A DNA stretch of 64,000 nucleotides from an uncultured Rubripirellula sp. (GTDB taxonomy: Bacteria; Planctomycetota; Planctomycetia; Pirellulales; Pirellulaceae). A model generated the notes under the pieces. It had not been told where the DNA came from. It did no database searches and saw only the letters and a program-made list of their open reading frames with translations. Below, piece after piece: positions 1 through 64,000 of the stretch; the stretch's first letter is position 1; every line of letters begins with the position of its first letter. Location: NCBI GenBank assembly GCA_938075415.1, contig CALJHC010000001.1, positions 124,001 through 188,000 on the forward strand, in the 5' to 3' direction. The translations under genes were made by a program, and so were the position numbers.

Positions 1-94
1 AATGACACTTCAATTACCCCTTGGGACAGGACCGGACCGATCTCGGTGGCTTGAGCGATCAACTCACGCCGGTTCTAACTGACTCTTTAACCCG

Positions 95-571
95 TTGGTT
101 TCACCCTTGAATTTCCGTTCTCAGTTCAGTGCGTACCTTTGCATTGCATCATTGCTTTTGGGCAATGCCGCAGGCTGGTTGCACATTGGCTGTGTGAACA
201 ACGGAGTTGCCTCCTGTACCGATATCGCCTGTGCTGCAGGTGGCATAGGCGGAGTGTTCGTTGAGGAGAAAGGACACGAGAGTTGTCAACATTCACATGA
301 CGACCACCAGCCTAACCAGCGAAGCAAAACGCCTCACCACGACTCGACCGACTCCACCCCCGTGGAGAATCCTTATCCGGCCGAGCACGATTCTGACCAT
401 TGCAGTGTCTGTCAAAACTTCTTCGCTTCCCGAACGGCTGCAAATCTCACGGGACAGACAACCGCAGAATTTCTGCAGAATGCAGAATCCATTCTTCGCC
501 GCCCAGGTCGTGTGCTCGCATCAAGCCGACCATGGAGAAGTATCTCAGTCAGGGGACCGCCGAGAGCTTAA
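95..571 (+). CDS. His/Cys-rich secreted protein, unknown function
   Basis: A 158-residue protein read from a TTG start; an in-frame stop at 80-82 leaves little room for another start. Residues 10-30 form a hydrophobic signal-like segment. The middle is rich in His, Asp and Cys (ESCQHSHDDH, PHHDSTDST, HDSDHCSVCQ), which suggests binding of a soft or transition metal outside the cytoplasm. The HCSVCQ motif recalls small bacterial proteins with a conserved C-x-x-C, but no family was recognised with confidence. It lies 55 bp upstream of the DUF58 gene in the same direction and is probably the first gene of the operon running to 7166. The metal-binding role is inferred from composition only. Confidence 0.6.
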   Translation: MVSPLNFRSQFSAYLCIASLLLGNAAGWLHIGCVNNGVASCTDIACAAGGIGGVFVEEKGHESCQHSHDDHQPNQRSKTPHHDSTDSTPVENPYPAEHDSDHCSVCQNFFASRTAANLTGQTTAEFLQNAESILRRPGRVLASSRPWRSISVRGPPRA

Positions 572-626
572 GTGATTCTCGGTTTCTTTACCCCCTTACA
601 ACTTTGCTTACCTGAGGTACGCAATC

Positions 627-1847
627 ATGGCAATTGCCCATGATGTATCCGAGGGCAAGGGCTTGGTAGCGCGTTTGCTGACTACCGACTTTTGTCCATC
701 GGCAAATCGTTTTGTTTATTGGTTGAAAGAACCAGTTGGCTGGTTCGTTTTGGCGACTGTCGTAAGCGTTGTCGTCGGACTCTACGTTGCACCCATTGGA
801 TGGACCCTAGCTGCATCACTCGCCTTTCTGATTGCGGTTGGCATGGTATGGCCAGCAATTGCGGTCCGTGCAGTGCGATGTGCCTTGGCCCCTGACAGCC
901 AGCATGTACATGAGGATGAGGCTTGCGAACTGCGGGTCGAGATTCAAAACCGATGGCCTCTTCCCATTTGGGGTTTAGCGGTCGAAGGATTTCTAGACCG
1001 CAAGTGCGAGTCATCGGACAAGGCGGATATCCCCACCGTAGCGCTCGCTTTCGTGCGAGCGATGGCCACATCGACTTATCGGATTTCATTACGCCCCGAG
1101 TTACGGGGACGATACCCTGACGAGGAGGTAGTGTTGACGTGCTCGTTCCCATTTGGGATCTGGACGGCAAAGCAAAAAATCAAGTACGTGCAACCGATGA
1201 CGGTATGGCCCAAGACGTACCCGATTGCCGGGCAGTCGACAACGGCCGGACGAGAGGCGAGTGATTTCGGCGAAGGTCAGCGCAGCGGACGCATCGGTGA
1301 TTTCCTCGGTGTGCGTGAATATCGCCATAGTGATTGCATGCGTCAGGTGAATTGGGTCGCAACGGCGAGGTATGGTGACTTGATCGTAACTGAACGTCGT
1401 CAACCGCAGTGCTCCGGCATGCTGATCATTGTTGATGCACGCAACCGTCACTCCACTCGTGAACAGCTAGATGATCAGATCCGCGTTGCCGCGAGTTTGT
1501 TGGAAAATTTGCATCAGTCAGCCGTGCCCCTGAGATTACAGGTGGGCAAGCAATACCTTCAAGTCAGGCGGGGCTGGGAAGGCTTTGTGCAGATGATGGA
1601 TCTGTTGGCGGACATCCCAGCTGATGGATTCAATGATTCATCACCGCGACTAGCATCTTTAGAGACTGTCTCGATCAAGATCTCATCAAACGCTGACGGA
1701 AATGTCTTGACGGACATTTCGGATCCAACGGTGAATCAACGATCCATGAACAGCGATAAGCAAAGAGTGATTTATCGCAATCACGGACTTGCAAACCAGT
1801 TGCTTTCGTTTTGGGCGGAGGTGCGTGATGCAAACGTCGTTGCGTAA
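627..1847 (+). CDS. DUF58 domain-containing membrane protein
   Basis: A 406-residue protein with two N-terminal membrane segments (about 37-55 and 60-80), an extracytoplasmic region and a DUF58 region from about residue 215. The diagnostic stretch is GDFLGVREYRHSD followed by VNWVATARYGDLIV, matching the family pattern of an REY..GD-type motif and a W..(S/T)AR motif. DUF58 proteins are usually encoded with a MoxR AAA+ ATPase and a transglutaminase-like protein and are thought to form a chaperone-like complex at the envelope. Here the order is DUF58, transglutaminase-like, MoxR. The next gene starts inside its 3' end, so the two are probably translationally coupled. Its exact substrate is unknown. 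Confidence 0.88.
   Translation: MAIAHDVSEGKGLVARLLTTDFCPSANRFVYWLKEPVGWFVLATVVSVVVGLYVAPIGWTLAASLAFLIAVGMVWPAIAVRAVRCALAPDSQHVHEDEACELRVEIQNRWPLPIWGLAVEGFLDRKCESSDKADIPTVALAFVRAMATSTYRISLRPELRGRYPDEEVVLTCSFPFGIWTAKQKIKYVQPMTVWPKTYPIAGQSTTAGREASDFGEGQRSGRIGDFLGVREYRHSDCMRQVNWVATARYGDLIVTERRQPQCSGMLIIVDARNRHSTREQLDDQIRVAASLLENLHQSAVPLRLQVGKQYLQVRRGWEGFVQMMDLLADIPADGFNDSSPRLASLETVSIKISSNADGNVLTDISDPTVNQRSMNSDKQRVIYRNHGLANQLLSFWAEVRDANVVA
1817..1821 (+). promoter_or_regulatory. Shine-Dalgarno deciding the transglutaminase-like start
   Basis: GGAGG ends 6 bp before ATG 1828. It lies inside the last codons of the DUF58 gene, which supports the internal start and translational coupling. Confidence 0.6.
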
Positions 1848-4089
1848 ACGAATCGAAACCATTCTCTTAGCATTCCTGGGGATTGCCTCGGTTATGCCTC
1901 TGCGATACTTCGTCGAATCGCATGTCTGGTTTTTCTTGGAAATGACCAGCCTGCTAATCGCCTTCATTGGGACGGTTGTGGCTCAATCGCATGGTGAACG
2001 ATACCGGGGCGCGAAGCATGCCGTTGTCCCCGCAGCCGTTGCGCTAGCTATGACTCCTGCCTTCTTTGCGGTAGCTGCTCGCTGGCTTTTTGCTTCGCCA
2101 ATTGCATTTGAAATTTCAATGCTTTCAACAGGCGGTGCAACCTCGCTAGCAATCGCAGCGGTAGCACGAACCGGTCGAACACTTTCCTTATCGCTTATCA
2201 CCAGCGGATTCTTAGTACTCTTCTGCACAGCGATCTCAGACGATCAATACGCAATTGTCTTGCCGTTGGTATGGATGCTGTTATGCGTTTGGCACCTAGT
2301 GGCCAACCATTGGGAACGTCTTGAAATGGCGATGCCTGATTCAATCCAACGAAATTTTTATCTACGACCAAGCATCGCCCTTTTGACTCTTTTAGTGCTT
2401 GCCATCGGAGCCTATGTGGTTAGAGATCGCATTCCAAACTCAAACCAACTCTTGTTCGGTTTCATGCCCACCAGCGGTGGTAGCGTGTGGACCGACCCAG
2501 CGGCTCGAGACGGAGTTGGTAACGGTGATGCTGCAATCGCGGCCAAAGACCATGCAGAATCATTCGGTGCCGTGGATTCAGATATTTTCTTGGAGTCAAC
2601 GGAGTCAACCTTGTTCGACATGGCGAATGACATGATTGGCGAACCAATTCCAAAAATTAAATGGGAAAGACGACAATCAGTTGGTAACGAAAACTTCATT
2701 TCCATGCATGAATCAGCGTCGAGAACCGAGCAAGGAGGGGGAATATTTTCGACAGAGCGAATGCCGCCAAAGAAACATCGCCACTTGAACGATGCAAAGG
2801 ACCCTGCGCTGGTGCAGTGGGATGGTCCCACCGGCATACGACTAGCAATGCATCGGTACGACCATTTTGATGGCCATGATTGGTCACAGTCCAAAGACTA
2901 TGAAAATAAAACGCTGACCCCGGTAAATATCGGTGACGCGACCTGGTTCTTTAATCCACGCCTGCGTCCTTTTTTACAAGACAATTCTGATGCCGTTAGC
3001 GTGGGATTACTCAAAGTCAACCAACTTAATTCTCAACGCATTCCTGCACCGATGATGACCGCTGGTGTTCATGTCAAGGAAGTTGATCGGCAAGATTTTT
3101 TTGGAATCCATAGGGACGGTAGTCTTTTCATGCCGGACCGGGAACGGATTCCACCGTTAACTGTCGTGCACATCGCTGGCTTAAAAATCATGGAGGATGA
3201 AATCCGACATCATCTTGTCGCCCAGCCGAATAGACAGACCTCAATTTCTAACTCAGTTACTGGCGTAACAGCCAGCATGCTGGAAGTGCTGATCAATTCG
3301 GTCAATGGGCAAGACATGATTCCCTTTGAGCAACTCTCGGCATGCCTTGATAAGCTCCGTCGTGAATTCACTTTCGATCGAAATGGGTCGGCCGCCGCCG
3401 GTTCCCTTAGGGAATTCTTAAAAACGCGTCGCGGCGGTGACCACCTGTTCGCGACCACAGCTGCTCTGTTAGCGAGAAAACTAGGGTTGCCTTCACGTTT
3501 GGTTGAGGGATTTTATGTTCGACCAGAGGCGTTTGACATTACAGCCGGCCATGCATCGGTGCTTCCACGCGACGTGCATCTGTGGGCTGAAGTCCAACTG
3601 AACGATGGTCGCTGGATTGAAATCGAACCGACGCCAGGATATCAGCAACCTGTCTACCATCCATCTTGGTGGCTGGTCACCCGTCGATGGGCTGCGGCAA
3701 GTTGGCCAATTCTCCTTGCCGGAATAACATCGCTGGGAAGTATCTACATCACCCGACGTGCATGGATTGATTGGCTACTGACTATCAGCTGGAGTCTTTC
3801 TGGATGGCTGCGACCGCGTTGGCAAATACGACTAGCCATCAGAATCATTGAAACGCGGGCACAGCTAGCTGGCCAGCGTCGCCCCCCCGGAACGACTCAA
3901 CGGGCTTGGCTCGAGCAACTCACCATGGCTGATGAAACAATTTCTCGCGCAGCGGCACGGTTCTGCGACGCCGCGGATGCTTTGTGCTTTGGAAATAGCA
4001 ACCAGTTTACTGCATCCAACGCAGCAGGCTTGGTTGGCTGGCTTCAAATCCGAACGATCAATCAAATGACTCAGGAGTCAAAATCATGA
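1828..4089 (+). CDS. Transglutaminase-like membrane protein with altered catalytic triad
   Basis: I place the start at ATG 1828 because GGAGG lies at 1817-1821; an upstream in-frame start at 1789 lacks this. The product is 753 residues, with a run of N-terminal membrane helices, a long extracytoplasmic part, a transglutaminase-like domain (about 500-610) and one more membrane segment near 640-660. The domain has the family order, but the usual Cys of the G-x-C-x-x-F-A motif is Asp538 (GGDHLFATTAAL). His584 is kept (DVHLWAEV), and the usual Asp is Glu600 (IEPTPGY). Peptide crosslinking or cysteine protease activity therefore seems unlikely, and a binding or structural role is more plausible. 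The gene overlaps DUF58 by 20 bp and MoxR by ATGA. Confidence 0.85.
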   Translation: MQTSLRKRIETILLAFLGIASVMPLRYFVESHVWFFLEMTSLLIAFIGTVVAQSHGERYRGAKHAVVPAAVALAMTPAFFAVAARWLFASPIAFEISMLSTGGATSLAIAAVARTGRTLSLSLITSGFLVLFCTAISDDQYAIVLPLVWMLLCVWHLVANHWERLEMAMPDSIQRNFYLRPSIALLTLLVLAIGAYVVRDRIPNSNQLLFGFMPTSGGSVWTDPAARDGVGNGDAAIAAKDHAESFGAVDSDIFLESTESTLFDMANDMIGEPIPKIKWERRQSVGNENFISMHESASRTEQGGGIFSTERMPPKKHRHLNDAKDPALVQWDGPTGIRLAMHRYDHFDGHDWSQSKDYENKTLTPVNIGDATWFFNPRLRPFLQDNSDAVSVGLLKVNQLNSQRIPAPMMTAGVHVKEVDRQDFFGIHRDGSLFMPDRERIPPLTVVHIAGLKIMEDEIRHHLVAQPNRQTSISNSVTGVTASMLEVLINSVNGQDMIPFEQLSACLDKLRREFTFDRNGSAAAGSLREFLKTRRGGDHLFATTAALLARKLGLPSRLVEGFYVRPEAFDITAGHASVLPRDVHLWAEVQLNDGRWIEIEPTPGYQQPVYHPSWWLVTRRWAAASWPILLAGITSLGSIYITRRAWIDWLLTISWSLSGWLRPRWQIRLAIRIIETRAQLAGQRRPPGTTQRAWLEQLTMADETISRAAARFCDAADALCFGNSNQFTASNAAGLVGWLQIRTINQMTQESKS

Positions 4090-5069
4090 AATTGACAGCT
4101 GACAGAAGTTCAACATCCGATTCGGGTAATCTCAAAGCACCTGATCAAGTTTCGACATTGCGTAATTATTTAAGCATTGTTTTGCTCGGAAAAGAGAAAC
4201 AGATCGACTTGGCCATAGCGTGCCTGCTCTCGCGCGGTCACCTGCTACTAGATGATCTGCCGGGAACGGGAAAAACAACCCTGGCCAAAGCCATTGCTGA
4301 TGGGATTCAGGGACGCTTGGCTCGTGTGCAGTGCACTCCCGATCTGATGCCTGCCGACATCACCGGATTCAGCATGTTTAATCAAAAGGTCCGTGAATTC
4401 GAGTTTCATCCCGGTCCCGTATTCGCCGACGTGCTTTTGGCGGACGAACTAAACCGGACAACTCCTCGGACGCAGAGCGCCCTGTTAGAGGCGATGGCGG
4501 AACGGCAAGTCACCATTGACGGAAAGCCTCAATCTCTATCATCAACCTTTTTTGTGGTCGCAACACAGAATCCCATTGATTCTCATGGTGCGTACCCATT
4601 GCCCGAAGCACAGCTGGATCGCTTTGCAATCAAACTACGGATTGGTTATCCAGATCGCGATGCGCAAAGACAGATTCTGCAGCGAGAAGTGATCAAGTCA
4701 GCACCTGAAAATTCCGGTGGGAACAACTCAGAACTGTCGCCCCTTTCACTCAGTGACTTGCAGCATCTCCAACGAGAAGTGCAAAGCGTGAACGTTCATC
4801 CTCGAGTCGCTGATTACCTGCTCGACTTGGTCGAAGCCAGTCGCGAAGACGAAGCCGTTCAATTAGGTGTCAGCCCGCGAGGCATGATGCAATGGCAAGC
4901 AATCTCACAGGCATGGGCCATGTTGAAAGGGCGAGATTTTGTCACGCCCACCGATGTGACCAGTGTCGCACATGCAGTCTTGTCAGTTCGCTTGCTCACT
5001 CATGGCGAAACGGTTGACGCCGTGATTGACCGAATCATGGATTCAGTTCCTGCGCCGGAGTATCAATGA
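4086..5069 (+). CDS. MoxR-family AAA+ ATPase
   Basis: A 327-residue ATPase with Walker A GTGKT at residues 60-64 in DDLPGTGKTTLAKA, Walker B ending in DELNR at 120-124, and the sensor stretch VVATQNPID. These and the C-terminal lid place it in the MoxR family. Such ATPases act with DUF58/von Willebrand-type partners as chaperones that mature or insert metal cofactors, or in envelope stress. Its start overlaps the preceding stop (ATGA at 4086-4089) and its stop overlaps the next start in the same way (5066-5069), so it belongs to a tightly coupled operon with the DUF58 and transglutaminase-like genes. The neighbouring His-rich proteins hint at metal handling, which is inference. Confidence 0.93.
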   Translation: MKLTADRSSTSDSGNLKAPDQVSTLRNYLSIVLLGKEKQIDLAIACLLSRGHLLLDDLPGTGKTTLAKAIADGIQGRLARVQCTPDLMPADITGFSMFNQKVREFEFHPGPVFADVLLADELNRTTPRTQSALLEAMAERQVTIDGKPQSLSSTFFVVATQNPIDSHGAYPLPEAQLDRFAIKLRIGYPDRDAQRQILQREVIKSAPENSGGNNSELSPLSLSDLQHLQREVQSVNVHPRVADYLLDLVEASREDEAVQLGVSPRGMMQWQAISQAWAMLKGRDFVTPTDVTSVAHAVLSVRLLTHGETVDAVIDRIMDSVPAPEYQ

Positions 5070-5581
5070 TGCACAAGCAAATTCTCTTAATCGGATCGAT
5101 TGTTTTGCTCGCTGGCTGTACCAATTCGGAAGTGCCAAAAGGGTCACACTTCGAACATGATCACGATGTTCCCCACCACTGGCCCGACGACCTTGCGGAT
5201 GCCGCCACAAAGATTCGGAAAAGACTCAATCCGTCAGATTCTCAGGTCGCCCACAAAGACCATTCAAATGAGCATCACGAACACGAACACGAGGATCATG
5301 TTCCGGAGAGACAAAAGACTCAAGATGAGATTGCAGACATTGTCAGTTGGATTCCTGAAATTGCTGCGGACACCAACTTATCTGAGGAGAGCTGGAACAA
5401 GATTGATCAAGCGGCCAGATCCTTATCAACCAGTCTCAAAGCCGCAGACAATGAACTGAAGTTAGACAATGAACTGAAGTCAGACAATGAACTGAGCTCA
5501 GACAATCAAGAACTGGCATTGGCTCTTTGCCAATTAATCGATCAGTTGCTGCAGAATCTTCCCGAGAACTTCCAACACTGA
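5066..5581 (+). CDS. His-rich lipoprotein
   Basis: A 171-residue predicted lipoprotein. A short hydrophobic signal ends in the lipobox LLAGC, with the acylated Cys at about residue 18. The mature part is rich in His and acidic residues (FEHDHDVPHHW, SNEHHEHEHEDH), suggesting metal binding at the membrane surface. The C-terminal third carries an 18-bp tandem repeat encoding DNELKL, DNELKS and DNELSS, a likely flexible or helical linker. The start overlaps the MoxR stop (ATGA) and the permease follows after 13 bp, so the lipoprotein may deliver or buffer metal for that permease. No named family was recognised. Confidence 0.75.
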   Translation: MMHKQILLIGSIVLLAGCTNSEVPKGSHFEHDHDVPHHWPDDLADAATKIRKRLNPSDSQVAHKDHSNEHHEHEHEDHVPERQKTQDEIADIVSWIPEIAADTNLSEESWNKIDQAARSLSTSLKAADNELKLDNELKSDNELSSDNQELALALCQLIDQLLQNLPENFQH

Positions 5582-5594
5582 GGGTATCGTCAAC

Positions 5595-7166
5595 ATGAAT
5601 TCACCCGAAGCCATGCTGATCGGAGGATTGATTCGCGTCACACAGGGACTCCTAGCGTGCGCGCCGACGCTGCTAGTTGGCCTATTGATTGCTGCAATTC
5701 TTCGATATTACATCGGTCATGATGGGACACGCCGAGTTTTCGGCGGCCATTCGATGCGGAGTTTGCCGCAGTCGTGGTTGGTTGGCATGCTATTGCCCGT
5801 TTGTTCGATTGGCGTTCTGCCAATCCTTATCCAGATGCGCAAGTCTGGCGTAAGACCCGGTGCAATGTCAGCATTCGCTTTGTCTGCACCGCTGTTCAAT
5901 CCACTCTCGTTACTTTACGGACTGACTTTAAGCCGTCCGTTAGTCATCATTTTTTTCGCATTTGGGTCGCTCCTGATTGTGACGCTCCTTGGTTTGTTAT
6001 GGGATGCATTTGATAAACGTCGGAAAACCAGTCATCAGGCTGGTAATGAAGTGGAGTGTAATCTGATCGGCCTAAGACGCTTGGCGGCTTCGGTGATTTA
6101 CATGTCTCGTGATGCTAGTGGAAAACCACTTGCATTAACCTTATTAGCCCTCTCTGGACTCGCGATTCTCGCGGGTGTCCTACCGTATGGGGCAATGCAG
6201 AATCGTGTCGAGTACGACGACCAGATGGCACCAATCACCATGATGGCCGTGTCGGTTCCGGTCTATGCCACACCGATGCTAGCGATGAGCCAACTGGGCA
6301 TGATGTTTCAGCATGCCAATTCTCCCGGTGCAGCCTTCACACTGCTGATTCTTGGAACAGGGATCAACCTCGCCACCCCATTCTGGTTTGCCAAACATTT
6401 TGGGTCGAAGCCTTCCCTGTTATGGTTCATGACACTTTTGGGGATCGTGTTGGCCATTTCATACGCAATCAACCAACCACTCGTACCGCCAGGTGTCCAA
6501 CCGGCCGGTCACACGCATGCCTTCGATATCTACGCTAATCCGCTTTCGGTTTACCATCAAAACTTGTGGACAACGGCAAAGGACGCGGTCGAGAAGCAGA
6601 TGGATGTCGCGGGTGTTATCGCATTAGGCGTCCTAGCTGTGTTGAGCTTGATCGGCATCGTGGCTCGCACCTTTCGATTCGACGAAAGCAGGCTGGTGAT
6701 CGAAAATCCGTCTCATGTCGGGAAGACTTCACGCGGGAAATTCGACATCATCGTCCCCCGAAGTGTGATTGGAGCAACGATGCTGATTGGTCTAATCGCG
6801 TTGAGCATTGTTGCCTGCTATGCCTACTATCCATCACCAGACGAATGTCTGGAGGAAATTGCGTTGGCTCGTGCAGAGTGTTTATCGGCTGCGAACAGCG
6901 GTGACGCCGAACACGCCTTGTTTTGGCTGCCCGTGTGGGAGGAGTGGAGTCGCCGCTTGGAGGTCGGAACCTTTCTACGCTGCGGTCGATTGAGACGTTA
7001 CCAAAGCATGCAGGGGTTTTTGATTCGCAAGAAACTGGAAATGCTGGAACACGAATTGGAACACGACCCCTATGAGCCTGACGAGGTGAAAGCAGTTGTC
7101 CAAAGTCTTCTATCCACCAACTCCCGCTGGGTAGGTAGCTTTAGGATGCCCTCCAAACCGGATTGA
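5595..7166 (+). CDS. Permease (ArsP/SO_0444-type), probable metal or metalloid efflux
   Basis: A 523-residue multi-pass membrane protein. The N-terminal half resembles the large permease family containing ArsP and SO_0444 transporters (PF03773-like): long hydrophobic helices, the conserved MLLPVCSIGVLPIL segment with a Cys in the membrane, and SAFALSAPLFNPLSL. A second bundle follows from about residue 175 to 295, with further helices near 335-415. The C-terminal ~100 residues are soluble and charged and appear to be an addition to the core family. It is the last gene of the operon with two His-rich proteins, so export of a metal such as Cu or Zn is a reasonable but unproven guess. Confidence 0.75.
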   Translation: MNSPEAMLIGGLIRVTQGLLACAPTLLVGLLIAAILRYYIGHDGTRRVFGGHSMRSLPQSWLVGMLLPVCSIGVLPILIQMRKSGVRPGAMSAFALSAPLFNPLSLLYGLTLSRPLVIIFFAFGSLLIVTLLGLLWDAFDKRRKTSHQAGNEVECNLIGLRRLAASVIYMSRDASGKPLALTLLALSGLAILAGVLPYGAMQNRVEYDDQMAPITMMAVSVPVYATPMLAMSQLGMMFQHANSPGAAFTLLILGTGINLATPFWFAKHFGSKPSLLWFMTLLGIVLAISYAINQPLVPPGVQPAGHTHAFDIYANPLSVYHQNLWTTAKDAVEKQMDVAGVIALGVLAVLSLIGIVARTFRFDESRLVIENPSHVGKTSRGKFDIIVPRSVIGATMLIGLIALSIVACYAYYPSPDECLEEIALARAECLSAANSGDAEHALFWLPVWEEWSRRLEVGTFLRCGRLRRYQSMQGFLIRKKLEMLEHELEHDPYEPDEVKAVVQSLLSTNSRWVGSFRMPSKPD

Positions 7167-7860
7167 TAAGCTCGCAAACGACCTGTTTCTTCGACCCAGA
7201 TTTGGAGCAAAAAACCCGCTACCACCCAAATCACACTGCATTCTAATGAAAACGCAAGCAAGGTAATCCATCCAATTGTCACGCCTGAAAAACTGATAAG
7301 CATCAGCGACTGGTGTTTTCTGTCTCACACACGTCTTGACCAAGATGCAGGACCATTATTTGGCCCAAGAATTTCCTGCAAATAATGGCGTCCTTCTACA
7401 CGTTGGTAACCACTCAAATTACACCATTGAATGATTGTGCAGTTTGAACCAGAGGATCCCACATGTGGACCATCTTGATAGGGCGTTCCCTGATTTGAGG
7501 CGAACTAAGAGACTCTGTCACTTCTCAAGTTTCGCGTACCCCCATCAGCAGCTAGATGATGCCAAGCACCTTGGTGGCAGCGATCAAGCAGGGAACACCG
7601 GCAACTGGTCGGCATTGCAAAAACACGCTACGATTCTGAGGTTCATCTCTGAACGTTCAAAGTCTGATTCGCTTCTCTATCCAGACAGCTAGGACTTTGA
7701 CGAAGCCAGTGGATGCACCGGATGTACAAAACAGTCGTGATACCTGAACCTCAGACCATCACGGACTTGGAGCTACGAGTGAATGAAATTCCTGAGAAGT
7801 CACCGAAGTGATGATTTCGGCGGAGTCTTTAGGAACTAAGGATTCAATATTCGAATTGCC
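7167..7860. other. Intergenic region, no convincing gene
   Basis: A 694-bp gap between the permease and the TusA-like gene. Open frames here (for example 7435-7692 +) start with TTG and show no family resemblance. The only structure I can point to is the overlapping pair of inverted repeats at 7347-7388. The promoter of the sulfur-transfer operon should lie near its right end, but I see no clear -35/-10 pair. Confidence 0.5.
7347..7388. repeat. Overlapping inverted repeats
   Basis: CCATTATTTG (7353-7362) is the exact reverse complement of CAAATAATGG (7379-7388), with a 16-nt loop. GCAGGA (7347-7352) also pairs with TCCTGC (7374-7379). The two pairings share base 7379 and cross each other, so they compete or form a pseudoknot-like fold. 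It could be a terminator remnant or a protein-binding site. Confidence 0.5.
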
Positions 7861-8124
7861 TTGAATAACCGCACCAATAAAACGAACGATGCAATCCTGT
7901 TTTTTGACGGTGGTGAGACCGGATGCGGGGAACTCTTGCTGGATTTGTTCCTTTTCATGCAACAACATCCCGCCGAATCCATGGTGAAAGTTCGTGCCGT
8001 TGATTCCGGGGCACCACTGGAGATCCCGGCTTGGTGCCGGCTAACAAAGCATGAGCTAGTCAAAAGCGACCATCCCTTCTACCTAATCAAAAAAATAAAT
8101 TCAAAAAGAAACGGACATGAGTGA
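7861..8124 (+). CDS. TusA/SirA-like sulfur-carrier protein
   Basis: An 87-residue protein from a TTG start; an in-frame stop at 7837-7839 limits alternatives. It has the TusA-like pattern of a beta strand, DGGETGCG with Cys22, a helix, and the second half V.VR.VDSGAPLEIPAWCRLTKHEL. Classical TusA has C-P-x-P; here it is C-G-E-L, as in the N-terminal part of the fusion at 8497. TusA proteins carry sulfur as a persulfide on that Cys. It overlaps the DsrE-like gene by 8 bp and heads a four-gene operon ending with the MetE-like gene. TusA and DsrE domains occur fused in YedF, which is linked to selenium metabolism, so selenium as well as sulfur is possible. Confidence 0.75.
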   Translation: MNNRTNKTNDAILFFDGGETGCGELLLDLFLFMQQHPAESMVKVRAVDSGAPLEIPAWCRLTKHELVKSDHPFYLIKKINSKRNGHE

Positions 8125-8482
8125 TACCTTTTGCGTCACGATTAACTCGTGCAGAGAAAACGGCGATAAAGCGACTGTTGGTTTCGTCGTGGCGACTGCT
8201 GCCTTGGGATCAGGTAAAGACACAATGGTATTTCTTAGCACCGATGGCGTCTGGGCTGCGGTCAAAGACGAGGCGGCAAAGGTGGTGGAGGGCGGACCGT
8301 TCAAACCGCTTACTGAATTAATTGAAAACTTTATCAACGCGGGCGGGAGAATAATCGCTTGCGCGCCGTGCTGCAAGAAACGCGCCATTGAACAGGATCA
8401 ATTGTTCGAAAACGTTGAAATTGCCGGGGGTGCGGTATTGGTGGAATGGCTCAGTAACGGTTCGCCAAACGTCAGCTACTAA
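8117..8482 (+). CDS. DsrE-like sulfur-transfer protein
   Basis: A 121-residue protein with a DsrE/DsrF-type fold: TVGFVVATAAL, then DTMVFLSTDGV, then a C-terminal strand VLVEWLS. The conserved Cys loop is ACAPCCKKR, with Cys82, Cys85 and Cys86. Members of this family pass persulfide sulfur between carriers such as TusA. The gene starts inside the TusA-like gene (8-bp overlap) and is followed after 14 bp by the TusA-OsmC fusion, so all should be made together. The double Cys is compatible with persulfide or perselenide relay; that role is inferred from family and context. Confidence 0.8.
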   Translation: MSDTFCVTINSCRENGDKATVGFVVATAALGSGKDTMVFLSTDGVWAAVKDEAAKVVEGGPFKPLTELIENFINAGGRIIACAPCCKKRAIEQDQLFENVEIAGGAVLVEWLSNGSPNVSY

Positions 8483-8496
8483 ATCGAATCTGTCTC

Positions 8497-9234
8497 ATGG
8501 CAACCAGCAAAGAGATTCCGAGTGCCGACCACGTTTTTGATGGCGGTTCGTTAGACTGCGGATCTGGCTTGATTCTTTTGATTCGCCAGAACATGCTGCA
8601 GGTTCCCGACGGTGGAATACTCGAGATTCGCAGCAGCGAGCCAACCGTTAAGTCAGAACTGCCACCTTGGTGCCGAATGGTTGGGCACATTCACCTGCAA
8701 AGCATCCAAAGCGGCGAAGGAACGTGGAGGCACTGGGTTCAACGTCGAACCGATGATCGAAAAGAACAGGCTGAACTTGAAGCTGACAAGACGAAAGCAA
8801 AAAATTTTCATTGGAATCTGCGGGCGAGGAAACACGACCATCAAACGACCGTCTACTCGCGAAACTTTTCTTGGAAAAGTGGCAACACAATTGACTTTGA
8901 TCGCTCAGGTAAAACAATCAGCACTCTGGAACAGTTCTTTGGCGCATTGCTCGCAGACGTCATCCACTGTTTTTCAGCCGGTTGTAGTCGAAATCAGATA
9001 TTACTCGATGAACTCGAAGGCACTTTGATTGGCACTCTCAATAGCTCGTTGGCCGCCGCGGGTGTTGAAGAGGGAGATTCATCAGTCAAAACAATCAAAC
9101 TCGTCGTCTACGTAACATCTCCAGCTTCTTCGGCTGATGTACAACGAGAGTGGGCACAAGCGTTGACGAATTCTCCCGTGTTTCAAACTTTATTGAAGTC
9201 TTGTGAAATTGATTCCAGAATTGTTCTTCTATAA
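8497..9234 (+). CDS. TusA-OsmC fusion protein
   Basis: A 245-residue two-domain protein. Residues 10-80 are TusA-like, with DGGSLDCG (Cys21-Gly22 instead of the usual Cys-Pro) and ELPPWCRMVGH. A charged linker near 85-110 leads to an OsmC-like domain (about 115-245) containing TLEQFFGALLADVIHCF with Cys158 at the first redox position. The second OsmC cysteine, usually in a C-P-V motif, appears as NSPVFQTL with Ser226, so classical peroxidase chemistry with two cysteines is doubtful. Such fusions are known, but the reaction is not well defined. The stop lies 11 bp before the MetE-like gene. Confidence 0.78.
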   Translation: MATSKEIPSADHVFDGGSLDCGSGLILLIRQNMLQVPDGGILEIRSSEPTVKSELPPWCRMVGHIHLQSIQSGEGTWRHWVQRRTDDRKEQAELEADKTKAKNFHWNLRARKHDHQTTVYSRNFSWKSGNTIDFDRSGKTISTLEQFFGALLADVIHCFSAGCSRNQILLDELEGTLIGTLNSSLAAAGVEEGDSSVKTIKLVVYVTSPASSADVQREWAQALTNSPVFQTLLKSCEIDSRIVLL

Positions 9235-9245
9235 GTGAGTTTCTG

Positions 9246-10406
9246 ATGCAATTTCCCGTGACACAAGTTGGCTCATGGCCTCGATCACCGAAACTACTTG
9301 CAGCGCTGCGGGAAAGACGCAGCGGGCGAATGCCGGCCAATCAATTCAAAACGGTAGCCGATCAGGCGATACAACATTGTGTCGATTTGCAGCACCAGGC
9401 TGGTGTTGACTATGTGGTGGACGGCGAACTTCGGAGGGATAGTTTTTATTCATTCCTCACCGAAAAAGTTGAAGGCACACAGTTAATGTCATTAGCCGAA
9501 ATGCTTGATACCGTGGAGGACAAGGCAGCATTTGAAGAAATGCTGCAAACACTTGACGCACCGGCTTTCGCCATCCGAAATCCCACCTGTGTTGGCAAAC
9601 TGAGGAGACGGGAATCACTGGCTGTCGATGAACTGAAATTTCTTCGCTCTCTGACAGATCGACCCGTGAAAGTCACTTTGCCAGGTCCCTACCTGTTGAC
9701 CCGCGCGATGTGGGTAACCGCCTATTCAGTCGATGCCTATGGTGACAAACCAGCGATGGCCGATGACATCGTCGCAATTTTGAGAGCAGAACTCGCAGAA
9801 TTAGTTGCCCACCACGTAGAGTTCGTGCAATTTGATGAACCCGTTTTGACCGAAATTGTTCACAGCAGCGATGACAAACGCCGCACCTTCATGTGAGCAA
9901 CCTTGGCGACCCGCCGTGATGCGGGTGATGAATTGGCTTATGCGGCCGAACTAATGAACCAGGTGGTGAAAGGATTCGAAGATCAGGTACGAATTGGTCT
10001 CCATGTATGCCGTGGCAATTGGTCCAAACGCGAAGACGTGCTCATTTCCGGGGACTATCAACCTTTAGTGAGCTGTTTTTCACAAATGAACGTTAAGCAA
10101 CTGGTTCTAGAATATGCGACCCCGCGTGCGGGTGATCTTGCCATCATTGGCAAGGAATTCCACGAACGCGAAATTGGGTTGGGTGTTTGTAATCCACGAA
10201 CTGATCAAGCTGAGTCAGTGAAAGAGATTGCTGAGAGGGTTCGCGATGCATTGATGTTTTGGTCGCCTGAAAAGATTTTTCTTAATCCCGATTGTGGATT
10301 TGGTTGTTTCGCTAATCGGTGTGTCAACGAAGAGCAGGTTGCTTTTGAAAAATTAAAAGCAATGGTTGGTGCTGCAAAGTTAGCTCGTGCCGAATTACGT
10401 GGTTAG
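9246..10406 (+). CDS. MetE-like methyltransferase with in-frame UGA at codon 217 (selenoprotein candidate or nonsense-mutated gene)
   Basis: One reading frame runs from ATG 9246 to 10406, broken only by TGA at 9894-9896. Read through, it gives 386 residues, about the usual size of the short cobalamin-independent methionine synthase (MetE C-terminal) family. Before the stop are the family N-terminus VGSWPR and DEP at 197-199. After it are HVCRGNW with zinc ligands His253 and Cys255, and NPDCGF with Cys350. The stop falls in RRTFM-[UGA]-ATLATRRD. A perfect 6-bp hairpin with a 6-nt loop starts 12 nt after the UGA and resembles a bacterial SECIS, so selenocysteine is possible. The alternatives are a nonsense mutation, or a restart at TTG 9903. 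A homocysteine or thiol methyl transfer role is inferred from the family. Confidence 0.72.
9909..9926 (+). promoter_or_regulatory. SECIS-like hairpin downstream of UGA
   Basis: ACCCGC (9909-9914) pairs perfectly with GCGGGT (9921-9926) around the loop CGTGAT. Eighteen nucleotides separate the UGA from the loop, and the second loop base is G followed by U. These values fit the known bacterial SECIS rules (stem of at least 4 bp, loop 16-37 nt away, G in the first two loop bases). Chance occurrence cannot be excluded. Confidence 0.5.
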
Positions 10407-10660
10407 AACGCGTCGAAGCCTTGACGTACAATTTCATCAACCTCACCGGCACTCCTTCTCGCAATTGCAATCACAGGGAGAGAGTCGGAACGCCCCCATC
10501 CGGCCCAGATCAAAATGACTTGGCGACTTAATTAACCGACGATTTTTTATCCCTCGTGGTGACACGCGCCCGTTTTGAGACTCAAACTACAACCAGAAAC
10601 TGAGCTCAACTTCACGACTTTCCGAGACGCATCAAAATCTGCCCCGGAATACAACGAACA

Positions 10661-11695
10661 ATGCAAGACCCGACAGAGAATACAAATTCGGAAATTCTGT
10701 TGACACCTAGGCGAAATCGATGGCGTAAGAAACTGACGTGGCTCACCATCATCTTGAACTTCGTCTTGCTCTTGATCGCTTCAGTATCAAATCGATTCTT
10801 CTACTTATCACACGAGAGATTTCCTCTCGTTTCAAAACTGCAATGGAAAATTCATTCGCAATCGGACAACGCTCCACTGATTATCGGGCATCGTGGTGCG
10901 GGGTTCCCTTCAACTGCCGCAAATTCTGATCGCGACAATCAACTGATTGGCAACACCTTGAAGGGCATCAAGAAAGCGATCGATGCGAAAGTCGACTGGA
11001 TTGAAATTGACATTCGCATGTCGAAAGAGAATGAAAGAGAAAATGGAAAGCTCGTGGTTTTTCATGATGCAAATGTTGCGGCCAAAACCGACTTTAATCC
11101 CAAAGATTTTCGGTGGATTGACGCGACTGGTGAGGTGGCGGACCTGAACTTGCTCGAGCTAAAAACTCTTAATCTTCTTGTGAAACCAAGCCAGAAAATT
11201 CTCACCTTGGATGAGGTATTCGAATCGAGTGATATCGAACCGGGAAAAAACAAGTGGATCTTTGACCTCAAGGCAACCCGGATGAAGCCTGCGCTCATGG
11301 CATGGCTTGAAAATAAAATCATTCCTTCTGGGCAACTAACGCTATTTGGCGAATACGAAGTCTTGAAAGCTTATAAGCATTTGGGATATCCCCTTGGCTA
11401 CACAACCTTATTTGGCAAGAACTGGAAGACGATGCTCCTTGATCCATCAAAAATCTTTGACCGATGCGATGATCTAGGATCCCAGTTGGTCGTCGTTCCC
11501 ATCCTCTTTGTGACCACCAACTTCATTGAAAAAGCTGCAAAGCGAGAGATAAAAGTGTGGTGCTATGACTCAAATGATGAAGCGGACCTCAAGTATGCCG
11601 TCAACTGTGGTGTCGAGGGTGTGATTGTTGATCGCCCCGATCAGACAATGGCAATCTTTAAGAGTCGCAAGTCTAGCGATCAAAACGACCTCTGA
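10661..11695 (+). CDS. Glycerophosphodiester phosphodiesterase family protein, membrane-anchored
   Basis: A 344-residue protein with one N-terminal membrane segment (about 26-46) and a GDPD-type domain. The catalytic signature begins with IIGHRGAG (His77), continues with WIEIDIRMS (metal-binding Glu and Asp) and VVFHD (second catalytic His), and later KWIFDLKA. The usual PENT motif is not preserved; the sequence there is diverged and longer, with NTLKGIKKAI following. The family cleaves glycerophosphodiesters to glycerol-3-phosphate and an alcohol. The protein probably acts outside the cytoplasmic membrane. It stands alone, 255 bp downstream of the MetE-like gene, and has no close operon partner. 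Confidence 0.82.
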   Translation: MQDPTENTNSEILLTPRRNRWRKKLTWLTIILNFVLLLIASVSNRFFYLSHERFPLVSKLQWKIHSQSDNAPLIIGHRGAGFPSTAANSDRDNQLIGNTLKGIKKAIDAKVDWIEIDIRMSKENERENGKLVVFHDANVAAKTDFNPKDFRWIDATGEVADLNLLELKTLNLLVKPSQKILTLDEVFESSDIEPGKNKWIFDLKATRMKPALMAWLENKIIPSGQLTLFGEYEVLKAYKHLGYPLGYTTLFGKNWKTMLLDPSKIFDRCDDLGSQLVVVPILFVTTNFIEKAAKREIKVWCYDSNDEADLKYAVNCGVEGVIVDRPDQTMAIFKSRKSSDQNDL

Positions 11696-11884
11696 AAAAA
11701 ACACTGCACCCCGATTGACCCCAGCTATTTTTGGAAATCACATTCTGGCTTCAAAAAACCTGACATCTGTTGTCTGCAGGATGTCAATATTTTACCGGCA
11801 AACGCTGCGTAAGGATCGATCAAAACGGGATGTTGCTTCGACAGCGTTCGAGTCGCTGCAACCTGAATACATACCAATGTGAAA

Positions 11885-12454
11885 TTACAACCGATGATCA
11901 AGTTGATCAGTGAGGTCGATCATGGAAATGTTCAAAAAGGTCGACCAACGCAATCCCTCCCAGAGAACTGGATCAACCTCAGGAAAAGAGACAACGCGCT
12001 TCGAAAGTTTGATCCCCTCGAGCACCATGATGTAACTGGTTGATGACCCCGTCTCGTGGGCTTGCCGACAAATCACACGCTCAATGTTTGTGATCGGATA
12101 GGAACGTCTTCGCGTAAAAGGTCCAAATCCGCTCAGGTGTGTCAATTTTCCACCCACCTGATCAAGCGAAAAAACTTCCCGGTTAAATGTCAGGTGTAAA
12201 CCCATAACGGTAAACCCGAAACCAATCACCGAACCCCCACTAAGAATTGGCCATGCCTCTGAAATTAGAATCCCCGGAATATTCCATATCCCCACCGAAA
12301 TCACCAAACCTATCAGGGAAAGAGGAATACCGATAATTCCCAGCCAAAGATGCTCATGGGTTAACTCCAAACGCTGCGTGGTTGCGGTCACTTTCCAGGG
12401 ATGCGTGTCATCAGTGACGACTTGAAGATTATCTTCCTGCACGGTCTTTTTCAC
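11885..12454 (-). CDS. Small membrane protein, unknown
   Basis: A 189-residue protein with a polar N-terminus, two strongly hydrophobic segments (about 34-55 and 65-88), and a C-terminal soluble part with HLSGFGPFTRRRSYP and VICRQ. The layout resembles the many small bacterial proteins with two helices followed by a PH-like beta domain, but no family was recognised. It is transcribed away from the D-aminoacylase fusion gene, whose start lies about 200 bp to the right, and converges with the GDPD-like gene to its left. Confidence 0.6.
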   Translation of the reverse strand: MKKTVQEDNLQVVTDDTHPWKVTATTQRLELTHEHLWLGIIGIPLSLIGLVISVGIWNIPGILISEAWPILSGGSVIGFGFTVMGLHLTFNREVFSLDQVGGKLTHLSGFGPFTRRRSYPITNIERVICRQAHETGSSTSYIMVLEGIKLSKRVVSFPEVDPVLWEGLRWSTFLNISMIDLTDQLDHRL

Positions 12455-12652
12455 TTTAAGAAAGGGAACGGGACTTATTCACTGCACCACAACCAACTGA
12501 GCAAGATAAACCCGAGTATTTCCCAGATCTCAGCCACTGATTACTTGCTAACATGGATTGATCCGTTCGAGTTAATTGAATGCTTCAGTGCCATTGCACT
12601 AAGAATGTACCTTTACCGGTCAATGATATCTTTCCACAGAAAGCCCGTTTCC

Positions 12653-15472
12653 ATGCAAGAACAATTTGGACGATGGAACCCTTTGATTCTGGCTGCAACG
12701 CTGATTGTCGCACTTCAACCCAACGCTTTTGCTGTTGAAATCTTTGATTTGATTATTACTGATGGAATGATTATCGATGGATCTGGCAGGCCTCGGTTTC
12801 AGGCGGACGTAGGAATCAAAGACGGAAAAATTTCGTCAATTGGGGATCTGGATAAATCCGCCGCCAAACAGACGATCAACGCATCGGGCAAGATCGTGTC
12901 CCCGGGTCTCATCGACATGATGGGACAGACTGCGACACCGATGATTGTCAATCCTCGGTCGGCGATAAATCTCCTCAGTCAGGGTATCACCACGATCAAT
13001 GCGGGAGAAGGCGTTTCGGCTGCACCATTAGGGAGCAACCAAGAACGAGAAACTGGCTACACCTCCATGGCTGAATATTTTCACCGCCTCGATTCAATTG
13101 GTCTTCCCGTCAACGTTGTCCAAAGTGTTGGACATACGCAAGTAAGGCGTCTGGTATTGGGCGACCTAGATCGCCGTCCCAGTCAGGACGAATTACAACA
13201 AATGCAGCAATATGTTCATGAAGCGATGGAGGCTGGAGCAATTGGAGTTTCCACCGCTTTGATCTATCCCCCCGCAATCTATGCCCAAACACAGGAAATT
13301 GTTGCCTTGGCAAAAGTTGCCGGGCAATTCGGCGGACGTTACTTCACTCACATGCGAAATGAAGGTGACCAATTGCTTGAGGCAATCGACGAGGCGCTGA
13401 CGGTTGGTCAACAAGCAAATACTTCTGTGCACATCTTCCATCTCAAGGCAGCGGGTGAACAGAACTGGCACAAAATACCGTTGGCAATTGAAAAGATACG
13501 ACGATCAAATGAACTTGGGGACCAAGTCACCGCTGATATCTATCCCTACCTTCACAACGGACTGGGCATCCTTGCTTTCATCCACCCCAGACATTTTACG
13601 GAGGGACGAGAAAAGCTTGTTGCAAAATTAAAGGATCCTGAACTTCGACGAGTCATTCGAGCTGAAATGGAATCCAGTATTGGCTGGGAAAATTGGTTCA
13701 ACCACGTTTCAAAAGATTGGAATCGCATCATTGTTGGAAGTAGTAATCATCCTCGATATCAGGAGATGGATGGACTAAGCCTTGCGGACATGGCGGCCGA
13801 TCATGATGAAGACGAGTGGAGCACCTTCTTCGAACTGGCGATGACCAATGCCTTTGTGTTACCGGAGACCATGTCCAGTAAGAACAAGAAGCTGTTGATG
13901 CAGCAGCCATTCATCTCCTTCTGCACCGATGCGGGACCTGCAGCAAAAAACCGTTCCGCCTCACACCCTCGCGCGTTTGGCTCTTTTTCGAGACTCCTGG
14001 GAAAATACGTTCGGGAGCAAAAAGTGATTTCACTTGAGCGGGCCATTTCACAAGCCACTCATCACGCTGCCCAAGCTGTATTTGCTGTGGATCGGGGACA
14101 AATAAAGCAAGGTTTCGCGGCCGATATCATCGTTTTTGATGAAACCAAAATTATCGATCGAGCCGACTTTAGAAACAGCGATGAAGTTTCAGCCGGGATT
14201 GAACAAGTTTTAGTTAACGGAGAACTGGTCTATGTGAACGGTGAGTACACCGGTGAGCGTCCAGGTCGCGTGCTGCGAGGTCCCGCATATCGGGAAGAAG
14301 TGAAACCACAAAACATCCATTCTGGGGAAAACATCGAAGAGTACTCGAACAATGATGCTGAGATGCAAAATTTTCTTAAGCAGCACCGAGTCCCGGGCGC
14401 TGCTGTTGCGGTCACACATAACGGCAAAATGATCTACGCTAAAGGATTTGGAAATGCAAACATTGCGGACCGTGAAAAGGTGACCTCCAAAAGCCTATTT
14501 CGTATTGCGAGTCTCTCCAAACCCATCACCGCCGTCGCAGTCCTGAAATTGGCCGAAGAGGGAAAGTTGACACTCAACGATCGAGTCTACCAACGACTCG
14601 GGATGGAAGATGAATTTGAGGACAGCGCCGTTGAATCGCGGCTGGCCTCAATCACGATACGGCAGCTTTTGCAGCATCGCGGTGGCTGGGACCGAAATCA
14701 ATCGTTTGACCCCATGTTTCGGTCAACCCGCTTTGCGGCTGATTTGGGTGTTTCACCACCCGCCGACGCGCATGCGGTCATCAAGGCAATGCTGAACCAA
14801 CCACTCGATTTCAATCCGGGCGACCGATACGCCTATTCCAACTTTGGTTACTGTTTATTAGGTCGAGTGATTGAAAAAGTCTCTGGGCAAACCTACGAAG
14901 ATTATGTAAAGCAAAGTGTGTTGGAACCTCTCGGAATCAGGACGATGCGCCTCGGTAGAACGCGTCTCGACAAACGTGTGGAAAACGAAGTTCGTTACTA
15001 CCACCCTTTTTCATCCCCGTCTGTATTCGCCGAAGATCTCAACGATCCTGTGCCTTCGCATTACGGCGGTTGGCATCTCGAAGCGATGGACTCACACGGA
15101 GGTTGGCTTGCCTCTGCTGAGGACCTTGCCAAGTTTGCAATGGCGTTTGATTTTCCCGATAGTTCCCCAATATTGAGCAAGCAAAGCATCACGGAAATGC
15201 ACATGAGACCACCGGGCTTGGCAGGGCATGACAAGACAGGAAACCCCAAGACCGTCTACTATTCACTGGGTTGGAGCAATCGAGTCCTTGCCGAAAACAA
15301 GATGAACCATTGGCATACCGGATCATTGCCGGGAACGACAACTATTTTAATCCGACGTCACGATGGGAAAAATATTGTCGGGCTTCTAAACACCAGAACC
15401 AGCGCGGCGAAGGAATCTCTCAGCCGTGCATTGGATCAACTGATGCATCGATTAGCCAATAATGCAGATTGA
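12653..15472 (+). CDS. N-acyl-D-amino-acid deacylase-like / beta-lactamase-fold fusion, secreted
   Basis: I choose ATG 12653 because it begins a clear signal peptide (LILAATLIVALQ, cleavage after NAFA); the frame is open upstream to 12401 without such features. The product is 939 residues. The first ~530 residues form an amidohydrolase of the D-aminoacylase type (IITDGMIIDGSGRP, YFTHMRNEGD, IFHLKAAGE, FCTDAG). The usual HxH metal motif is replaced by IDMMGQ. The rest is a class C beta-lactamase/serine hydrolase domain with S620-L-S-K623, Y728-S-N and H888-T-G. Both halves act on amide or ester bonds of D-amino-acid compounds in related proteins, so a role in turnover of peptidoglycan fragments is plausible. 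The domain pairing is worth noting. Confidence 0.85.
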   Translation: MQEQFGRWNPLILAATLIVALQPNAFAVEIFDLIITDGMIIDGSGRPRFQADVGIKDGKISSIGDLDKSAAKQTINASGKIVSPGLIDMMGQTATPMIVNPRSAINLLSQGITTINAGEGVSAAPLGSNQERETGYTSMAEYFHRLDSIGLPVNVVQSVGHTQVRRLVLGDLDRRPSQDELQQMQQYVHEAMEAGAIGVSTALIYPPAIYAQTQEIVALAKVAGQFGGRYFTHMRNEGDQLLEAIDEALTVGQQANTSVHIFHLKAAGEQNWHKIPLAIEKIRRSNELGDQVTADIYPYLHNGLGILAFIHPRHFTEGREKLVAKLKDPELRRVIRAEMESSIGWENWFNHVSKDWNRIIVGSSNHPRYQEMDGLSLADMAADHDEDEWSTFFELAMTNAFVLPETMSSKNKKLLMQQPFISFCTDAGPAAKNRSASHPRAFGSFSRLLGKYVREQKVISLERAISQATHHAAQAVFAVDRGQIKQGFAADIIVFDETKIIDRADFRNSDEVSAGIEQVLVNGELVYVNGEYTGERPGRVLRGPAYREEVKPQNIHSGENIEEYSNNDAEMQNFLKQHRVPGAAVAVTHNGKMIYAKGFGNANIADREKVTSKSLFRIASLSKPITAVAVLKLAEEGKLTLNDRVYQRLGMEDEFEDSAVESRLASITIRQLLQHRGGWDRNQSFDPMFRSTRFAADLGVSPPADAHAVIKAMLNQPLDFNPGDRYAYSNFGYCLLGRVIEKVSGQTYEDYVKQSVLEPLGIRTMRLGRTRLDKRVENEVRYYHPFSSPSVFAEDLNDPVPSHYGGWHLEAMDSHGGWLASAEDLAKFAMAFDFPDSSPILSKQSITEMHMRPPGLAGHDKTGNPKTVYYSLGWSNRVLAENKMNHWHTGSLPGTTTILIRRHDGKNIVGLLNTRTSAAKESLSRALDQLMHRLANNAD

Positions 15473-15755
15473 AAAGCATGTTATTGAAAGCAACCACAGG
15501 TTCAACGAGTTGCGAAGTATCCTGATTGCCGAATTCGAACGTACCCAACGGTCGTGATCAGCCGAAACTCTCAGGCCCCTTCAATCTCTTGGGTCAATGA
15601 CCGGCACAGCTTCAATCTCTTTTTTCGATTCGCCTCTTCATCACTCAGCAACCCTTCCTGACAACCTCCGCAGCCTGCAAAATCGATCAACAGAATGACA
15701 CTGCGTGATCGTCATCCCTCTGGTCTGCTGGTGGGTGATAACAACGAATCGCGGA

Positions 15756-17192
15756 TCATGCCAATATTTCGCGGACTACCGAACCATGAATATCAGTTAG
15801 TCGGTAATTGCGGCCCTGAAACTTGAAGGTCAGCCGCTCATGATCCACTCCTAATTGGTGAAGGATGGTCGCGTGAAGATCATGCACGCTGACAGGATCC
15901 TTGGCGACGTTGTAACCATAATCATCAGTCTGGCCGTAAGTCATTCCCGGTCGGAAACCTCCGCCGGCAACCCACATGGTAAAACATCTGGGGTGGTGAT
16001 CACGTCCATAGTTTTTAGCTGTGAGATCTCCTTGGCAATAGACCGTGCGTCCAAATTCACCTCCCCAAACCACGATGGTGTCTTTGAGCAAACCTCGCTG
16101 CTTAAGGTCCGTGAGTAATCCAGCGGTTGCCTGATCGGTGTCACCACACCGATCCCTTAGTTGATTAGGCAATCCATTGTGAGTGTCCCAACCACGATGA
16201 AAGAGCTGAACAAACCGGACTCCCCGTTCCGTCAAACGTCGAGCCATCAAGGCGTTGTAAGCGTAAGTTCCCGGCTTCTTCGCACTCTTGCCATACAATT
16301 CAAACGTACGCTCCGGTTCGTCTGAAACATCGGTCAACTCTGGGACTGATGACTGCATCCGATACGCCATCTCGTACTGAGCAATCCGAGTTTCAATTTC
16401 TAAATCTCCAGTTTCCGCTAAACGTAAGCGGTTCAAATCATTAACGTAATCCAGCATTTTCCTTCGAACTGCCTCTGAGACCCCATCAGGATTATTCAGA
16501 TACAAAACCGCGTCTTTTCCTGAGCGAAATCTAACCCCTTGATGTTTCGACGGTAAAAAACCGGATCCCCACAATCGGTCGTAGAGTGGCTGACCACCTT
16601 TTCCGGAAAGCATCGAAACAAACGCGGGCAGGTCCTCGTTTTCACTTCCCAATCCATAGCTCATCCACGACCCAATACTCGGCCTTCCCGCAATTTGAAA
16701 ACCAGACTGCAGGAAGGTGATAGCGGGGTCGTGATTAATCGCCTCGGTATGCATTGATTTAATGAAGCAAATTTCATCTGCAACCTTGGCCAACCCGGGC
16801 ATCGCCTCGGTGATCCAAGCACCTCCCTCACCATACTGTTTGAAATCAAACGTTGACTGTGCTACGGGAAATGAACTTTGACCAGCAGTCATGCCGGTTA
16901 ACCTTTGCCCATTAAAAATAGAATCAGGTACTTCCTCCCCGTGGACAGTTTTCAGATGCGGCTTGTAATCAAATGTATCTAGGTGAGGTGGTCCGCCCGA
17001 CTGAAACAGATAAATTACTCGCTTCGCTTTTTGTGTCGGCAGACGATAATCTAAGCCCTGCGGTGAGGCGATCGCTGAGTCGTGGTTGAACAACGAAAAC
17101 AGAGCCGCACCAGACATGGCCGACGACGCGTTACTTAACAGGTCCCTTCTTGAGACGTTGATTTCCTGATTCTCTACTTTTTGTCTCATCAA
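15756..17192 (-). CDS. DUF1501 protein, Tat-secreted (A)
   Basis: A 478-residue DUF1501 protein. The N-terminus carries a twin-arginine signal (VSRRDLL followed by a small-residue hydrophobic stretch). Family landmarks are IYLFQSGGPPHLDTFDYKP, CFIKSMHTEAINHDPA, VVWGGEFGRT and the C-terminal HDLHATILHQLGVDHERL. The fold is related to alkaline phosphatase/sulfatase-type enzymes, but its reaction is unproven. It lies 40 bp downstream of the PSD1 gene (17233-20358) and should be co-transcribed with it; such pairs are a hallmark of planctomycetes. The product is expected in the periplasm or at the cell surface. Confidence 0.92.
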   Translation of the reverse strand: MMRQKVENQEINVSRRDLLSNASSAMSGAALFSLFNHDSAIASPQGLDYRLPTQKAKRVIYLFQSGGPPHLDTFDYKPHLKTVHGEEVPDSIFNGQRLTGMTAGQSSFPVAQSTFDFKQYGEGGAWITEAMPGLAKVADEICFIKSMHTEAINHDPAITFLQSGFQIAGRPSIGSWMSYGLGSENEDLPAFVSMLSGKGGQPLYDRLWGSGFLPSKHQGVRFRSGKDAVLYLNNPDGVSEAVRRKMLDYVNDLNRLRLAETGDLEIETRIAQYEMAYRMQSSVPELTDVSDEPERTFELYGKSAKKPGTYAYNALMARRLTERGVRFVQLFHRGWDTHNGLPNQLRDRCGDTDQATAGLLTDLKQRGLLKDTIVVWGGEFGRTVYCQGDLTAKNYGRDHHPRCFTMWVAGGGFRPGMTYGQTDDYGYNVAKDPVSVHDLHATILHQLGVDHERLTFKFQGRNYRLTDIHGSVVREILA

Positions 17193-17232
17193 TTTTCCTT
17201 ACGGTCCTCAGAAGCCATTACGGGGTGAATCC

Positions 17233-20200
17233 TTATTCACGCGTTGTTACTTCTTCGAGGTTCAACAGCAGACTAGTCATCGCGGTGTAAGTTGCTAATT
17301 CCAAATCGCTAATCTGCGACGAACTCTTTGAGCTACCATTCTTTTTGATCGCCGCGGCCTCTTTAGGATTCTGCAGGTACTGCTCCCGAAAGGTCTTCAG
17401 TGCACTCATCAAGATGCCTGCCTCAAGATCACTGGGTGGGCGCGATAACAGGGATCGAAAACCGAGCTTCAATCGATCCGAATCATCCAGACAATTCTCT
17501 GCAGTGAGTAACCGTTCGGCGAATTTCCTGGCAGCTTCAACAAAGCCTGTTTCATTAAGTAACGCGAGTGCTTGCAGCGGAGTGTTGGTTCGCTTCGGTC
17601 GAACGGTGCAAGATTCCCGATCCCCGGTATCCAAAAGAGCCATTGATGGAGGAGCGAGAGTTCTTTTCCAGTAGGTGTAAAGACTGCGTCGATATAAATC
17701 GTCGCCACTCCCCACCTTGTACTTGGCGTTACTGGCCTCCGACCATAACCCGGCAGGTTGATAAGGATAAACCGATGGTCCACCCTGCCTTTCAACGAGT
17801 AATCCGGAAACGAAAAGAGCTTGATCGCGAAGCACATTACCTGAAAGTCGCAACCGAGCCGCACGAGACAACAAGAGATTCTCAGGATCGTTGAGCTGCT
17901 GTTTTTCGGAGACCTCTGAGCTTTGTCGATAAGTCTGGCTCATCACGATTGTTTTCAATAGCAATTTGACGTTCCATCCGGTAGCGACGAAACGTCCGGC
18001 AAGCCAATCAAGTAATTGCGGATGGGTGGCGGGCGTGCCTTGTGAACCAAAGTCCTCAGCCGTCTCGACAAAACCCCGACCAAACAATAGTTGCCAATAA
18101 CGATTCACGGCAACCCGCGGGGTCAGCGGATGATCGTCTCGAACCAACCAGCGTGCAAAATCAAGGCGGTTACTTTTCCGACCGGTATTCAAATCTGGCA
18201 AGACGCTTGGAACACCGGCACTCACCGCTTCTCCGATTGAGTCGTAAACACCTCGATTTCTAACGTAAGACGGACGCCCCTCCGGAAGGTCTTGCATGAC
18301 CATTGTTGTCGGTAGGGCATCACGATAGGCCACCAACTTTTTCTGTGCCGCCCGCAAATTATCAAGAAGCTTTCGATGTGGTTCACCAGCACCTTGCTCC
18401 AAAAAGACGATTCGGCTCAAAGCCCTTTCCAGATCGCTTCTTAAATTCAATGGCTCTGCCTGGATCTCTTGGATGGAGCGCCGAATCGCAAGCAACTTAA
18501 CCTCTCGTTTATCAAGGGTGCGTTGCGTGTAAAACCTCATTTCATCCAGCTCACCGGCCCAATATCCCAAGTGTTTGCTGTAACCCAAACGCATGGGCGT
18601 TCCGGTATTTCTTGGTGCCGTGTTGCTGTTTGTATTGCGAACAATGTTAACTTTCTGCAATTGCCCATCGATGTAAATCCGCATCCCAGCAGCACGCTGC
18701 GTTCCATCATTGGTCAAGGCAACATGTATCCATTCTCCAGGACCAAACTTTCGTTCGGTTTCTATGGTTGAGACACCAGAAATCCAACGCGTGTTATTGT
18801 TCCAACGCAAGTGACCCTCAACGAATTCGACCAGGATTCCGGCACGTCCAGTCCCCCCCTCTTCATTAGAAAGAAGTGGTCCCGCATCAACACTCTCCGG
18901 CTTCATCCAGAACGAGACAGAGAACCTGCCGTTACCAATCAGCCCGGGTATTTTGGGAAGTTCCACATGACTCTGCTTTGAGATCTGGATGGCGTTTTTT
19001 GAGACCCCCACAACCTCACCAACACCATCTCCGTTCCACTTGACGCTTTCATCCTCAGCATCAAATGAATAATAATGATCAAGTCCATCTTGAATCGGTG
19101 GCTCACCAGCATCTTTGCTACCGCCTTGCTGTTCCCATGGAACCATCGCTAATTCAATATTGGCATCATTCTTTCGCAGCTGCTCTTCCGCCTCACGCCG
19201 TCTCTGCTCAAGCACAGACAGCTCGGCTCTTTGAGATTTTGTTGGCGAATGTATCCACGGCTCCGAGTTACCAAACTTGACAGCTCTTCCACTCTCCGCA
19301 ACGTCGTTGAAGTAATCAATGAGTTGGTAATATTCAACCTGCGTGAACGGGTCAAACTTATGGTCATGGCAGCGGGCACAACCCATCGTGATTCCCATCC
19401 ATACCGTGGAGGTTGTATCCACTCGATCGACAGCATTCTCTAGCAAGAACTCATCAATCGGAATTCCCTCTTCTGAGTTGTATCGATTGTTTCGATTGAA
19501 AGCAGTTGCAATCACCTGCGACTCCGTCGGACTTGGCAGCAAGTCACCAGCCAACTGTTCAATCGTGAATTGGTCGAACGACATGTTTTCGTTGTATGCC
19601 GAAATCACCCAATCCCGCCAACGCCACATTTCCCTTGGACCGTCGTTTTGATAACCATCGGTATCGGCGTACCGAGCCGCCTCCAACCATTGCCAAGTCA
19701 TCCGTTCTCCGTAGCGTGGCGACGCCAGCAAGCGGTCAACGACTTCTTCATAAGCGGTATCAAGCCCCACTTCGTCGACACGACGCAAATAGTGATCAAC
19801 CTCGAGTATTGATGGGGGTAAACCCGTAAGATCGATCGAAACTCGCCTCAGTTGGGTCGTGGGCTCAGCTGGACCTGCAGGACGAAGACCGATTGCTTCC
19901 AACTTTGCTCGCACCAATCGATCAATCATCCCAACATCAGCTTCGGTGTCTTCCAAACGGGCAAACGACCAATGTTTCTCATAGGCTGCACCCTCCGTAA
20001 TCCATTGACGCAATTGTTCCACCTGTTGTGGCAATAGCTGATGACCAGAATCACCAGGCGGCATTCGTTCGTCACTCTCCTGAGACTCTACTCGTCGCAT
20101 CAACTCACTTTTTTCGGGTCTCCCCGGAACAATGATGAATTCACCAGAGTCAGCCTTCTGGGTTGCCGAATCTTCCCGATCGAGCCTGACACCACCCTCG

Positions 20201-20358
20201 CGTGCTGCTTCATCTGGACCATGACAGGCAAAACAATTTTCTGAAAGTATTGGACGAATGACCTGGTTATAGCTGAGTGGCTCAGCAGAACTCAGTTCCT
20301 TTGAATCGACGCCCAAAAGAAGGGTGATGCATACGACGAGAAAAGCCAAGTTGATCAT
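17233..20358 (-). CDS. PSD1-type protein with cytochrome c motif and LamG domain (A)
   Basis: The frame is open from 20421, but Met at 20358 begins a clean signal peptide (INLAFLVVCITLLLG), so I place the start there. The ~1041-residue product has a cytochrome c-type haem motif CFACH (PSCyt1), a DUF1549 region (RRVSIDLTGLPPS through CARCHDHKFDPFT), an inserted concanavalin/LamG-like domain (FSVSFWMKPE, GEWIHVALTNDG, GELDEMRFY) and DUF1553 (AVNRYWQLLFGRG, RRSLYTYWKR). The LamG insertion suggests carbohydrate binding. It is encoded directly before its DUF1501 partner. A role in breakdown of complex or sulfated polysaccharide is inferred from the planctomycete context. Confidence 0.9.
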   Translation of the reverse strand: MINLAFLVVCITLLLGVDSKELSSAEPLSYNQVIRPILSENCFACHGPDEAAREGGVRLDREDSATQKADSGEFIIVPGRPEKSELMRRVESQESDERMPPGDSGHQLLPQQVEQLRQWITEGAAYEKHWSFARLEDTEADVGMIDRLVRAKLEAIGLRPAGPAEPTTQLRRVSIDLTGLPPSILEVDHYLRRVDEVGLDTAYEEVVDRLLASPRYGERMTWQWLEAARYADTDGYQNDGPREMWRWRDWVISAYNENMSFDQFTIEQLAGDLLPSPTESQVIATAFNRNNRYNSEEGIPIDEFLLENAVDRVDTTSTVWMGITMGCARCHDHKFDPFTQVEYYQLIDYFNDVAESGRAVKFGNSEPWIHSPTKSQRAELSVLEQRRREAEEQLRKNDANIELAMVPWEQQGGSKDAGEPPIQDGLDHYYSFDAEDESVKWNGDGVGEVVGVSKNAIQISKQSHVELPKIPGLIGNGRFSVSFWMKPESVDAGPLLSNEEGGTGRAGILVEFVEGHLRWNNNTRWISGVSTIETERKFGPGEWIHVALTNDGTQRAAGMRIYIDGQLQKVNIVRNTNSNTAPRNTGTPMRLGYSKHLGYWAGELDEMRFYTQRTLDKREVKLLAIRRSIQEIQAEPLNLRSDLERALSRIVFLEQGAGEPHRKLLDNLRAAQKKLVAYRDALPTTMVMQDLPEGRPSYVRNRGVYDSIGEAVSAGVPSVLPDLNTGRKSNRLDFARWLVRDDHPLTPRVAVNRYWQLLFGRGFVETAEDFGSQGTPATHPQLLDWLAGRFVATGWNVKLLLKTIVMSQTYRQSSEVSEKQQLNDPENLLLSRAARLRLSGNVLRDQALFVSGLLVERQGGPSVYPYQPAGLWSEASNAKYKVGSGDDLYRRSLYTYWKRTLAPPSMALLDTGDRESCTVRPKRTNTPLQALALLNETGFVEAARKFAERLLTAENCLDDSDRLKLGFRSLLSRPPSDLEAGILMSALKTFREQYLQNPKEAAAIKKNGSSKSSSQISDLELATYTAMTSLLLNLEEVTTRE

Positions 20359-20666
20359 GCTTTCTTGATTACTCAATATTATTTGATATTCCGCAAATGA
20401 AGTCTCTTGATTCAGCATCACACAGCAGATGCAGGCGGCGACCTAACCAACGAATCTTTCTTTCACCGGGCCAAAACTGTGGCAACACAAGCCGGGATCC
20501 TTCCCAAGAATGAAATCGTCAGCGACACACTCTGAAGTACTTTGATCCATGCATCCATCTTTTGACCAGGTCGTTTAAAGAAAACAACCCTTGAAAGGGG
20601 TTATCCAGCAACAGGCTACAGAGGCTGACGGATTTCCTCATCTCTTGCCATCTCAACTACCCCGCA
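20359..20666. other. Intergenic region between the sulfatase and PSD1 A
   Basis: About 308 bp with a minus-strand terminator-like hairpin at its right side and otherwise no recognised element. The promoter for the PSD1 A/DUF1501 A pair probably lies left of that hairpin. Confidence 0.5.
20576..20602 (-). terminator. Rho-independent terminator after the sulfatase gene
   Basis: On the minus strand AACCCCTT and AAGGGTT form a 7-bp stem with one bulged base and a short loop. It is followed by a T-rich tract (the complement of 20576-20584). It would end the transcript of the PSD1 B, DUF1501 B and sulfatase genes. Confidence 0.6.
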
Positions 20667-22190
20667 TCAAAGCTTACTAGGATCATAGTCCGGATTGGCA
20701 TCCATTGTCTCCGCTTTTACCGACACACGCCACTCGGACAACTCCTGCAACATCTCTTTCACCCGACCCGGATGCTTTGAAACAAGGGAACGTGACTCGG
20801 AAAGATCTTGACCGAGATGGTACAGCTCGACGCCCTCAGGGTCATAGGTCTCAATCAGTTTCCAATCTCCGCGTCGGATAACGCTTGAGGGAACACTTGA
20901 TGGATGACTGTTGTAATGCGGGTAATGCCAGAACAGGGAACGCGTGGGTAAATTTCCTTGGCCGCCGATCACCGACTCGAGGTTCAGACCATCCAAATGC
21001 TGATGTGGTTTTTGGGGAATCCCGGCCATTGCCAAGCAGGTCGGATAAAGATCCGTGCTTGTCACTGGATCGCGCAGCACACGCCCGGGCTTGGATTTGC
21101 CTGGCCATTTGACGATCAGCGGAACCCGAATTCCACCTTCGTAATAGGCGCCCTTGTTGGCGCGCAGTGGTGAATTATTGGTCGCCTTATAAAAGCCACC
21201 ATTGTCGCTGGTGAAAAGAATCACAGTATTATCTTCCAATGCAAGATCTTGCAAAGTTTTAACAACCCGACCAACACTTTGATCAATACTTTCAACCATC
21301 GCTGCGTAGACGGGACTACCCTGGCGGTCTGACTTCGCAACGTCTTGATACTTGGCAACCATCGATTCCTTGGCTTGCAGTGGGGTGTGCACGCCATAAT
21401 GAGAAAAGTGGAGAAAGAAAGAATCTGCTTGATGGTCCGTGATAAATTTGACCGCCTCACTGGTTAATCGATCTGTCAGATACTCGCCCTCCACTCCGTC
21501 GACAAAGACCTCCCATTTCGCTCGTTGCTTCGTTTTGGGCACCAACCAATTGCCGCGGTAGGGGAAAAAATAACTTCCCGGTGCACCGTGAGGGTTCCCC
21601 CCAGCATTCCAATCAAAACCATGATGAATTGGCGAGGAAAAGACGTCATCACCAAGATGCCATTTACCAACATGTCCCGTTTGATACCCAGCATCTTGCA
21701 ATGCCTCGGCTAGCGTTACTTCTTCGGAGGGCAATGACCTTAAGTAACGACCACTTTTAAGTTTTGAATAGGGGTTCCATCGGCCTGATGGCAACCACTC
21801 CGTCAGCATCAGGCGGGCGGGATATTTACCGGTCATGATTGCGGCCCGGGTCGGTGAACAGACTGCGCAAGCGGCATAAGCATTTGTAAAACGCACGCCC
21901 TCCTCGGCCAGTCGGTCAATATTGGGTGTCTGATAGAAGTCGCTACCCTGACAAGTCAGATCTCGCCATCCCAAATCATCAATCAAGAACAGCACGATAT
22001 TCATGCGGGAATTTTCATCACCCGTTTCGTTCGCGAGGGCAGTCCGTGGAAACAGAAACGGATAAGCAATCAACGCGACAAAAATCGCTGCTGCATGCCT
22101 CCCATACATAACGCCAGATCTTTGAATTACATCTATCATTCTCAATTTCCATCCGTAATATTCGAAGCGATTGATTCGAGCGTCAACCAA
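20667..22190 (-). CDS. Sulfatase (arylsulfatase-type)
   Basis: A 507-residue sulfatase. The metal site appears early as IVLFLIDDLGWRD. The C-x-P-x-R signature is CSPTR (Cys111), the site converted to formylglycine, followed by AAIMTGKYPARL. Further landmarks are GHVGKWHLG, VILFTSDNGG and the C-terminal RRGDWKLIE. A hydrophobic stretch with ALA before NETG looks like a signal peptide beginning at Met codons near 22139 or 22109, so the true start may be shorter than given. It follows DUF1501 B by about 70 bp. The substrate is probably a sulfated polysaccharide or its fragments, a known planctomycete speciality. Confidence 0.92.
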   Translation of the reverse strand: MVDARINRFEYYGWKLRMIDVIQRSGVMYGRHAAAIFVALIAYPFLFPRTALANETGDENSRMNIVLFLIDDLGWRDLTCQGSDFYQTPNIDRLAEEGVRFTNAYAACAVCSPTRAAIMTGKYPARLMLTEWLPSGRWNPYSKLKSGRYLRSLPSEEVTLAEALQDAGYQTGHVGKWHLGDDVFSSPIHHGFDWNAGGNPHGAPGSYFFPYRGNWLVPKTKQRAKWEVFVDGVEGEYLTDRLTSEAVKFITDHQADSFFLHFSHYGVHTPLQAKESMVAKYQDVAKSDRQGSPVYAAMVESIDQSVGRVVKTLQDLALEDNTVILFTSDNGGFYKATNNSPLRANKGAYYEGGIRVPLIVKWPGKSKPGRVLRDPVTSTDLYPTCLAMAGIPQKPHQHLDGLNLESVIGGQGNLPTRSLFWHYPHYNSHPSSVPSSVIRRGDWKLIETYDPEGVELYHLGQDLSESRSLVSKHPGRVKEMLQELSEWRVSVKAETMDANPDYDPSKL

Positions 22191-22262
22191 AACAGCGATC
22201 GCCCCGCGTCACGCCCTCTTCGCCCCAAGGTTTTCCACCAAGTTGAAACGTTGACCCTGCAA

Positions 22263-23747
22263 TCAGGCAAGGATGTCATGAAGCACTTCACCCGCAACAT
22301 CCGTCAACCGAAATCTTCGACCGTTGTACTTGTAGGTAAGACGTTCATGATCAACACCGAGCAGGTGTAAGATCGTGGCGTGCAAGTCATTCAGATGCAC
22401 TTTATTATCCACCGACTTGTAACCGATCTCATCCGAGGCCCCGTAATCAACGCCGCCCTTGATACCACCTCCGGCGAGCCACGCGTTGAAACAATGGGGA
22501 TTATGATCACGACCCGGCTTTGCGCCCGTTTGAGCAATTGGCAGGCGGCCAAATTCACCGCACCAGACCACCAAGGTCTCATCGAGTAAACCGCGAGCCT
22601 CCAGGTCTGCCAATAATCCGGCCACGGGCTGATCCGTCTCGCCTGCAAACTGTCGATGGTTACCCTCAATATCCGAGTGACCGTCCCAAGAACGCTGATT
22701 CTCCATGCCACCTGAATAAATCTGCACAAATCGCACACCTCGCTCAACAAGGCGCCGAGCCGTCAAGCATTGTCGTGCGAAGTGATCACAACGTTCTTCA
22801 CCAACTCCGTACAACCGATGCACATGCGCAGGCTCCGAATCAATATCGAGTGATTCAGGTGCTGATACCTGCATGCGATAGGCAAGCTCAAAACTTTCAA
22901 TACGAGCGGCCAACTCTTTTTCAGCGGGATGCTGCTCAAGATGAAGCGAGTTCAGTTCTTCTAGCAGGTCAAGCTGCCTACGTTGACCATTATCTGTCAA
23001 CGCCTTGGCTCGATTCAAGTTCGCGATCGGCTCTCCTTTTGGACTCAGATAGGTCCCTTGATAAACTCCAGGCAGGAAGCCAGCGCTCCAGTTCGCAGCA
23101 TGTCCTTTGGGCAATCCTCGACCTTTGGGATCGCTCATCACAACAAAACCGGGAAGATTACTGTTCTCGCTTCCCAATCCATAAGTCACCCAGGAACCGA
23201 CACAGGGGTATCCCATTCGTGGCAAGCCAGTGTTCATCGCAAATAACGCAGGCGAGTGATTATTTGACTCGGTATGTCCAGATAAAAGAAACGCCATCTT
23301 ATCCACATGTTCACCCAAGTGCGGAAAGATCTCAGGCACCATCTTTCCTGACTCACCCTTGGGGGAAAACTGAAAAGGTGACTGCATCAGATTCCCAACG
23401 GAATTCTTGAAAAATCCGGTGGTATTTTCGAAGCCCGAATCGAACTCTTTGATGGTCTTACCATTCCAACGCGTAAGCTCCGGTCGATAATTCCAAGTAT
23501 CGACTTGGCTCGGACCACCGTTAATGAAAATCCAAATCACATGTTTCGCTTTGGCCTGGAAATGCCCAGACTTTGGGGCCATCGGATTCATGGCATTCGC
23601 GTCTCCGACGCCATCAGCAAAAACACGCCCCTCTGATTCTCCAAGCAGGTCTGCAAGACCCAACATTCCAACACCGCAACCCGCTCGACGGAGCCAGTCG
23701 CGACGACTAGTGGAAAACATTGCACTCATTTTTTGATTTGCCGTCAT
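22263..23747 (-). CDS. DUF1501 protein, Tat-secreted (B)
   Basis: A 494-residue DUF1501 protein with a strong twin-arginine signal (SRRDWLRRAGCGVGML). The start could also be at Met 7 or Met 10 of this frame. Family landmarks are VIWIFINGGPSQVDTWNYRP, SGHTESNNHSPALFAMN, VVWCGEFGRLP and HDLHATILHLLGVDHERL. It lies between a PSD1 gene (62 bp upstream) and the sulfatase gene (73 bp downstream), suggesting one transcript of three genes. Function is unproven, but the export route and context point to an extracytoplasmic hydrolytic or binding role. Confidence 0.92.
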   Translation of the reverse strand: MTANQKMSAMFSTSRRDWLRRAGCGVGMLGLADLLGESEGRVFADGVGDANAMNPMAPKSGHFQAKAKHVIWIFINGGPSQVDTWNYRPELTRWNGKTIKEFDSGFENTTGFFKNSVGNLMQSPFQFSPKGESGKMVPEIFPHLGEHVDKMAFLLSGHTESNNHSPALFAMNTGLPRMGYPCVGSWVTYGLGSENSNLPGFVVMSDPKGRGLPKGHAANWSAGFLPGVYQGTYLSPKGEPIANLNRAKALTDNGQRRQLDLLEELNSLHLEQHPAEKELAARIESFELAYRMQVSAPESLDIDSEPAHVHRLYGVGEERCDHFARQCLTARRLVERGVRFVQIYSGGMENQRSWDGHSDIEGNHRQFAGETDQPVAGLLADLEARGLLDETLVVWCGEFGRLPIAQTGAKPGRDHNPHCFNAWLAGGGIKGGVDYGASDEIGYKSVDNKVHLNDLHATILHLLGVDHERLTYKYNGRRFRLTDVAGEVLHDILA

Positions 23748-23809
23748 CTTTTATTCCAATTACCCAGAGCATCGTTTTATCCACACCGCATCACTGCTAT
23801 GACCGCCTC

Positions 23810-26800
23810 CTATTCCAAATAGACCAGCTCATTCATGCCGAACAACATCTGACAAAAATCAACACACGCTGAATCAAATGGTGAAGCATGACCCTGCTCA
23901 ACATATCCCTCTTCCTGCTGTCTGAAGAAATCAACGCACAGTCGCTGCTCTCGATCCGTTGGCTCCCGCGATAGTGCAAGATCATAGGCCTCTCGGATTT
24001 TCTCCTCCGCAGAATCGCCTTCGAGCCGTCTAGACAAAGCTTCCGCGTACCGACGGCCCTGCGGACTGTTCAGAAACATTAATGCCTGAGGTGCAACCGT
24101 CGTCTGAGAGCGTTGCCCGATACTGACCAAATGTTCGGGCCAGTCAAACAACATCATGGTAGGAATCAACTGACTTCTCTTGATAAAAAAGTAGATACTC
24201 CGTCGATTCATACTTTCATTTAATGTACCGGGCCCAAACATGGTTCGATCCAATTGTCCCGAGATCGCCAGCATGCTGTCACGAATAACTTCTGCCTCAA
24301 CACGCCTCGGGGCCCACCGCGTTAACCAACGATTTTCGGGATCCTGTTCCAAACGTAACGAGTCGCCGTCCGACGATTGGATATAAACACGACTCGTCAT
24401 GATTAATTGGTGGATTGGCTTCAGTCTCCATTGATTGGCAATCAATTCGCCAGCCAACCAATCGAGCAAGGCTGGATGACTCGGTTTCGAACCAGAAAGT
24501 CCAAAATCATTCGGCGTAGCAACAAGACCCGTTCCAAAATGGTGTTGCCAAAGGCGATTAACAATCACTCTGGCAACTAGTGCGCCGGCGCCCTCGTCGA
24601 CATCCGTCATCCAACGCGCCAAAGCTGAACGCCGGTTGCTGTGATGTTTTTCCGAAGACGACTCATCCATGTACCAATCATCGAAACTCTTGTTCTCTGG
24701 AGTGAGCACTTGAAGAAAGCCCAGTTCCGCTTCTTCTTGCTTTTGTTCAACGTCACCACGTTTGAGTACAAAGGTCTTTGGATAAAAATGCGGGTATCCA
24801 CGACCATCGGCATGATGCTTCATGTGTGGCACTCCCTCACTGGACAACATGACTTTTGTCAGTTTCAAACTTGGTCCCGTCGATTCAAGCTTGCGAACCG
24901 ATTCAAACCGCTCTTTCCATTCGGGAAGCGTCCGCTTGTACCAATTGAGAGCCGTTTTCCAAGCGACCGAATCGGGGTCGGGGGCTTGCATGCATTGTTC
25001 AATCGCACGCTTGGTCTCGTCTGCCAAACCCTCGAAACCCACAGCAAGTGGGGCTTCATCGTGTCCAGAAAGCGAGAACCTGAATCGTCCGATCACATGT
25101 TTGCGATTGGGATGCTGAAAGGTCATCCGTATCGTCCAGCGACTCTCGTGGGAAAAGGTTTGTATTTTCTGAAAGTGAAAAACTGCAGCTTGATTTGATC
25201 CGATACCACCGCGATCAACTGCCCAACCAGAAATCGGGTCCTGATCGATGGATGCGGCCACTGACAATGATCCCTTATCCTGTTGATGGGTTGCCTCCGC
25301 TTGGCCAAACGCAACCTCTCGCGGCTCCTTTTCAACTGACGTCAATGTCGATAGGTCTGTCGTTTCTTGAGCAACAAAAAGCTGCAAATCCCCCAGTGCA
25401 AAATTACCATTCTCGGCGCGCCCGGGACCGCTGGCCGGTAAGTCTGGATGGGCTAACGCCTCCAATCTAAGTTGGTTAACACTTTCCAAATTGGACCTTC
25501 CGGTAATCGTGATAACTTCCTTGGCAGGGGTTGGCCCAACGGCGAGCCACGATCCATCATCTTGCATCTCATAGCGACTGCCTGCATCGGAAGCGACAGA
25601 TTCAACTTCAAGCAATTTCCATTTTGATTCGGAAGTCGATGGATCAAATTCGGAAAGCCATTGAGAGAAGGATTCAATCAATGGCTCACGTTCAAAATTT
25701 GCTAGTTCGCGTTTACTATTCTGCAGCGAAACTTTCCATTCCTGTTCTCTTTTTTGATTTGCCAACGGATTCAGTTCCAGATCCAGTTCACATCGAATAG
25801 TCGACGTAAAATTATTAGCCATGGAGTAATAATCCGAGGCGGTGATTGGATCGAACTTGTGATCATGACAACGAGCACAGCCCACAGACAAACCCAAGAA
25901 GGCCACGCCCGTAGTTGTCACCATGTCATCTAATTCGTCATAGCGAGCCGATTCAAACTCTGCCTCAGTCAACTGTGTTGGGAAAACCCCGGCACCAAGA
26001 AACCCTGTCGCCATCATTGCCATCGGGTTATCGGGAGCGAATTCGTCACCAGCAAGTTGCCACCTCACAAACTGATCAAACGGCATATCATCGTTGAAAG
26101 CTCGAATTAGAAAATCGCGATAATGGTAAGCATGAGGTCGATCATAATCCTGCTCGTATCCGTGTGATTCGGCAAACCTCGCCACATCCATCCAATGCCT
26201 CGCCCATCGTTCGCCATAATGCGGTGAATCCAACAACTTCTTCACCCAGTTTTCCCAAACCAAATGACTAAAGTTTTGTTGAAAGCTTGCAATCTCGGCA
26301 GGCTCGGGTGGCAAACCAAGGAGGTCCAGTGATGCCCTTCGAAGCAGGACGCGTGCATCAGCGAGCGGACGACCGGATAGACCTCGGGATTCCTGCTCAC
26401 TCAGAATGAATTGATCGATGGGTGTCCTGCACCATGCTTGATTGGTTACCTTTGGTGGCTCGACCTGCTTCAATGGCAAAAATGACCAAAACTGACGATC
26501 TTCGCGTGAGATAACTCGTTCTTGATGGTTATTTTCGATGGTGGACTCAGCAAGGGGTCGATCATAGGGAGCACCAAGGTCTAACCACTTTCGAATGAGC
26601 TGGATTTTCTTGTCGGGTAACCGATCAGCTTGCAGTGGCATGTGTGGCTCGGCCTGATGGGTGACCAGTTCGAAAAGATAACTGTCCTCGGCGTCATCTC
26701 CAACAAAACCACTCGCCATCAGTTCCGCTTGCGATGCCAAACTGAAGTCGGCTTTAGTCGATTCACCCCCGTGACAATCAAGACAATGCTCGGTCAAAAT

Positions 26801-26956
26801 CGAGCGCACGCTGGACTTGAAGAGGGCGGTTCCTTGTCGCACTCGCTCAACGTGCTCCGCGGATAACTCCGCCTTTCCTTCACTAGATTTTTCCACGTCA
26901 TCTGCTCTCGTGACGCCGAGCGAACAAAATCCACTCATCGCCAAAATCAAAATCAT
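23810..26956 (-). CDS. PSD1-type protein with cytochrome c motif (B)
   Basis: The frame is open from 27106, but Met at 26956 begins a typical signal peptide (ILILAMSGFCSLG, cleavage near RADD), so I start there (about 1048 residues). It has the haem motif CLDCH (PSCyt1), a DUF1549 region (LRRASLDLLGLPPEP through CARCHDHKFDPIT), a middle region of roughly 200 beta-rich residues and DUF1553 (RVIVNRLWQHHFGTGL, RRSIYFFIKRSQ). There is no LamG signature like that of copy A, although the middle part may be a carbohydrate-binding-like module. It is the first gene of the probable operon with DUF1501 B and the sulfatase. Confidence 0.9.
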   Translation of the reverse strand: MILILAMSGFCSLGVTRADDVEKSSEGKAELSAEHVERVRQGTALFKSSVRSILTEHCLDCHGGESTKADFSLASQAELMASGFVGDDAEDSYLFELVTHQAEPHMPLQADRLPDKKIQLIRKWLDLGAPYDRPLAESTIENNHQERVISREDRQFWSFLPLKQVEPPKVTNQAWCRTPIDQFILSEQESRGLSGRPLADARVLLRRASLDLLGLPPEPAEIASFQQNFSHLVWENWVKKLLDSPHYGERWARHWMDVARFAESHGYEQDYDRPHAYHYRDFLIRAFNDDMPFDQFVRWQLAGDEFAPDNPMAMMATGFLGAGVFPTQLTEAEFESARYDELDDMVTTTGVAFLGLSVGCARCHDHKFDPITASDYYSMANNFTSTIRCELDLELNPLANQKREQEWKVSLQNSKRELANFEREPLIESFSQWLSEFDPSTSESKWKLLEVESVASDAGSRYEMQDDGSWLAVGPTPAKEVITITGRSNLESVNQLRLEALAHPDLPASGPGRAENGNFALGDLQLFVAQETTDLSTLTSVEKEPREVAFGQAEATHQQDKGSLSVAASIDQDPISGWAVDRGGIGSNQAAVFHFQKIQTFSHESRWTIRMTFQHPNRKHVIGRFRFSLSGHDEAPLAVGFEGLADETKRAIEQCMQAPDPDSVAWKTALNWYKRTLPEWKERFESVRKLESTGPSLKLTKVMLSSEGVPHMKHHADGRGYPHFYPKTFVLKRGDVEQKQEEAELGFLQVLTPENKSFDDWYMDESSSEKHHSNRRSALARWMTDVDEGAGALVARVIVNRLWQHHFGTGLVATPNDFGLSGSKPSHPALLDWLAGELIANQWRLKPIHQLIMTSRVYIQSSDGDSLRLEQDPENRWLTRWAPRRVEAEVIRDSMLAISGQLDRTMFGPGTLNESMNRRSIYFFIKRSQLIPTMMLFDWPEHLVSIGQRSQTTVAPQALMFLNSPQGRRYAEALSRRLEGDSAEEKIREAYDLALSREPTDREQRLCVDFFRQQEEGYVEQGHASPFDSACVDFCQMLFGMNELVYLE

Positions 26957-27500
26957 GACATCAAGGCGGTGCAATCGATCGGAGAAATTCAACTTCTCTA
27001 TCCTTGTGAATGCAATTTGATACAAAACCCAGATCGATTGTACACGGAAAGATGGCGGTTCGAGCGATGTCGAATTCTCAGGGTTTTCCAAACAATTGAA
27101 GACCAAAAGCTAAACGCATGAGCCGGACTCGATTGCGTGAATCGATCGACAGGGCCCAAAACGGTATTGAATGGTGGCGTGAACCACCTCGGTTGGGGAG
27201 CCGATTCTGATGGAAAACTGCAAACCTCACTTCATCAGGTGGATTTATCATCACGAAGCATCGATCAGATTCGGAAAGACACGAGACGCAACGAAAACCA
27301 CGCTTCCAAATGCTTCACATCAAGACTTCAGTCATCCAACAGCAGTCTCCAAAGAGAGATCAATACACCCGCGTTTCGTGGTTAATCATTCGAGCCGAAG
27401 CAATGACTGATTTACCGCAACCCATGAGCCTCCACAACCTGAATCCCTGCTCGGGGAAAACCTTCGAGCGTCTGAAAGTTTTTTTCGCGTTACGCAGTTT
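26957..27500. other. Intergenic region upstream of PSD1 B
   Basis: About 540 bp between the secreted alpha/beta hydrolase gene and the chosen start of PSD1 B. It should contain the promoter of PSD1 B. Short open frames on the plus strand look random in composition, and no structured RNA or repeat was seen. Confidence 0.45.
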
Positions 27501-28886
27501 TCATTCAGGACTCTCTTCCAGGGCCCGAATCGGCTCAGAGGGGGAAGACTCCAAGCCAACCGTATTGACGGCAACCACCTGATAGATGTGTTGTTGACCA
27601 GCCTTCCAGTCTCGATCAGAGAAATCCATCGAGGCGAGAGGAAGGGTTGGAGTGTCGCTGTACAAAAGATTTTGAAATAGCGGCCGACCGAATCGATTCT
27701 GTTCTTTTTCTGGAACTTGACCGATTCGTTTGCCGTCTCGATAAATTAAGAACTTACCAAGACCGCTCTGAAGGTCAGCCCGAATCGACCAGGTGAGCGT
27801 CCCCGAACTAAAACTCAACTGCTCGGGACGAGGTGGAGGAGATTCGTCTTCAACCTCTGTGTTCTGGACATACTGCATCCACTGCCGAGCAATCTTCGCG
27901 TTCGGCAACCAAGTTGATTTTTTCCGATCGCCCTCAAATGCTTCCGCCGGCTGGGCCTGAAAGCCCGGTGTGTTCGACAGCCAGATGCCGTCTTCTTTCA
28001 TCTCTCGCAATGATTGGTTTGGCTTGTCCGGTAACCTAACTTCGAGACACGCATCCAACCAGGGAATCGCAAGATAACGCTGATTACCGCACTCATGGCT
28101 CGTCAGTGGATCCACCGCCACCCCAATCAATCCACCTCGACCACGCACGTCGTAGAAAAAATCTTCATTGGCCGGCCACACACGTGCGAAGCGCCCCTCA
28201 GTGACAGTCACTCCTTCCTTGGTTCCTGGATTGCACATGATCGGTACGCGCAGTACCTGGTCCGATAACTGGTGCGGATGGATTAATGGACGATCCGGAT
28301 TAATTCTGAGCAAAGGAACTCCCGATCTTAGCCATGCCGCAGCAACGCGATCTGGGTGCAATAGCACCATACCGCCGGCCCAATGACCACCCCCGCTATG
28401 GCCCCACAGTGCCCAAGGCACCTCGTGTAATTCTGGGTGGCCGGACTGCTCACCTAGGTCAACAAGCGCTTTCTGAAATGCTTTGCCAGATCCGTTCCGA
28501 GGATCACACCATAACTGACAATCCGTTGCGGCAGGTTGTTCGTAAGCAGGGGACATCAACGCACATCCATGCTGCCTTGCCAACGCTTGCCAGTGAACAT
28601 CAAAAGCACCCGACAATCCGGATTGGCAGGAGCCCTCGCCACAGCCGTGCTGATGGACAATAACGCCCCGTAAAACACGAACGTCCTCGGGAATCCAAAT
28701 CGTGTAATTCACTCCAAAAACCAGTTGGGGATTCGCTTCAGACGGCTCGTAACGAACTCGGTAATAGGGTGGGTCGGCTTCAGGAAACTGGTCGTACGGA
28801 GAGGGCTGCGCGGACGCGAGCGAGGTCAATGAAAAATACAAAACCGTCAGCAGTAAATTCGAACACAATAACTTGTTAACCATCAT
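27501..28886 (-). CDS. Secreted alpha/beta hydrolase with C-terminal FN3-like domain
   Basis: Met codons at 28886 and 28883 begin a signal peptide ([19 protein letters not shown], cleavage after SAQ); the frame is open to 28931 without better evidence. The ~460-residue enzyme has an esterase-type core with [13 protein letters not shown] and the nucleophile elbow [12 protein letters not shown]. The C-terminal ~110 residues ([40 protein letters not shown]) have the pattern of a fibronectin type III domain. It may cleave esters on plant or algal polysaccharides, which is inferred from its neighbours. Two secreted esterases in a row next to a sulfatase suggest shared use. Confidence 0.78.
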
Positions 28887-29044
28887 TGAATACTTTCTTG
28901 GTTCATTGAGAATTAAGTGCAGTTCTCTCAATCTTCTCGCTGATCTTTCAGCACAAGCGATTTTCGTGCGAAGGACGGAATCCCGCAGAAACCTTGCGGA
29001 ATACCCGCGAAAATCGGATCACTCGAGATCCGAGCCATCAACAT

Positions 29045-30016
29045 TTATCCTTCGTTTCTTGTCAGCCTTTCGATCAAATAATCAGTTGGCGACGCTGGCA
29101 GTCCGTCAGTCTTTCCGGGATAGACCAAATCGCACTCAACATCCAGTTGGTGCAAGCGTTCCTGCAACTTGACGCCAAAATTTGAAGTGTGAGTTGGATC
29201 TCGCTGCGGCTGCCCCAAGCCAGGAACCGCCGAGTAGAACAGATAAACCGGTGGATCATCCTGTGACGCAAGGGCGTAAGGGGAATATTCACCAATCCAT
29301 GGCAACAATCGATCGCGTTGGGCTAAGAACTCGGCAAACTTCGGGACGCCGAAGGCATGGCCCCCATAACGACTGTTTGGTGTCCACGTTCTCATCTGCT
29401 GCGGATCAAGTGTGGTTTGTGCACCAATCACCGCGGCGCAAAACAGCCTTGTTGACTCCCGCGCAATCGGGTCTTCACTATCTTTGTCCGCGAGGTCATC
29501 GTGGAAGGCCAACCAGAGACTTGAACAGGCGCCGGCGGACCCCCCCGCCGCACCAATGCGTGTCGGATCAACGTTCCACTCCAAAGCATGATGCTTCACA
29601 AATTGAAGTGCGCGGGCCGCATCCTCAAGCGGAGCCTTCACCGGTGGCATCACCTGGTCCTTCGCCGCGTGCCGCATCAGGCGATAGTTAATAGCGATGA
29701 CAGAGATACCACGATTCAATAGTGCATTCACATCGACAAACCGATTCACTCGTTCCTTTTCTCCACCAGACCAACCGCCACCATGAATCACAAAGACGGC
29801 CGGCGTTGGTTGATCAGATTTGGCTCTCCAAAAATCCAGTACCTGTCGCTCATGAGAATCGTAAGCAACCTCGGAAAGGGTAGGGGTGGGCACGACTGAA
29901 TCATCAATTGCAACTTGCGCTTCCTTCGATTCGCCACTCCTGTTTTCCTGGCCCATTGAAAAATTAGGCCACATGCAAAAACAAACCAACATCAGAACAG
30001 TCAAAAACCACTTCAT
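29045..30016 (-). CDS. Secreted carboxylesterase / BD-FAE-like alpha/beta hydrolase
   Basis: A 323-residue protein with a signal peptide (FLTVLMLVCFCMW, then SMGQE) and an alpha/beta hydrolase core. The oxyanion motif is FVIHGGGWSGGE and the nucleophile elbow is GAAGGSAGACSS, as in the hormone-sensitive lipase/BD-FAE group. The Asp and His of the triad should lie in the last 80 residues, which contain PPVYLFYSAVPG and DVECDLVYPGK; I could not assign the His with certainty. It precedes the FN3-type esterase by about 160 bp on the same strand and is divergent from PSD1 C. Deacylation of polysaccharide is a reasonable guess. Confidence 0.82.
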   Translation of the reverse strand: MKWFLTVLMLVCFCMWPNFSMGQENRSGESKEAQVAIDDSVVPTPTLSEVAYDSHERQVLDFWRAKSDQPTPAVFVIHGGGWSGGEKERVNRFVDVNALLNRGISVIAINYRLMRHAAKDQVMPPVKAPLEDAARALQFVKHHALEWNVDPTRIGAAGGSAGACSSLWLAFHDDLADKDSEDPIARESTRLFCAAVIGAQTTLDPQQMRTWTPNSRYGGHAFGVPKFAEFLAQRDRLLPWIGEYSPYALASQDDPPVYLFYSAVPGLGQPQRDPTHTSNFGVKLQERLHQLDVECDLVYPGKTDGLPASPTDYLIERLTRNEG

Positions 30017-30610
30017 CTATTTGAAATCCTGCTAATTAGAAAACACCTGGCTCAACATGTTATGTCCGCGAGTATTTTTACTCACCGCCCCTTCAAAAAC
30101 CTCCGGCAGTCAACCTCAAGCAAAAATCCAGACTCCGGAACTTTGAATCGATAGAAAGCCCAATGGTATACCGGCTTGCATCCTCAATCATCAATCCGAA
30201 GTATCAACCACCCCGTAATTCAAGAGAAAAAACCATGATTCCATCGCCCAATCTTAACTCACAAGCGGGGGGAGATCTTCACGTGCATCTTGAGGTCGTG
30301 CACTCAGCGTTTTGTTCATTGCATCGGAAAGACCACACACCCACACCACTTCGCAGTGTTATGATATTGGGTTAATGATTCGGGAAGAGGCAACCAAGAT
30401 ACACAGGGCGCAATCTCGCAGCAGCATCCTCGCAAAATCAAAACAGAATCGCTAAACCCGACCAGAACAATTCGCCAAAAACCAGCTTGATTGCGATCAA
30501 TCCGATCGAGAAAACCTGACCATTGAAATCTGCGGTAACCATCAGAAAATGCAATCCGAGATTTTATTGGGTTGAGAAGAATCAGCCAATTTTTGAAAGT
30601 GTGTTGATCC
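30017..30610. other. Divergent intergenic region
   Basis: A 594-bp gap between the minus-strand esterase and the plus-strand PSD1 C gene. It must hold promoters for both directions. No repeat, RNA or convincing small gene was seen; the longest plus frame (30163-30375) lacks recognisable features. Confidence 0.45.
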
Positions 30611-33532
30611 ATGAGACATTGCTTCCAACTCATTGTTTTAATCACCCTCAGCTTCTATCTGTTCCCCGTCTACCTGCGTGCCGATGATGGCGAATCTTTC
30701 GAATTCTATGAAAAGCAAGTGCGCCCGGTACTGGTAAAGCATTGCTACGAGTGTCACTCGGGAACCAAAGCAGGTGGTGGCCTTTCCTTGGAAGATGCTT
30801 CGGGATGGTTAAAGGGTGGCGAGAGTGGGGCCGCCGTGGTTGCCCACGAGCCAGAATCAAGTCTTCTGATTGAAGCGGTTCGTTACAAGTCACTTGAAAT
30901 GCCACCGCTCGAGGCGGGTGGCAAATTAAACGAAGAGACAATCGCAACCCTCACCACATGGATAAAGAATGGAGCCTCGGCTCCAAAAGATTCAACAATC
31001 AAAGTGGGTGGAATGCGTCGGGAGCAGGCTGAAAAATGGTGGTCCTTCCAGCCCCTGCAACCTTTCAAACGGGAACTTACCAGTGAACTCATTGATTCGG
31101 ATATCGAGTCGGGTTGGACGCAGCAAGGACTTAAGCCAAGTCAACCAGCGGACAAACGCACATTGATACGCCGTGTCACCTACGATCTAACTGGCCTGCC
31201 ACCCACTCAAGAACAAATCGCTGAATTTCTCAATGATCAATCTGAACATGCATTTGCCAATCTCGTTGATCGACTTCTGGAATCACCGCAGTATGGTGTT
31301 CATTGGGGACGCCGTTGGTTGGATCTAGTGCGGTACGCCGATACAGCGGGTGAAAACACCGACAGGCCACTTCCGCATGCTTGGCGTTATCGCAACTGGG
31401 TATTTGATGCATGGAATCAAAACATGCCTCTTGACCAATTCGCCAGAATGCAAATCGCGGGTGATCTCTTATCGATCTCCAAATCGAAACCGCATCAACC
31501 CGAGGGAATCATCGCAACAGGTTACCTCGCCATCGCAAGACGATTTGGACATAACATTGATCACGATATGCACCTGACATATGAAGATGTGATCGACAAC
31601 CTCGGAAAAACATTTCTTGGCCTGACGCTTGCGTGCGCGCGATGCCACGATCACAAGTACGACCCAGTCAGCCAAGAGGATTATTACGCACTCTACGGTG
31701 CTTTCGAAAGCAGTAAATTTTCTTTCCCGGGTTGTGAGCCAATTGGACAACCTCGAGACCTCATTCCTCTGATCGAATCCGAACGATATGACGAGATCCA
31801 ACAGCAATATGAGACATCGCTAGAACAATACAATCAATCAGCCAACGCAAGGAAAATGCATTCCGATCACCTCGCCGCACTACAAGAAAAATCAGCGACT
31901 TTACTGGCCTCAGATCAAGTCGGTGAAGGCGAATCAAAGCAGATCACCAGCAATGAAAGTTCAGACCCCATCGAAATCTCGATGAGAAAAGGAGAAGTAC
32001 TGCAACTGACCGTTCTTCCAAATGCCAATCACGGTGCCGACACAACACGGATAGAACTATCCATCGAATCAATTTCCGACTCGGCAGCTAAGTGGCATTC
32101 GGATGAGCTGATACCCCGCTTTTCCGAACAAAATTCGGCGATAGGTTCACGGGGAGCGACATGGTGCCTACTTGATCTTTCCGAGAGTCCACGTTTACTT
32201 GCAAACTATCAAGCAGGCATCTCCAACCAACCTAGCCTTATCTCCTTTACCAACGCGGAACTTCCTTCAGCGATGGTGAATCAATCAGAACAAAGTGTTG
32301 CAGTTTGGACAACACTTCCCAGCCGGTCTCTGTTTTTGCATCCAGGACCAAATCAAAACGTCGCCATCACATGGACATGTCCAAAAGATGACACCTACAC
32401 GATCTTCGGCCTAGTCAATGACTCGCATCCGGCGGGTCTCGATGGTGTTTCCTATCGGTTGCAACATTTTGATGATCCTGATTTAGGACCAGGTCTCATG
32501 CAGCTTGATGAAATCACCCGCGCTGAGATCCACGACCCACCTGACCCGCCAGAGATTCCCGTTGCATATGGTGTTGTCGAAGGTGAAATAAAAAACAGCA
32601 TGTTGCAAGAACGTGGTGATCCCGAACAGCTGGGACAACCGATCACCCGGCATTGGCTAACGGTTTTCGGTGGCAAGACATTGGATTCCCCAGCATCCAG
32701 CGGACGACTCGAAATGGCTGATGAAATCGTCCGCAATCCGCTTTTCAGTCGCACGTTTGTGAATCGACTTTGGCAATGGCATTTTGGACAAGGACTCGTC
32801 ACGACACCCAATGATTTTGGCTTCCGAGGCAGTCAACCAACACATCCCATTTTACTGGAACAACTCGCGGCTCATTTTGTAAGCGGTGGATATCGCATCA
32901 AGGAGATGCATCGCCTGTTAGTCAATACACGCACTTATCAGCGTGATAGTCTGAACGTCAAAAACCTAGAAAAAGATCCTGACAATCATTGGCTTTCTGG
33001 GTTTACCCGACGACGACTGACTGCAGAGGAAATTCGAGATAGCCTTCTGATGGCCAGTGGTGAAATTGACCTCGATTTTGGTGAAGCTCATCCTTTCCCA
33101 CCGGAGAAAGACTGGAATTACAGCCAACATAATCCCTTCAATGCGGTCTACAGCAACGCGCGGCGAAGCGCGTTCATGATGGTTCAGCGTCAGCGGCGTC
33201 ACCCCTACCTGGCATTGTTTGATGGACCTGATCCCAATGCCAGCACACCCGCACGCCAGAGCACCACGGTTCCTGTTCAATCGCTCTATTTCCTCAACGA
33301 TCCCTTCTTCCATCATCATGCCGCCGCTTTTGCGAATAAGTTCACCGATACTAAAAAATCGGAAGATCGCCTCGTCTTGATGTACCAAAAACTGTTCGGT
33401 CGCGATCCTGATCCGGACGAAATCCTTCTTTTCCTCGATTACCTTGAAACACAAAACCAATCGCACTCGGAAGTCTGGTCCTCGATAGCACGAACCATGC
33501 TTTCTAGCAACGAATTCCTGTATATCGACTAA
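30611..33532 (+). CDS. PSD1-type protein with cytochrome c motif (C)
   Basis: A 973-residue protein with signal peptide (LIVLITLSFYLFPVYL, then RADD). It carries the haem motif CYECH (PSCyt1), a DUF1549 region (RRVTYDLTGLPPTQ through CARCHDHKYDPVS), a beta-rich middle part and DUF1553 (FVNRLWQWHFGQGL, RRSAFMMVQRQRR). It differs enough from copies A and B to be an old paralogue and not a recent duplicate. It pairs with DUF1501 C, which starts about 90 bp downstream. The family is thought to act at the cell surface, perhaps in electron transfer or polysaccharide attack; no reaction is established. Confidence 0.9.
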   Translation: MRHCFQLIVLITLSFYLFPVYLRADDGESFEFYEKQVRPVLVKHCYECHSGTKAGGGLSLEDASGWLKGGESGAAVVAHEPESSLLIEAVRYKSLEMPPLEAGGKLNEETIATLTTWIKNGASAPKDSTIKVGGMRREQAEKWWSFQPLQPFKRELTSELIDSDIESGWTQQGLKPSQPADKRTLIRRVTYDLTGLPPTQEQIAEFLNDQSEHAFANLVDRLLESPQYGVHWGRRWLDLVRYADTAGENTDRPLPHAWRYRNWVFDAWNQNMPLDQFARMQIAGDLLSISKSKPHQPEGIIATGYLAIARRFGHNIDHDMHLTYEDVIDNLGKTFLGLTLACARCHDHKYDPVSQEDYYALYGAFESSKFSFPGCEPIGQPRDLIPLIESERYDEIQQQYETSLEQYNQSANARKMHSDHLAALQEKSATLLASDQVGEGESKQITSNESSDPIEISMRKGEVLQLTVLPNANHGADTTRIELSIESISDSAAKWHSDELIPRFSEQNSAIGSRGATWCLLDLSESPRLLANYQAGISNQPSLISFTNAELPSAMVNQSEQSVAVWTTLPSRSLFLHPGPNQNVAITWTCPKDDTYTIFGLVNDSHPAGLDGVSYRLQHFDDPDLGPGLMQLDEITRAEIHDPPDPPEIPVAYGVVEGEIKNSMLQERGDPEQLGQPITRHWLTVFGGKTLDSPASSGRLEMADEIVRNPLFSRTFVNRLWQWHFGQGLVTTPNDFGFRGSQPTHPILLEQLAAHFVSGGYRIKEMHRLLVNTRTYQRDSLNVKNLEKDPDNHWLSGFTRRRLTAEEIRDSLLMASGEIDLDFGEAHPFPPEKDWNYSQHNPFNAVYSNARRSAFMMVQRQRRHPYLALFDGPDPNASTPARQSTTVPVQSLYFLNDPFFHHHAAAFANKFTDTKKSEDRLVLMYQKLFGRDPDPDEILLFLDYLETQNQSHSEVWSSIARTMLSSNEFLYID

Positions 33533-33621
33533 GTCAGCTAGCAGGAATTAAAAACTACCATCAATCTGTTCAGGCAGCATTGCGAATTCAACTCACATAA
33601 CGAATTCATTCCCCTCTCCAG

Positions 33622-35022
33622 ATGAATCGTGACCTTATGAAGTCAACTAAAATTCCAAGACGGCAATGGTTGCAATCCGCGGTTGTCGGGAGCTCAATTT
33701 TTAACGGGCTCCTCCACCCTGCGCATGGTGGAATCTCAGACGCAAGCGTAAGAACACACCACGCTGCCAAAGCAAAGCGAGTCATTTTCTTGTTCATGAC
33801 GGGTGGGGTGTCCCACGTGGATACGTTCGATCCAAAACCAGCGTTGACAAAAGACCATGGCAAAGAGATTCAAGCGGATCACCCGGAGATCAAAGAACGA
33901 CCAGGTTATGAGCGAATCTATCTCAAGAAACCTCAATGGAGTTTTCAACCGCACGGTCAATCGGGTATCGAGGTCAGTGAATTATTTCCCCATGTTGCAC
34001 AATGCGTCGACAACATCGCAATGATTCGATCGATGCACACCTCCCATTCCAACCACTACAACGCAACTTTGGGAATGCACACAGGATCGTTTGCATTCTC
34101 ACGTCCAAGCATTGGTTCTTGGGTCACTTATGGCTTGGGTACAGAAAACCAAAACCTGCCCAGCTTTATGGTTCTAGCGCCCCAGCAAACCTACGCAGGA
34201 ACGCAGGTTTACTCAAACGATTTTCTTCCCGCGGTCCATCAGGGTACGCTTGTTGTTCCCGGTCAAGAACCGATCAGAAACATCGCTCCTCGGGTGCCAC
34301 CTTCTAACCAAAGAAAACAGATTGACCTCTTGCGAGCTATCAATGAAAGGCATTTGAAGGAGCGAGTTCGGGACCCACAACTCTCGGCTAGAATCGCCAC
34401 GATGGAAACCGCGTTCGGCATGCAGATGGCTGTACCTGACGCCTTTAACTTTTCCAGCGAAAGCAAAGAAACACTTGACCTATACGGACTTGAGCCAGAA
34501 CAAAAAACGGGTTTCGCTTGGCAATGCCTCGCGGCACGCCGATTAGTTGAAAGAGGTGTTCGCTTTATCGAATTAATCGATACTGGTTCTTCCGGAAACT
34601 GGGATGCTCACGGCGATATGATGACTCACGTTGGTCTCGCAAAAAACGTTGACCAACCCATTGCCGCATTACTAAAAGATTTGAAACGTACCGGACTGCT
34701 CGAGGATACCCTTGTTGTTTGGACAACAGAATTTGGTCGCACCCCCTTCAATAACTCAGCGGAAGCAAAGGGCCGAGAACACCATCCCTGGGCTTTCAGT
34801 TCCTGGCTCGCTGGTGCTGGTGTCCAAGCGGGTGTTGTTCATGGCGCTACCGATGAACATGGAATGCGAGCCACTGAGCAACCCGTTCATGTTCATGATC
34901 TTCATGCCACGATTTTGCATCTCATGGGATTTGACCACGAGCGTCTCACTTATCGGCATGCCGGACGCGATTACCGGCTTACCGATGTGCATGGATCAGT
35001 AGTTCAGGGAGTGCTTAGTTAA
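33622..35022 (+). CDS. DUF1501 protein, Tat-secreted (C)
   Basis: A 466-residue DUF1501 protein with an N-terminal twin-arginine-like signal (KIPRRQWLQSAVVGSS); a start at Met 33637 is also possible. Landmarks are VIFLFMTGGVSHVDTFDPKP, IRSMHTSHSNHYNATLG, VVWTTEFGRTP and HDLHATILHLMGFDHERL. It forms a pair with PSD1 C on the plus strand and is convergent with the TRASH-domain gene downstream. Function is unproven, as for the other two copies. Confidence 0.92.
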   Translation: MNRDLMKSTKIPRRQWLQSAVVGSSIFNGLLHPAHGGISDASVRTHHAAKAKRVIFLFMTGGVSHVDTFDPKPALTKDHGKEIQADHPEIKERPGYERIYLKKPQWSFQPHGQSGIEVSELFPHVAQCVDNIAMIRSMHTSHSNHYNATLGMHTGSFAFSRPSIGSWVTYGLGTENQNLPSFMVLAPQQTYAGTQVYSNDFLPAVHQGTLVVPGQEPIRNIAPRVPPSNQRKQIDLLRAINERHLKERVRDPQLSARIATMETAFGMQMAVPDAFNFSSESKETLDLYGLEPEQKTGFAWQCLAARRLVERGVRFIELIDTGSSGNWDAHGDMMTHVGLAKNVDQPIAALLKDLKRTGLLEDTLVVWTTEFGRTPFNNSAEAKGREHHPWAFSSWLAGAGVQAGVVHGATDEHGMRATEQPVHVHDLHATILHLMGFDHERLTYRHAGRDYRLTDVHGSVVQGVLS

Positions 35023-35250
35023 GACTTCTGAGATTCCCAAACTCATGCTTTTTGAAAACCCGATGCTTCTCCGCTTCATGATCTCTGAGTACTTGACCAA
35101 TGGACCGATAGAAGGATCCGAGAGAAATCAGAAACATGAAAGCTCGCAGGGCATCAGGCAACCTGATTCCTCGCAGTCACCCCGTTCAGGGAAAGCTTCG
35201 CCTGGCTGATCACTTTAACATGATCAATCAAATCAAAAGACGATTATTCG

Positions 35251-36432
35251 CTAGCGCATCAGAGGTGGATTCACTCCCCGCTCGGCGAGCTGACCAATGT
35301 AAGTGTCCGGGTCTCGTTCAAGCGAGCGAGCACATCCGGGACAGCAGATGTAGACGGCTCGACCATTTAGGTTGACCTTGTAAGGCCCACCCATTGCGTC
35401 CAGTGGTTCGTCCATCACGGGGCAATATGCTTGTCGAGCTATGTGAGTTGCGTCCGCTTCAGATACCCGCAAAACCCCAGTGGGCAACTTCTCTTCCTCG
35501 ACCAAATCAGCCAGAGTGCGCTGGTTCGAACTCGCAGCAATGTGGTCCAACAATTCAGGAGAACCATTCCGCAGGGATTCATTTACGAAGTGGTTTGGAT
35601 TCGCCTCAACTTTTTTTAAGCAACCTTTGCAACATAGAAAGAGTGGATGACGTCCGACCATCACCTTAACGGGTGATCCCATGCTTCCAAGCGGCATCCC
35701 CATCACCGGGCATGTACTTTGAAGGTCGACGAGGGAAGTGTCCGCTTCAGAGGTTAAATGAGCAGAAACGGAAGGATAGTGACTGATGACATCCAATGGA
35801 GTACCCGCCAGTTCTTTCACGCAATCATCTGAACAAACATAAACTGTCTTGCCGTTTAATTTCGTCCGCCTCGCACGCTCATTTAATCCCAAAATCCGAC
35901 CATCCAACGGACAAAAACGCTGCCTCTTGATGGCGAGTTCCCTCTGCAATTCAGCAGGTATTTTGATTGAACCCAACTGGCGAAACACAAGCAATTTCTT
36001 TTCACCGGAAAGATCAGCAAGTTGGAATCTCGCCTCGACCAAACCTCCTTTTACCTGCGGGACGGGATATCGCGCCACGAAGTACTTCCCGTTTTCGAGT
36101 GACAGCCCCACTCGGTAACGCTTTGATTGATCGGGAAAACGTAGCGAGACGACAGCTCTTAAATCGGTCAAGTTAATCTTGGATGAGTCTTCGACCCCCT
36201 CGGATTCGACGCCTTGGGAGACGACAAGCTTAATTCGGTCAGTCTCGAAAACTGTCTCAACCTGGTAACCGCCCAATTGCCGGGTTTGTTCAAACAGGTT
36301 TTTGTTCGCTGACTCTTCGATTTTGAGGTCGTCGGCCATGACGTTCGTTAAAACGCAAAGCAAGCCGGCTCCGCCCGAGAAAGCGACAAAAACGCTTCGG
36401 AACCAATCTTTGAAAATCATACCCACGTCCAT
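35251..36432 (-). CDS. Secreted protein with three TRASH/YHS-like metal-binding repeats
   Basis: A 393-residue protein with a signal peptide (start at 36432 or Met 36420; cleavage near MADD). The second half has three Cys-rich repeats: FCPLDGRILG...VYVCSDDC, then TCPVMGMPLGSMG...FLCCKGC, then YCPVMDEPLDAMGG...YICCPGC. Each has the C-P-(V/L)-(M/D) and C-x-x-C layout of TRASH/YHS domains, which bind Cu or similar metals. It lies downstream of the CusA-like gene on the same strand, 386 bp away. A periplasmic metal chaperone or buffer for the efflux system is the most likely role. Confidence 0.78.
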   Translation of the reverse strand: MDVGMIFKDWFRSVFVAFSGGAGLLCVLTNVMADDLKIEESANKNLFEQTRQLGGYQVETVFETDRIKLVVSQGVESEGVEDSSKINLTDLRAVVSLRFPDQSKRYRVGLSLENGKYFVARYPVPQVKGGLVEARFQLADLSGEKKLLVFRQLGSIKIPAELQRELAIKRQRFCPLDGRILGLNERARRTKLNGKTVYVCSDDCVKELAGTPLDVISHYPSVSAHLTSEADTSLVDLQSTCPVMGMPLGSMGSPVKVMVGRHPLFLCCKGCLKKVEANPNHFVNESLRNGSPELLDHIAASSNQRTLADLVEEEKLPTGVLRVSEADATHIARQAYCPVMDEPLDAMGGPYKVNLNGRAVYICCPGCARSLERDPDTYIGQLAERGVNPPLMR

Positions 36433-36818
36433 GTCTTGAATTTCATTCTCGTTGAAGCAGTCCGCTGTAATTGGCGGAAATACACTTCGGAGAGGCGTTG
36501 CTTTTAAGCAGAATTAACCGAATGTGATGCCACACCGCAAGAGAAACATGCGCGACCAGTGACAGGCCTGACCGAGGTAAAGGGGCAGTGAACAACGGCA
36601 AGCAAAGCAGTCGCTGCCGTGGAACGTTCGTTCAAGAATCTGAAGCTGCCTCGCTTGCTCGTGACTGAGTCACCATGAGCCAGAGAGAGCAATCACTTAT
36701 TTCCCACCTCACAAAATCCCGAAGTTACAAGGCTTTCTAAGCACAGTGGCGTGAACTCCGACATCGGATTGATTGACTGTGGTCGTCCACACGAAGAAAG
36801 ACTGAAGACCCAACCACA
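36433..36818. other. Intergenic region in the metal-efflux locus
   Basis: 386 bp between the CusA-like stop and the TRASH-repeat gene. No gene, repeat or clear terminator was seen. The length suggests the TRASH-repeat gene has its own promoter. Confidence 0.45.
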
Positions 36819-39800
36819 TCAATTCTCTTCACTGGTGATGGATGAGATTGTCATCTTTAGCTCCAAGTACCAGCAGTACAGAGTGGGAAGGATGAATGAA
36901 GTGATCGGTTCCACCAACATGCCACCAAAAACAGGAATCGCCATCGCCCGCGCAACATCCGCTCCTTTTCCAGTGGCGATCAAAATTGGCACCAAGGCAA
37001 TAAGGGTCGTGAGAGTCGTCATCACGCAAGGCCGAATACGCTTAAGCCCTGCTTCGTAAATAATCTGCCGTAACTCGTCCCGATTTCTTGGATGATGTTT
37101 TGCAAGGGATTGTCGAATGTAAGTTGCCATCAAAACACCGTCATCCACAGCGAGACCGAAAAGGGCGATGAATCCCACCCATACAGCCGTGTTCAGCTGA
37201 ACTTCCATCAACGCGACCAAAACGAGTCCACCCGCAAAAGCAACCGGGATTCCGCTAAAGACGGCTAGAGCAATCGGCAGATCGCGAAATTGCAGATAAA
37301 TCAAACCAAGGTTGATCATGATGACCAAAGGAATGATCCAACGAAGTCGTTGATTCGCCTCCATCTGATTTCGGAAACCACCAACCATTTCGAGTGAATA
37401 ACCGGGTGGTAATTTGAGATGATCCGGATCCAACACAGTCAGTTGCTGAGCGATTCTCAACTGCTTCTCCACCGCCGCAACCGTCTCAAGGTCACCCACT
37501 TTTCCACTTGGCATGAAACTCACGTGAGCAACGAGTCTGGCATTTTCGCTATTGATAACGCCGGGACCCCAGGTCGTTTCCATTTGGGCCACTTCTTCCA
37601 ATGGAACGGAGGCACCACTTGGGGTGACGACGGGTGTTTGTCCAAGTTGTTCAACCCGTTCTCGGAGATCCCTGGGATACCGTAATCGAACGGGATACCT
37701 CTCACGACCTTCAACGGTTGAGATCAGGTTTGACCCGCCCAACGCCGTCTCGATGACTTCATTCACCTTCGCGATACCCATACCAAATCGTGAAGCGGCG
37801 TCCCGATCGACCGAAAACTCGATGTACGGCTTGCCGAGAACAAGATCGGGGTTAACCGTTGCACCATCCACCAGTGGGTTGCGTTTTAAAGTACTGGCAA
37901 CTGACAAGGCTGCCTGCCCCAGCTGCTTGAGGTCATCACCATAAATTCGAATTGCCATGGGCGCTTTAATCCCGCTTTGCAACATAACCACCCGGCCTTC
38001 AATCGGCTGCAATGCTGATGCGCGTGTAACTCCTGGCAAGGTTGCAACGCGATTAATCTCATCCCATATCGCTTTTTTTGTCACTCCCGGTCGCCACTGT
38101 GACTTGGGACGTAACATGACGTAAGTCTCGATCATTGAGACCGGGGCAGGATCAAGTGCGGAATCAACACGACCAATTTTTCCCAAGACATTCTCAACTT
38201 CGGGGATCTTTTCAATCAGTACATCCTGTGTCTGCAGGACCTGCATCGCCTGAGAGAAACTTGCTGCCGGATAAAGGGTTGGCATGTAAAACCAACTGCC
38301 CTCATCAAGGGCGATCCAATCATCGCTCTGCAGACCTTGAAAAACATTTTTACCTCGGGCGTAGCCGGGTATTTTGTCCAAGTCAGCACCAACGAATATT
38401 GCGAACCGTTCCACCGGCCGAAGTAGGCCCGGTAGTCCAAACCATGCTCCAAATCCGAAGAAACAAAGGACGGCGGGAAAAACAAGGACGATCCATTTAT
38501 TTCTTAAAGCGAACCTCAGCCGAGCTGCGTATAACCACCTCACCCATCGGCTGGTTGGAATCATTTCGATAGGACGAACTCTCTCTCGAGAAAGTTGCCA
38601 GCCAACCAAAAATGCAATCAGCGCGACACATCCCAGTGTGGGAACGACTGAAAGGGACACAGTCTTCGAGAGTTCCTCTATCCAAAAGACATAGATCACG
38701 CCCGTCACTAAAATTGAAGAAGCCAAACCAATGGAAAATGACTCTGTTTTCTTTCTTTTTTGCGTCCTCATCAACAATTGAGATAAAGCGGGCACCATGG
38801 TGACTGCAGCAGCGAGAGATGCGGCGATCGCAAACGTTTTGGTGTAGGCCAAAGGCGAGAACAAACGATCATCACGGCCGGTCAAAAAGAAAACTGGTAA
38901 AAAACTGATCATGGTGGTCGCAACAGCGGTAATCACCGCCGGCGTCACCTCCATTGCACCGGCGAAGACAACATCTTGACGTTGATTCTCAACAAGCGTG
39001 TCTTGGTCCCCATCGACATTCGCCCCGCTGGATGTCTCCCAGTCAGCAAGGTGCCCATAGATATTTTCTGCCAAGATGATTGACATATCCACCATGGTTC
39101 CGATGGCAATGCCAATCCCCGCGAGTGACATGATATTCGAGTCGACTCCGGCCCATTGCATTGCGGCGAAAGAGACCAGAACAGCCAAAGGCAAACAGAA
39201 ACCGACAATCAAGCTGCCTCGGATATGCAGGAGAAAAATTAAGACGACAGCAATGGTCATTGCGATTTCATCTCGAAGCACCAGTGTCAGGGTTTCGACT
39301 GTCTCATTGATCAGGCCCGTTCGGTCATAAACCGCCTTAACGCGAACACCCTCAAGTGATGGCTCGATTTGCCGAAGCTTTGACCTGACTCGCTGAATTA
39401 CGTCTCTCGGATTTTCACCGTATTTCATCACGATGACACCACCCACCGCCTCGGCACCATTGAAATCCAACGCCCCGCGTCGAAAATCAGGACCGACCTG
39501 TACGCGCCCCACATCCTGAACCCGAATCGCAACACTGTCTTTCTGCGTGATCACCGTCTTCTCGATGTCCTCAATCGTGACGGCCGAGTCGCCCCCACGA
39601 CCGAGGAAGCCTCGACCACGCACAATGAATTCCATCCCCGTCGATTCAATCGTTTTCGCACCAACATCCATATTCGAAGAACGGATCGCATCGAGAACCG
39701 AATCAAGGGTGAGTTGGTGATAGCGAAGAAGATCCGGGTCAATTTCGATTTGATACTGACGGACGTAACCACCAATCGATGCAACCTCACTGACACCCTT

Positions 39801-40316
39801 GACCGCTTGCAATTCATATTTGAGGACAAAGTCCTGCAGACTTCGCAAATCCGCCAAATGCATTCCACTTGGCGGTGGCACCAACACGTAATAAAAAATC
39901 TGGCCCAAGGCGGTCGCATCAGGACCTAATTGCGGTGTCACCCCCGGGGGCAACTGCGCTGATGCCGACCCAAGTTGCTCGGCAACACGACTTCGAGCCC
40001 AGTAAAAATCCGTGTCGTCACTAAAAGTGATCTGCACGAAACTGTACCCGAACATACTCTTGCCACGTACCGAATCTGCACCCGGTACGGAGGACAAAGA
40101 GACACTAAGTGGGTACGTGATCTGGTCCTCAATATCCTTTGGAGAGCGACCAGCCCAAGGTGTTAGAACAATGACTTGATTTTCCCCGACATTGGGAATC
40201 GCATCAATCGGGATCGAGCGATAACTAAACCAACCAAGCACGCCAACGCCCAACGCAATCAGCAGCGTTAGCCATGGTTCTTTGACGCAAAATCGAATCA
40301 GACCACGAAGAATCAT
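36819..40316 (-). CDS. cusA: Heavy-metal efflux RND pump (CusA/CzcA family)
   Basis: A 1165-residue HME-RND transporter, somewhat longer than the usual ~1040-1050 residues because of extra sequence between the first helix bundle and the second porter half (extra membrane stretches near 530-590). Landmarks are the N-terminus RSIPIDAIPNVGENQV, SLAGIGIAIGTMVDMSI, YDRTGLINETVETL, and near the C-terminus ALFGLAVDDGVLMATY. Met-containing porter segments (DPAPVSMIET, QSGIKAPMAIRIYG) favour monovalent Cu/Ag export, though Zn/Co cannot be excluded. The gene overlaps the adaptor gene by 4 bp. It works with the adaptor and a TolC-like channel to move metal across the outer membrane. Confidence 0.93.
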   Translation of the reverse strand: MILRGLIRFCVKEPWLTLLIALGVGVLGWFSYRSIPIDAIPNVGENQVIVLTPWAGRSPKDIEDQITYPLSVSLSSVPGADSVRGKSMFGYSFVQITFSDDTDFYWARSRVAEQLGSASAQLPPGVTPQLGPDATALGQIFYYVLVPPPSGMHLADLRSLQDFVLKYELQAVKGVSEVASIGGYVRQYQIEIDPDLLRYHQLTLDSVLDAIRSSNMDVGAKTIESTGMEFIVRGRGFLGRGGDSAVTIEDIEKTVITQKDSVAIRVQDVGRVQVGPDFRRGALDFNGAEAVGGVIVMKYGENPRDVIQRVRSKLRQIEPSLEGVRVKAVYDRTGLINETVETLTLVLRDEIAMTIAVVLIFLLHIRGSLIVGFCLPLAVLVSFAAMQWAGVDSNIMSLAGIGIAIGTMVDMSIILAENIYGHLADWETSSGANVDGDQDTLVENQRQDVVFAGAMEVTPAVITAVATTMISFLPVFFLTGRDDRLFSPLAYTKTFAIAASLAAAVTMVPALSQLLMRTQKRKKTESFSIGLASSILVTGVIYVFWIEELSKTVSLSVVPTLGCVALIAFLVGWQLSRERVRPIEMIPTSRWVRWLYAARLRFALRNKWIVLVFPAVLCFFGFGAWFGLPGLLRPVERFAIFVGADLDKIPGYARGKNVFQGLQSDDWIALDEGSWFYMPTLYPAASFSQAMQVLQTQDVLIEKIPEVENVLGKIGRVDSALDPAPVSMIETYVMLRPKSQWRPGVTKKAIWDEINRVATLPGVTRASALQPIEGRVVMLQSGIKAPMAIRIYGDDLKQLGQAALSVASTLKRNPLVDGATVNPDLVLGKPYIEFSVDRDAASRFGMGIAKVNEVIETALGGSNLISTVEGRERYPVRLRYPRDLRERVEQLGQTPVVTPSGASVPLEEVAQMETTWGPGVINSENARLVAHVSFMPSGKVGDLETVAAVEKQLRIAQQLTVLDPDHLKLPPGYSLEMVGGFRNQMEANQRLRWIIPLVIMINLGLIYLQFRDLPIALAVFSGIPVAFAGGLVLVALMEVQLNTAVWVGFIALFGLAVDDGVLMATYIRQSLAKHHPRNRDELRQIIYEAGLKRIRPCVMTTLTTLIALVPILIATGKGADVARAMAIPVFGGMLVEPITSFILPTLYCWYLELKMTISSITSEEN

Positions 40317-42403
40317 CTCGCCTCCTTGTTAAGATCGGTCGATTCTCCATCGAGGTTCAACGACATATCTTGAGCCAATTCTCCGCAGCGCAACATCAAA
40401 CTGCCCCAGTAAGGATTCATCAATTCGCCATCAGCCTGCATCCAATCGCCGCCATTCCCAGGGACCATGGGGCAGTAATAATGCATGAGTGATTTCGAAG
40501 TTATCGGTCCTCGGATCTCCGCAGCAAGACGCAGCAATGAATGACTGACCATGCGAAACTGTGACCTCCATTGTTCCATCGAACCTTCAAGTCGAGAGGC
40601 TGCACGCCTTGCCGCGGCGAGATGGCGACGCCCAACATCAGTGATGTCTGGACTTTGCTCAAGCGCCGAAAACATTTCAATTAACGTATTGAGATTCACC
40701 GCCGAAGGCGCTCGATCCTCGGCGAGGCTTTTCACCATTTCAAAGTAGATCGAATAGACTGCATCTAAGTGCGTACCCGATTCACCCGATAAAATCATGG
40801 GCGTTTTATCTGGCAGCACGAGTGGTTCGCTCGGAAATCTTGGAGCTCGGTCAGGATCAATTAATGAAGGATTACCGATCAGTTGCATTTGCGAATCAAT
40901 GAGGAAATTTCCATCTAACGCGACAATCTCTCCCTCCTCCAGACCCTCCATGATCACTGCATGCTCTTGTGTCATCACTCCGAGAGAGACTTGCCGAATC
41001 TCAAAACGCCCCGGATCTGATTCGACGTACAGCACCGCGTTATCACCAGCGACCAAAACTGCATTCCGTGGCACCGTTATCACCTCTTGGTCGGGAATTG
41101 GATGACTCGCAAACCCGAGATCAGATGTGGGAATTAGATCCATCCCACACAGTGGACAGGAGCCAGCTTGATCTCGAATTAACTGGGGATGCATCGGGCT
41201 GATGAATTTGTCAGCCAGTTCCGGATCGTAAACCTGCTCTGCAGAAACAGCCGGAATGGAGATACGGGCAGTCGCAAAGTCACCCGGTCGCAATTCTCCT
41301 TCAAGGTTCAACACCTCGACCCGAACACGTACCGTTTTCGTCTTGGTATTGACCGTGGGCTCAATAAAAGCAACCCGCCCCGTAAAGACTTCACCTTTCA
41401 CGGATTGAATTTCAGCTTCGACAATTTGGCCAAACCTAATCAACGCAGCATCTGCGGGAAAAAGATCCAGCATCAACCACACAGTGCTCAGATCCGCAAT
41501 GCGAAAAATCGCGTCACCGGTTTTCACATAGTCACCCTCTAACGCATTCTTCTCGATCACAGTGCCGGTCAGCGACGATTTGACTTGTGTTCTTGATTCA
41601 GGCTCCCCGCGGCTTCGCAAACTATCGATCTGCGCCTCCGTCATGCCCAATTCAACAAGCTTGACCCGAGCCATCTCCGCCAGACCGTTCTGCGAGGACA
41701 GCACCGAATCGAGTAGATTCTCCTTCAGACCCGCAAGGTACTCAGCCTGAGCCGTGTAAATCTGGGGGCTATAAATCAGGGCAAGGTTATCACCCTCAGA
41801 AACGGGTACACCTATGTAATTCGCATATAACTTTTCAAGTCTTCCGTCCGAGTGCGCAGAGATCGTTGCCAGCCGACTCTCGTCAAACGCAATGGTTCCC
41901 ACCGTCGCAATCGATCTCGTCACAATTTCACGCTTTACGGGAGCCGTCGTAATCCCCGCGATACGACGCGCATGGGCATCGATCGTGATGGAAATTCCAT
42001 CCCCTGATGCATCACTTGTTGCTGCCACTAACTCCATCGCGCATACCGCGCATCGACCAGGGTTAGATGTCGCGGGCGTGCACATCATGGGACAAATGTA
42101 TCGCTGTGGAACCGCTGCAGGATCCAATTTGCTGTCCACAGTGGAGACAGAAACAAGCCAACCACTTCGCTGCGCGACACCTAAACAGAACAGCATCAAG
42201 ACAAAAGAAGCGACAACAATCGCGATCTTGCCAAATCCTTCAAACAATGAGCTGATCATAGGAATTTCTAATACTCGGGTGTATGAATTCGAAACAGTGA
42301 AGCCAGCAAGACCAGACTTTTTTGACTTACTATCAGGGTGATGAACTGACTTGGACTCACCGGTATCCGAACACTCAGAATCATTTGTGGTCTTGATCAT
42401 CAA
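40313..42403 (-). CDS. cusB: Efflux adaptor (CusB family) with several metal-binding modules
   Basis: A 696-residue periplasmic adaptor anchored by a helix near 58-78; Met 42259 is an alternative start. It has a heavy-metal-binding domain at 101-126 (YICPMMC...GRCAVCAMEL), the barrel-sandwich and beta-barrel core, and a second such domain inserted in the middle (ISPMHPQ...GSCPLCGMDLIP). The C-terminal DUF3347-like part contains YYCPMVPGNGGDWM and MLRCGE. The usual adaptor has one or none of these modules, so three in one chain is notable. The stop overlaps the pump start by 4 bp. It should deliver Cu or a similar metal to the pump. Confidence 0.9.
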   Translation of the reverse strand: MMIKTTNDSECSDTGESKSVHHPDSKSKKSGLAGFTVSNSYTRVLEIPMISSLFEGFGKIAIVVASFVLMLFCLGVAQRSGWLVSVSTVDSKLDPAAVPQRYICPMMCTPATSNPGRCAVCAMELVAATSDASGDGISITIDAHARRIAGITTAPVKREIVTRSIATVGTIAFDESRLATISAHSDGRLEKLYANYIGVPVSEGDNLALIYSPQIYTAQAEYLAGLKENLLDSVLSSQNGLAEMARVKLVELGMTEAQIDSLRSRGEPESRTQVKSSLTGTVIEKNALEGDYVKTGDAIFRIADLSTVWLMLDLFPADAALIRFGQIVEAEIQSVKGEVFTGRVAFIEPTVNTKTKTVRVRVEVLNLEGELRPGDFATARISIPAVSAEQVYDPELADKFISPMHPQLIRDQAGSCPLCGMDLIPTSDLGFASHPIPDQEVITVPRNAVLVAGDNAVLYVESDPGRFEIRQVSLGVMTQEHAVIMEGLEEGEIVALDGNFLIDSQMQLIGNPSLIDPDRAPRFPSEPLVLPDKTPMILSGESGTHLDAVYSIYFEMVKSLAEDRAPSAVNLNTLIEMFSALEQSPDITDVGRRHLAAARRAASRLEGSMEQWRSQFRMVSHSLLRLAAEIRGPITSKSLMHYYCPMVPGNGGDWMQADGELMNPYWGSLMLRCGELAQDMSLNLDGESTDLNKEAR

Positions 42404-42770
42404 ATTACTTATCGGAAACTACGTCAGGGTATTGAACGAACCAGAGCAATCGTGTTCTGGCAAACGAGATGCACAATCACCAATGTCTGCGCCAAACACG
42501 AACATCCAACTCAGTGAGAGGAACGTGTCTACACACTCAGTAAAGATAGAAAACCAATCATGATGGCCAGCCTTTCAAGTGCTGCACTAGAGAATGCACG
42601 AATACAAACGCGACTCGGTGAATTATCCAGAAACACAAGTAACTGCTCGCGTTAGATACCTACACCACGGTGCCTGACGAAAAATCATTCAGGCTGTCAT
42701 GCGATCAAGCGACGGCGTGGAAATGAGATAGGCAACGCAATGATTGCGTGCAGGCCCCAAGACAAATTGG
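42404..42770. other. Intergenic region
   Basis: 367 bp between the Cys-rich gene and the adaptor gene, both on the minus strand. A short inverted repeat GCCTGA/TCAGGC (42672-42694) is the only structure seen; it lacks a T-run and is weak as a terminator. Confidence 0.4.
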
Positions 42771-43418
42771 TTATAGAAGCCAAACCGATAAATGACGTTG
42801 GCCAAAGTGGGCAGGTGTCGCATTCGTCATCAGTTGCCCACTGTCAAAACGCAACAATACTTTGACGTTTGCGACAACATCTACGATGGAACCGACTGCT
42901 ATTGCACCCCTAAGAGCATCAGCCGCACTCCTTCTTGAGGGTAAGGGTTGGTTTGGCGAGGCAATGCAATCACACGCCTTGACAGCTTTAATCAAGGCAA
43001 TATTCAAGTGGTGGGATTGCGTGGCAGATCGCGTTGCCCTCTTGAAGCCCTGACATCCATTCTGCTTGACAGAATCGAGGCTATTTGAATCCAAGTGCTT
43101 TAACTGAGAAGTACCTGAAGACGATCGAACCTGTGTTAATTCGCAATTCGCCTTTTGGGAGTCAGCCTTAGCACTGGATGGATTCGCGGTTCCGCCAAGT
43201 TGACTGCCGCAACAGGATCGCCGCGAAATGACGACGTTCTTACTCTTGGGGCGACAGCACTGACATCTCGAGCTTGAAAAACCGTTGCTGGGACATGTCA
43301 CACCCGAGCACTGCAGGCTCATCGAAGAACCTACAAAAACCCCAAGAACGGGCTGACCAATCATCACTATGATCAGCGAAACTTTGACGGCTGTAGGGAT
43401 TTGAAGGAAGTTCGCCAT
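42771..43418 (-). CDS. Cys-rich secreted protein, unknown
   Basis: The frame is open from 43469, but Met at 43418 begins a signal-like stretch (AVKVSLIIVMIGQPVLGV), giving about 215 residues. The mature N-terminus is unusually rich in Cys: SLQCSGVTCPSNG, SRCQCCRPK, SRRSCCGSQ, then scattered Cys later. This could bind thiophilic metals. It is divergent from the TolC-like gene with about 76 bp between the chosen starts, so a shared control region is likely. No family was recognised. Low-complexity Ser/Asn content in the middle suggests disorder. Confidence 0.6.
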   Translation of the reverse strand: MANFLQIPTAVKVSLIIVMIGQPVLGVFVGSSMSLQCSGVTCPSNGFSSSRCQCCRPKSKNVVISRRSCCGSQLGGTANPSSAKADSQKANCELTQVRSSSGTSQLKHLDSNSLDSVKQNGCQGFKRATRSATQSHHLNIALIKAVKACDCIASPNQPLPSRRSAADALRGAIAVGSIVDVVANVKVLLRFDSGQLMTNATPAHFGQRHLSVWLL

Positions 43419-43494
43419 ACTGCGGATCCGATAAGACGTGGACGGTAACCGCATTGTACTCACTCTCAACAGGGTCTACCTGCAAGCGACTTTA

Positions 43495-45444
43495 ATGATT
43501 AGGAAAAACATTCTGCCTGATCGAACAAAAATCTCCAGAACGGGGGGTGTTATCAGGGCAATCCTCTCCATCACACCTATCGCCGCGGTCTTGCTTGCGG
43601 CCATCTTGACCGTTGGTTGCCGAAGTCATTCAAAACAGGGCCATCCGAAGCAGTTCAAGAATCTCTTCCCGAGACCATCAAAGAATGAAGGTTTAGAATC
43701 CTTCAACCTTTCTGAACATCGAAAACCGTCTCACCCACTTGAAACGCGGACATCTTTTCCGGCCCCTGATCAAGCGAACTCTCCACTGTCACCACAAGCA
43801 GAATCGTCGATAAATCCGTCGGAAAACGACGACAGAGAGAACCAAAACTCAGGTCAACTCAGCGACGGTGAATCATCCAGCATCGTCACCGTTGCGTCGC
43901 ATCACCGGGTAGTGAGCAAACTGGATCAGTCAGACTTACCGCCCAGTGAACCAGGGCCTCCGGCAACATCGAGGAAAGTCAGCAGCGATTTCGAATCCAG
44001 AATTCAAGGGGAATCATCGCCAGATCAAGCACCCTTAAAGATGGTGGAGGCTCGAGCAGCGCGATCTGTATTGGAAGGATCGAAACAACCAGTTGTTGAC
44101 TCGAAATCCAATCATCTCTCTCAAAACTCACCACACATGCCCGAAAGCCCCATCATCTTTGTCTCCTCCGATCCCGCCAAGAAAATTTCCTCATCGAGTT
44201 CTCTTGGTACTGGTTCGTTGGCGATGCTGGTTGAGAAGGCCTTGGACGGTCATCCGAAAATCAAAGCCGCGCGTCACCGAATTGAGTCTGTTCGCAATCA
44301 ATTACCTCAAGTCACCTCACTTCCGGACCCAACTTTCAACAATGTGTTTTGGCCGATTCAAAAGCATTCTTTACAAACGGCAGCCGGTCGTGTCGGTAAT
44401 CAGATGAGCCTCAACCAAGGTGTGCCTTGGCCTCAGAAACGACAAACCAAAGCTCTGATCATTGAGAAGCAAGTCAAAGCTGAAATCGCAAAGCTGAGGC
44501 AAATCGAAAGCGAGATTGAAGAGTCTGTCAAGCTTGCCTACTTTGATCTTTGGCTCTCGGTACAGTCGATCGAAATCAAGCGTAAAACGCGTCAGATATT
44601 AGAAGACCTGATTCCAATTGTGGAAGCACGGTATCGAAGCGGTGGTTCACAGCGAGATGTGCTACGGGCTCGAATCTCCGTCGCTCGTTTCGATCAGCAA
44701 ATAGCGAATTCAGAACAGCAGAGAGAGGTGGCACTCGCCGTGCTTGCTGATCTCACGCAGGAGAGAGCCGATTTCCAGCTTGATGCACCACAAAACATGG
44801 ACATCGGTGGAGTCGCGAAACGACTTGACCAACTCATCGCGATCGCCGAAAAAAACAATCCGGAACTAAAGAGCCTTGGCTGGCAGTTTGAAAAGGCGAA
44901 ACAGAATGTTGAACTGGCGAAACTGCAACAGCGTCCGGACCTGCAATTCGGTCTTCACTGGGGATTAGTCAACGATAATCGGGAGGTCCTCAGCGGGATT
45001 GCCAACGGAAATGATTTACTCAGCTTCAATGTAGGTACCTCTCTTCCGCTATGGGGAGAGAAAAACCGAGCGGCAATCCGGGAAGCTAACAACCTGTCAA
45101 AGAGTTCAGTTTTGGAATTGGATGCCCGTCGCAACCAGATCATCAGCGAGTTACGGAGATTGCGAGCGCAAGTGGAATCCTTGACGATACGTCGCAACAT
45201 TTATTCTGAAAAGATCCTTCCACGGCTTGTCGAATCGCTGCAGCTTTGCCTCGCTGACTACCGCGGTAGTCGTGTTGATTTCGGAGAAGTTACGGATATT
45301 TTTGTTGAGCAATTGATGGTGGAGACAGAGATCGTCCGAATGGACGCATCTATCGCTTCAACGCTCGCAACCTTGGAGAAAACAGTTGGCTTGAGTGGAT
45401 CAATTTTAAAGCCCGATGCGGAAGAAGAATCGTTAGCAGAGTGA
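43495..45444 (+). CDS. TolC-like outer-membrane efflux lipoprotein
   Basis: Met 43495 is preferred over 43438 because it gives a normal N-terminus leading to the lipoprotein-like signal (AAVLLAAILTVGC). The product is about 649 residues. A long Ser/Pro-rich, probably disordered stretch (about 45-250) precedes the OEP/TolC domain, which starts near LAMLVEKALDGHPKIKAARH. Conserved features include LPDPTFNNVF, SLNQGVPWPQKR, YFDLWLSV and the second repeat (IAEKNNPELKSLGW, ADYRGSRVDFGEVTDIF). It should be the outer-membrane channel for the CusAB-like pump. The long spacer before the channel domain is unusual and could span the cell-wall region. Confidence 0.85.
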   Translation: MIRKNILPDRTKISRTGGVIRAILSITPIAAVLLAAILTVGCRSHSKQGHPKQFKNLFPRPSKNEGLESFNLSEHRKPSHPLETRTSFPAPDQANSPLSPQAESSINPSENDDRENQNSGQLSDGESSSIVTVASHHRVVSKLDQSDLPPSEPGPPATSRKVSSDFESRIQGESSPDQAPLKMVEARAARSVLEGSKQPVVDSKSNHLSQNSPHMPESPIIFVSSDPAKKISSSSSLGTGSLAMLVEKALDGHPKIKAARHRIESVRNQLPQVTSLPDPTFNNVFWPIQKHSLQTAAGRVGNQMSLNQGVPWPQKRQTKALIIEKQVKAEIAKLRQIESEIEESVKLAYFDLWLSVQSIEIKRKTRQILEDLIPIVEARYRSGGSQRDVLRARISVARFDQQIANSEQQREVALAVLADLTQERADFQLDAPQNMDIGGVAKRLDQLIAIAEKNNPELKSLGWQFEKAKQNVELAKLQQRPDLQFGLHWGLVNDNREVLSGIANGNDLLSFNVGTSLPLWGEKNRAAIREANNLSKSSVLELDARRNQIISELRRLRAQVESLTIRRNIYSEKILPRLVESLQLCLADYRGSRVDFGEVTDIFVEQLMVETEIVRMDASIASTLATLEKTVGLSGSILKPDAEEESLAE

Positions 45445-45648
45445 ATGGAAAGCAGGGTAGGTCATGGTGAGACGATTCGTTCCCCATGGATATTGACCTC
45501 TCTCCGACTAGACGCCCGCCACCTCTTTCCTCGCGAACCTTGATCCTGTGCCTATGTGACTTTGCACGGACATCGCTGTGTCGACGTGTCTCACTATCCC
45601 CATCTCCGGATCGCGAAGTATCGTGATTATCCGCGGCAACGTTTCTCA

Positions 45649-46353
45649 CTAACTGCGAACTGCTGACATCCCCCCATCGACTCGAACCACTTGTCCAGTG
45701 ACCCAAGAGGCTTCGGATCCGAGTAGAAAAGCCGCCATGGAGGCAATATCTTCAACCTGGCCGACTCGCTTCAATGGGTGCTTCTCCGCCATCGCTGACT
45801 GCTTCTGCTCTGAGGATAAAAACTTCTCGCTTAACGGTGTCTGGGTCAGGCCAGGTGCGATGCAATTAACCCTTACTTTGGGTGATAATTCAGCGGCAAG
45901 AGATCGGGTCAGCCCCTCTAACGCACCTTTGACTGCAGATACAGATGCATGCATCGTCATCCCTTGAGCCACGGCAACGGTGCTGAAAAACAATGCTGCG
46001 CCATTGCCCGAGGCCTTCAGGGCAGGCAAAGCTGCTTGGAGACATTCCACCGCCGACACCACATTGAGTTGGTAATCCGAGACCATCTTGTCCCGATTTA
46101 GCTGTCTGATGGGCCCAAGATTGATCGATCCGGGGCAATAGGCGAAGCCATCAAGTCGGTCAGGTAACTGCGACACTTGCAATGCCGTCTCTGTCACATC
46201 GCAAGACAGATGACTCACTGCAGGATGCGCGTCGGAATTTTCAGCCGCTCGCGACACAACCGTCACAGCTGAACCGGACTCCGCGAGCCGGTCGACCAAG
46301 CCGCGACCAATTCCGTGACTGCCGCCAACAACTAAGTAATGTTTTGCATCCAT
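45649..46353 (-). CDS. SDR-family oxidoreductase-like protein lacking the catalytic Tyr
   Basis: Start at Met 46353 (upstream frame open to 46458); 234 residues. The cofactor motif is VVGGSHGIGRG at the N-terminus, and the C-terminal half has LEGLTRSLAAELSPKVRVNCIAPG. In typical SDRs the active site is Ser...Tyr-x-x-x-Lys. Here the Lys lies in SVSAVKGALEGL, and the position four residues before it is Val, so the Tyr is missing. I recall related proteins with the same feature, so this looks like a subfamily trait and not a mutation. Substrate unknown. Confidence 0.85.
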   Translation of the reverse strand: MDAKHYLVVGGSHGIGRGLVDRLAESGSAVTVVSRAAENSDAHPAVSHLSCDVTETALQVSQLPDRLDGFAYCPGSINLGPIRQLNRDKMVSDYQLNVVSAVECLQAALPALKASGNGAALFFSTVAVAQGMTMHASVSAVKGALEGLTRSLAAELSPKVRVNCIAPGLTQTPLSEKFLSSEQKQSAMAEKHPLKRVGQVEDIASMAAFLLGSEASWVTGQVVRVDGGMSAVRS

Positions 46354-46861
46354 TGAATGTCTTCTAAACGGAATGAGTTTCTGTGTTTTTCGTGAGGTGA
46401 TGCTCCAGCGAATCGAAGTAATCGTTATTTCACCGAGACTTCCGATATCTTCTGGCAATCGGCACGTTCGTAATCACAAATGTCGCAACAATCGAGGCTA
46501 GAGTGCCGAAGTCGGAGCAGTAGTGAGGGACGAACGTCCCGTCTAGCGAGTAGTGTTGCTCAGTGGCAACCGAGAAATGAGAGCATCAAGATTCCAAAAA
46601 TCATGTGGCTTACGATTCTGGAAGTCAGATCAGCGGCGACCGCCCCCCCGAACAGCGGTTAAAGGGCCTGAACTTAAAGTTTTGATTGCTGCGAGGTGTC
46701 GAAATCAGAGGGTCAACACCCAATCGTTTCTTCAAAACAGCTCAAAAACGCCGATATCACTGAAAAAACCGTGTTTTGATGGATGAAGAACCACTTCAGC
46801 CAACAACTTGCCTCCTGCCTATGCTCTCATATCAAATCTCTCCTTGCACAAGGTTCAACAA
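46354..46861. other. Divergent intergenic region
   Basis: About 508 bp between the SDR and the SpoIIE-like gene. A small perfect inverted repeat GGGACG-AA-CGTCCC lies at 46527-46540. No other structure or credible gene was seen. Confidence 0.4.
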
Positions 46862-47701
46862 ATGCAGATTCCCACCGAACGTAAAAGTTGCATGGAAATC
46901 GCGGGTGGGCGTCTATCTGAGGACGTTCAGTACGAGATGCCCGGTCTGAGAATGCGGGTTTTCAGTAAGCAATCGGAGCACGGACCTGAGGGCGGTGGAG
47001 AGCTTCATTTCGTCTCCTCATGTGCATCCGGGCGCATCACGCGAATGCTTATCGCGGACATTTGCGGTTCAGAAACGATCTTCAAGCAATTTTCCTGCCA
47101 GATTCGAGACGGACTCCTACGAAGCATCAACTCGATATGGCAGAACCGGGTGATCGAGGAGATGGGTCAGCAACTACAGGAATTCGCGCAGCAGGGTGGG
47201 TTCGCAACCGCTTCGATCGTGACGTTTTTCGCCCCCACACGCAACTTCGTGATGTGCAACATCGGCAACCCACCACCCATTCTTTACCGCAAGGAGAGTC
47301 GATCTTGGGAGGTTCTGCACGGGGAACAGCAGAAGGTCGCAAACCACTCCCCAACGGAAGGTGTGTTTGATGAGGGTGACTACCGGCACATTGAAACCAA
47401 GCTCGATCCGGGTGATTTATTCCTAGTATACGGCAACGGCTTCGCGCAATCGGTTTTTCCAGGCGGAGATGTCGTTGGCCACAACCGTCTTCACTCTGCA
47501 CTGCAGGATTCAGCAAACACTGATCCCGAGAATCGCGTGGAGCATCTGGTCAATGTCATCCGAGGTGCTAATCCCCAGAGTGAGGACAGCACGTTGTTAT
47601 CGTGTCGCGTGACGAAGCAGGCGGTCGGTCTTCGAGATAACCTACTCGCTCCGCTTCGGCTTTTCCGCCGAGCGAAAGACAACACGAATCTTTGCGAGTA
47701 G
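46862..47701 (+). CDS. SpoIIE/PP2C-like phosphatase domain protein
   Basis: ATG 46862 is preferred over TTG 46808; about 279 residues. The fold is that of SpoIIE/RsbU-type serine phosphatases: LIADICGSE (first metal Asp), TASIVTFFAPTRNFVMCNIGNPPPILYR, DPGDLFLVYGNGFAQS and SEDSTLL. The usual TDG motif is GNG here, so one metal ligand Asp is Asn. Activity may be reduced or absent. In related systems such enzymes dephosphorylate anti-anti-sigma factors. No anti-sigma partner is adjacent. The Asn is read directly; its effect is inferred. Confidence 0.75.
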   Translation: MQIPTERKSCMEIAGGRLSEDVQYEMPGLRMRVFSKQSEHGPEGGGELHFVSSCASGRITRMLIADICGSETIFKQFSCQIRDGLLRSINSIWQNRVIEEMGQQLQEFAQQGGFATASIVTFFAPTRNFVMCNIGNPPPILYRKESRSWEVLHGEQQKVANHSPTEGVFDEGDYRHIETKLDPGDLFLVYGNGFAQSVFPGGDVVGHNRLHSALQDSANTDPENRVEHLVNVIRGANPQSEDSTLLSCRVTKQAVGLRDNLLAPLRLFRRAKDNTNLCE

Positions 47702-47797
47702 AGTGGAAGTTCTTCTAAGTTCAAACTTTAGGCTCCCCCCACGGTAAAAGTGAACCGTCCGCTGCGCACCTTCCACTGCAGTGTTAAACTTGCCGGG

Positions 47798-48802
47798 ATG
47801 AGGTATTTACTGAGCTTGAAATTCGTCCACGCAGCCCTTGCCGCCGCACTGATGTTCTCACACGGTTCGGATGGGTGGGCTGCGAACCCGCCTGTCACTG
47901 CGTTGACCTTCAGCGCGGACGGTCAAACATTGGTTGCCGCAACTCAGAAAGGTCTCGCTTCCTACAACTGGCCTGACCTTCGAGTTGACAGGCGAGTGTC
48001 GTTTACAACCAGTTCTGATTCGGCACTGTCCCGCATCGACCACATTCACGACATCAAGTTCGCACCATCCGGAAAGTTACTCGCCATAGCGGGGGGTAGT
48101 CCTTCGGAATCCGGTTCAGTCATTACGCTCTCATGGCCAGAATTGAACAGGCTGGACGAGCATGAAATCCACAGCGACAGCATCATGTCGATACGGTGGC
48201 GGAACAGCGAACAAATTGCGACCGCGGGAATGGATCACGCAATTTTCCTTTCGGATTTACAAAACGCAGAAACACGGCTGAGTCTTGAAGGACACTCGAA
48301 AGGTGTCACTTCGATATGTTTTCTTATGAATGGTGGCTTGGTTGTAAGCGGTGCACTCGATCACAGTATTCGTGTGTGGGAGACCAATTCAGGACAGCTG
48401 TTACGAAGTCTCAGCCATCACACAGGTCCAATCAATGACATTGCAAAACACCCAAGCCATCAGCCATCACCCATGATCGCTTCGGCAAGCTCTGATCAAA
48501 CCGTTCGCTTTTGGCAACCATCGATCGGACGCATGGTCAGATTTTGCCGATTGAGCGCCGAACCCATTGTTATCGATTGGATTCCCAACGGCGAAGCACT
48601 CGCGGTTGGATGCGTTGATGGCAGCCTCCATCTGATAAATCCGGACACGGCCAAGATCATAAAAACGGTCCGAACGAACCTAGGCTGGATTTTTTCAATG
48701 GCGATCCATCCAAATGATGGATCCGTTGCCCTTGGCGGAAGCAACGGAATGATCCAACGGGAGCAACTCGATCATCCTTCCCAGAAAAGTATTGTTCCTT
48801 AG
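47798..48802 (+). CDS. Secreted WD40-repeat protein
   Basis: ATG 47798 starts a good signal peptide (LKFVHAALAAALMF, cleavage near GWAAN); the frame is open from GTG 47750. About 334 residues. WD-type repeats are visible from residue 30: VTALTFSADGQTLVAATQ, IHDIKFAPSGKLLAIAGG, VTSICFLMNGGLVVSGALD, ASSDQTVRFWQ, and IFSMAIHPNDGSVALGG, enough for one beta-propeller. Planctomycetes encode many such proteins for protein interactions at the envelope. It follows the SpoIIE-like gene by about 100 bp and could share its transcript. Confidence 0.85.
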   Translation: MRYLLSLKFVHAALAAALMFSHGSDGWAANPPVTALTFSADGQTLVAATQKGLASYNWPDLRVDRRVSFTTSSDSALSRIDHIHDIKFAPSGKLLAIAGGSPSESGSVITLSWPELNRLDEHEIHSDSIMSIRWRNSEQIATAGMDHAIFLSDLQNAETRLSLEGHSKGVTSICFLMNGGLVVSGALDHSIRVWETNSGQLLRSLSHHTGPINDIAKHPSHQPSPMIASASSDQTVRFWQPSIGRMVRFCRLSAEPIVIDWIPNGEALAVGCVDGSLHLINPDTAKIIKTVRTNLGWIFSMAIHPNDGSVALGGSNGMIQREQLDHPSQKSIVP

Positions 48803-49417
48803 ACGACGATGTCTCAAGTTTGATAGCCGACTGCGATTGCCTTGGATTGATACGAAAAAGTTTCGTCGCCAGCCACAATTTACCCCCGGCAAACACGGGC
48901 TCCAACGCATCATCTCATTGTGCTCAGAATCAGTTCTGGCAAATTCGCCCTCACAGGGAAACGATCTAGGACCTTAAGCAAATGGCCCAACCTTCAACTT
49001 CTGCGTGAAGGGTTTTCGGATTATCAATCTGAGCCAAAACAAACATCCGTTAAAAACGGAAATCATTGAAACCTTCAAGCAGCAGACAGGACCTATTACC
49101 GTTTTATCTGCGTTGTCTTTTCGCCCTCTCGAAAATGGCATTCCACCGTAAAGTCGTGAAACTAATCGCCTTTGATATTTTGGGCAGTGAACTTCTCGAA
49201 GCGGTCACAAGGTGGCTGACCTCCTACACGACCGCGTTGGAAAACGATTCGAGAAACACCCTACGACCGTTTCAAACTGCCTGCTTCTCAACTCAATTCT
49301 CTCAACGCAAATTTCCTAATCGGACTTTGAGAAAATCGCTTGACGACGCTCCTTCGACGTGTCGAAACCGATAACTGATAGAAGCTTGACTCATTCAACC
49401 CAGGTGACGGTGTTCTC
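48803..49417. other. Intergenic region
   Basis: 615 bp without a convincing gene. The plus frame 49066-49374 (102 codons) has no family features and a poor start. Minus-strand frames near 48657-48905 overlap the WD40 gene and appear to be shadows. Confidence 0.45.
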
Positions 49418-50026
49418 ATGCCCCTGCGGAAAATCTGGAATTCTCTTTGCGGCCGATCGTCAACGGAATCGAAGGCCGTGGAACCCGCAGGCGTGAAACT
49501 CAGCCAAGCGGACAAGAAGTCGGTTGCATCTACGAGATCACGGGCGGACAAGAGAGCAAGATCTGGACAAAAGTTAAGCAGCGAAGATGCTGATTTGTTG
49601 CAAAGAATTATCGAAAGACAGCCGAAGTCGATCCTTGAAATCGGTATCGGCAATGGAAACCGATCTGTCGCCCTTCTTGGTTCGCTCTCGGATGCGGGAC
49701 TGCAACCAAGGTATTACGCAGTTGATCAATTCGAACTGGGTGGCGGTGACCTGACACTTCGGGATTTCCATCAGGCACTTCGTGCAATCGACATTCGCCC
49801 TCAACTGTTCCCGGAGTCAATTCAAGTTGGCCTGAAACGATTCCTCCACACTATTGGAACGGCTGAATGCATTTTGTTCACAGAGTCGCGACCTATTGAG
49901 CAGGAGGCCGAGGTTGATGAATTGCTTCAACGCATTGCCAATCCCACCAGTCTCGTCCTCAAGAAAAGTGACAATCAGTGGTTCGACATCTCAAGGGTTG
50001 ATGAACCGCAGCGTCGAGCCGCTTAA
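49418..50026 (+). CDS. Methyltransferase-like protein (Rossmann motif I)
   Basis: A 202-residue protein. The first ~60 residues are basic and probably disordered. A class I SAM-binding motif follows (SILEIGIGNGNRSVALLGSL), then VDQFELGG (motif II-type acidic residue) and a strand-helix series. The domain is short and its C-terminus lacks clear substrate motifs, so it may bind SAM or a related ligand without being a normal methyltransferase. No neighbour explains its target. Confidence 0.65.
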   Translation: MPLRKIWNSLCGRSSTESKAVEPAGVKLSQADKKSVASTRSRADKRARSGQKLSSEDADLLQRIIERQPKSILEIGIGNGNRSVALLGSLSDAGLQPRYYAVDQFELGGGDLTLRDFHQALRAIDIRPQLFPESIQVGLKRFLHTIGTAECILFTESRPIEQEAEVDELLQRIANPTSLVLKKSDNQWFDISRVDEPQRRAA

Positions 50027-50507
50027 AACGGCTAACTCATCCTGATTCCGCATGACTTGGTGAGCGATGGTTACCTGCAAGAACTTGACCCTTTACAGAA
50101 TCCCCCAGTAACGGCTTTACCATTTCCCGAGGCGGCTGGTGCAAACCGACTTCATTGCCCTGACCGTACCCAATGCTACGGAAGATGAGGACAAAGACAG
50201 TCCTGAGGTGCGAGGGATGTTGCAGTTCAGTAATCAGGCCACCAGCGAATCCACTCTTGGACACACCTGCTCCGCAGGCCAAACAACCTTCAATGTGTTT
50301 CCAATTGAAAAAACCAACCCTGCAAAAAGGTTGGTTTTTGCGGGTTAGTTGAAATACAACGTCAGAAAGCAATCGGTTTCAACGAAAAGACCTCCGATGC
50401 ACTGATTCACCCCCAGCAAAATCGCTCATGCGAACTAACCCATAAACATTGAGGTATTAAAAACCAGAAACAATCGCAACAATAATGATCGACGGGAGTC
50501 CCCTGAG
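50027..50507. other. Intergenic region with terminator
   Basis: 481 bp. The strong hairpin at 50309-50339 is the only clear element. Frames on both strands across it (50139-50348 + and 50037-50372 -) show no recognised features. Confidence 0.45.
50309..50339. terminator. Bidirectional Rho-independent terminator
   Basis: AAAAACCAACC (50309-50319) pairs perfectly with GGTTGGTTTTT (50329-50339), an 11-bp stem with a 9-nt loop. The T-run forms the end of the stem on both strands. Confidence 0.7.
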
Positions 50508-50714
50508 ATGAAAAAAAGAACATTAAGTTTTCAATCTCGCAAAGCGTTAAGTGACACTATCGGAGAAGCTGCGAGTTCGGAAATCTTGGAATTAATTTCA
50601 CAGATGGCGAACGAAATCGAAACCCTTCGACGCGAAAGACCAAGCATTGTGATCCCCGACCAATCTTCTACAGAAAAAACAACTAGCCTGTACCCAACGA
50701 GCACAACGTCCTAG
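50508..50714 (+). CDS. Small hypothetical protein
   Basis: A 68-residue protein from ATG 50508. It has a basic N-terminus (MKKRTLSFQSRKAL), an amphipathic helix (EILELISQMANEIETLRRER) and a Ser/Thr-rich tail. The composition is protein-like and it lies directly upstream of the epimerase gene (155 bp), with the terminator to its left. No function can be given. Confidence 0.5.
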   Translation: MKKRTLSFQSRKALSDTIGEAASSEILELISQMANEIETLRRERPSIVIPDQSSTEKTTSLYPTSTTS

Positions 50715-50869
50715 AGTCGTACTTCATGTAAGCTAGGAGACAGCCATGATTCACTGCGATCAAGGGCATTTGCATGGCGATGGCGATGAAATAACACTAG
50801 TGTTCAAACCACGAGGTGTCTCTTGCAAACAACCTCTGAAATCAATTCATTGATCCGAGCAAGAAGCTC

Positions 50870-51880
50870 ATGACAAAGCATCTCATTACGGGTACCGCGG
50901 GCTTCATCGGGTTCCATCTAGCTAAACGGCTTCTTGATCAAGGTATCGAGGTCGTCGGCTTCGACAATGTCAACAACTATTACAGCGTTTCACTGAAACG
51001 CGACCGTCTTTCGCAGTTGATTGATTACGATAATTTCACATGTGTTGAGGCTGATCTGGCTGATCAGGAACAGGTTGATCAACTTTTCAAGAAACACGAG
51101 TTTGAGCGAGTTGTTAACTTGGCGGCACAAGCTGGAGTCCGCTACTCTCTGAAAAATCCGCGGGCTTACACAGAGAGCAACATTACCGGGTTTATCAATC
51201 TTCTAGAGGCGTGTCGTCACGCCAAGACTCCTCACCTCACTTACGCTAGCAGCAGCAGTGTTTACGGAGGTGGCACCAACATGCCTTTTTCGACATCGCA
51301 AAGCGTCGACCATCCTTTGAGCCTTTACGCGGCGACGAAAAAAAGCAATGAGTTGATGGCACACACTTACAGCCATCTCTACGGCCTTCCAACCACTGGC
51401 CTTCGCTTCTTCACCGTCTACGGTCCATGGGGTCGTCCGGATATGGCGTTATTTCTTTTCACCAAGGCGATATTGGAAGGTCAACCAATCGACGTCTTTA
51501 ATGAAGGGAAAATGCAGCGAGACTTCACCTACATCGATGACATTGTGGAAGGCGTTGACCGAACCTCTCAACAAATTGCCACAGCTGACCCTAACTGGAG
51601 TAGCGACTCACCAACGCCGGCGAGTAGCAAAGCTCCCTATCGTGTTTTCAACATTGGCAATAACCAGCCGGTTCAGCTTGGCTACTTCATCGAAGTCATT
51701 GAGAAAGCGATCGGCATGACCGCGAAACGCAACTTGTTGCCGATGCAACCTGGAGATGTTCCGGCAACGTTTGCAGACATTGACGCGTTGGAGTCAGCTG
51801 TTGGCTTCCGCCCCTCGACTTCTATCGAAACGGGTGTTCAGCATTTCGTCAGTTGGTATCGAGACTATTACAACGTGTAG
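50870..51880 (+). CDS. NAD-dependent sugar epimerase (UDP-glucuronate 4-epimerase type)
   Basis: A 336-residue extended SDR. The NAD motif is TGTAGFIG (Gly8, Gly11, Gly14). The catalytic SSSVYG is followed by Tyr153-x-x-x-Lys157 ([10 protein letters not shown]), and [15 protein letters not shown] is typical of UDP-glucuronate 4-epimerase/CapI. The enzyme interconverts UDP-glucuronate and UDP-galacturonate for surface polysaccharide. It stands alone between the small hypothetical gene and the repeat array, and a terminator-like hairpin follows its stop. Confidence 0.92.
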
Positions 51881-51917
51881 CTGTTTCGCTTCGCTGAGGA
51901 TGACTCACCCACATTTT

Positions 51918-51940
51918 GTCTGATTAAGTGCAAATCAGAC
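51918..51940 (+). terminator. Terminator-like hairpin after the epimerase gene
   Basis: GTCTGATT (51918-51925) pairs perfectly with AATCAGAC (51933-51940) around a 7-nt loop. A short T-rich stretch follows at once and a 7-T run lies about 20 nt further on. It is 37 bp after the epimerase stop. Confidence 0.55.
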
Positions 51941-52171
51941 CGATTTTCCTGTGATTTAAATTTTTTTAGACTGATCAGGATTTTGTGGACGCCTCAACGC
52001 TCACTTTGATGGATTCAATCTAAAATTGTCACGTCTTCACACCAATCTTAAATCGCTCTGGATCCCCTATCGGGAAGTCGACTTAAAAAAACAGCAGTCC
52101 TAACCAGAAAAAACTGAAGGCTGTGCGAGTATTCGACAAGATGCTGGACAGACAGCGGGTCTATCCCGGTT

Positions 52172-52358
52172 GAACCCGACACCCCAGTGAACCCGACACC
52201 TCAGAGTATCCGACACCTCAGAGTATCCGACACCTCAGAGTATCCGGCAGCCCAGAGGATCCGACACACCAGAGGATCCGACACCTCAGAGTATCCGGCA
52301 GCCCAGAGGATCCGACACACCTGAGGATCCGACACACCTGAGGATCCGGTAACTTAGG
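52172..52358. repeat. 17-bp tandem repeat array (10 full units plus a partial one)
   Basis: Units such as GTATCCGACACCTCAGA and GGATCCGACACACCTGA repeat head to tail with no spacers. Units begin at 52172, 52189, 52206, 52223, 52240, 52257, 52274, 52291, 52308 and 52325, with a diverged copy at 52342. Variants alternate (GACAC/GGCAG, GTATCC/GGATCC), showing growth in blocks. The 17-bp period breaks the reading frame, so it is not coding repeat DNA. Confidence 0.9.
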
Positions 52359-52575
52359 GTCCTTTTTTGCTGCGACTTCACCACTGATCTGCTTCGTGAA
52401 ATTCTGAAAGAGCTGCCGGGAGCGATCGAATTAGGTGGAGTGATCAATAGAAACCTGAACGACGGAACATCCGAATGCGGTGGTTTTCGCGATTCAGCCG
52501 TTGACAGCCCGCTAATTAGAGTTGACAGTGGCCTCAGTTTGACCCTTTCAATGATTCAAGGACCCCCTGCTGCCC

Positions 52576-54000
52576 ATGTCCGACGTTACCTCTTCCGCGC
52601 CGCGGACCATGCTTGAAAAGATCTGGGATGAACACATTGTCCATGCCCCCGAGTCTGGACCGTCCATCCTTTACGTCGATTTGCACCTCGTCCACGAAGT
52701 GACCAGTCCGCAAGCATTTGAAGGGCTTCGCCTGAGCCAGCGGCAGATACGACGCCCCGAACGTACGATCGCCACACCTGATCACAATGTCCCCACCTCT
52801 GACCGCAGCTTACCGATTGCGGACCCGATCAGCCGCAAGCAGATCGAGACGCTTAGGGAGAACTGCAAAGAGTTTGGAGTCACGCTCTTTGACATCGGTG
52901 ATGTCCGGCAGGGAATTGTTCACGTCATCGGTCCGGAAAACGGATACACCCAACCTGGCATGACCATTGTCTGTGGAGACAGCCATACCGCAACACACGG
53001 TGCCTTTGGTGCTCTCGCTTTTGGCATCGGGACCAGTGAAGTCGAGCACGTCCTTGCGACTCAAACACTACGCCAATTCCGTCCCAAAACGATGGAACTT
53101 CGCGTCGACGGTGAGCTTCCACCCGGCGTGACCGCCAAGGACATGATCCTGTACCTGATCGGTCAACTTGGTACCGCAGGCGGTACAGGGTATGTGCTGG
53201 AATACACAGGTCCGTGTGTGCAAGCCCTGTCCATGGAAGAACGAATGACCGTTTGTAACATGTCGATTGAAGCCGGAGCTCGTGCCGGTATGATCGCACC
53301 TGATGCCACCACCTTCGACTACCTTCGGGGTCGCCCCGAAGTACCAACCAACTTTGATCAGGCCGTAAAAAGGTGGCAACACTTCTCGACGGATCCCGGT
53401 GCCACCTACGATGTCTCAAAGGTGTTCAACGGCCAAGATATTGAACCTCAGATCACATGGGGAACTAACCCTGGTCAGGTATGCGGAGTGAACCAATCAA
53501 TTCCAAGCCCCACTGATTTTGACGACGCGACGGACGCAAAAACGACGAGCAACGCTTTGGCCTACATGGGCTTAACCGGAGGAACCCCGATGTCAGAGGT
53601 TTCCATCCAGCGAGTCTTCATCGGCTCTTGCACGAATGCAAGAATTGAGGACTTGCGAGCTGCTGCAAAAGTGGTGAGAGGTCATCGTGTCTCTTCCGAC
53701 GTTAATGCAATGGTTGTGCCCGGAAGCGGACAAGTGAAAGTACAAGCTGAAAAAGAAGGCCTGCACCAAATTTTCAAGGACTCTGGTTTCGATTGGCGAG
53801 AACCGGGGTGCAGCATGTGTTTAGCCATGAACCCTGACAAGCTCGCGCCGGGCGAACGATGCGCCAGTACCAGCAATCGCAACTTCGAAGGAAGACAAGG
53901 TAAGGGTGGTCGAACCCACCTGGTAAGTCCCGAAATGGCCGCTGCTGCCGCGGTAACAGGGCACTTTATGGATGTCCGACAATGGGATTACAAAGCCTAA
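52576..54000 (+). CDS. leuC: 3-isopropylmalate dehydratase large subunit
   Basis: A 474-residue LeuC of normal length. The aconitase-type core shows [20 protein letters not shown], and the [4Fe-4S] ligands are Cys352 ([13 protein letters not shown]), Cys412 and Cys415 ([12 protein letters not shown]). With LeuD it isomerises 2-isopropylmalate to 3-isopropylmalate in leucine synthesis, in the cytoplasm. leuD follows after about 150 bp, so they may share a transcript. The gene lies about 220 bp after the 17-bp repeat array. Confidence 0.97.
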
Positions 54001-54152
54001 GAGTCGGTGCAGTCATTCTTACGGCCGACCACTTTTAGCCTCATGCTTTCAGGGCAAGCCAAGGGGCAAAAAACCGAAGACCCTCGTGACAAAAAGTATT
54101 TGTTAACCTCACCACCGAACACTTCTCACTAACATCACGTTTCTACATAATC

Positions 54153-54746
54153 ATGCAAAGCTTTACCGTACACACTGGTGCTGTCGCAACGATGGATCGC
54201 GCGAATGTCGACACGGATCAAATCATCCCCAAACAATTTCTCAAACGAATCGAGCGCACGGGATTCGGTCAATTCCTTTTCTATGACTGGCGATTCTTGG
54301 ATGATGGCACGACGCCTAATCCTGATTTCGAGTTGAATCAAGAAGCAGTGAAAGACGCAAGTATTCTTATTGCTCGCCAAAATTTTGGCAGCGGTAGCAG
54401 TCGAGAACATGCGGTATGGGCCTTGGAAGATTATGGATTTCGAGCAGTAATCGCTCCTTCATTTGCAGATATTTTCTTTAATAACTGCTTCAAGAATGGT
54501 GTGCTTCCAATCATTCTTCCAGATGCCAAGGTTGACGAGCTTTTCGAACGTGCCAACGGGAATGATTCGCTAGCGTTAACGGTCGACCTGGAGACGCAAA
54601 AGATCCGTGATCAAAACGGATTAGAAATTGAATTTGAAATCGATTCCAGCCGTCGCCACAACCTTCTGCATGGCCTCGATGACATTGCTCAAACATTGCA
54701 ACACGAAGAGAAAATCCAAGCTTATGAAGTGGGTCGCGATTGGTAG
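54153..54746 (+). CDS. leuD: 3-isopropylmalate dehydratase small subunit
   Basis: A 197-residue LeuD of normal length. Signature segments are [32 protein letters not shown] and [19 protein letters not shown]. It forms the swivel domain partner of LeuC. The 152-bp gap from leuC is larger than in many operons, and no terminator was seen between them. An unusually long hairpin lies about 120 bp after the stop. Confidence 0.97.
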
Positions 54747-54863
54747 CTCTCTGGAGCCGCCAACACGTTCAAACCCCCGTTCAATAAGAGGCCGGGATGA
54801 TCGGAAAAATCTTCACCAATCCGGATTGCACAAAGCCTGAATGATCAGGTTTACCACAAAGGA

Positions 54864-54933
54864 CTTCGTCCCGGCTGGGTCGGTAAATTCGTCAGTGCGG
54901 GTGACAGAAGACGAATTTACCCCGGGACGCAAG
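54864..54933. terminator. Long hairpin between convergent leuD and HtrA genes
   Basis: GGTAAATTCGTC (54882-54893) pairs perfectly with GACGAATTTACC (54910-54921), a 12-bp stem with a 16-nt loop. An outer stem pairs CTTCGTCCCGG (54864-54874) with CCGGGAC (54922-54928) and continues to 54933 with one bulge. Seven bases (54875-54881) bulge on one side. It may end transcription from both sides, although no T-run is present. Confidence 0.6.
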
Positions 54934-54978
54934 CCGAAAAAGGCACCCGGTGCTGAGCGGCACCGTGAACAACAGAAC

Positions 54979-56400
54979 CTAGCGCCGCAATGCTTGTGCC
55001 TGAGCAGCGAGTTCCAAATGCCCGAACAATGTTTGCTCGCGCCGTACCAGGTAGAACTTGGCCCGAGGACCTTCTTGCATATCAGGGTGCTCGAGAATTC
55101 CGGCGAGATCGGTGAGGCTGGTTGTTTGCCAACCGTGAATTCCCAGTAAGACATCACCCTTGAGAATGCCTTGCTTGTCTGCCGGGGACCCTCGTCTCAC
55201 TTCCGAAACGTAGAGACCACCTTGGTACTTGGTTCTCATTCGGTAATTGAGACGTCGCATGTTCGCATCGGTCACCTTATTGGTTCGAATCCCAATTACA
55301 TCCCAAGCGGTTCGTTCTACTAATGCTGACCGATCAAGGCTCGAGTCAAATTGAAGGGCAACTTCCAAACGCTCCCCCTCCCGGTCGACTTCCCAATCGA
55401 GTGGGTCGCCAGGACGAATTTCGAGAAGAGCAAGCACATAATCAAGTCGATCATCAATTGGCTGCGAACCAACGCGGACCACGCGATCACCGGGTTTCAG
55501 CCCGTTCCCATTGGCAGGACTGCTGGCCGAAACATCGACGATGGTCACACCATCGCCCTCGCGGGGTCCGCCGTCGGTTCGCACACCGGTGATCAATCTT
55601 GAGTCATTGTGCTGTTCCACCATCTCCGTCACGGTGGCAACCACTTGGTCAATTGGTATCGCGAAAGCAATCTGTTGTGCTCCCACTCTCACCGCCACAT
55701 TGATCCCGATGATCTCACCCTCAATATTTAGCAACGGACCACCCGAATTGCCCGGGTTGATTCCAGCACTGATCTGAATGAGATCAAGGTACTCTTGGGT
55801 CTCATTAACAGGGACATCACGATGCAAAGCGCTAATGATGCCTTGAGTGCTGGTGTGCACATAGCCAAAAGCGTTTCCAATCGCAATCACACTCTCGCCC
55901 ACCATCAGGTCACTGCTGGTACCGCGAGGAATGGTTGGTAGCGAATCGACATTGTTGATTTTCACCAATGCCAGATCGCTTTTGACACGAGCGGCGATCA
56001 GCTCAGCTGACACTTCCTCTCCGTTATCAAGAGTGACGTGGATTTCTTCCACATCCTCTACCACATGATAATTGGTGATAACGTAACCTCTCGGGTCAAT
56101 AATGACCCCCGTCCCCATACCGTTGACATGCTTGAACGTGGCCGGTCCGGTCGCACCCGCCATTCCAGCGGCCGTCGTTCTGACGGTTTTCTGGCCGTGC
56201 AAATTGACCACCGCAGGCGAGGCCCGACGGATTGCCAAAACAGTCGGTGTTTCACGAGCCGAAAGCACGGGGGCCATCGGAGGGTCAGCAACCACCCTTG
56301 AAGGGGTCACCAGTCCAAAGCCGACGGAAGCAGCAGCGATGAACGCTACGGCACGGGAGACGTTGAATATAAGTCGCATAGAGTCCCGTAGCCGAATCAT
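54979..56400 (-). CDS. HtrA/DegP-like serine protease with PDZ domains
   Basis: A 473-residue protein with an N-terminal membrane or signal segment (about 12-32). The protease triad is His112 (TNYHVVED), Asp142 (SDLALVK) and Ser219 (NPGNSGGP). Two PDZ-type regions follow: the first near 265-345 (GVTIVDVSASSPANGNGLKPGDRVV) and the second near 385-455 (GLYVSEVRRGSPADKQGILKGDVL). It should act in envelope protein quality control. It is convergent with leuD. The upstream gap is over 1 kb, so it has its own promoter. Confidence 0.93.
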   Translation of the reverse strand: MIRLRDSMRLIFNVSRAVAFIAAASVGFGLVTPSRVVADPPMAPVLSARETPTVLAIRRASPAVVNLHGQKTVRTTAAGMAGATGPATFKHVNGMGTGVIIDPRGYVITNYHVVEDVEEIHVTLDNGEEVSAELIAARVKSDLALVKINNVDSLPTIPRGTSSDLMVGESVIAIGNAFGYVHTSTQGIISALHRDVPVNETQEYLDLIQISAGINPGNSGGPLLNIEGEIIGINVAVRVGAQQIAFAIPIDQVVATVTEMVEQHNDSRLITGVRTDGGPREGDGVTIVDVSASSPANGNGLKPGDRVVRVGSQPIDDRLDYVLALLEIRPGDPLDWEVDREGERLEVALQFDSSLDRSALVERTAWDVIGIRTNKVTDANMRRLNYRMRTKYQGGLYVSEVRRGSPADKQGILKGDVLLGIHGWQTTSLTDLAGILEHPDMQEGPRAKFYLVRREQTLFGHLELAAQAQALRR

Positions 56401-57542
56401 TTCAAAGATTAACTTTCGGTGGCATGACGTGGATCCACCGAGGACCTACCGGTATCACCGGTACGAGTGATTCCATCGGATCAATCCACGCACCAGCTTG
56501 ATGTGCGAAGGGGGCATCCTCAAGGTTTGCCAGACTTAACAAACCATCCGTTCAACCAAGTTGAAAATTCATAAATCGTCCCTTAATTGACTGGCCTTAC
56601 CCCAGAGAGTGACCGAAGGACCAGCGAATTCTGGCCGGATAGATGGGCGAAGAATGCTCGGACTCAAAAACGAAATTAAAAACAGTATTTATAGAAATTT
56701 GCTAAAGAGCCGTCACGTTCGTCAGACCCAAACAACGTGCGCGCTGGATAGTGGTCCATTCGTTCGCTGGCAGCACGAAAACGAAGACGCTGAATTAAGT
56801 CTTTCTGTCTTGTCAGGAGAACTGCAGCGAGAACTGCTTTTTGCACCGAGATATTTTCTTGATGCTGGCCCGAAAGCCTTAACTGCCTGATGAAAAGAGA
56901 GGGAAAGATTCCGTTATCAAAATGGACTGCAATGCACGACCATCCAAATCGTCCCTCCTTGAACTATTTGTCAGCAGTCGGATTCGACTGCCTACAACTT
57001 TGGAAACTCTTGCTCATCGACACACCATCGTTACCAAATGGATTGCCGCGAGGAAATTAAATAATTGAGACTGAATGCCGCACCTTCGACCCTCAATGGG
57101 TTTACCGCCTACGCAACTGTGTTGAAAAGTGATTCCAACGATGTGGCATCTGTGCCCATCCCATTTTTTTGGAACGTTCCAGACCTCTTTGACCAAGTAA
57201 ATATCTGGAGTCCTTCATGCTTTTTGCATGTCTCTGCTAAACACAACGAGCGTGTTTGAAGAGAAATTTGATTGCAAAAAAAGAATTATTCGTTTTTCCA
57301 AGGCAGGATAGGCTTTGATTTGAGATACAGGGGCAGTCCGGCAGGGTCCTAAGCCGTGATCCCCGAATAACCTTAGATGGCCTCTTGCTCGTGGTAACAC
57401 TGAACGAGTCCTGATTCTTGGGTAGCATTGAAACGAATTATCGAAAGTCACGCGTTCGTTAATTTTTGACAGATCACATGATCAATGCTAAGTCAGCTTG
57501 TTAATATAGGGGACGACTCAAGGACACCACGCGCTCATCCGG
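56401..57542. other. Long intergenic region, no recognised gene
   Basis: 1142 bp of divergent spacing. The plus frame 56609-56890 (93 codons) has a GTG start and no family features. A short direct repeat ACCGGT...ACCGGT lies near 56449-56463. No tRNA, riboswitch or repeat array was seen. Confidence 0.45.
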
Positions 57543-58790
57543 ATGTCAAGCGTGTCGCAACAACTCAGTGGGTTGAAATTTGCGTGTTACACTCGCTCAC
57601 TGATTGACAAGATGATTCAAAATGAATCACGATTGAACGAAGCCAGAATGAATGAACCTCATCATCAAATCGGAATCATTCGACGGCTTGTGAAAAGATT
57701 ACGTTGGTTAGGATCGAGCCTGTTTTGCTTAATTTCTTTGATTATTCTCCTAGCCTACCTCACAGCGATCCCAATTCTTCAATTAATTGCGTTTGGGTAC
57801 CTCCTGAACATCTCTGGGCGACTCGCTGCAGGTGGTCGATTGAGGAATGCACTTCCGCAACATCGAGAAGCAGGCATGATTGGTCTCACCGCCGTCGGTA
57901 TCTTCGTGGCGGCGTTACCAACTCAACTGCTGACACACTGGGAATCGGTTGCCCAGGTAATCCATCCAAATTCAAATCAGGCTCGATTATTGCGATCTGC
58001 AGCAATTGCATCATCTGCGTTAGCGACTGTTTACTTGCTATGGGCGTGGGTGCGAGGCGGGAAACTGAAACATTACCTTTGGCCGCAACCTAAACGCCTA
58101 TTGAAGGAAGCATGGCGTTGGCGAACCTGGAGTTCAGCACCGGATCGATTATGGAACTTCACAGTGTCGCTTCGATTACCCTACTACTTCTGGCTTGGAT
58201 TTCGGGGTGCCGCTGGAACGCTCATCTGGCTACTTCCCACCATCATTATTATTTTCGCATTTCGCGAGGGCGAATCGGGATTGGCGGGGATCTTTGGCTT
58301 CGTCTCGATCCTACTTCTTGCTTTCAGCCTGCTCTATCTGCCAATGCTGCAATCACACTTCGCCGCAGAAAATCGCTTCACAGCAATTTTTGAGAGACGT
58401 GAAATAAGACGACTTTTCCTAGCGGCGCCTTGGTCGTATTTCTTTGCAATGATGCTCGCGTTATTCATCACTCCAATTCCTCTCTACTTATTAAAAATTG
58501 AAGCGACACCAAAAGAGGTTGTGTGGCTACCTTGCCTAGTTTTTATCGCGTTTATTTTGCCTGCGCGGCTGGGAACAGGACTCGCCCTCAGGCGTGCCAG
58601 ATTGCGCAAACCGAAGGTTGGATTCCGCGCAAAATTTTCTCGGATGCTTGCTAGGATTGGAATTTCAGCTGTAGTTGGAATTTATGTACTTTTCCTTTAC
58701 GTCTCCCAATACACCAGCTGGGATGGCCTGCTGACGTGGATACAGCAACATGCGATCTTGATACCCGTTCCATTCTTAAGCGGGACTTAA
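57543..58790 (+). CDS. Multi-pass membrane protein, unknown
   Basis: Up to 415 residues; Met codons at 57612 and 57648 are equally possible starts because the first ~45 residues are polar and unlike a signal. About eight hydrophobic segments follow, beginning with SLFCLISLIILLAYL and then QLIAFGYLLNISGRLAAGGR, which recalls DUF4013-type proteins of planctomycetes. The protein is expected in the inner membrane. No catalytic motif was seen. It lies about 200 bp upstream of the S41 protease gene on the same strand. Confidence 0.7.
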   Translation: MSSVSQQLSGLKFACYTRSLIDKMIQNESRLNEARMNEPHHQIGIIRRLVKRLRWLGSSLFCLISLIILLAYLTAIPILQLIAFGYLLNISGRLAAGGRLRNALPQHREAGMIGLTAVGIFVAALPTQLLTHWESVAQVIHPNSNQARLLRSAAIASSALATVYLLWAWVRGGKLKHYLWPQPKRLLKEAWRWRTWSSAPDRLWNFTVSLRLPYYFWLGFRGAAGTLIWLLPTIIIIFAFREGESGLAGIFGFVSILLLAFSLLYLPMLQSHFAAENRFTAIFERREIRRLFLAAPWSYFFAMMLALFITPIPLYLLKIEATPKEVVWLPCLVFIAFILPARLGTGLALRRARLRKPKVGFRAKFSRMLARIGISAVVGIYVLFLYVSQYTSWDGLLTWIQQHAILIPVPFLSGT

Positions 58791-58992
58791 CGGGAGACTT
58801 AAGCGGATCCTAACGAGAGCCGTTGCATGAGTGGAATCAAACACTCGCAAACCAGGCAATACTTCTCAATCGGCTGGTTATCTCTCAAGGATCGTTGCAA
58901 GGAGTATCAGAGAAGTGGACCATAGCGGTACAATCTAGTGGAGGTGCCTGGAGGCGCTTGCAGAAGAAACCTTTGATCTCACCAGAAACGGA

Positions 58993-60414
58993 ATGACTAT
59001 TTCCGAAGGGAACAGCCCGAGCCCAATGCCATCGCGTCACGTCAATCTGATTGTTTTAACCGCATGCCTTAGCATGCTGTGTTATGTCGTTCAAAAACGC
59101 ACAAAAACTGCGTTGGTAGTGGGCGATGCAATGGCGATGATTGATGCGTACTATGTTGACCCAGTCGATCCCGAAGACTTACTTCTCTCCGCAATGAATG
59201 GGATGACTTCGGGACTTGATGACCACAGTGAATTCATTCCGGAACAGGACTACCAATCATTCCAAGATAGTATCCAACAAGAATTTGCGGGCATCGGAAT
59301 TTACGTGGAGCAACCAGAGCCTGAACAGCCGGTACGAGTGGTCACACCGTTGGTTGGATCACCGGCTTTGGAAGCAGGCTTATTACCCGGTGATCAAATT
59401 CTTCAGGTCAATTCCGAAGATGTCTCCAAAATGAATCTTGCCGACGTAAGTCAAAGACTTAAAGGACCAGTAGGAACCACTGTAGAACTTGTCGTCTCTC
59501 GTAAGGAAAAAAAGATAGACCTGACTGTCCGGCGCGATCGAATTGAACTGGACTCGGTAATTGGCGACCACCGTGACACGACGAATCAGTGGGTATACCG
59601 ACTGAAACAGCGTCCGGAAATTGCTTACCTTCGACTGACGGGTTTTGGTGACCGAACCACCTCGGAAGTAAAACGCATCCTGACCGAACTCAACAACGAT
59701 TTCGATGGCCTCATTCTCGACCTTCGTGGTAACGGCGGTGGCTTGTTAACTTCAGCAGTCGAAATCAGCGACATGTTCCTAGACGAAGGAAGAATCGTCT
59801 CCACCCGTACTCGTGGCGGCAAGCTTGAGGATCTATTTGAGGCAACCTCAGGAACTTTGGTTGACTCGCGAATACCGGTATCAGTGCTGATCGATCAAGA
59901 TTCAGCAAGCGCCAGCGAAATTGTTGCCGCCTGTCTTCAAGATCAACAACGTGCTCGAATTGTGGGCAAACGCAGTTACGGAAAAGGCACCGTGCAACAC
60001 ATCCTTCCACTTCAATACGGACGCAGTGCTTTACGGCTCACGGTGGCAAAGTATTATCGACCCAATGGTCAAAATATTCATCGGCAACGTGATGCAACAG
60101 AAAGTGACCAATGGGGTGTATTTCCTGATGAAGGTTATGACGTCAACCTTGATGAATCGACCTTGCAGCAACTCGCGAAACGATGGCGAGAAGCATCTTA
60201 CCCTCTGCTGGCCACTGCAAACAACGATGCAGAGAACAACGATGCAGAGAACAACGATGGAAAGACGCAACCAAGCAATGAAGAGGCATCCGACTGGTCA
60301 GCGACCGAAGATCGACTTGACACGCAACTTTGGGCCGCTGTTGACGGGATCAGGAAAACGAAAGCAGATAGCAACAATCGGGTCAGTACCGAGAAGTCGG
60401 ACGGCAACAAATGA
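58993..60414 (+). CDS. S41-family C-terminal processing protease
   Basis: A 473-residue protein with an N-terminal membrane anchor (about 18-33), a PDZ domain near 100-180 (VVTPLVGSPALEAGLLPGDQ) and the S41 catalytic domain: LILDLRGNGGG, Ser306 within SASASEI and Lys331 in GKRSYGKGTVQ form the dyad. The C-terminal tail has a 15-bp tandem repeat encoding ENNDA three times (about 412-427), likely a flexible linker. It should cleave C-termini of envelope proteins. The rhomboid protease gene follows after about 220 bp. Confidence 0.93.
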   Translation: MTISEGNSPSPMPSRHVNLIVLTACLSMLCYVVQKRTKTALVVGDAMAMIDAYYVDPVDPEDLLLSAMNGMTSGLDDHSEFIPEQDYQSFQDSIQQEFAGIGIYVEQPEPEQPVRVVTPLVGSPALEAGLLPGDQILQVNSEDVSKMNLADVSQRLKGPVGTTVELVVSRKEKKIDLTVRRDRIELDSVIGDHRDTTNQWVYRLKQRPEIAYLRLTGFGDRTTSEVKRILTELNNDFDGLILDLRGNGGGLLTSAVEISDMFLDEGRIVSTRTRGGKLEDLFEATSGTLVDSRIPVSVLIDQDSASASEIVAACLQDQQRARIVGKRSYGKGTVQHILPLQYGRSALRLTVAKYYRPNGQNIHRQRDATESDQWGVFPDEGYDVNLDESTLQQLAKRWREASYPLLATANNDAENNDAENNDGKTQPSNEEASDWSATEDRLDTQLWAAVDGIRKTKADSNNRVSTEKSDGNK

Positions 60415-60550
60415 TGCCGTCAAAATAATTGATGCCACCCTTAATTTTGTTACCATCCTCACAAACCGAACGCCTTGAGAGAGTTCATCATCGTGTTCAT
60501 GGATGACCGGAACGGTTTTGCTGGGAAATTGACACGGTCTGCAACGCAAA

Positions 60551-60580
60551 GCTAGACATCGGATATTGTCTAGCCGATGT
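60551..60580 (+). promoter_or_regulatory. Overlapping alternative hairpins before the rhomboid gene
   Basis: GCTAGACA (60551-60558) pairs perfectly with TGTCTAGC (60567-60574). ACATCGG (60556-60562) also pairs perfectly with CCGATGT (60574-60580). The two stems share bases, so only one can form. The element ends 57 bp before the rhomboid start and could be an operator or a 5' leader switch. Confidence 0.45.
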
Positions 60581-60637
60581 GATTAATCAGAGATTAGATG
60601 GATTGAAGTCTCACAACAAAGATTCAATAGGCCAAGC

Positions 60638-61552
60638 ATGGGGATCTACGACCGCGACTATGGACGAGAAGCCTATTCACCATGGGACCGCGCGGATACT
60701 TCTAGAAGCATCACCGTCAACCTGATCATTGTTAACGTTTTTGTTTTCATTGCTGAATTGGTGACACGGGACTCCATTCCCACAGAGACTGGACGCGTAC
60801 TCGACAGCGCCGTGATTGAGTGGTTTGCCATTGATCAAGAAACCATCATGAATCCTTGGTTGTGGTGGAAATTCTTAACCTATGGCTTCACTCACGACGT
60901 CACCGGCATCAATCACCTGCTTTTCAACATGATTGGACTGTTTGTTTTCGGTCGTGATGTGGAAAACCGATTGGGGAGAAAAGAGTTTCTGCGATTTTAC
61001 CTGAGCGCGGTAGTCATTGGCGGCATCGTCGGTTCGGTCACTCACCGCATGGGCGGTGTTTCCGGTGGGACCATCGGCGCGAGCGGTGCCGTGATTGCAA
61101 CAGCGATTCTGTATGCCTGCTTTTTTCCGAATCGCGAGTTGCTGTTAATGCTGATCATTCCCGTAAAAGCTTGGGTTATGGCAACTATTTTCATTGCAAC
61201 CGACCTGATGGGAGCGCTTGGCATGCTCGGCGAAATTCAGTCGTTCAAAAACACTGCTTTCACTGTCCATCTCGCTGGAGCGTTCTTCGCACTCGGATAT
61301 CATTACACCGGTTGGAACTTGAGCAAGTTACCCATTTCCGGGCTTTCGGGAATTCAACAATCTTTGCGAAAACGATCAAGGAGAATGCGATTAAAACTCC
61401 ATGATCCAGATCAGAAACTGGCAAATGATGCAAAGGAAGCTGATCGTATTCTTGCCAAAATTCACGAACAGGGTGAGTCCAGCCTGACGTCAAGTGAGCG
61501 AAAAGTATTGGAACGCTATAGTCGTCGACAACGTGAAAAAAGAGATTTATAA
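60638..61552 (+). CDS. Rhomboid intramembrane serine protease
   Basis: A 304-residue six-helix rhomboid. The catalytic Ser149 is in TIGASGAVIA and the catalytic His211 in AFTVHLAGAFFALGYH. NHLLFNMIGLFVFG is the conserved helix 2 region, and ENRLGRKEF the loop after it. The C-terminal ~75 residues are charged and cytosolic (DPDQKLANDAKEADRIL, SSERKVLERYSRRQREK), as in many planctomycete members. It cleaves membrane protein segments; its substrate is unknown. Overlapping hairpins lie upstream. Confidence 0.93.
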   Translation: MGIYDRDYGREAYSPWDRADTSRSITVNLIIVNVFVFIAELVTRDSIPTETGRVLDSAVIEWFAIDQETIMNPWLWWKFLTYGFTHDVTGINHLLFNMIGLFVFGRDVENRLGRKEFLRFYLSAVVIGGIVGSVTHRMGGVSGGTIGASGAVIATAILYACFFPNRELLLMLIIPVKAWVMATIFIATDLMGALGMLGEIQSFKNTAFTVHLAGAFFALGYHYTGWNLSKLPISGLSGIQQSLRKRSRRMRLKLHDPDQKLANDAKEADRILAKIHEQGESSLTSSERKVLERYSRRQREKRDL

Positions 61553-61874
61553 CCCGCAGACTTCCTTAACAACCGTCAGCGCCGTATTCGATTCCTTCAA
61601 CTCCAAAGTTACGGAGATTCCTCGAGTCCTCATCTCATGAACAGGCAACCCCTGAACCGGCAACCCCTGAACCGGCAAACCATGAACCGGCAAACCAGCA
61701 GTCAACTCCTACCTGCGCACCAGCACCAGCCCAAACACGACGACCGATCATCTCGACATCTCAATTAAAAAATCGTTACTGATCAAAAACCCAGCAGGGC
61801 AATCGAACCGTTTCAATTCTCTGCCTTGTTCAAGTTCTTTTTATCTTCCTATCACTACACCAGGACTTGATTTA
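61553..61874. other. Intergenic region with a short repeat
   Basis: 322 bp before the corrin methyltransferase gene. It contains the 15-bp repeat at 61639-61698. A 43-codon frame at 61637-61768 (+) runs through it but lacks other support. I see no cobalamin riboswitch pattern. Confidence 0.5.
61639..61698. repeat. 15-bp tandem repeat, four units
   Basis: Units GAACAGGCAACCCCT, GAACCGGCAACCCCT, GAACCGGCAAACCAT and GAACCGGCAAACCAG follow head to tail. The period is a multiple of three, so it could be a coding remnant, but no clear gene contains it. Confidence 0.85.
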
Positions 61875-63122
61875 ATGAAATCTCGAATCCATATCATTGG
61901 AATCGGCGATGATGGAATCGATGGCTTGACCACCCATGCGAGAAACCTTGTTCTGTCCGCCGAGGTCGTGATCGGAACACGAGGTTTGCTGGATAAAGTC
62001 TCAACTGTCAATTCTGAACAGATCATGGTTGGCGGTGACCTTGAAGAACTCAAACAGACAATTCTATCTATTCAGGATAGGCCGACCGTTATTCTTGCCA
62101 GTGGCGATCCGCTGTTCTACGGAATCACCAGATACCTCACTGAATCATTGGGGAAAGAACGATTTGAAGTTGTGCCTAATGTCAGTAGCATGCAACTCGC
62201 ATTTGCAAGAGTGAAAGAAAGCTGGGACGACGCGTACCTAACCAATCTTGGTACGCAGTCATTGGATCGGGTTGTTGATAATATTCGCACAGCCGAACGC
62301 GTGGGTCTGTTCACCACTGAAGAGATCTCACCGACGGTTGTCGCTGAGGCGTTGCTTGATCGTCGAATCGATTATTTCACTGCCTACGTCTGCGAAAATC
62401 TTGGGACACCCGATGAAGTCGTAACTCAGGGTGACTTACAGGCGATGCGAGAGCAGAGTTTTGGCACGATGAACGTGATGGTTCTTGTGCGTCGATCGGG
62501 CGCTGCGGATCGCCCAAGTGGTAGTCGCCAACGTCGACTCTTTGGAAACCCCGACGATTTATTTCTGCAATCACGACCCAAGCGAGGTCTAATTACGCCG
62601 TCGGAAGTCCGCTGCATTGCACTTGCCGAGATGGATTTAACGCCAACGAGTACCGTCTGGGATGTTGGTGCCGGCAGCGGATCACTCGCAATTGAAGCTG
62701 CTTCGATCTCGTCCAAGGGTAAGGTCTATGCCATTGAAATGGACGCCGAAGACTTCGGGCTCATGATTGAAAACGCAAACTTGTTCGACGTCCCCTCTTT
62801 AATACCAGTTCATGGCCAAGCGCCGGACGCGTGGAAAGATCTCACTGACCCAGACGCAATCTTTGTTGGCGGTAGTGGACGTATGGTTCCCGAGTTAGTG
62901 GGCAAAGCAGTGGTTCGTCTGAAACCTCACGGGCGAATCGTCGTCAATGTCTCAAGCCCCGACAATCTGGTAGCCGTGCAAACAGCTCTCGAAGAGGCAG
63001 GATATCAACCAGATGTGCGGATGATCAACATTGCGCGGGGCCAGTACCAACTTGACCGAGTTCGCTTTGATGCATTGAATCCGACTTTTTTAGTGCTTGG
63101 ACATCAATCCAAAAATCCCTAA
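61875..63122 (+). CDS. cobL: Precorrin-6Y C5,15-methyltransferase (CbiE-CbiT fusion)
   Basis: A 415-residue fusion. The N-terminal ~200 residues are a tetrapyrrole methylase (IHIIGIGDDGIDGL, VILASGDPLFYGI) like CbiE. The C-terminal ~190 are CbiT-like, with SAM motif VWDVGAGSGSLAIEA and DAIFVGGSGRM. It methylates C5 and C15 of precorrin-6Y and decarboxylates C12 in cobalamin synthesis. No other cob genes are in the window, so the pathway is either scattered or continues outside. The sugar nucleotidyltransferase gene begins about 170 bp downstream. Confidence 0.93.
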   Translation: MKSRIHIIGIGDDGIDGLTTHARNLVLSAEVVIGTRGLLDKVSTVNSEQIMVGGDLEELKQTILSIQDRPTVILASGDPLFYGITRYLTESLGKERFEVVPNVSSMQLAFARVKESWDDAYLTNLGTQSLDRVVDNIRTAERVGLFTTEEISPTVVAEALLDRRIDYFTAYVCENLGTPDEVVTQGDLQAMREQSFGTMNVMVLVRRSGAADRPSGSRQRRLFGNPDDLFLQSRPKRGLITPSEVRCIALAEMDLTPTSTVWDVGAGSGSLAIEAASISSKGKVYAIEMDAEDFGLMIENANLFDVPSLIPVHGQAPDAWKDLTDPDAIFVGGSGRMVPELVGKAVVRLKPHGRIVVNVSSPDNLVAVQTALEEAGYQPDVRMINIARGQYQLDRVRFDALNPTFLVLGHQSKNP

Positions 63123-63295
63123 AGTTTGAGACTGAAACATCACACCCTGAAAATGATCTTCATTGATGACGGTCGGCCAAATAGCATATTTGACCTGATT
63201 CACGGCTGATGTATCGAACCTCACGGAACCGTTTTTTCCGTTTGACGACTTACCTCAGCCAACGATTCCTCCTCCTTAATCGAGCGAATACATCG

Positions 63296-64000
63296 ATGCA
63301 AATTCGCAATGCAGTGATCACGGCTGCAGCGCCCGGCCAGAATCGCCTTCCGTTGCAGCAATTAGTGGATCGCAATGGTGAAGAGAAAACCGCGTTGCAA
63401 CTAATTCTTGAACAATGCTGGTCATCAGGGATTGAGGACGTCTGCGTAGTCATTTCACCCGGTGACGAAGGTGCCTTCCGATCCGCCAGCGGGCAACACG
63501 ATGGGCAGGTTTCCTTTATCACGCAACAAGCGCCGCGTGGTTATGCTGACGCGCTGCTATTGACCCGGCCTTTCACCAAAGAAGCGCCGTTCTTACATCT
63601 TGTCGGGGATCATCTTTATCTGAGCGAGAGCGACCTAACCTGTGCAGCACAACTCTTGGCGATTGCCAGTGACGCAGAATGCGCCGTTTCCGCAGTGCAA
63701 TCAACGAGGGAGAATAATTTGCCCTACTTTGGCATTGCGAGCGGTCGACCTGTTCCTAACACAAAAGGACTTTACGAGGTCGAGCGAGTCAGCGAAAAAC
63801 CAACCCCAACTTACGCCGAGCAGGCCTTAGTCACGCCTGGGTTACGATCCGGCCACTACCTAGGTTTCTTTGGAATGCATGTCCTGACGCCGCAGGTCAT
63901 GCAACTTCTCGAAGAAGCTGCCAAGCCATCTCAGACTCACTCTCGCACGCTTTCCGATGCTTTAAATCTGCTTCCTTCTCGCGAGCGCTATCTCGCTTAC
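63296..64000 (+). CDS. Sugar nucleotidyltransferase (GalU/NTP_transferase-like), cut by window end
   Basis: An open frame of 235 codons from ATG 63296 that runs off the right edge. It reads MQIRNAVITAAAPGQNRLP, then QQAPRGYADALLL, HLVGDHLYL and GLYEVERVSEKP, the pattern of UTP-glucose-1-phosphate uridylyltransferase-type enzymes. The usual G-x-G-T-R-x-x-P loop is AAAPGQNRLP here, altered in the GTR part. No Shine-Dalgarno was seen before the ATG, and the frame is open further upstream (a TTG at 63242). The product should activate a sugar phosphate for polysaccharide synthesis. Confidence 0.8.
   Translation, partial: MQIRNAVITAAAPGQNRLPLQQLVDRNGEEKTALQLILEQCWSSGIEDVCVVISPGDEGAFRSASGQHDGQVSFITQQAPRGYADALLLTRPFTKEAPFLHLVGDHLYLSESDLTCAAQLLAIASDAECAVSAVQSTRENNLPYFGIASGRPVPNTKGLYEVERVSEKPTPTYAEQALVTPGLRSGHYLGFFGMHVLTPQVMQLLEEAAKPSQTHSRTLSDALNLLPSRERYLAY

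What the first reader, a model, noticed from the sequence alone, without database searches (positions are those of the whole stretch)
9246..10406. MetE-like gene with in-frame UGA followed by a SECIS-like hairpin: candidate new selenoprotein
The frame is intact before and after a single TGA (9894-9896), and read-through gives a full-length 386-residue protein with the family DEP motif upstream and the zinc ligands HVC and NPDC downstream. A perfect 6-bp stem (9909-9914 with 9921-9926) holds a 6-nt loop 18 nt after the UGA, with G as the second loop base followed by U, which fits the bacterial SECIS rules (loop 16-37 nt away, G in the first two loop bases) and the E. coli fdhF layout. The three genes before it are TusA-, DsrE- and OsmC-type, groups linked to sulfur/selenium carriage. 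From memory, relatives may have Cys at this position; this was not checked.
Basis: partly seen in the sequence, partly recalled or inferred. Interest (0 to 1): 0.88.

Follow-up and report, generated by a model that had tools for sequence, protein, structure and literature searches.

The report
New methionine-synthase-like selenoprotein family
A bacterial gene resembling methionine synthase has a UGA stop codon in its middle, exactly where relatives carry cysteine and just before an RNA hairpin kept across several phyla, so the cell likely inserts the rare amino acid selenocysteine there, which would make this a selenium-protein family missing from the published lists we could read.

Summary
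TGA 9894-9896 interrupts an otherwise open 386-codon MetE-like gene. Among 119 listed protein homologues, 118 have Cys there and one a gap. Of 68 DNA loci examined, 31 carry TGA at this codon and 37 carry Cys. TGA loci come from Planctomycetota, Verrucomicrobiota, Krumholzibacteriota and Desulfobulbia, including Desulfopila aestuarii DSM 18488. The SECIS-like hairpin is kept in 29 of the 31. Synonymous codon use is most frozen exactly over it (rank 1 of 277 windows). The genome encodes SelB, SelA and SelD side by side. No tRNA-Sec was found in this 87%-complete assembly, but 15 of 17 named TGA genomes have one. Zinc and homocysteine-site residues are invariant in 67 of 67 loci. The gene follows a TusA / DsrE / TusA-OsmC cassette. 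A 119-family 2026 inventory lists no such selenoprotein. The reaction, and the role of Sec217, are inferred.

The parts
9246..10406 (+). MetE-like (PF01717) gene with in-frame UGA; predicted 386-residue selenoprotein
9894..9896 (+). UGA codon 217, predicted to encode selenocysteine; Cys in non-UGA relatives
9909..9926 (+). Predicted bacterial SECIS hairpin, 6-bp stem with 6-nt loop CGUGAU, 12 nt after the UGA
10002..10010 (+). H253 and C255 (HVC), predicted zinc ligands
   Evidence: invariant in 67 of 67 loci; ligand roles from PMC7857596 passages and the motif; this stretch lies outside the aligned pieces
10110..10112 (+). E289, predicted zinc ligand (likely E665 of E. coli MetE)
10293..10295 (+). 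C350 (NPDC), predicted zinc ligand (likely C726 of E. coli MetE)
9273..9275 (+). S10, predicted homocysteine-site residue (likely S433 of E. coli MetE)
9426..9428 (+). E61, predicted homocysteine-site residue (likely E484 of E. coli MetE)
9834..9836 (+). D197 of the DEP motif, predicted homocysteine-site residue (likely D599 of E. coli MetE)
7861..8124 (+). TusA-like gene (weak Pfam match); C22 in 28 of 28 and C59 in 28 of 29 aligned loci
8117..8482 (+). DsrE-like gene; C82 and C85 in 33 of 33 aligned loci
8497..9234 (+). TusA-OsmC fusion gene; C21 and C59 in 34 of 34 loci aligned there (38 loci in all)

Best explanation
The in-frame UGA at codon 217 of this MetE-like gene is likely decoded as selenocysteine by SelB bound to the conserved hairpin 12 nt downstream, giving a predicted 386-residue zinc-site methyltransferase that would work with the TusA, DsrE and TusA-OsmC proteins of its cassette. 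Shown by sequence: the TGA, the hairpin and its conservation, Cys at the same site in relatives, invariant zinc and homocysteine-site residues, the cassette, and selB-selA-selD in the genome. Inferred: actual Sec insertion (about 0.95) and zinc binding. Inferred and much less sure (about 0.25): Sec217 sits on a mobile loop at the catalytic mouth, between the strand ending in D197 and the strand that carries H253. There it attacks sulfur handed over as a persulfide by the TusA-type carriers, and the Zn-bound thiol and methyl transfer complete a reaction that joins a sulfur relay to S-methylation or demethylation. The host has full-length MetH, so this is probably not its housekeeping methionine synthase.
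Against: tRNA-Sec was not found in the window's own assembly, 87% complete; a 3-kb stretch around a genus-mate's tRNA-Sec also finds nothing there. The hairpin's folding energy alone is not significant in the window. No Rfam family matches. Two TGA loci, L047 and L135, lack the hairpin, and their own folds are no better than shuffles; L047's genome has SelB but showed no tRNA-Sec, L135's was not tested. Of 17 named TGA genomes, one lacks only SelB, one only tRNA-Sec and one both. Residue 217 lies in the model's least certain stretch (block mean pLDDT 53), so its distance to zinc is unknown. The cassette is not universal: 12 of 50 loci show neither DsrE nor the fusion within the stretch fetched. 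No expression, selenium or activity data.
Confidence: 0.9

Rival explanations
1. Nonsense mutation, pseudogene or sequencing error: the gene is broken and the downstream part is decaying.
For: A stop codon interrupts the gene; no tRNA-Sec in the held assembly.
Against: Same codon TGA in 31 of 68 loci, with no other stop in the 18 TGA frames translated. Catalytic residues, those downstream included, are invariant in 67 of 67 loci.
Confidence: 0.02
2. Split gene: UGA is a real stop and translation restarts just after it (TTG at 9903 opens a 167-codon frame), giving two subunits.
For: An ORF 9903-10406 with a TTG start exists in the window; split MetE proteins exist, mainly in archaea, there between the two MetE domains (PMC7857596 passages).
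Against: TTG at that codon is in only 2 of 18 TGA loci, and the stop falls exactly on an otherwise conserved Cys codon. It would not explain the frozen hairpin or the sel genes.
Confidence: 0.02
3. UGA is read through as another residue (Trp or Cys) by near-cognate suppression, without selenium.
For: Read-through of UGA occurs in bacteria (recalled); own tRNA-Sec not found; two TGA loci lack the hairpin.
Against: Cys is the residue in 37 of 37 non-TGA loci. SelA/B/D are present. The conserved hairpin has bacterial SECIS geometry (distance and loop rules as the finding gives them).
Confidence: 0.03
4. Selenoprotein, but the enzyme is an ordinary core methionine synthase (homocysteine methylation from a corrinoid or other donor), with Sec217 as a redox switch or metal ligand and no direct sulfur relay.
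For: All four zinc and three homocysteine-site residues named for MetE are kept; closest solved fold is MesD with selenomethionine, 3rpd.
Against: Own genome and 15 others of 22 have MetH over cut-off. All eight NCBIfam methionine synthase models listed score far below their cut-offs. TusA/DsrE/OsmC-type genes accompany Cys forms as distant as 41% identity.
Confidence: 0.35

Closest known systems
Core methionine synthases MesA-D and the catalytic domain of MetE (PF01717)
   Different: Conserved Cys/Sec217 between D197 and H253; below every listed NCBIfam methionine synthase cut-off; tied to a TusA/DsrE/OsmC cassette in most loci; host has MetH.
Known bacterial selenoproteins, e.g. formate dehydrogenase FdhA, with SelA/SelB/SelD and a bacterial SECIS
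   Same: UGA at a Cys position, hairpin just after it, sel genes, tRNA-Sec in relatives.
   Different: The protein has a zinc-site methyltransferase fold; no 'PF01717', 'methionine synthase', 'MetE' or 'homocysteine' in the 119-family inventory PMC13188914 (term searches).
Selenoprotein forms of DsrE-like and OsmC-like proteins (PMC13188914 table)
   Same: Same domain types occur as neighbours here.
   Different: Here the aligned DsrE and fusion genes show no in-frame stop in the TGA loci; the UGA is in the MetE-like gene.

Membership tests
Bacterial selenoprotein | In-frame UGA at a site where homologues have Cys | tested here: met
   118 of 119 listed homologues Cys, 1 gap; 31 TGA and 37 Cys of 68 loci
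Bacterial selenoprotein | SECIS hairpin just downstream, conserved | tested here: met
   29 of 31 TGA loci, missing in L047 and L135; synonymous conservation peak
Bacterial selenoprotein | selA, selB, selD in the genome | tested here: met
Bacterial selenoprotein | tRNA-Sec in the genome | tested here: inconclusive
   Not found in own 87%-complete assembly; found in 15 of 17 named TGA genomes
Bacterial selenoprotein | Selenium in the protein | not testable with these tools
   Needs 75Se labelling or mass spectrometry
MetE catalytic-domain superfamily (PF01717) | Domain match over the curated cut-off | tested here: met
   120 bits, cut-off 21
MetE catalytic-domain superfamily (PF01717) | Zinc and homocysteine-site residues | tested here: met
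   7 of 7 residues in 67 of 67 loci; roles from PMC7857596 passages; E. coli numbers carried over through T. maritima MetE by inference
Methionine synthase models in NCBIfam (PRK04326, PRK09121, PRK00957, TIGR01371 and four others) | Score over the curated cut-off | tested here: not met
   Best 187.8 bits against cut-off 406; none of 8 reaches its cut-off
MesD | Partner MesX | not tested
   MesX was not searched for
Methionine synthase (activity) | Methylates homocysteine | not testable with these tools
   Needs an enzyme assay or complementation

The most novel reading that the evidence does not exclude
A selenoenzyme of the MetE superfamily in which Sec217 is the nucleophile that takes sulfur, or a methyl group, from TusA/OsmC carrier proteins at a zinc-thiolate site: a sulfur-relay-coupled methyltransferase pathway carried by Desulfobulbia and planctomycetes, with Cys versions in more distant members and a second Sec lineage (L047, L135) that would use another kind of SECIS.
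Probability: 0.2. Interest if true: 0.87.

Novelty: new member of a known kind. Interest (0 to 1): 0.72.

Why it matters
The majority of characterised selenoproteins have a thioredoxin-like fold with a redox motif (PMC13188914 section 7). A Sec/Cys pair in a zinc methyltransferase fold, with several exchanges on the tree and a sulfur-carrier cassette, gives a natural test of what selenium adds to sulfur chemistry. Standard gene calling would cut this protein at the UGA (the window's own database entry P0082 is 216 residues long), so it is easily missed. A named strain, Desulfopila aestuarii DSM 18488, could settle it.

Tried and rejected
Own tRNA-Sec: Rfam RF01852 gave 10 hits; ARAGORN calls the 8 fetched loci Ser, Leu or Gly tRNAs or nothing; the two weakest hits (31 bits) were not fetched. 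Scans of the sel region, a genus-mate's tRNA-Sec as DNA query (best match 22 bases, no tRNA called) and its 3-kb surroundings in another genus-mate found nothing. This stays the main gap.

Energy of the hairpin alone as evidence: rejected (z -0.66 to -1.3), although relative L050 gives -4.05. Rfam on 9800-10050: no match.

Stops flagged: five of its matches carried one TGA. Two of them (L036, L038) turned out to be the ordinary end of the gene with Cys at 217; the other three (window, L047, and G047, fetched late as L135) have it at codon 217. L047 and L135 do not have the conserved hairpin. By eye both share a smaller GCCC-GGA-GGGC stem about 25 nt after the UGA; two loci are too few to judge.

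Function from flanking genes outside the cassette: ten flanking frames of six relatives scanned; sigma-factor, NifU and VIT/VWA domains in three frames, nothing shared. The ArsP-type gene 5595-7166 found no match in the 50 loci (30 of them with only short flanks), so it was left out of the cassette.

Literature: PMC13188914 section 7, parts 1 and 2 of 3, was read (they hold its table), and passages searched; PMC12013277 section 9 and passages; passages of PMC9312934, PMC2398784, PMC5029168, PMC4807772 and PMC7857596. No MetE-like or methionine-synthase selenoprotein was seen in these, nor in the listings. Supplementary tables were not open to me. Haft and Tolstoy 2025 (PMC12013261) is not held; its families were seen only through the 2026 table. 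No selenoprotein model of NCBIfam (June 2026) is among the matches of P0001.

Full report
What was checked. The window gene 9246-10406 has one in-frame TGA at 9894-9896. The translation before it and after it both match PF01717 (76 and 46.5 bits), and read through it is one domain match of 120 bits. The hairpin lies at 9909-9926. The shuffles show that its folding energy is not remarkable by itself.

Homologues. A search found 7923 proteins at E <= 0.001 among 8000 scored candidates, of which 120 are listed. Leaving out P0082, the window's own truncated frame, 118 of 119 have Cys at column 217 and one (P0039) has a gap. This count is one-sided, because annotated databases cut Sec forms at the UGA, so DNA had to be searched.

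DNA relatives. Of 20 loci from named genomes, 17 have TGA at this codon and 3, all Verrucomicrobiales, have Cys. Of 392 genomes drawn from the phylum, 50 match (51 matches); five matches were flagged with one TGA. The 30 loci fetched then include four of these, and the fifth was fetched later as L135. At codon 217 the TGA is found in the window, L047 and L135; in L036 and L038 the flagged TGA is the ordinary end and codon 217 is Cys. Of 396 genomes of the order 10 match: the window and 3 of its genus carry the TGA, and 6 others are Cys. Five further genomes listed for the genus have no match, so the gene is patchy. In the class of Desulfopila aestuarii (Desulfobulbia) 22 of 257 genomes match. 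20 have a full-length match with exactly one stop, a TGA; one has the gene in two pieces on two contigs, with one TGA; and one has pieces with several stops. The 12 fetched, all full-length, have the TGA at codon 217. Over 67 loci put together 30 are TGA and 37 Cys; L135 makes it 31 of 68.

The hairpin. Among 18 TGA loci (the window and 17 named) codons 222-227 are nearly frozen while codons 219-221 and 228 vary. The 7-codon window starting at 222 has a synonymous identity of 0.871 against a mean of 0.418 and ranks first of 277. All six pairs are kept in 18 of 18. With 11 further Desulfobulbia loci, 29 loci keep them except for one A-A at the outermost pair; the four loci that vary at pairs 3 and 5 do so by G-U wobbles, and loop bases 1, 2, 4 and 5 are invariant. 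None of 31 Cys loci comes within 3 mismatches (closest 4). Stems of 6 or more pairs of any kind also occur in 12 of those 31 Cys loci, so a stem as such proves nothing; the conserved sequence and place do. The exceptions are L047 and L135: TGA at codon 217, closely alike around it, without this hairpin and with folds no better than shuffles.

Sec machinery. The genome has SelA 494.5 bits, SelB 305.4 bits and SelD 228.4 bits on one contig in the order selB, selA, selD, with SelD fused to an oxidoreductase-like N-terminal half judged by eye. tRNA-Sec was not found in the assembly, which is 87.4% complete. Among the 17 named TGA genomes ARAGORN calls tRNA-SeC with anticodon UCA in 15; missing are those of L052 and L063. 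SelB is over its cut-off in 15; missing are those of L052 and L065. So only L052's genome (4.0 Mb) lacks both. Two of the three Cys Verrucomicrobiales genomes also have tRNA-SeC, and one of them SelB over its cut-off.

History. On a tree of 114 rows (quick method, SH-aLRT; L047 counted as Sec, L135 not included) the Sec label needs 6 changes, at least 5 forced by starred branches. Some Cys rows come from databases where Sec forms cannot appear, so the direction of change is not claimed.

Context. A DsrE-type gene is found in 34 of 50 loci and the TusA-OsmC type (or part of it) in 38 of 50 (counted); in the second set 20 of 21 and 21 of 21 (counted). Among the 18 hairpin-bearing TGA loci, 17 have DsrE; L058 has none of the partners. 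Twelve of 50 loci show neither DsrE nor the fusion, nine of them with only about 1.5 kb of flank fetched. In some loci the small TusA gene lies downstream. The partners' key cysteines are conserved (C82 and C85 of DsrE in 33 of 33; C21 and C59 of the fusion in 34 of 34 loci aligned there). The partners are sulfur-carrier types by family (established knowledge), so a sulfur relay is the natural partner reaction; the methyl donor and acceptor are unknown. The genome has MetH (1596 bits), as do 15 others of 22 over the cut-off, so a housekeeping methionine synthase role is unlikely.

Novelty. The 2026 inventory of 119 families contains no PF01717 member (table read; term searches), and no NCBIfam selenoprotein model is among the matches. 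The listings showed no paper on it. Papers outside the held library, and supplementary tables, cannot be excluded. It is a new family of a known kind, a bacterial selenoprotein, in an unusual enzyme class.

After checking. I then fetched the fifth flagged match (L135) and recounted the partners. This raised the TGA count from 30 to 31 and the hairpin exceptions from one to two, and lowered the probability of the novel case slightly, since the second lineage is now part of its statement.

Noticed in passing
L047 2128-2175 and L135 1048-1095: Two distant relatives (48-49% identity) share TGA at codon 217 but not the conserved hairpin; L047's genome has SelB (345 bits) and no tRNA-Sec found, L135's genome was not tested. 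Another SECIS type, or a real stop?
   Followed up: partly
L059 5449-9149 and L068 4056-8326: Cys forms of Verrucomicrobiales keep an OsmC gene but have an acyl-CoA dehydrogenase-like gene after it and, in L059, a phosphonate-binding-like protein before the MetE-like gene; DsrE was not found there (L068's other genes judged by eye).
   Followed up: partly
window 5595-7166: ArsP-type permease upstream, distant to the SO_0444 Cu/Zn and SaoE efflux families, both below their cut-offs.
   Followed up: no
window 7171-7860: About 690 bases between the permease and the cassette without a convincing gene, by eye on the ORF list.
   Followed up: no
P0039 (column 217): A database protein lacks six residues around position 217 yet keeps the TLATRRDAG peptide; perhaps an assembly or annotation artefact of a UGA gene.
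   Followed up: no
L093 1501-1592 (genome of Desulfopila, G409): A second tRNA-Sec-like hit of 61 bits over the Rfam cut-off that ARAGORN does not call.
   Followed up: no
window 12401-15472: One long frame reads by eye like an amidohydrolase followed by a beta-lactamase-type domain; not tested.
   Followed up: no
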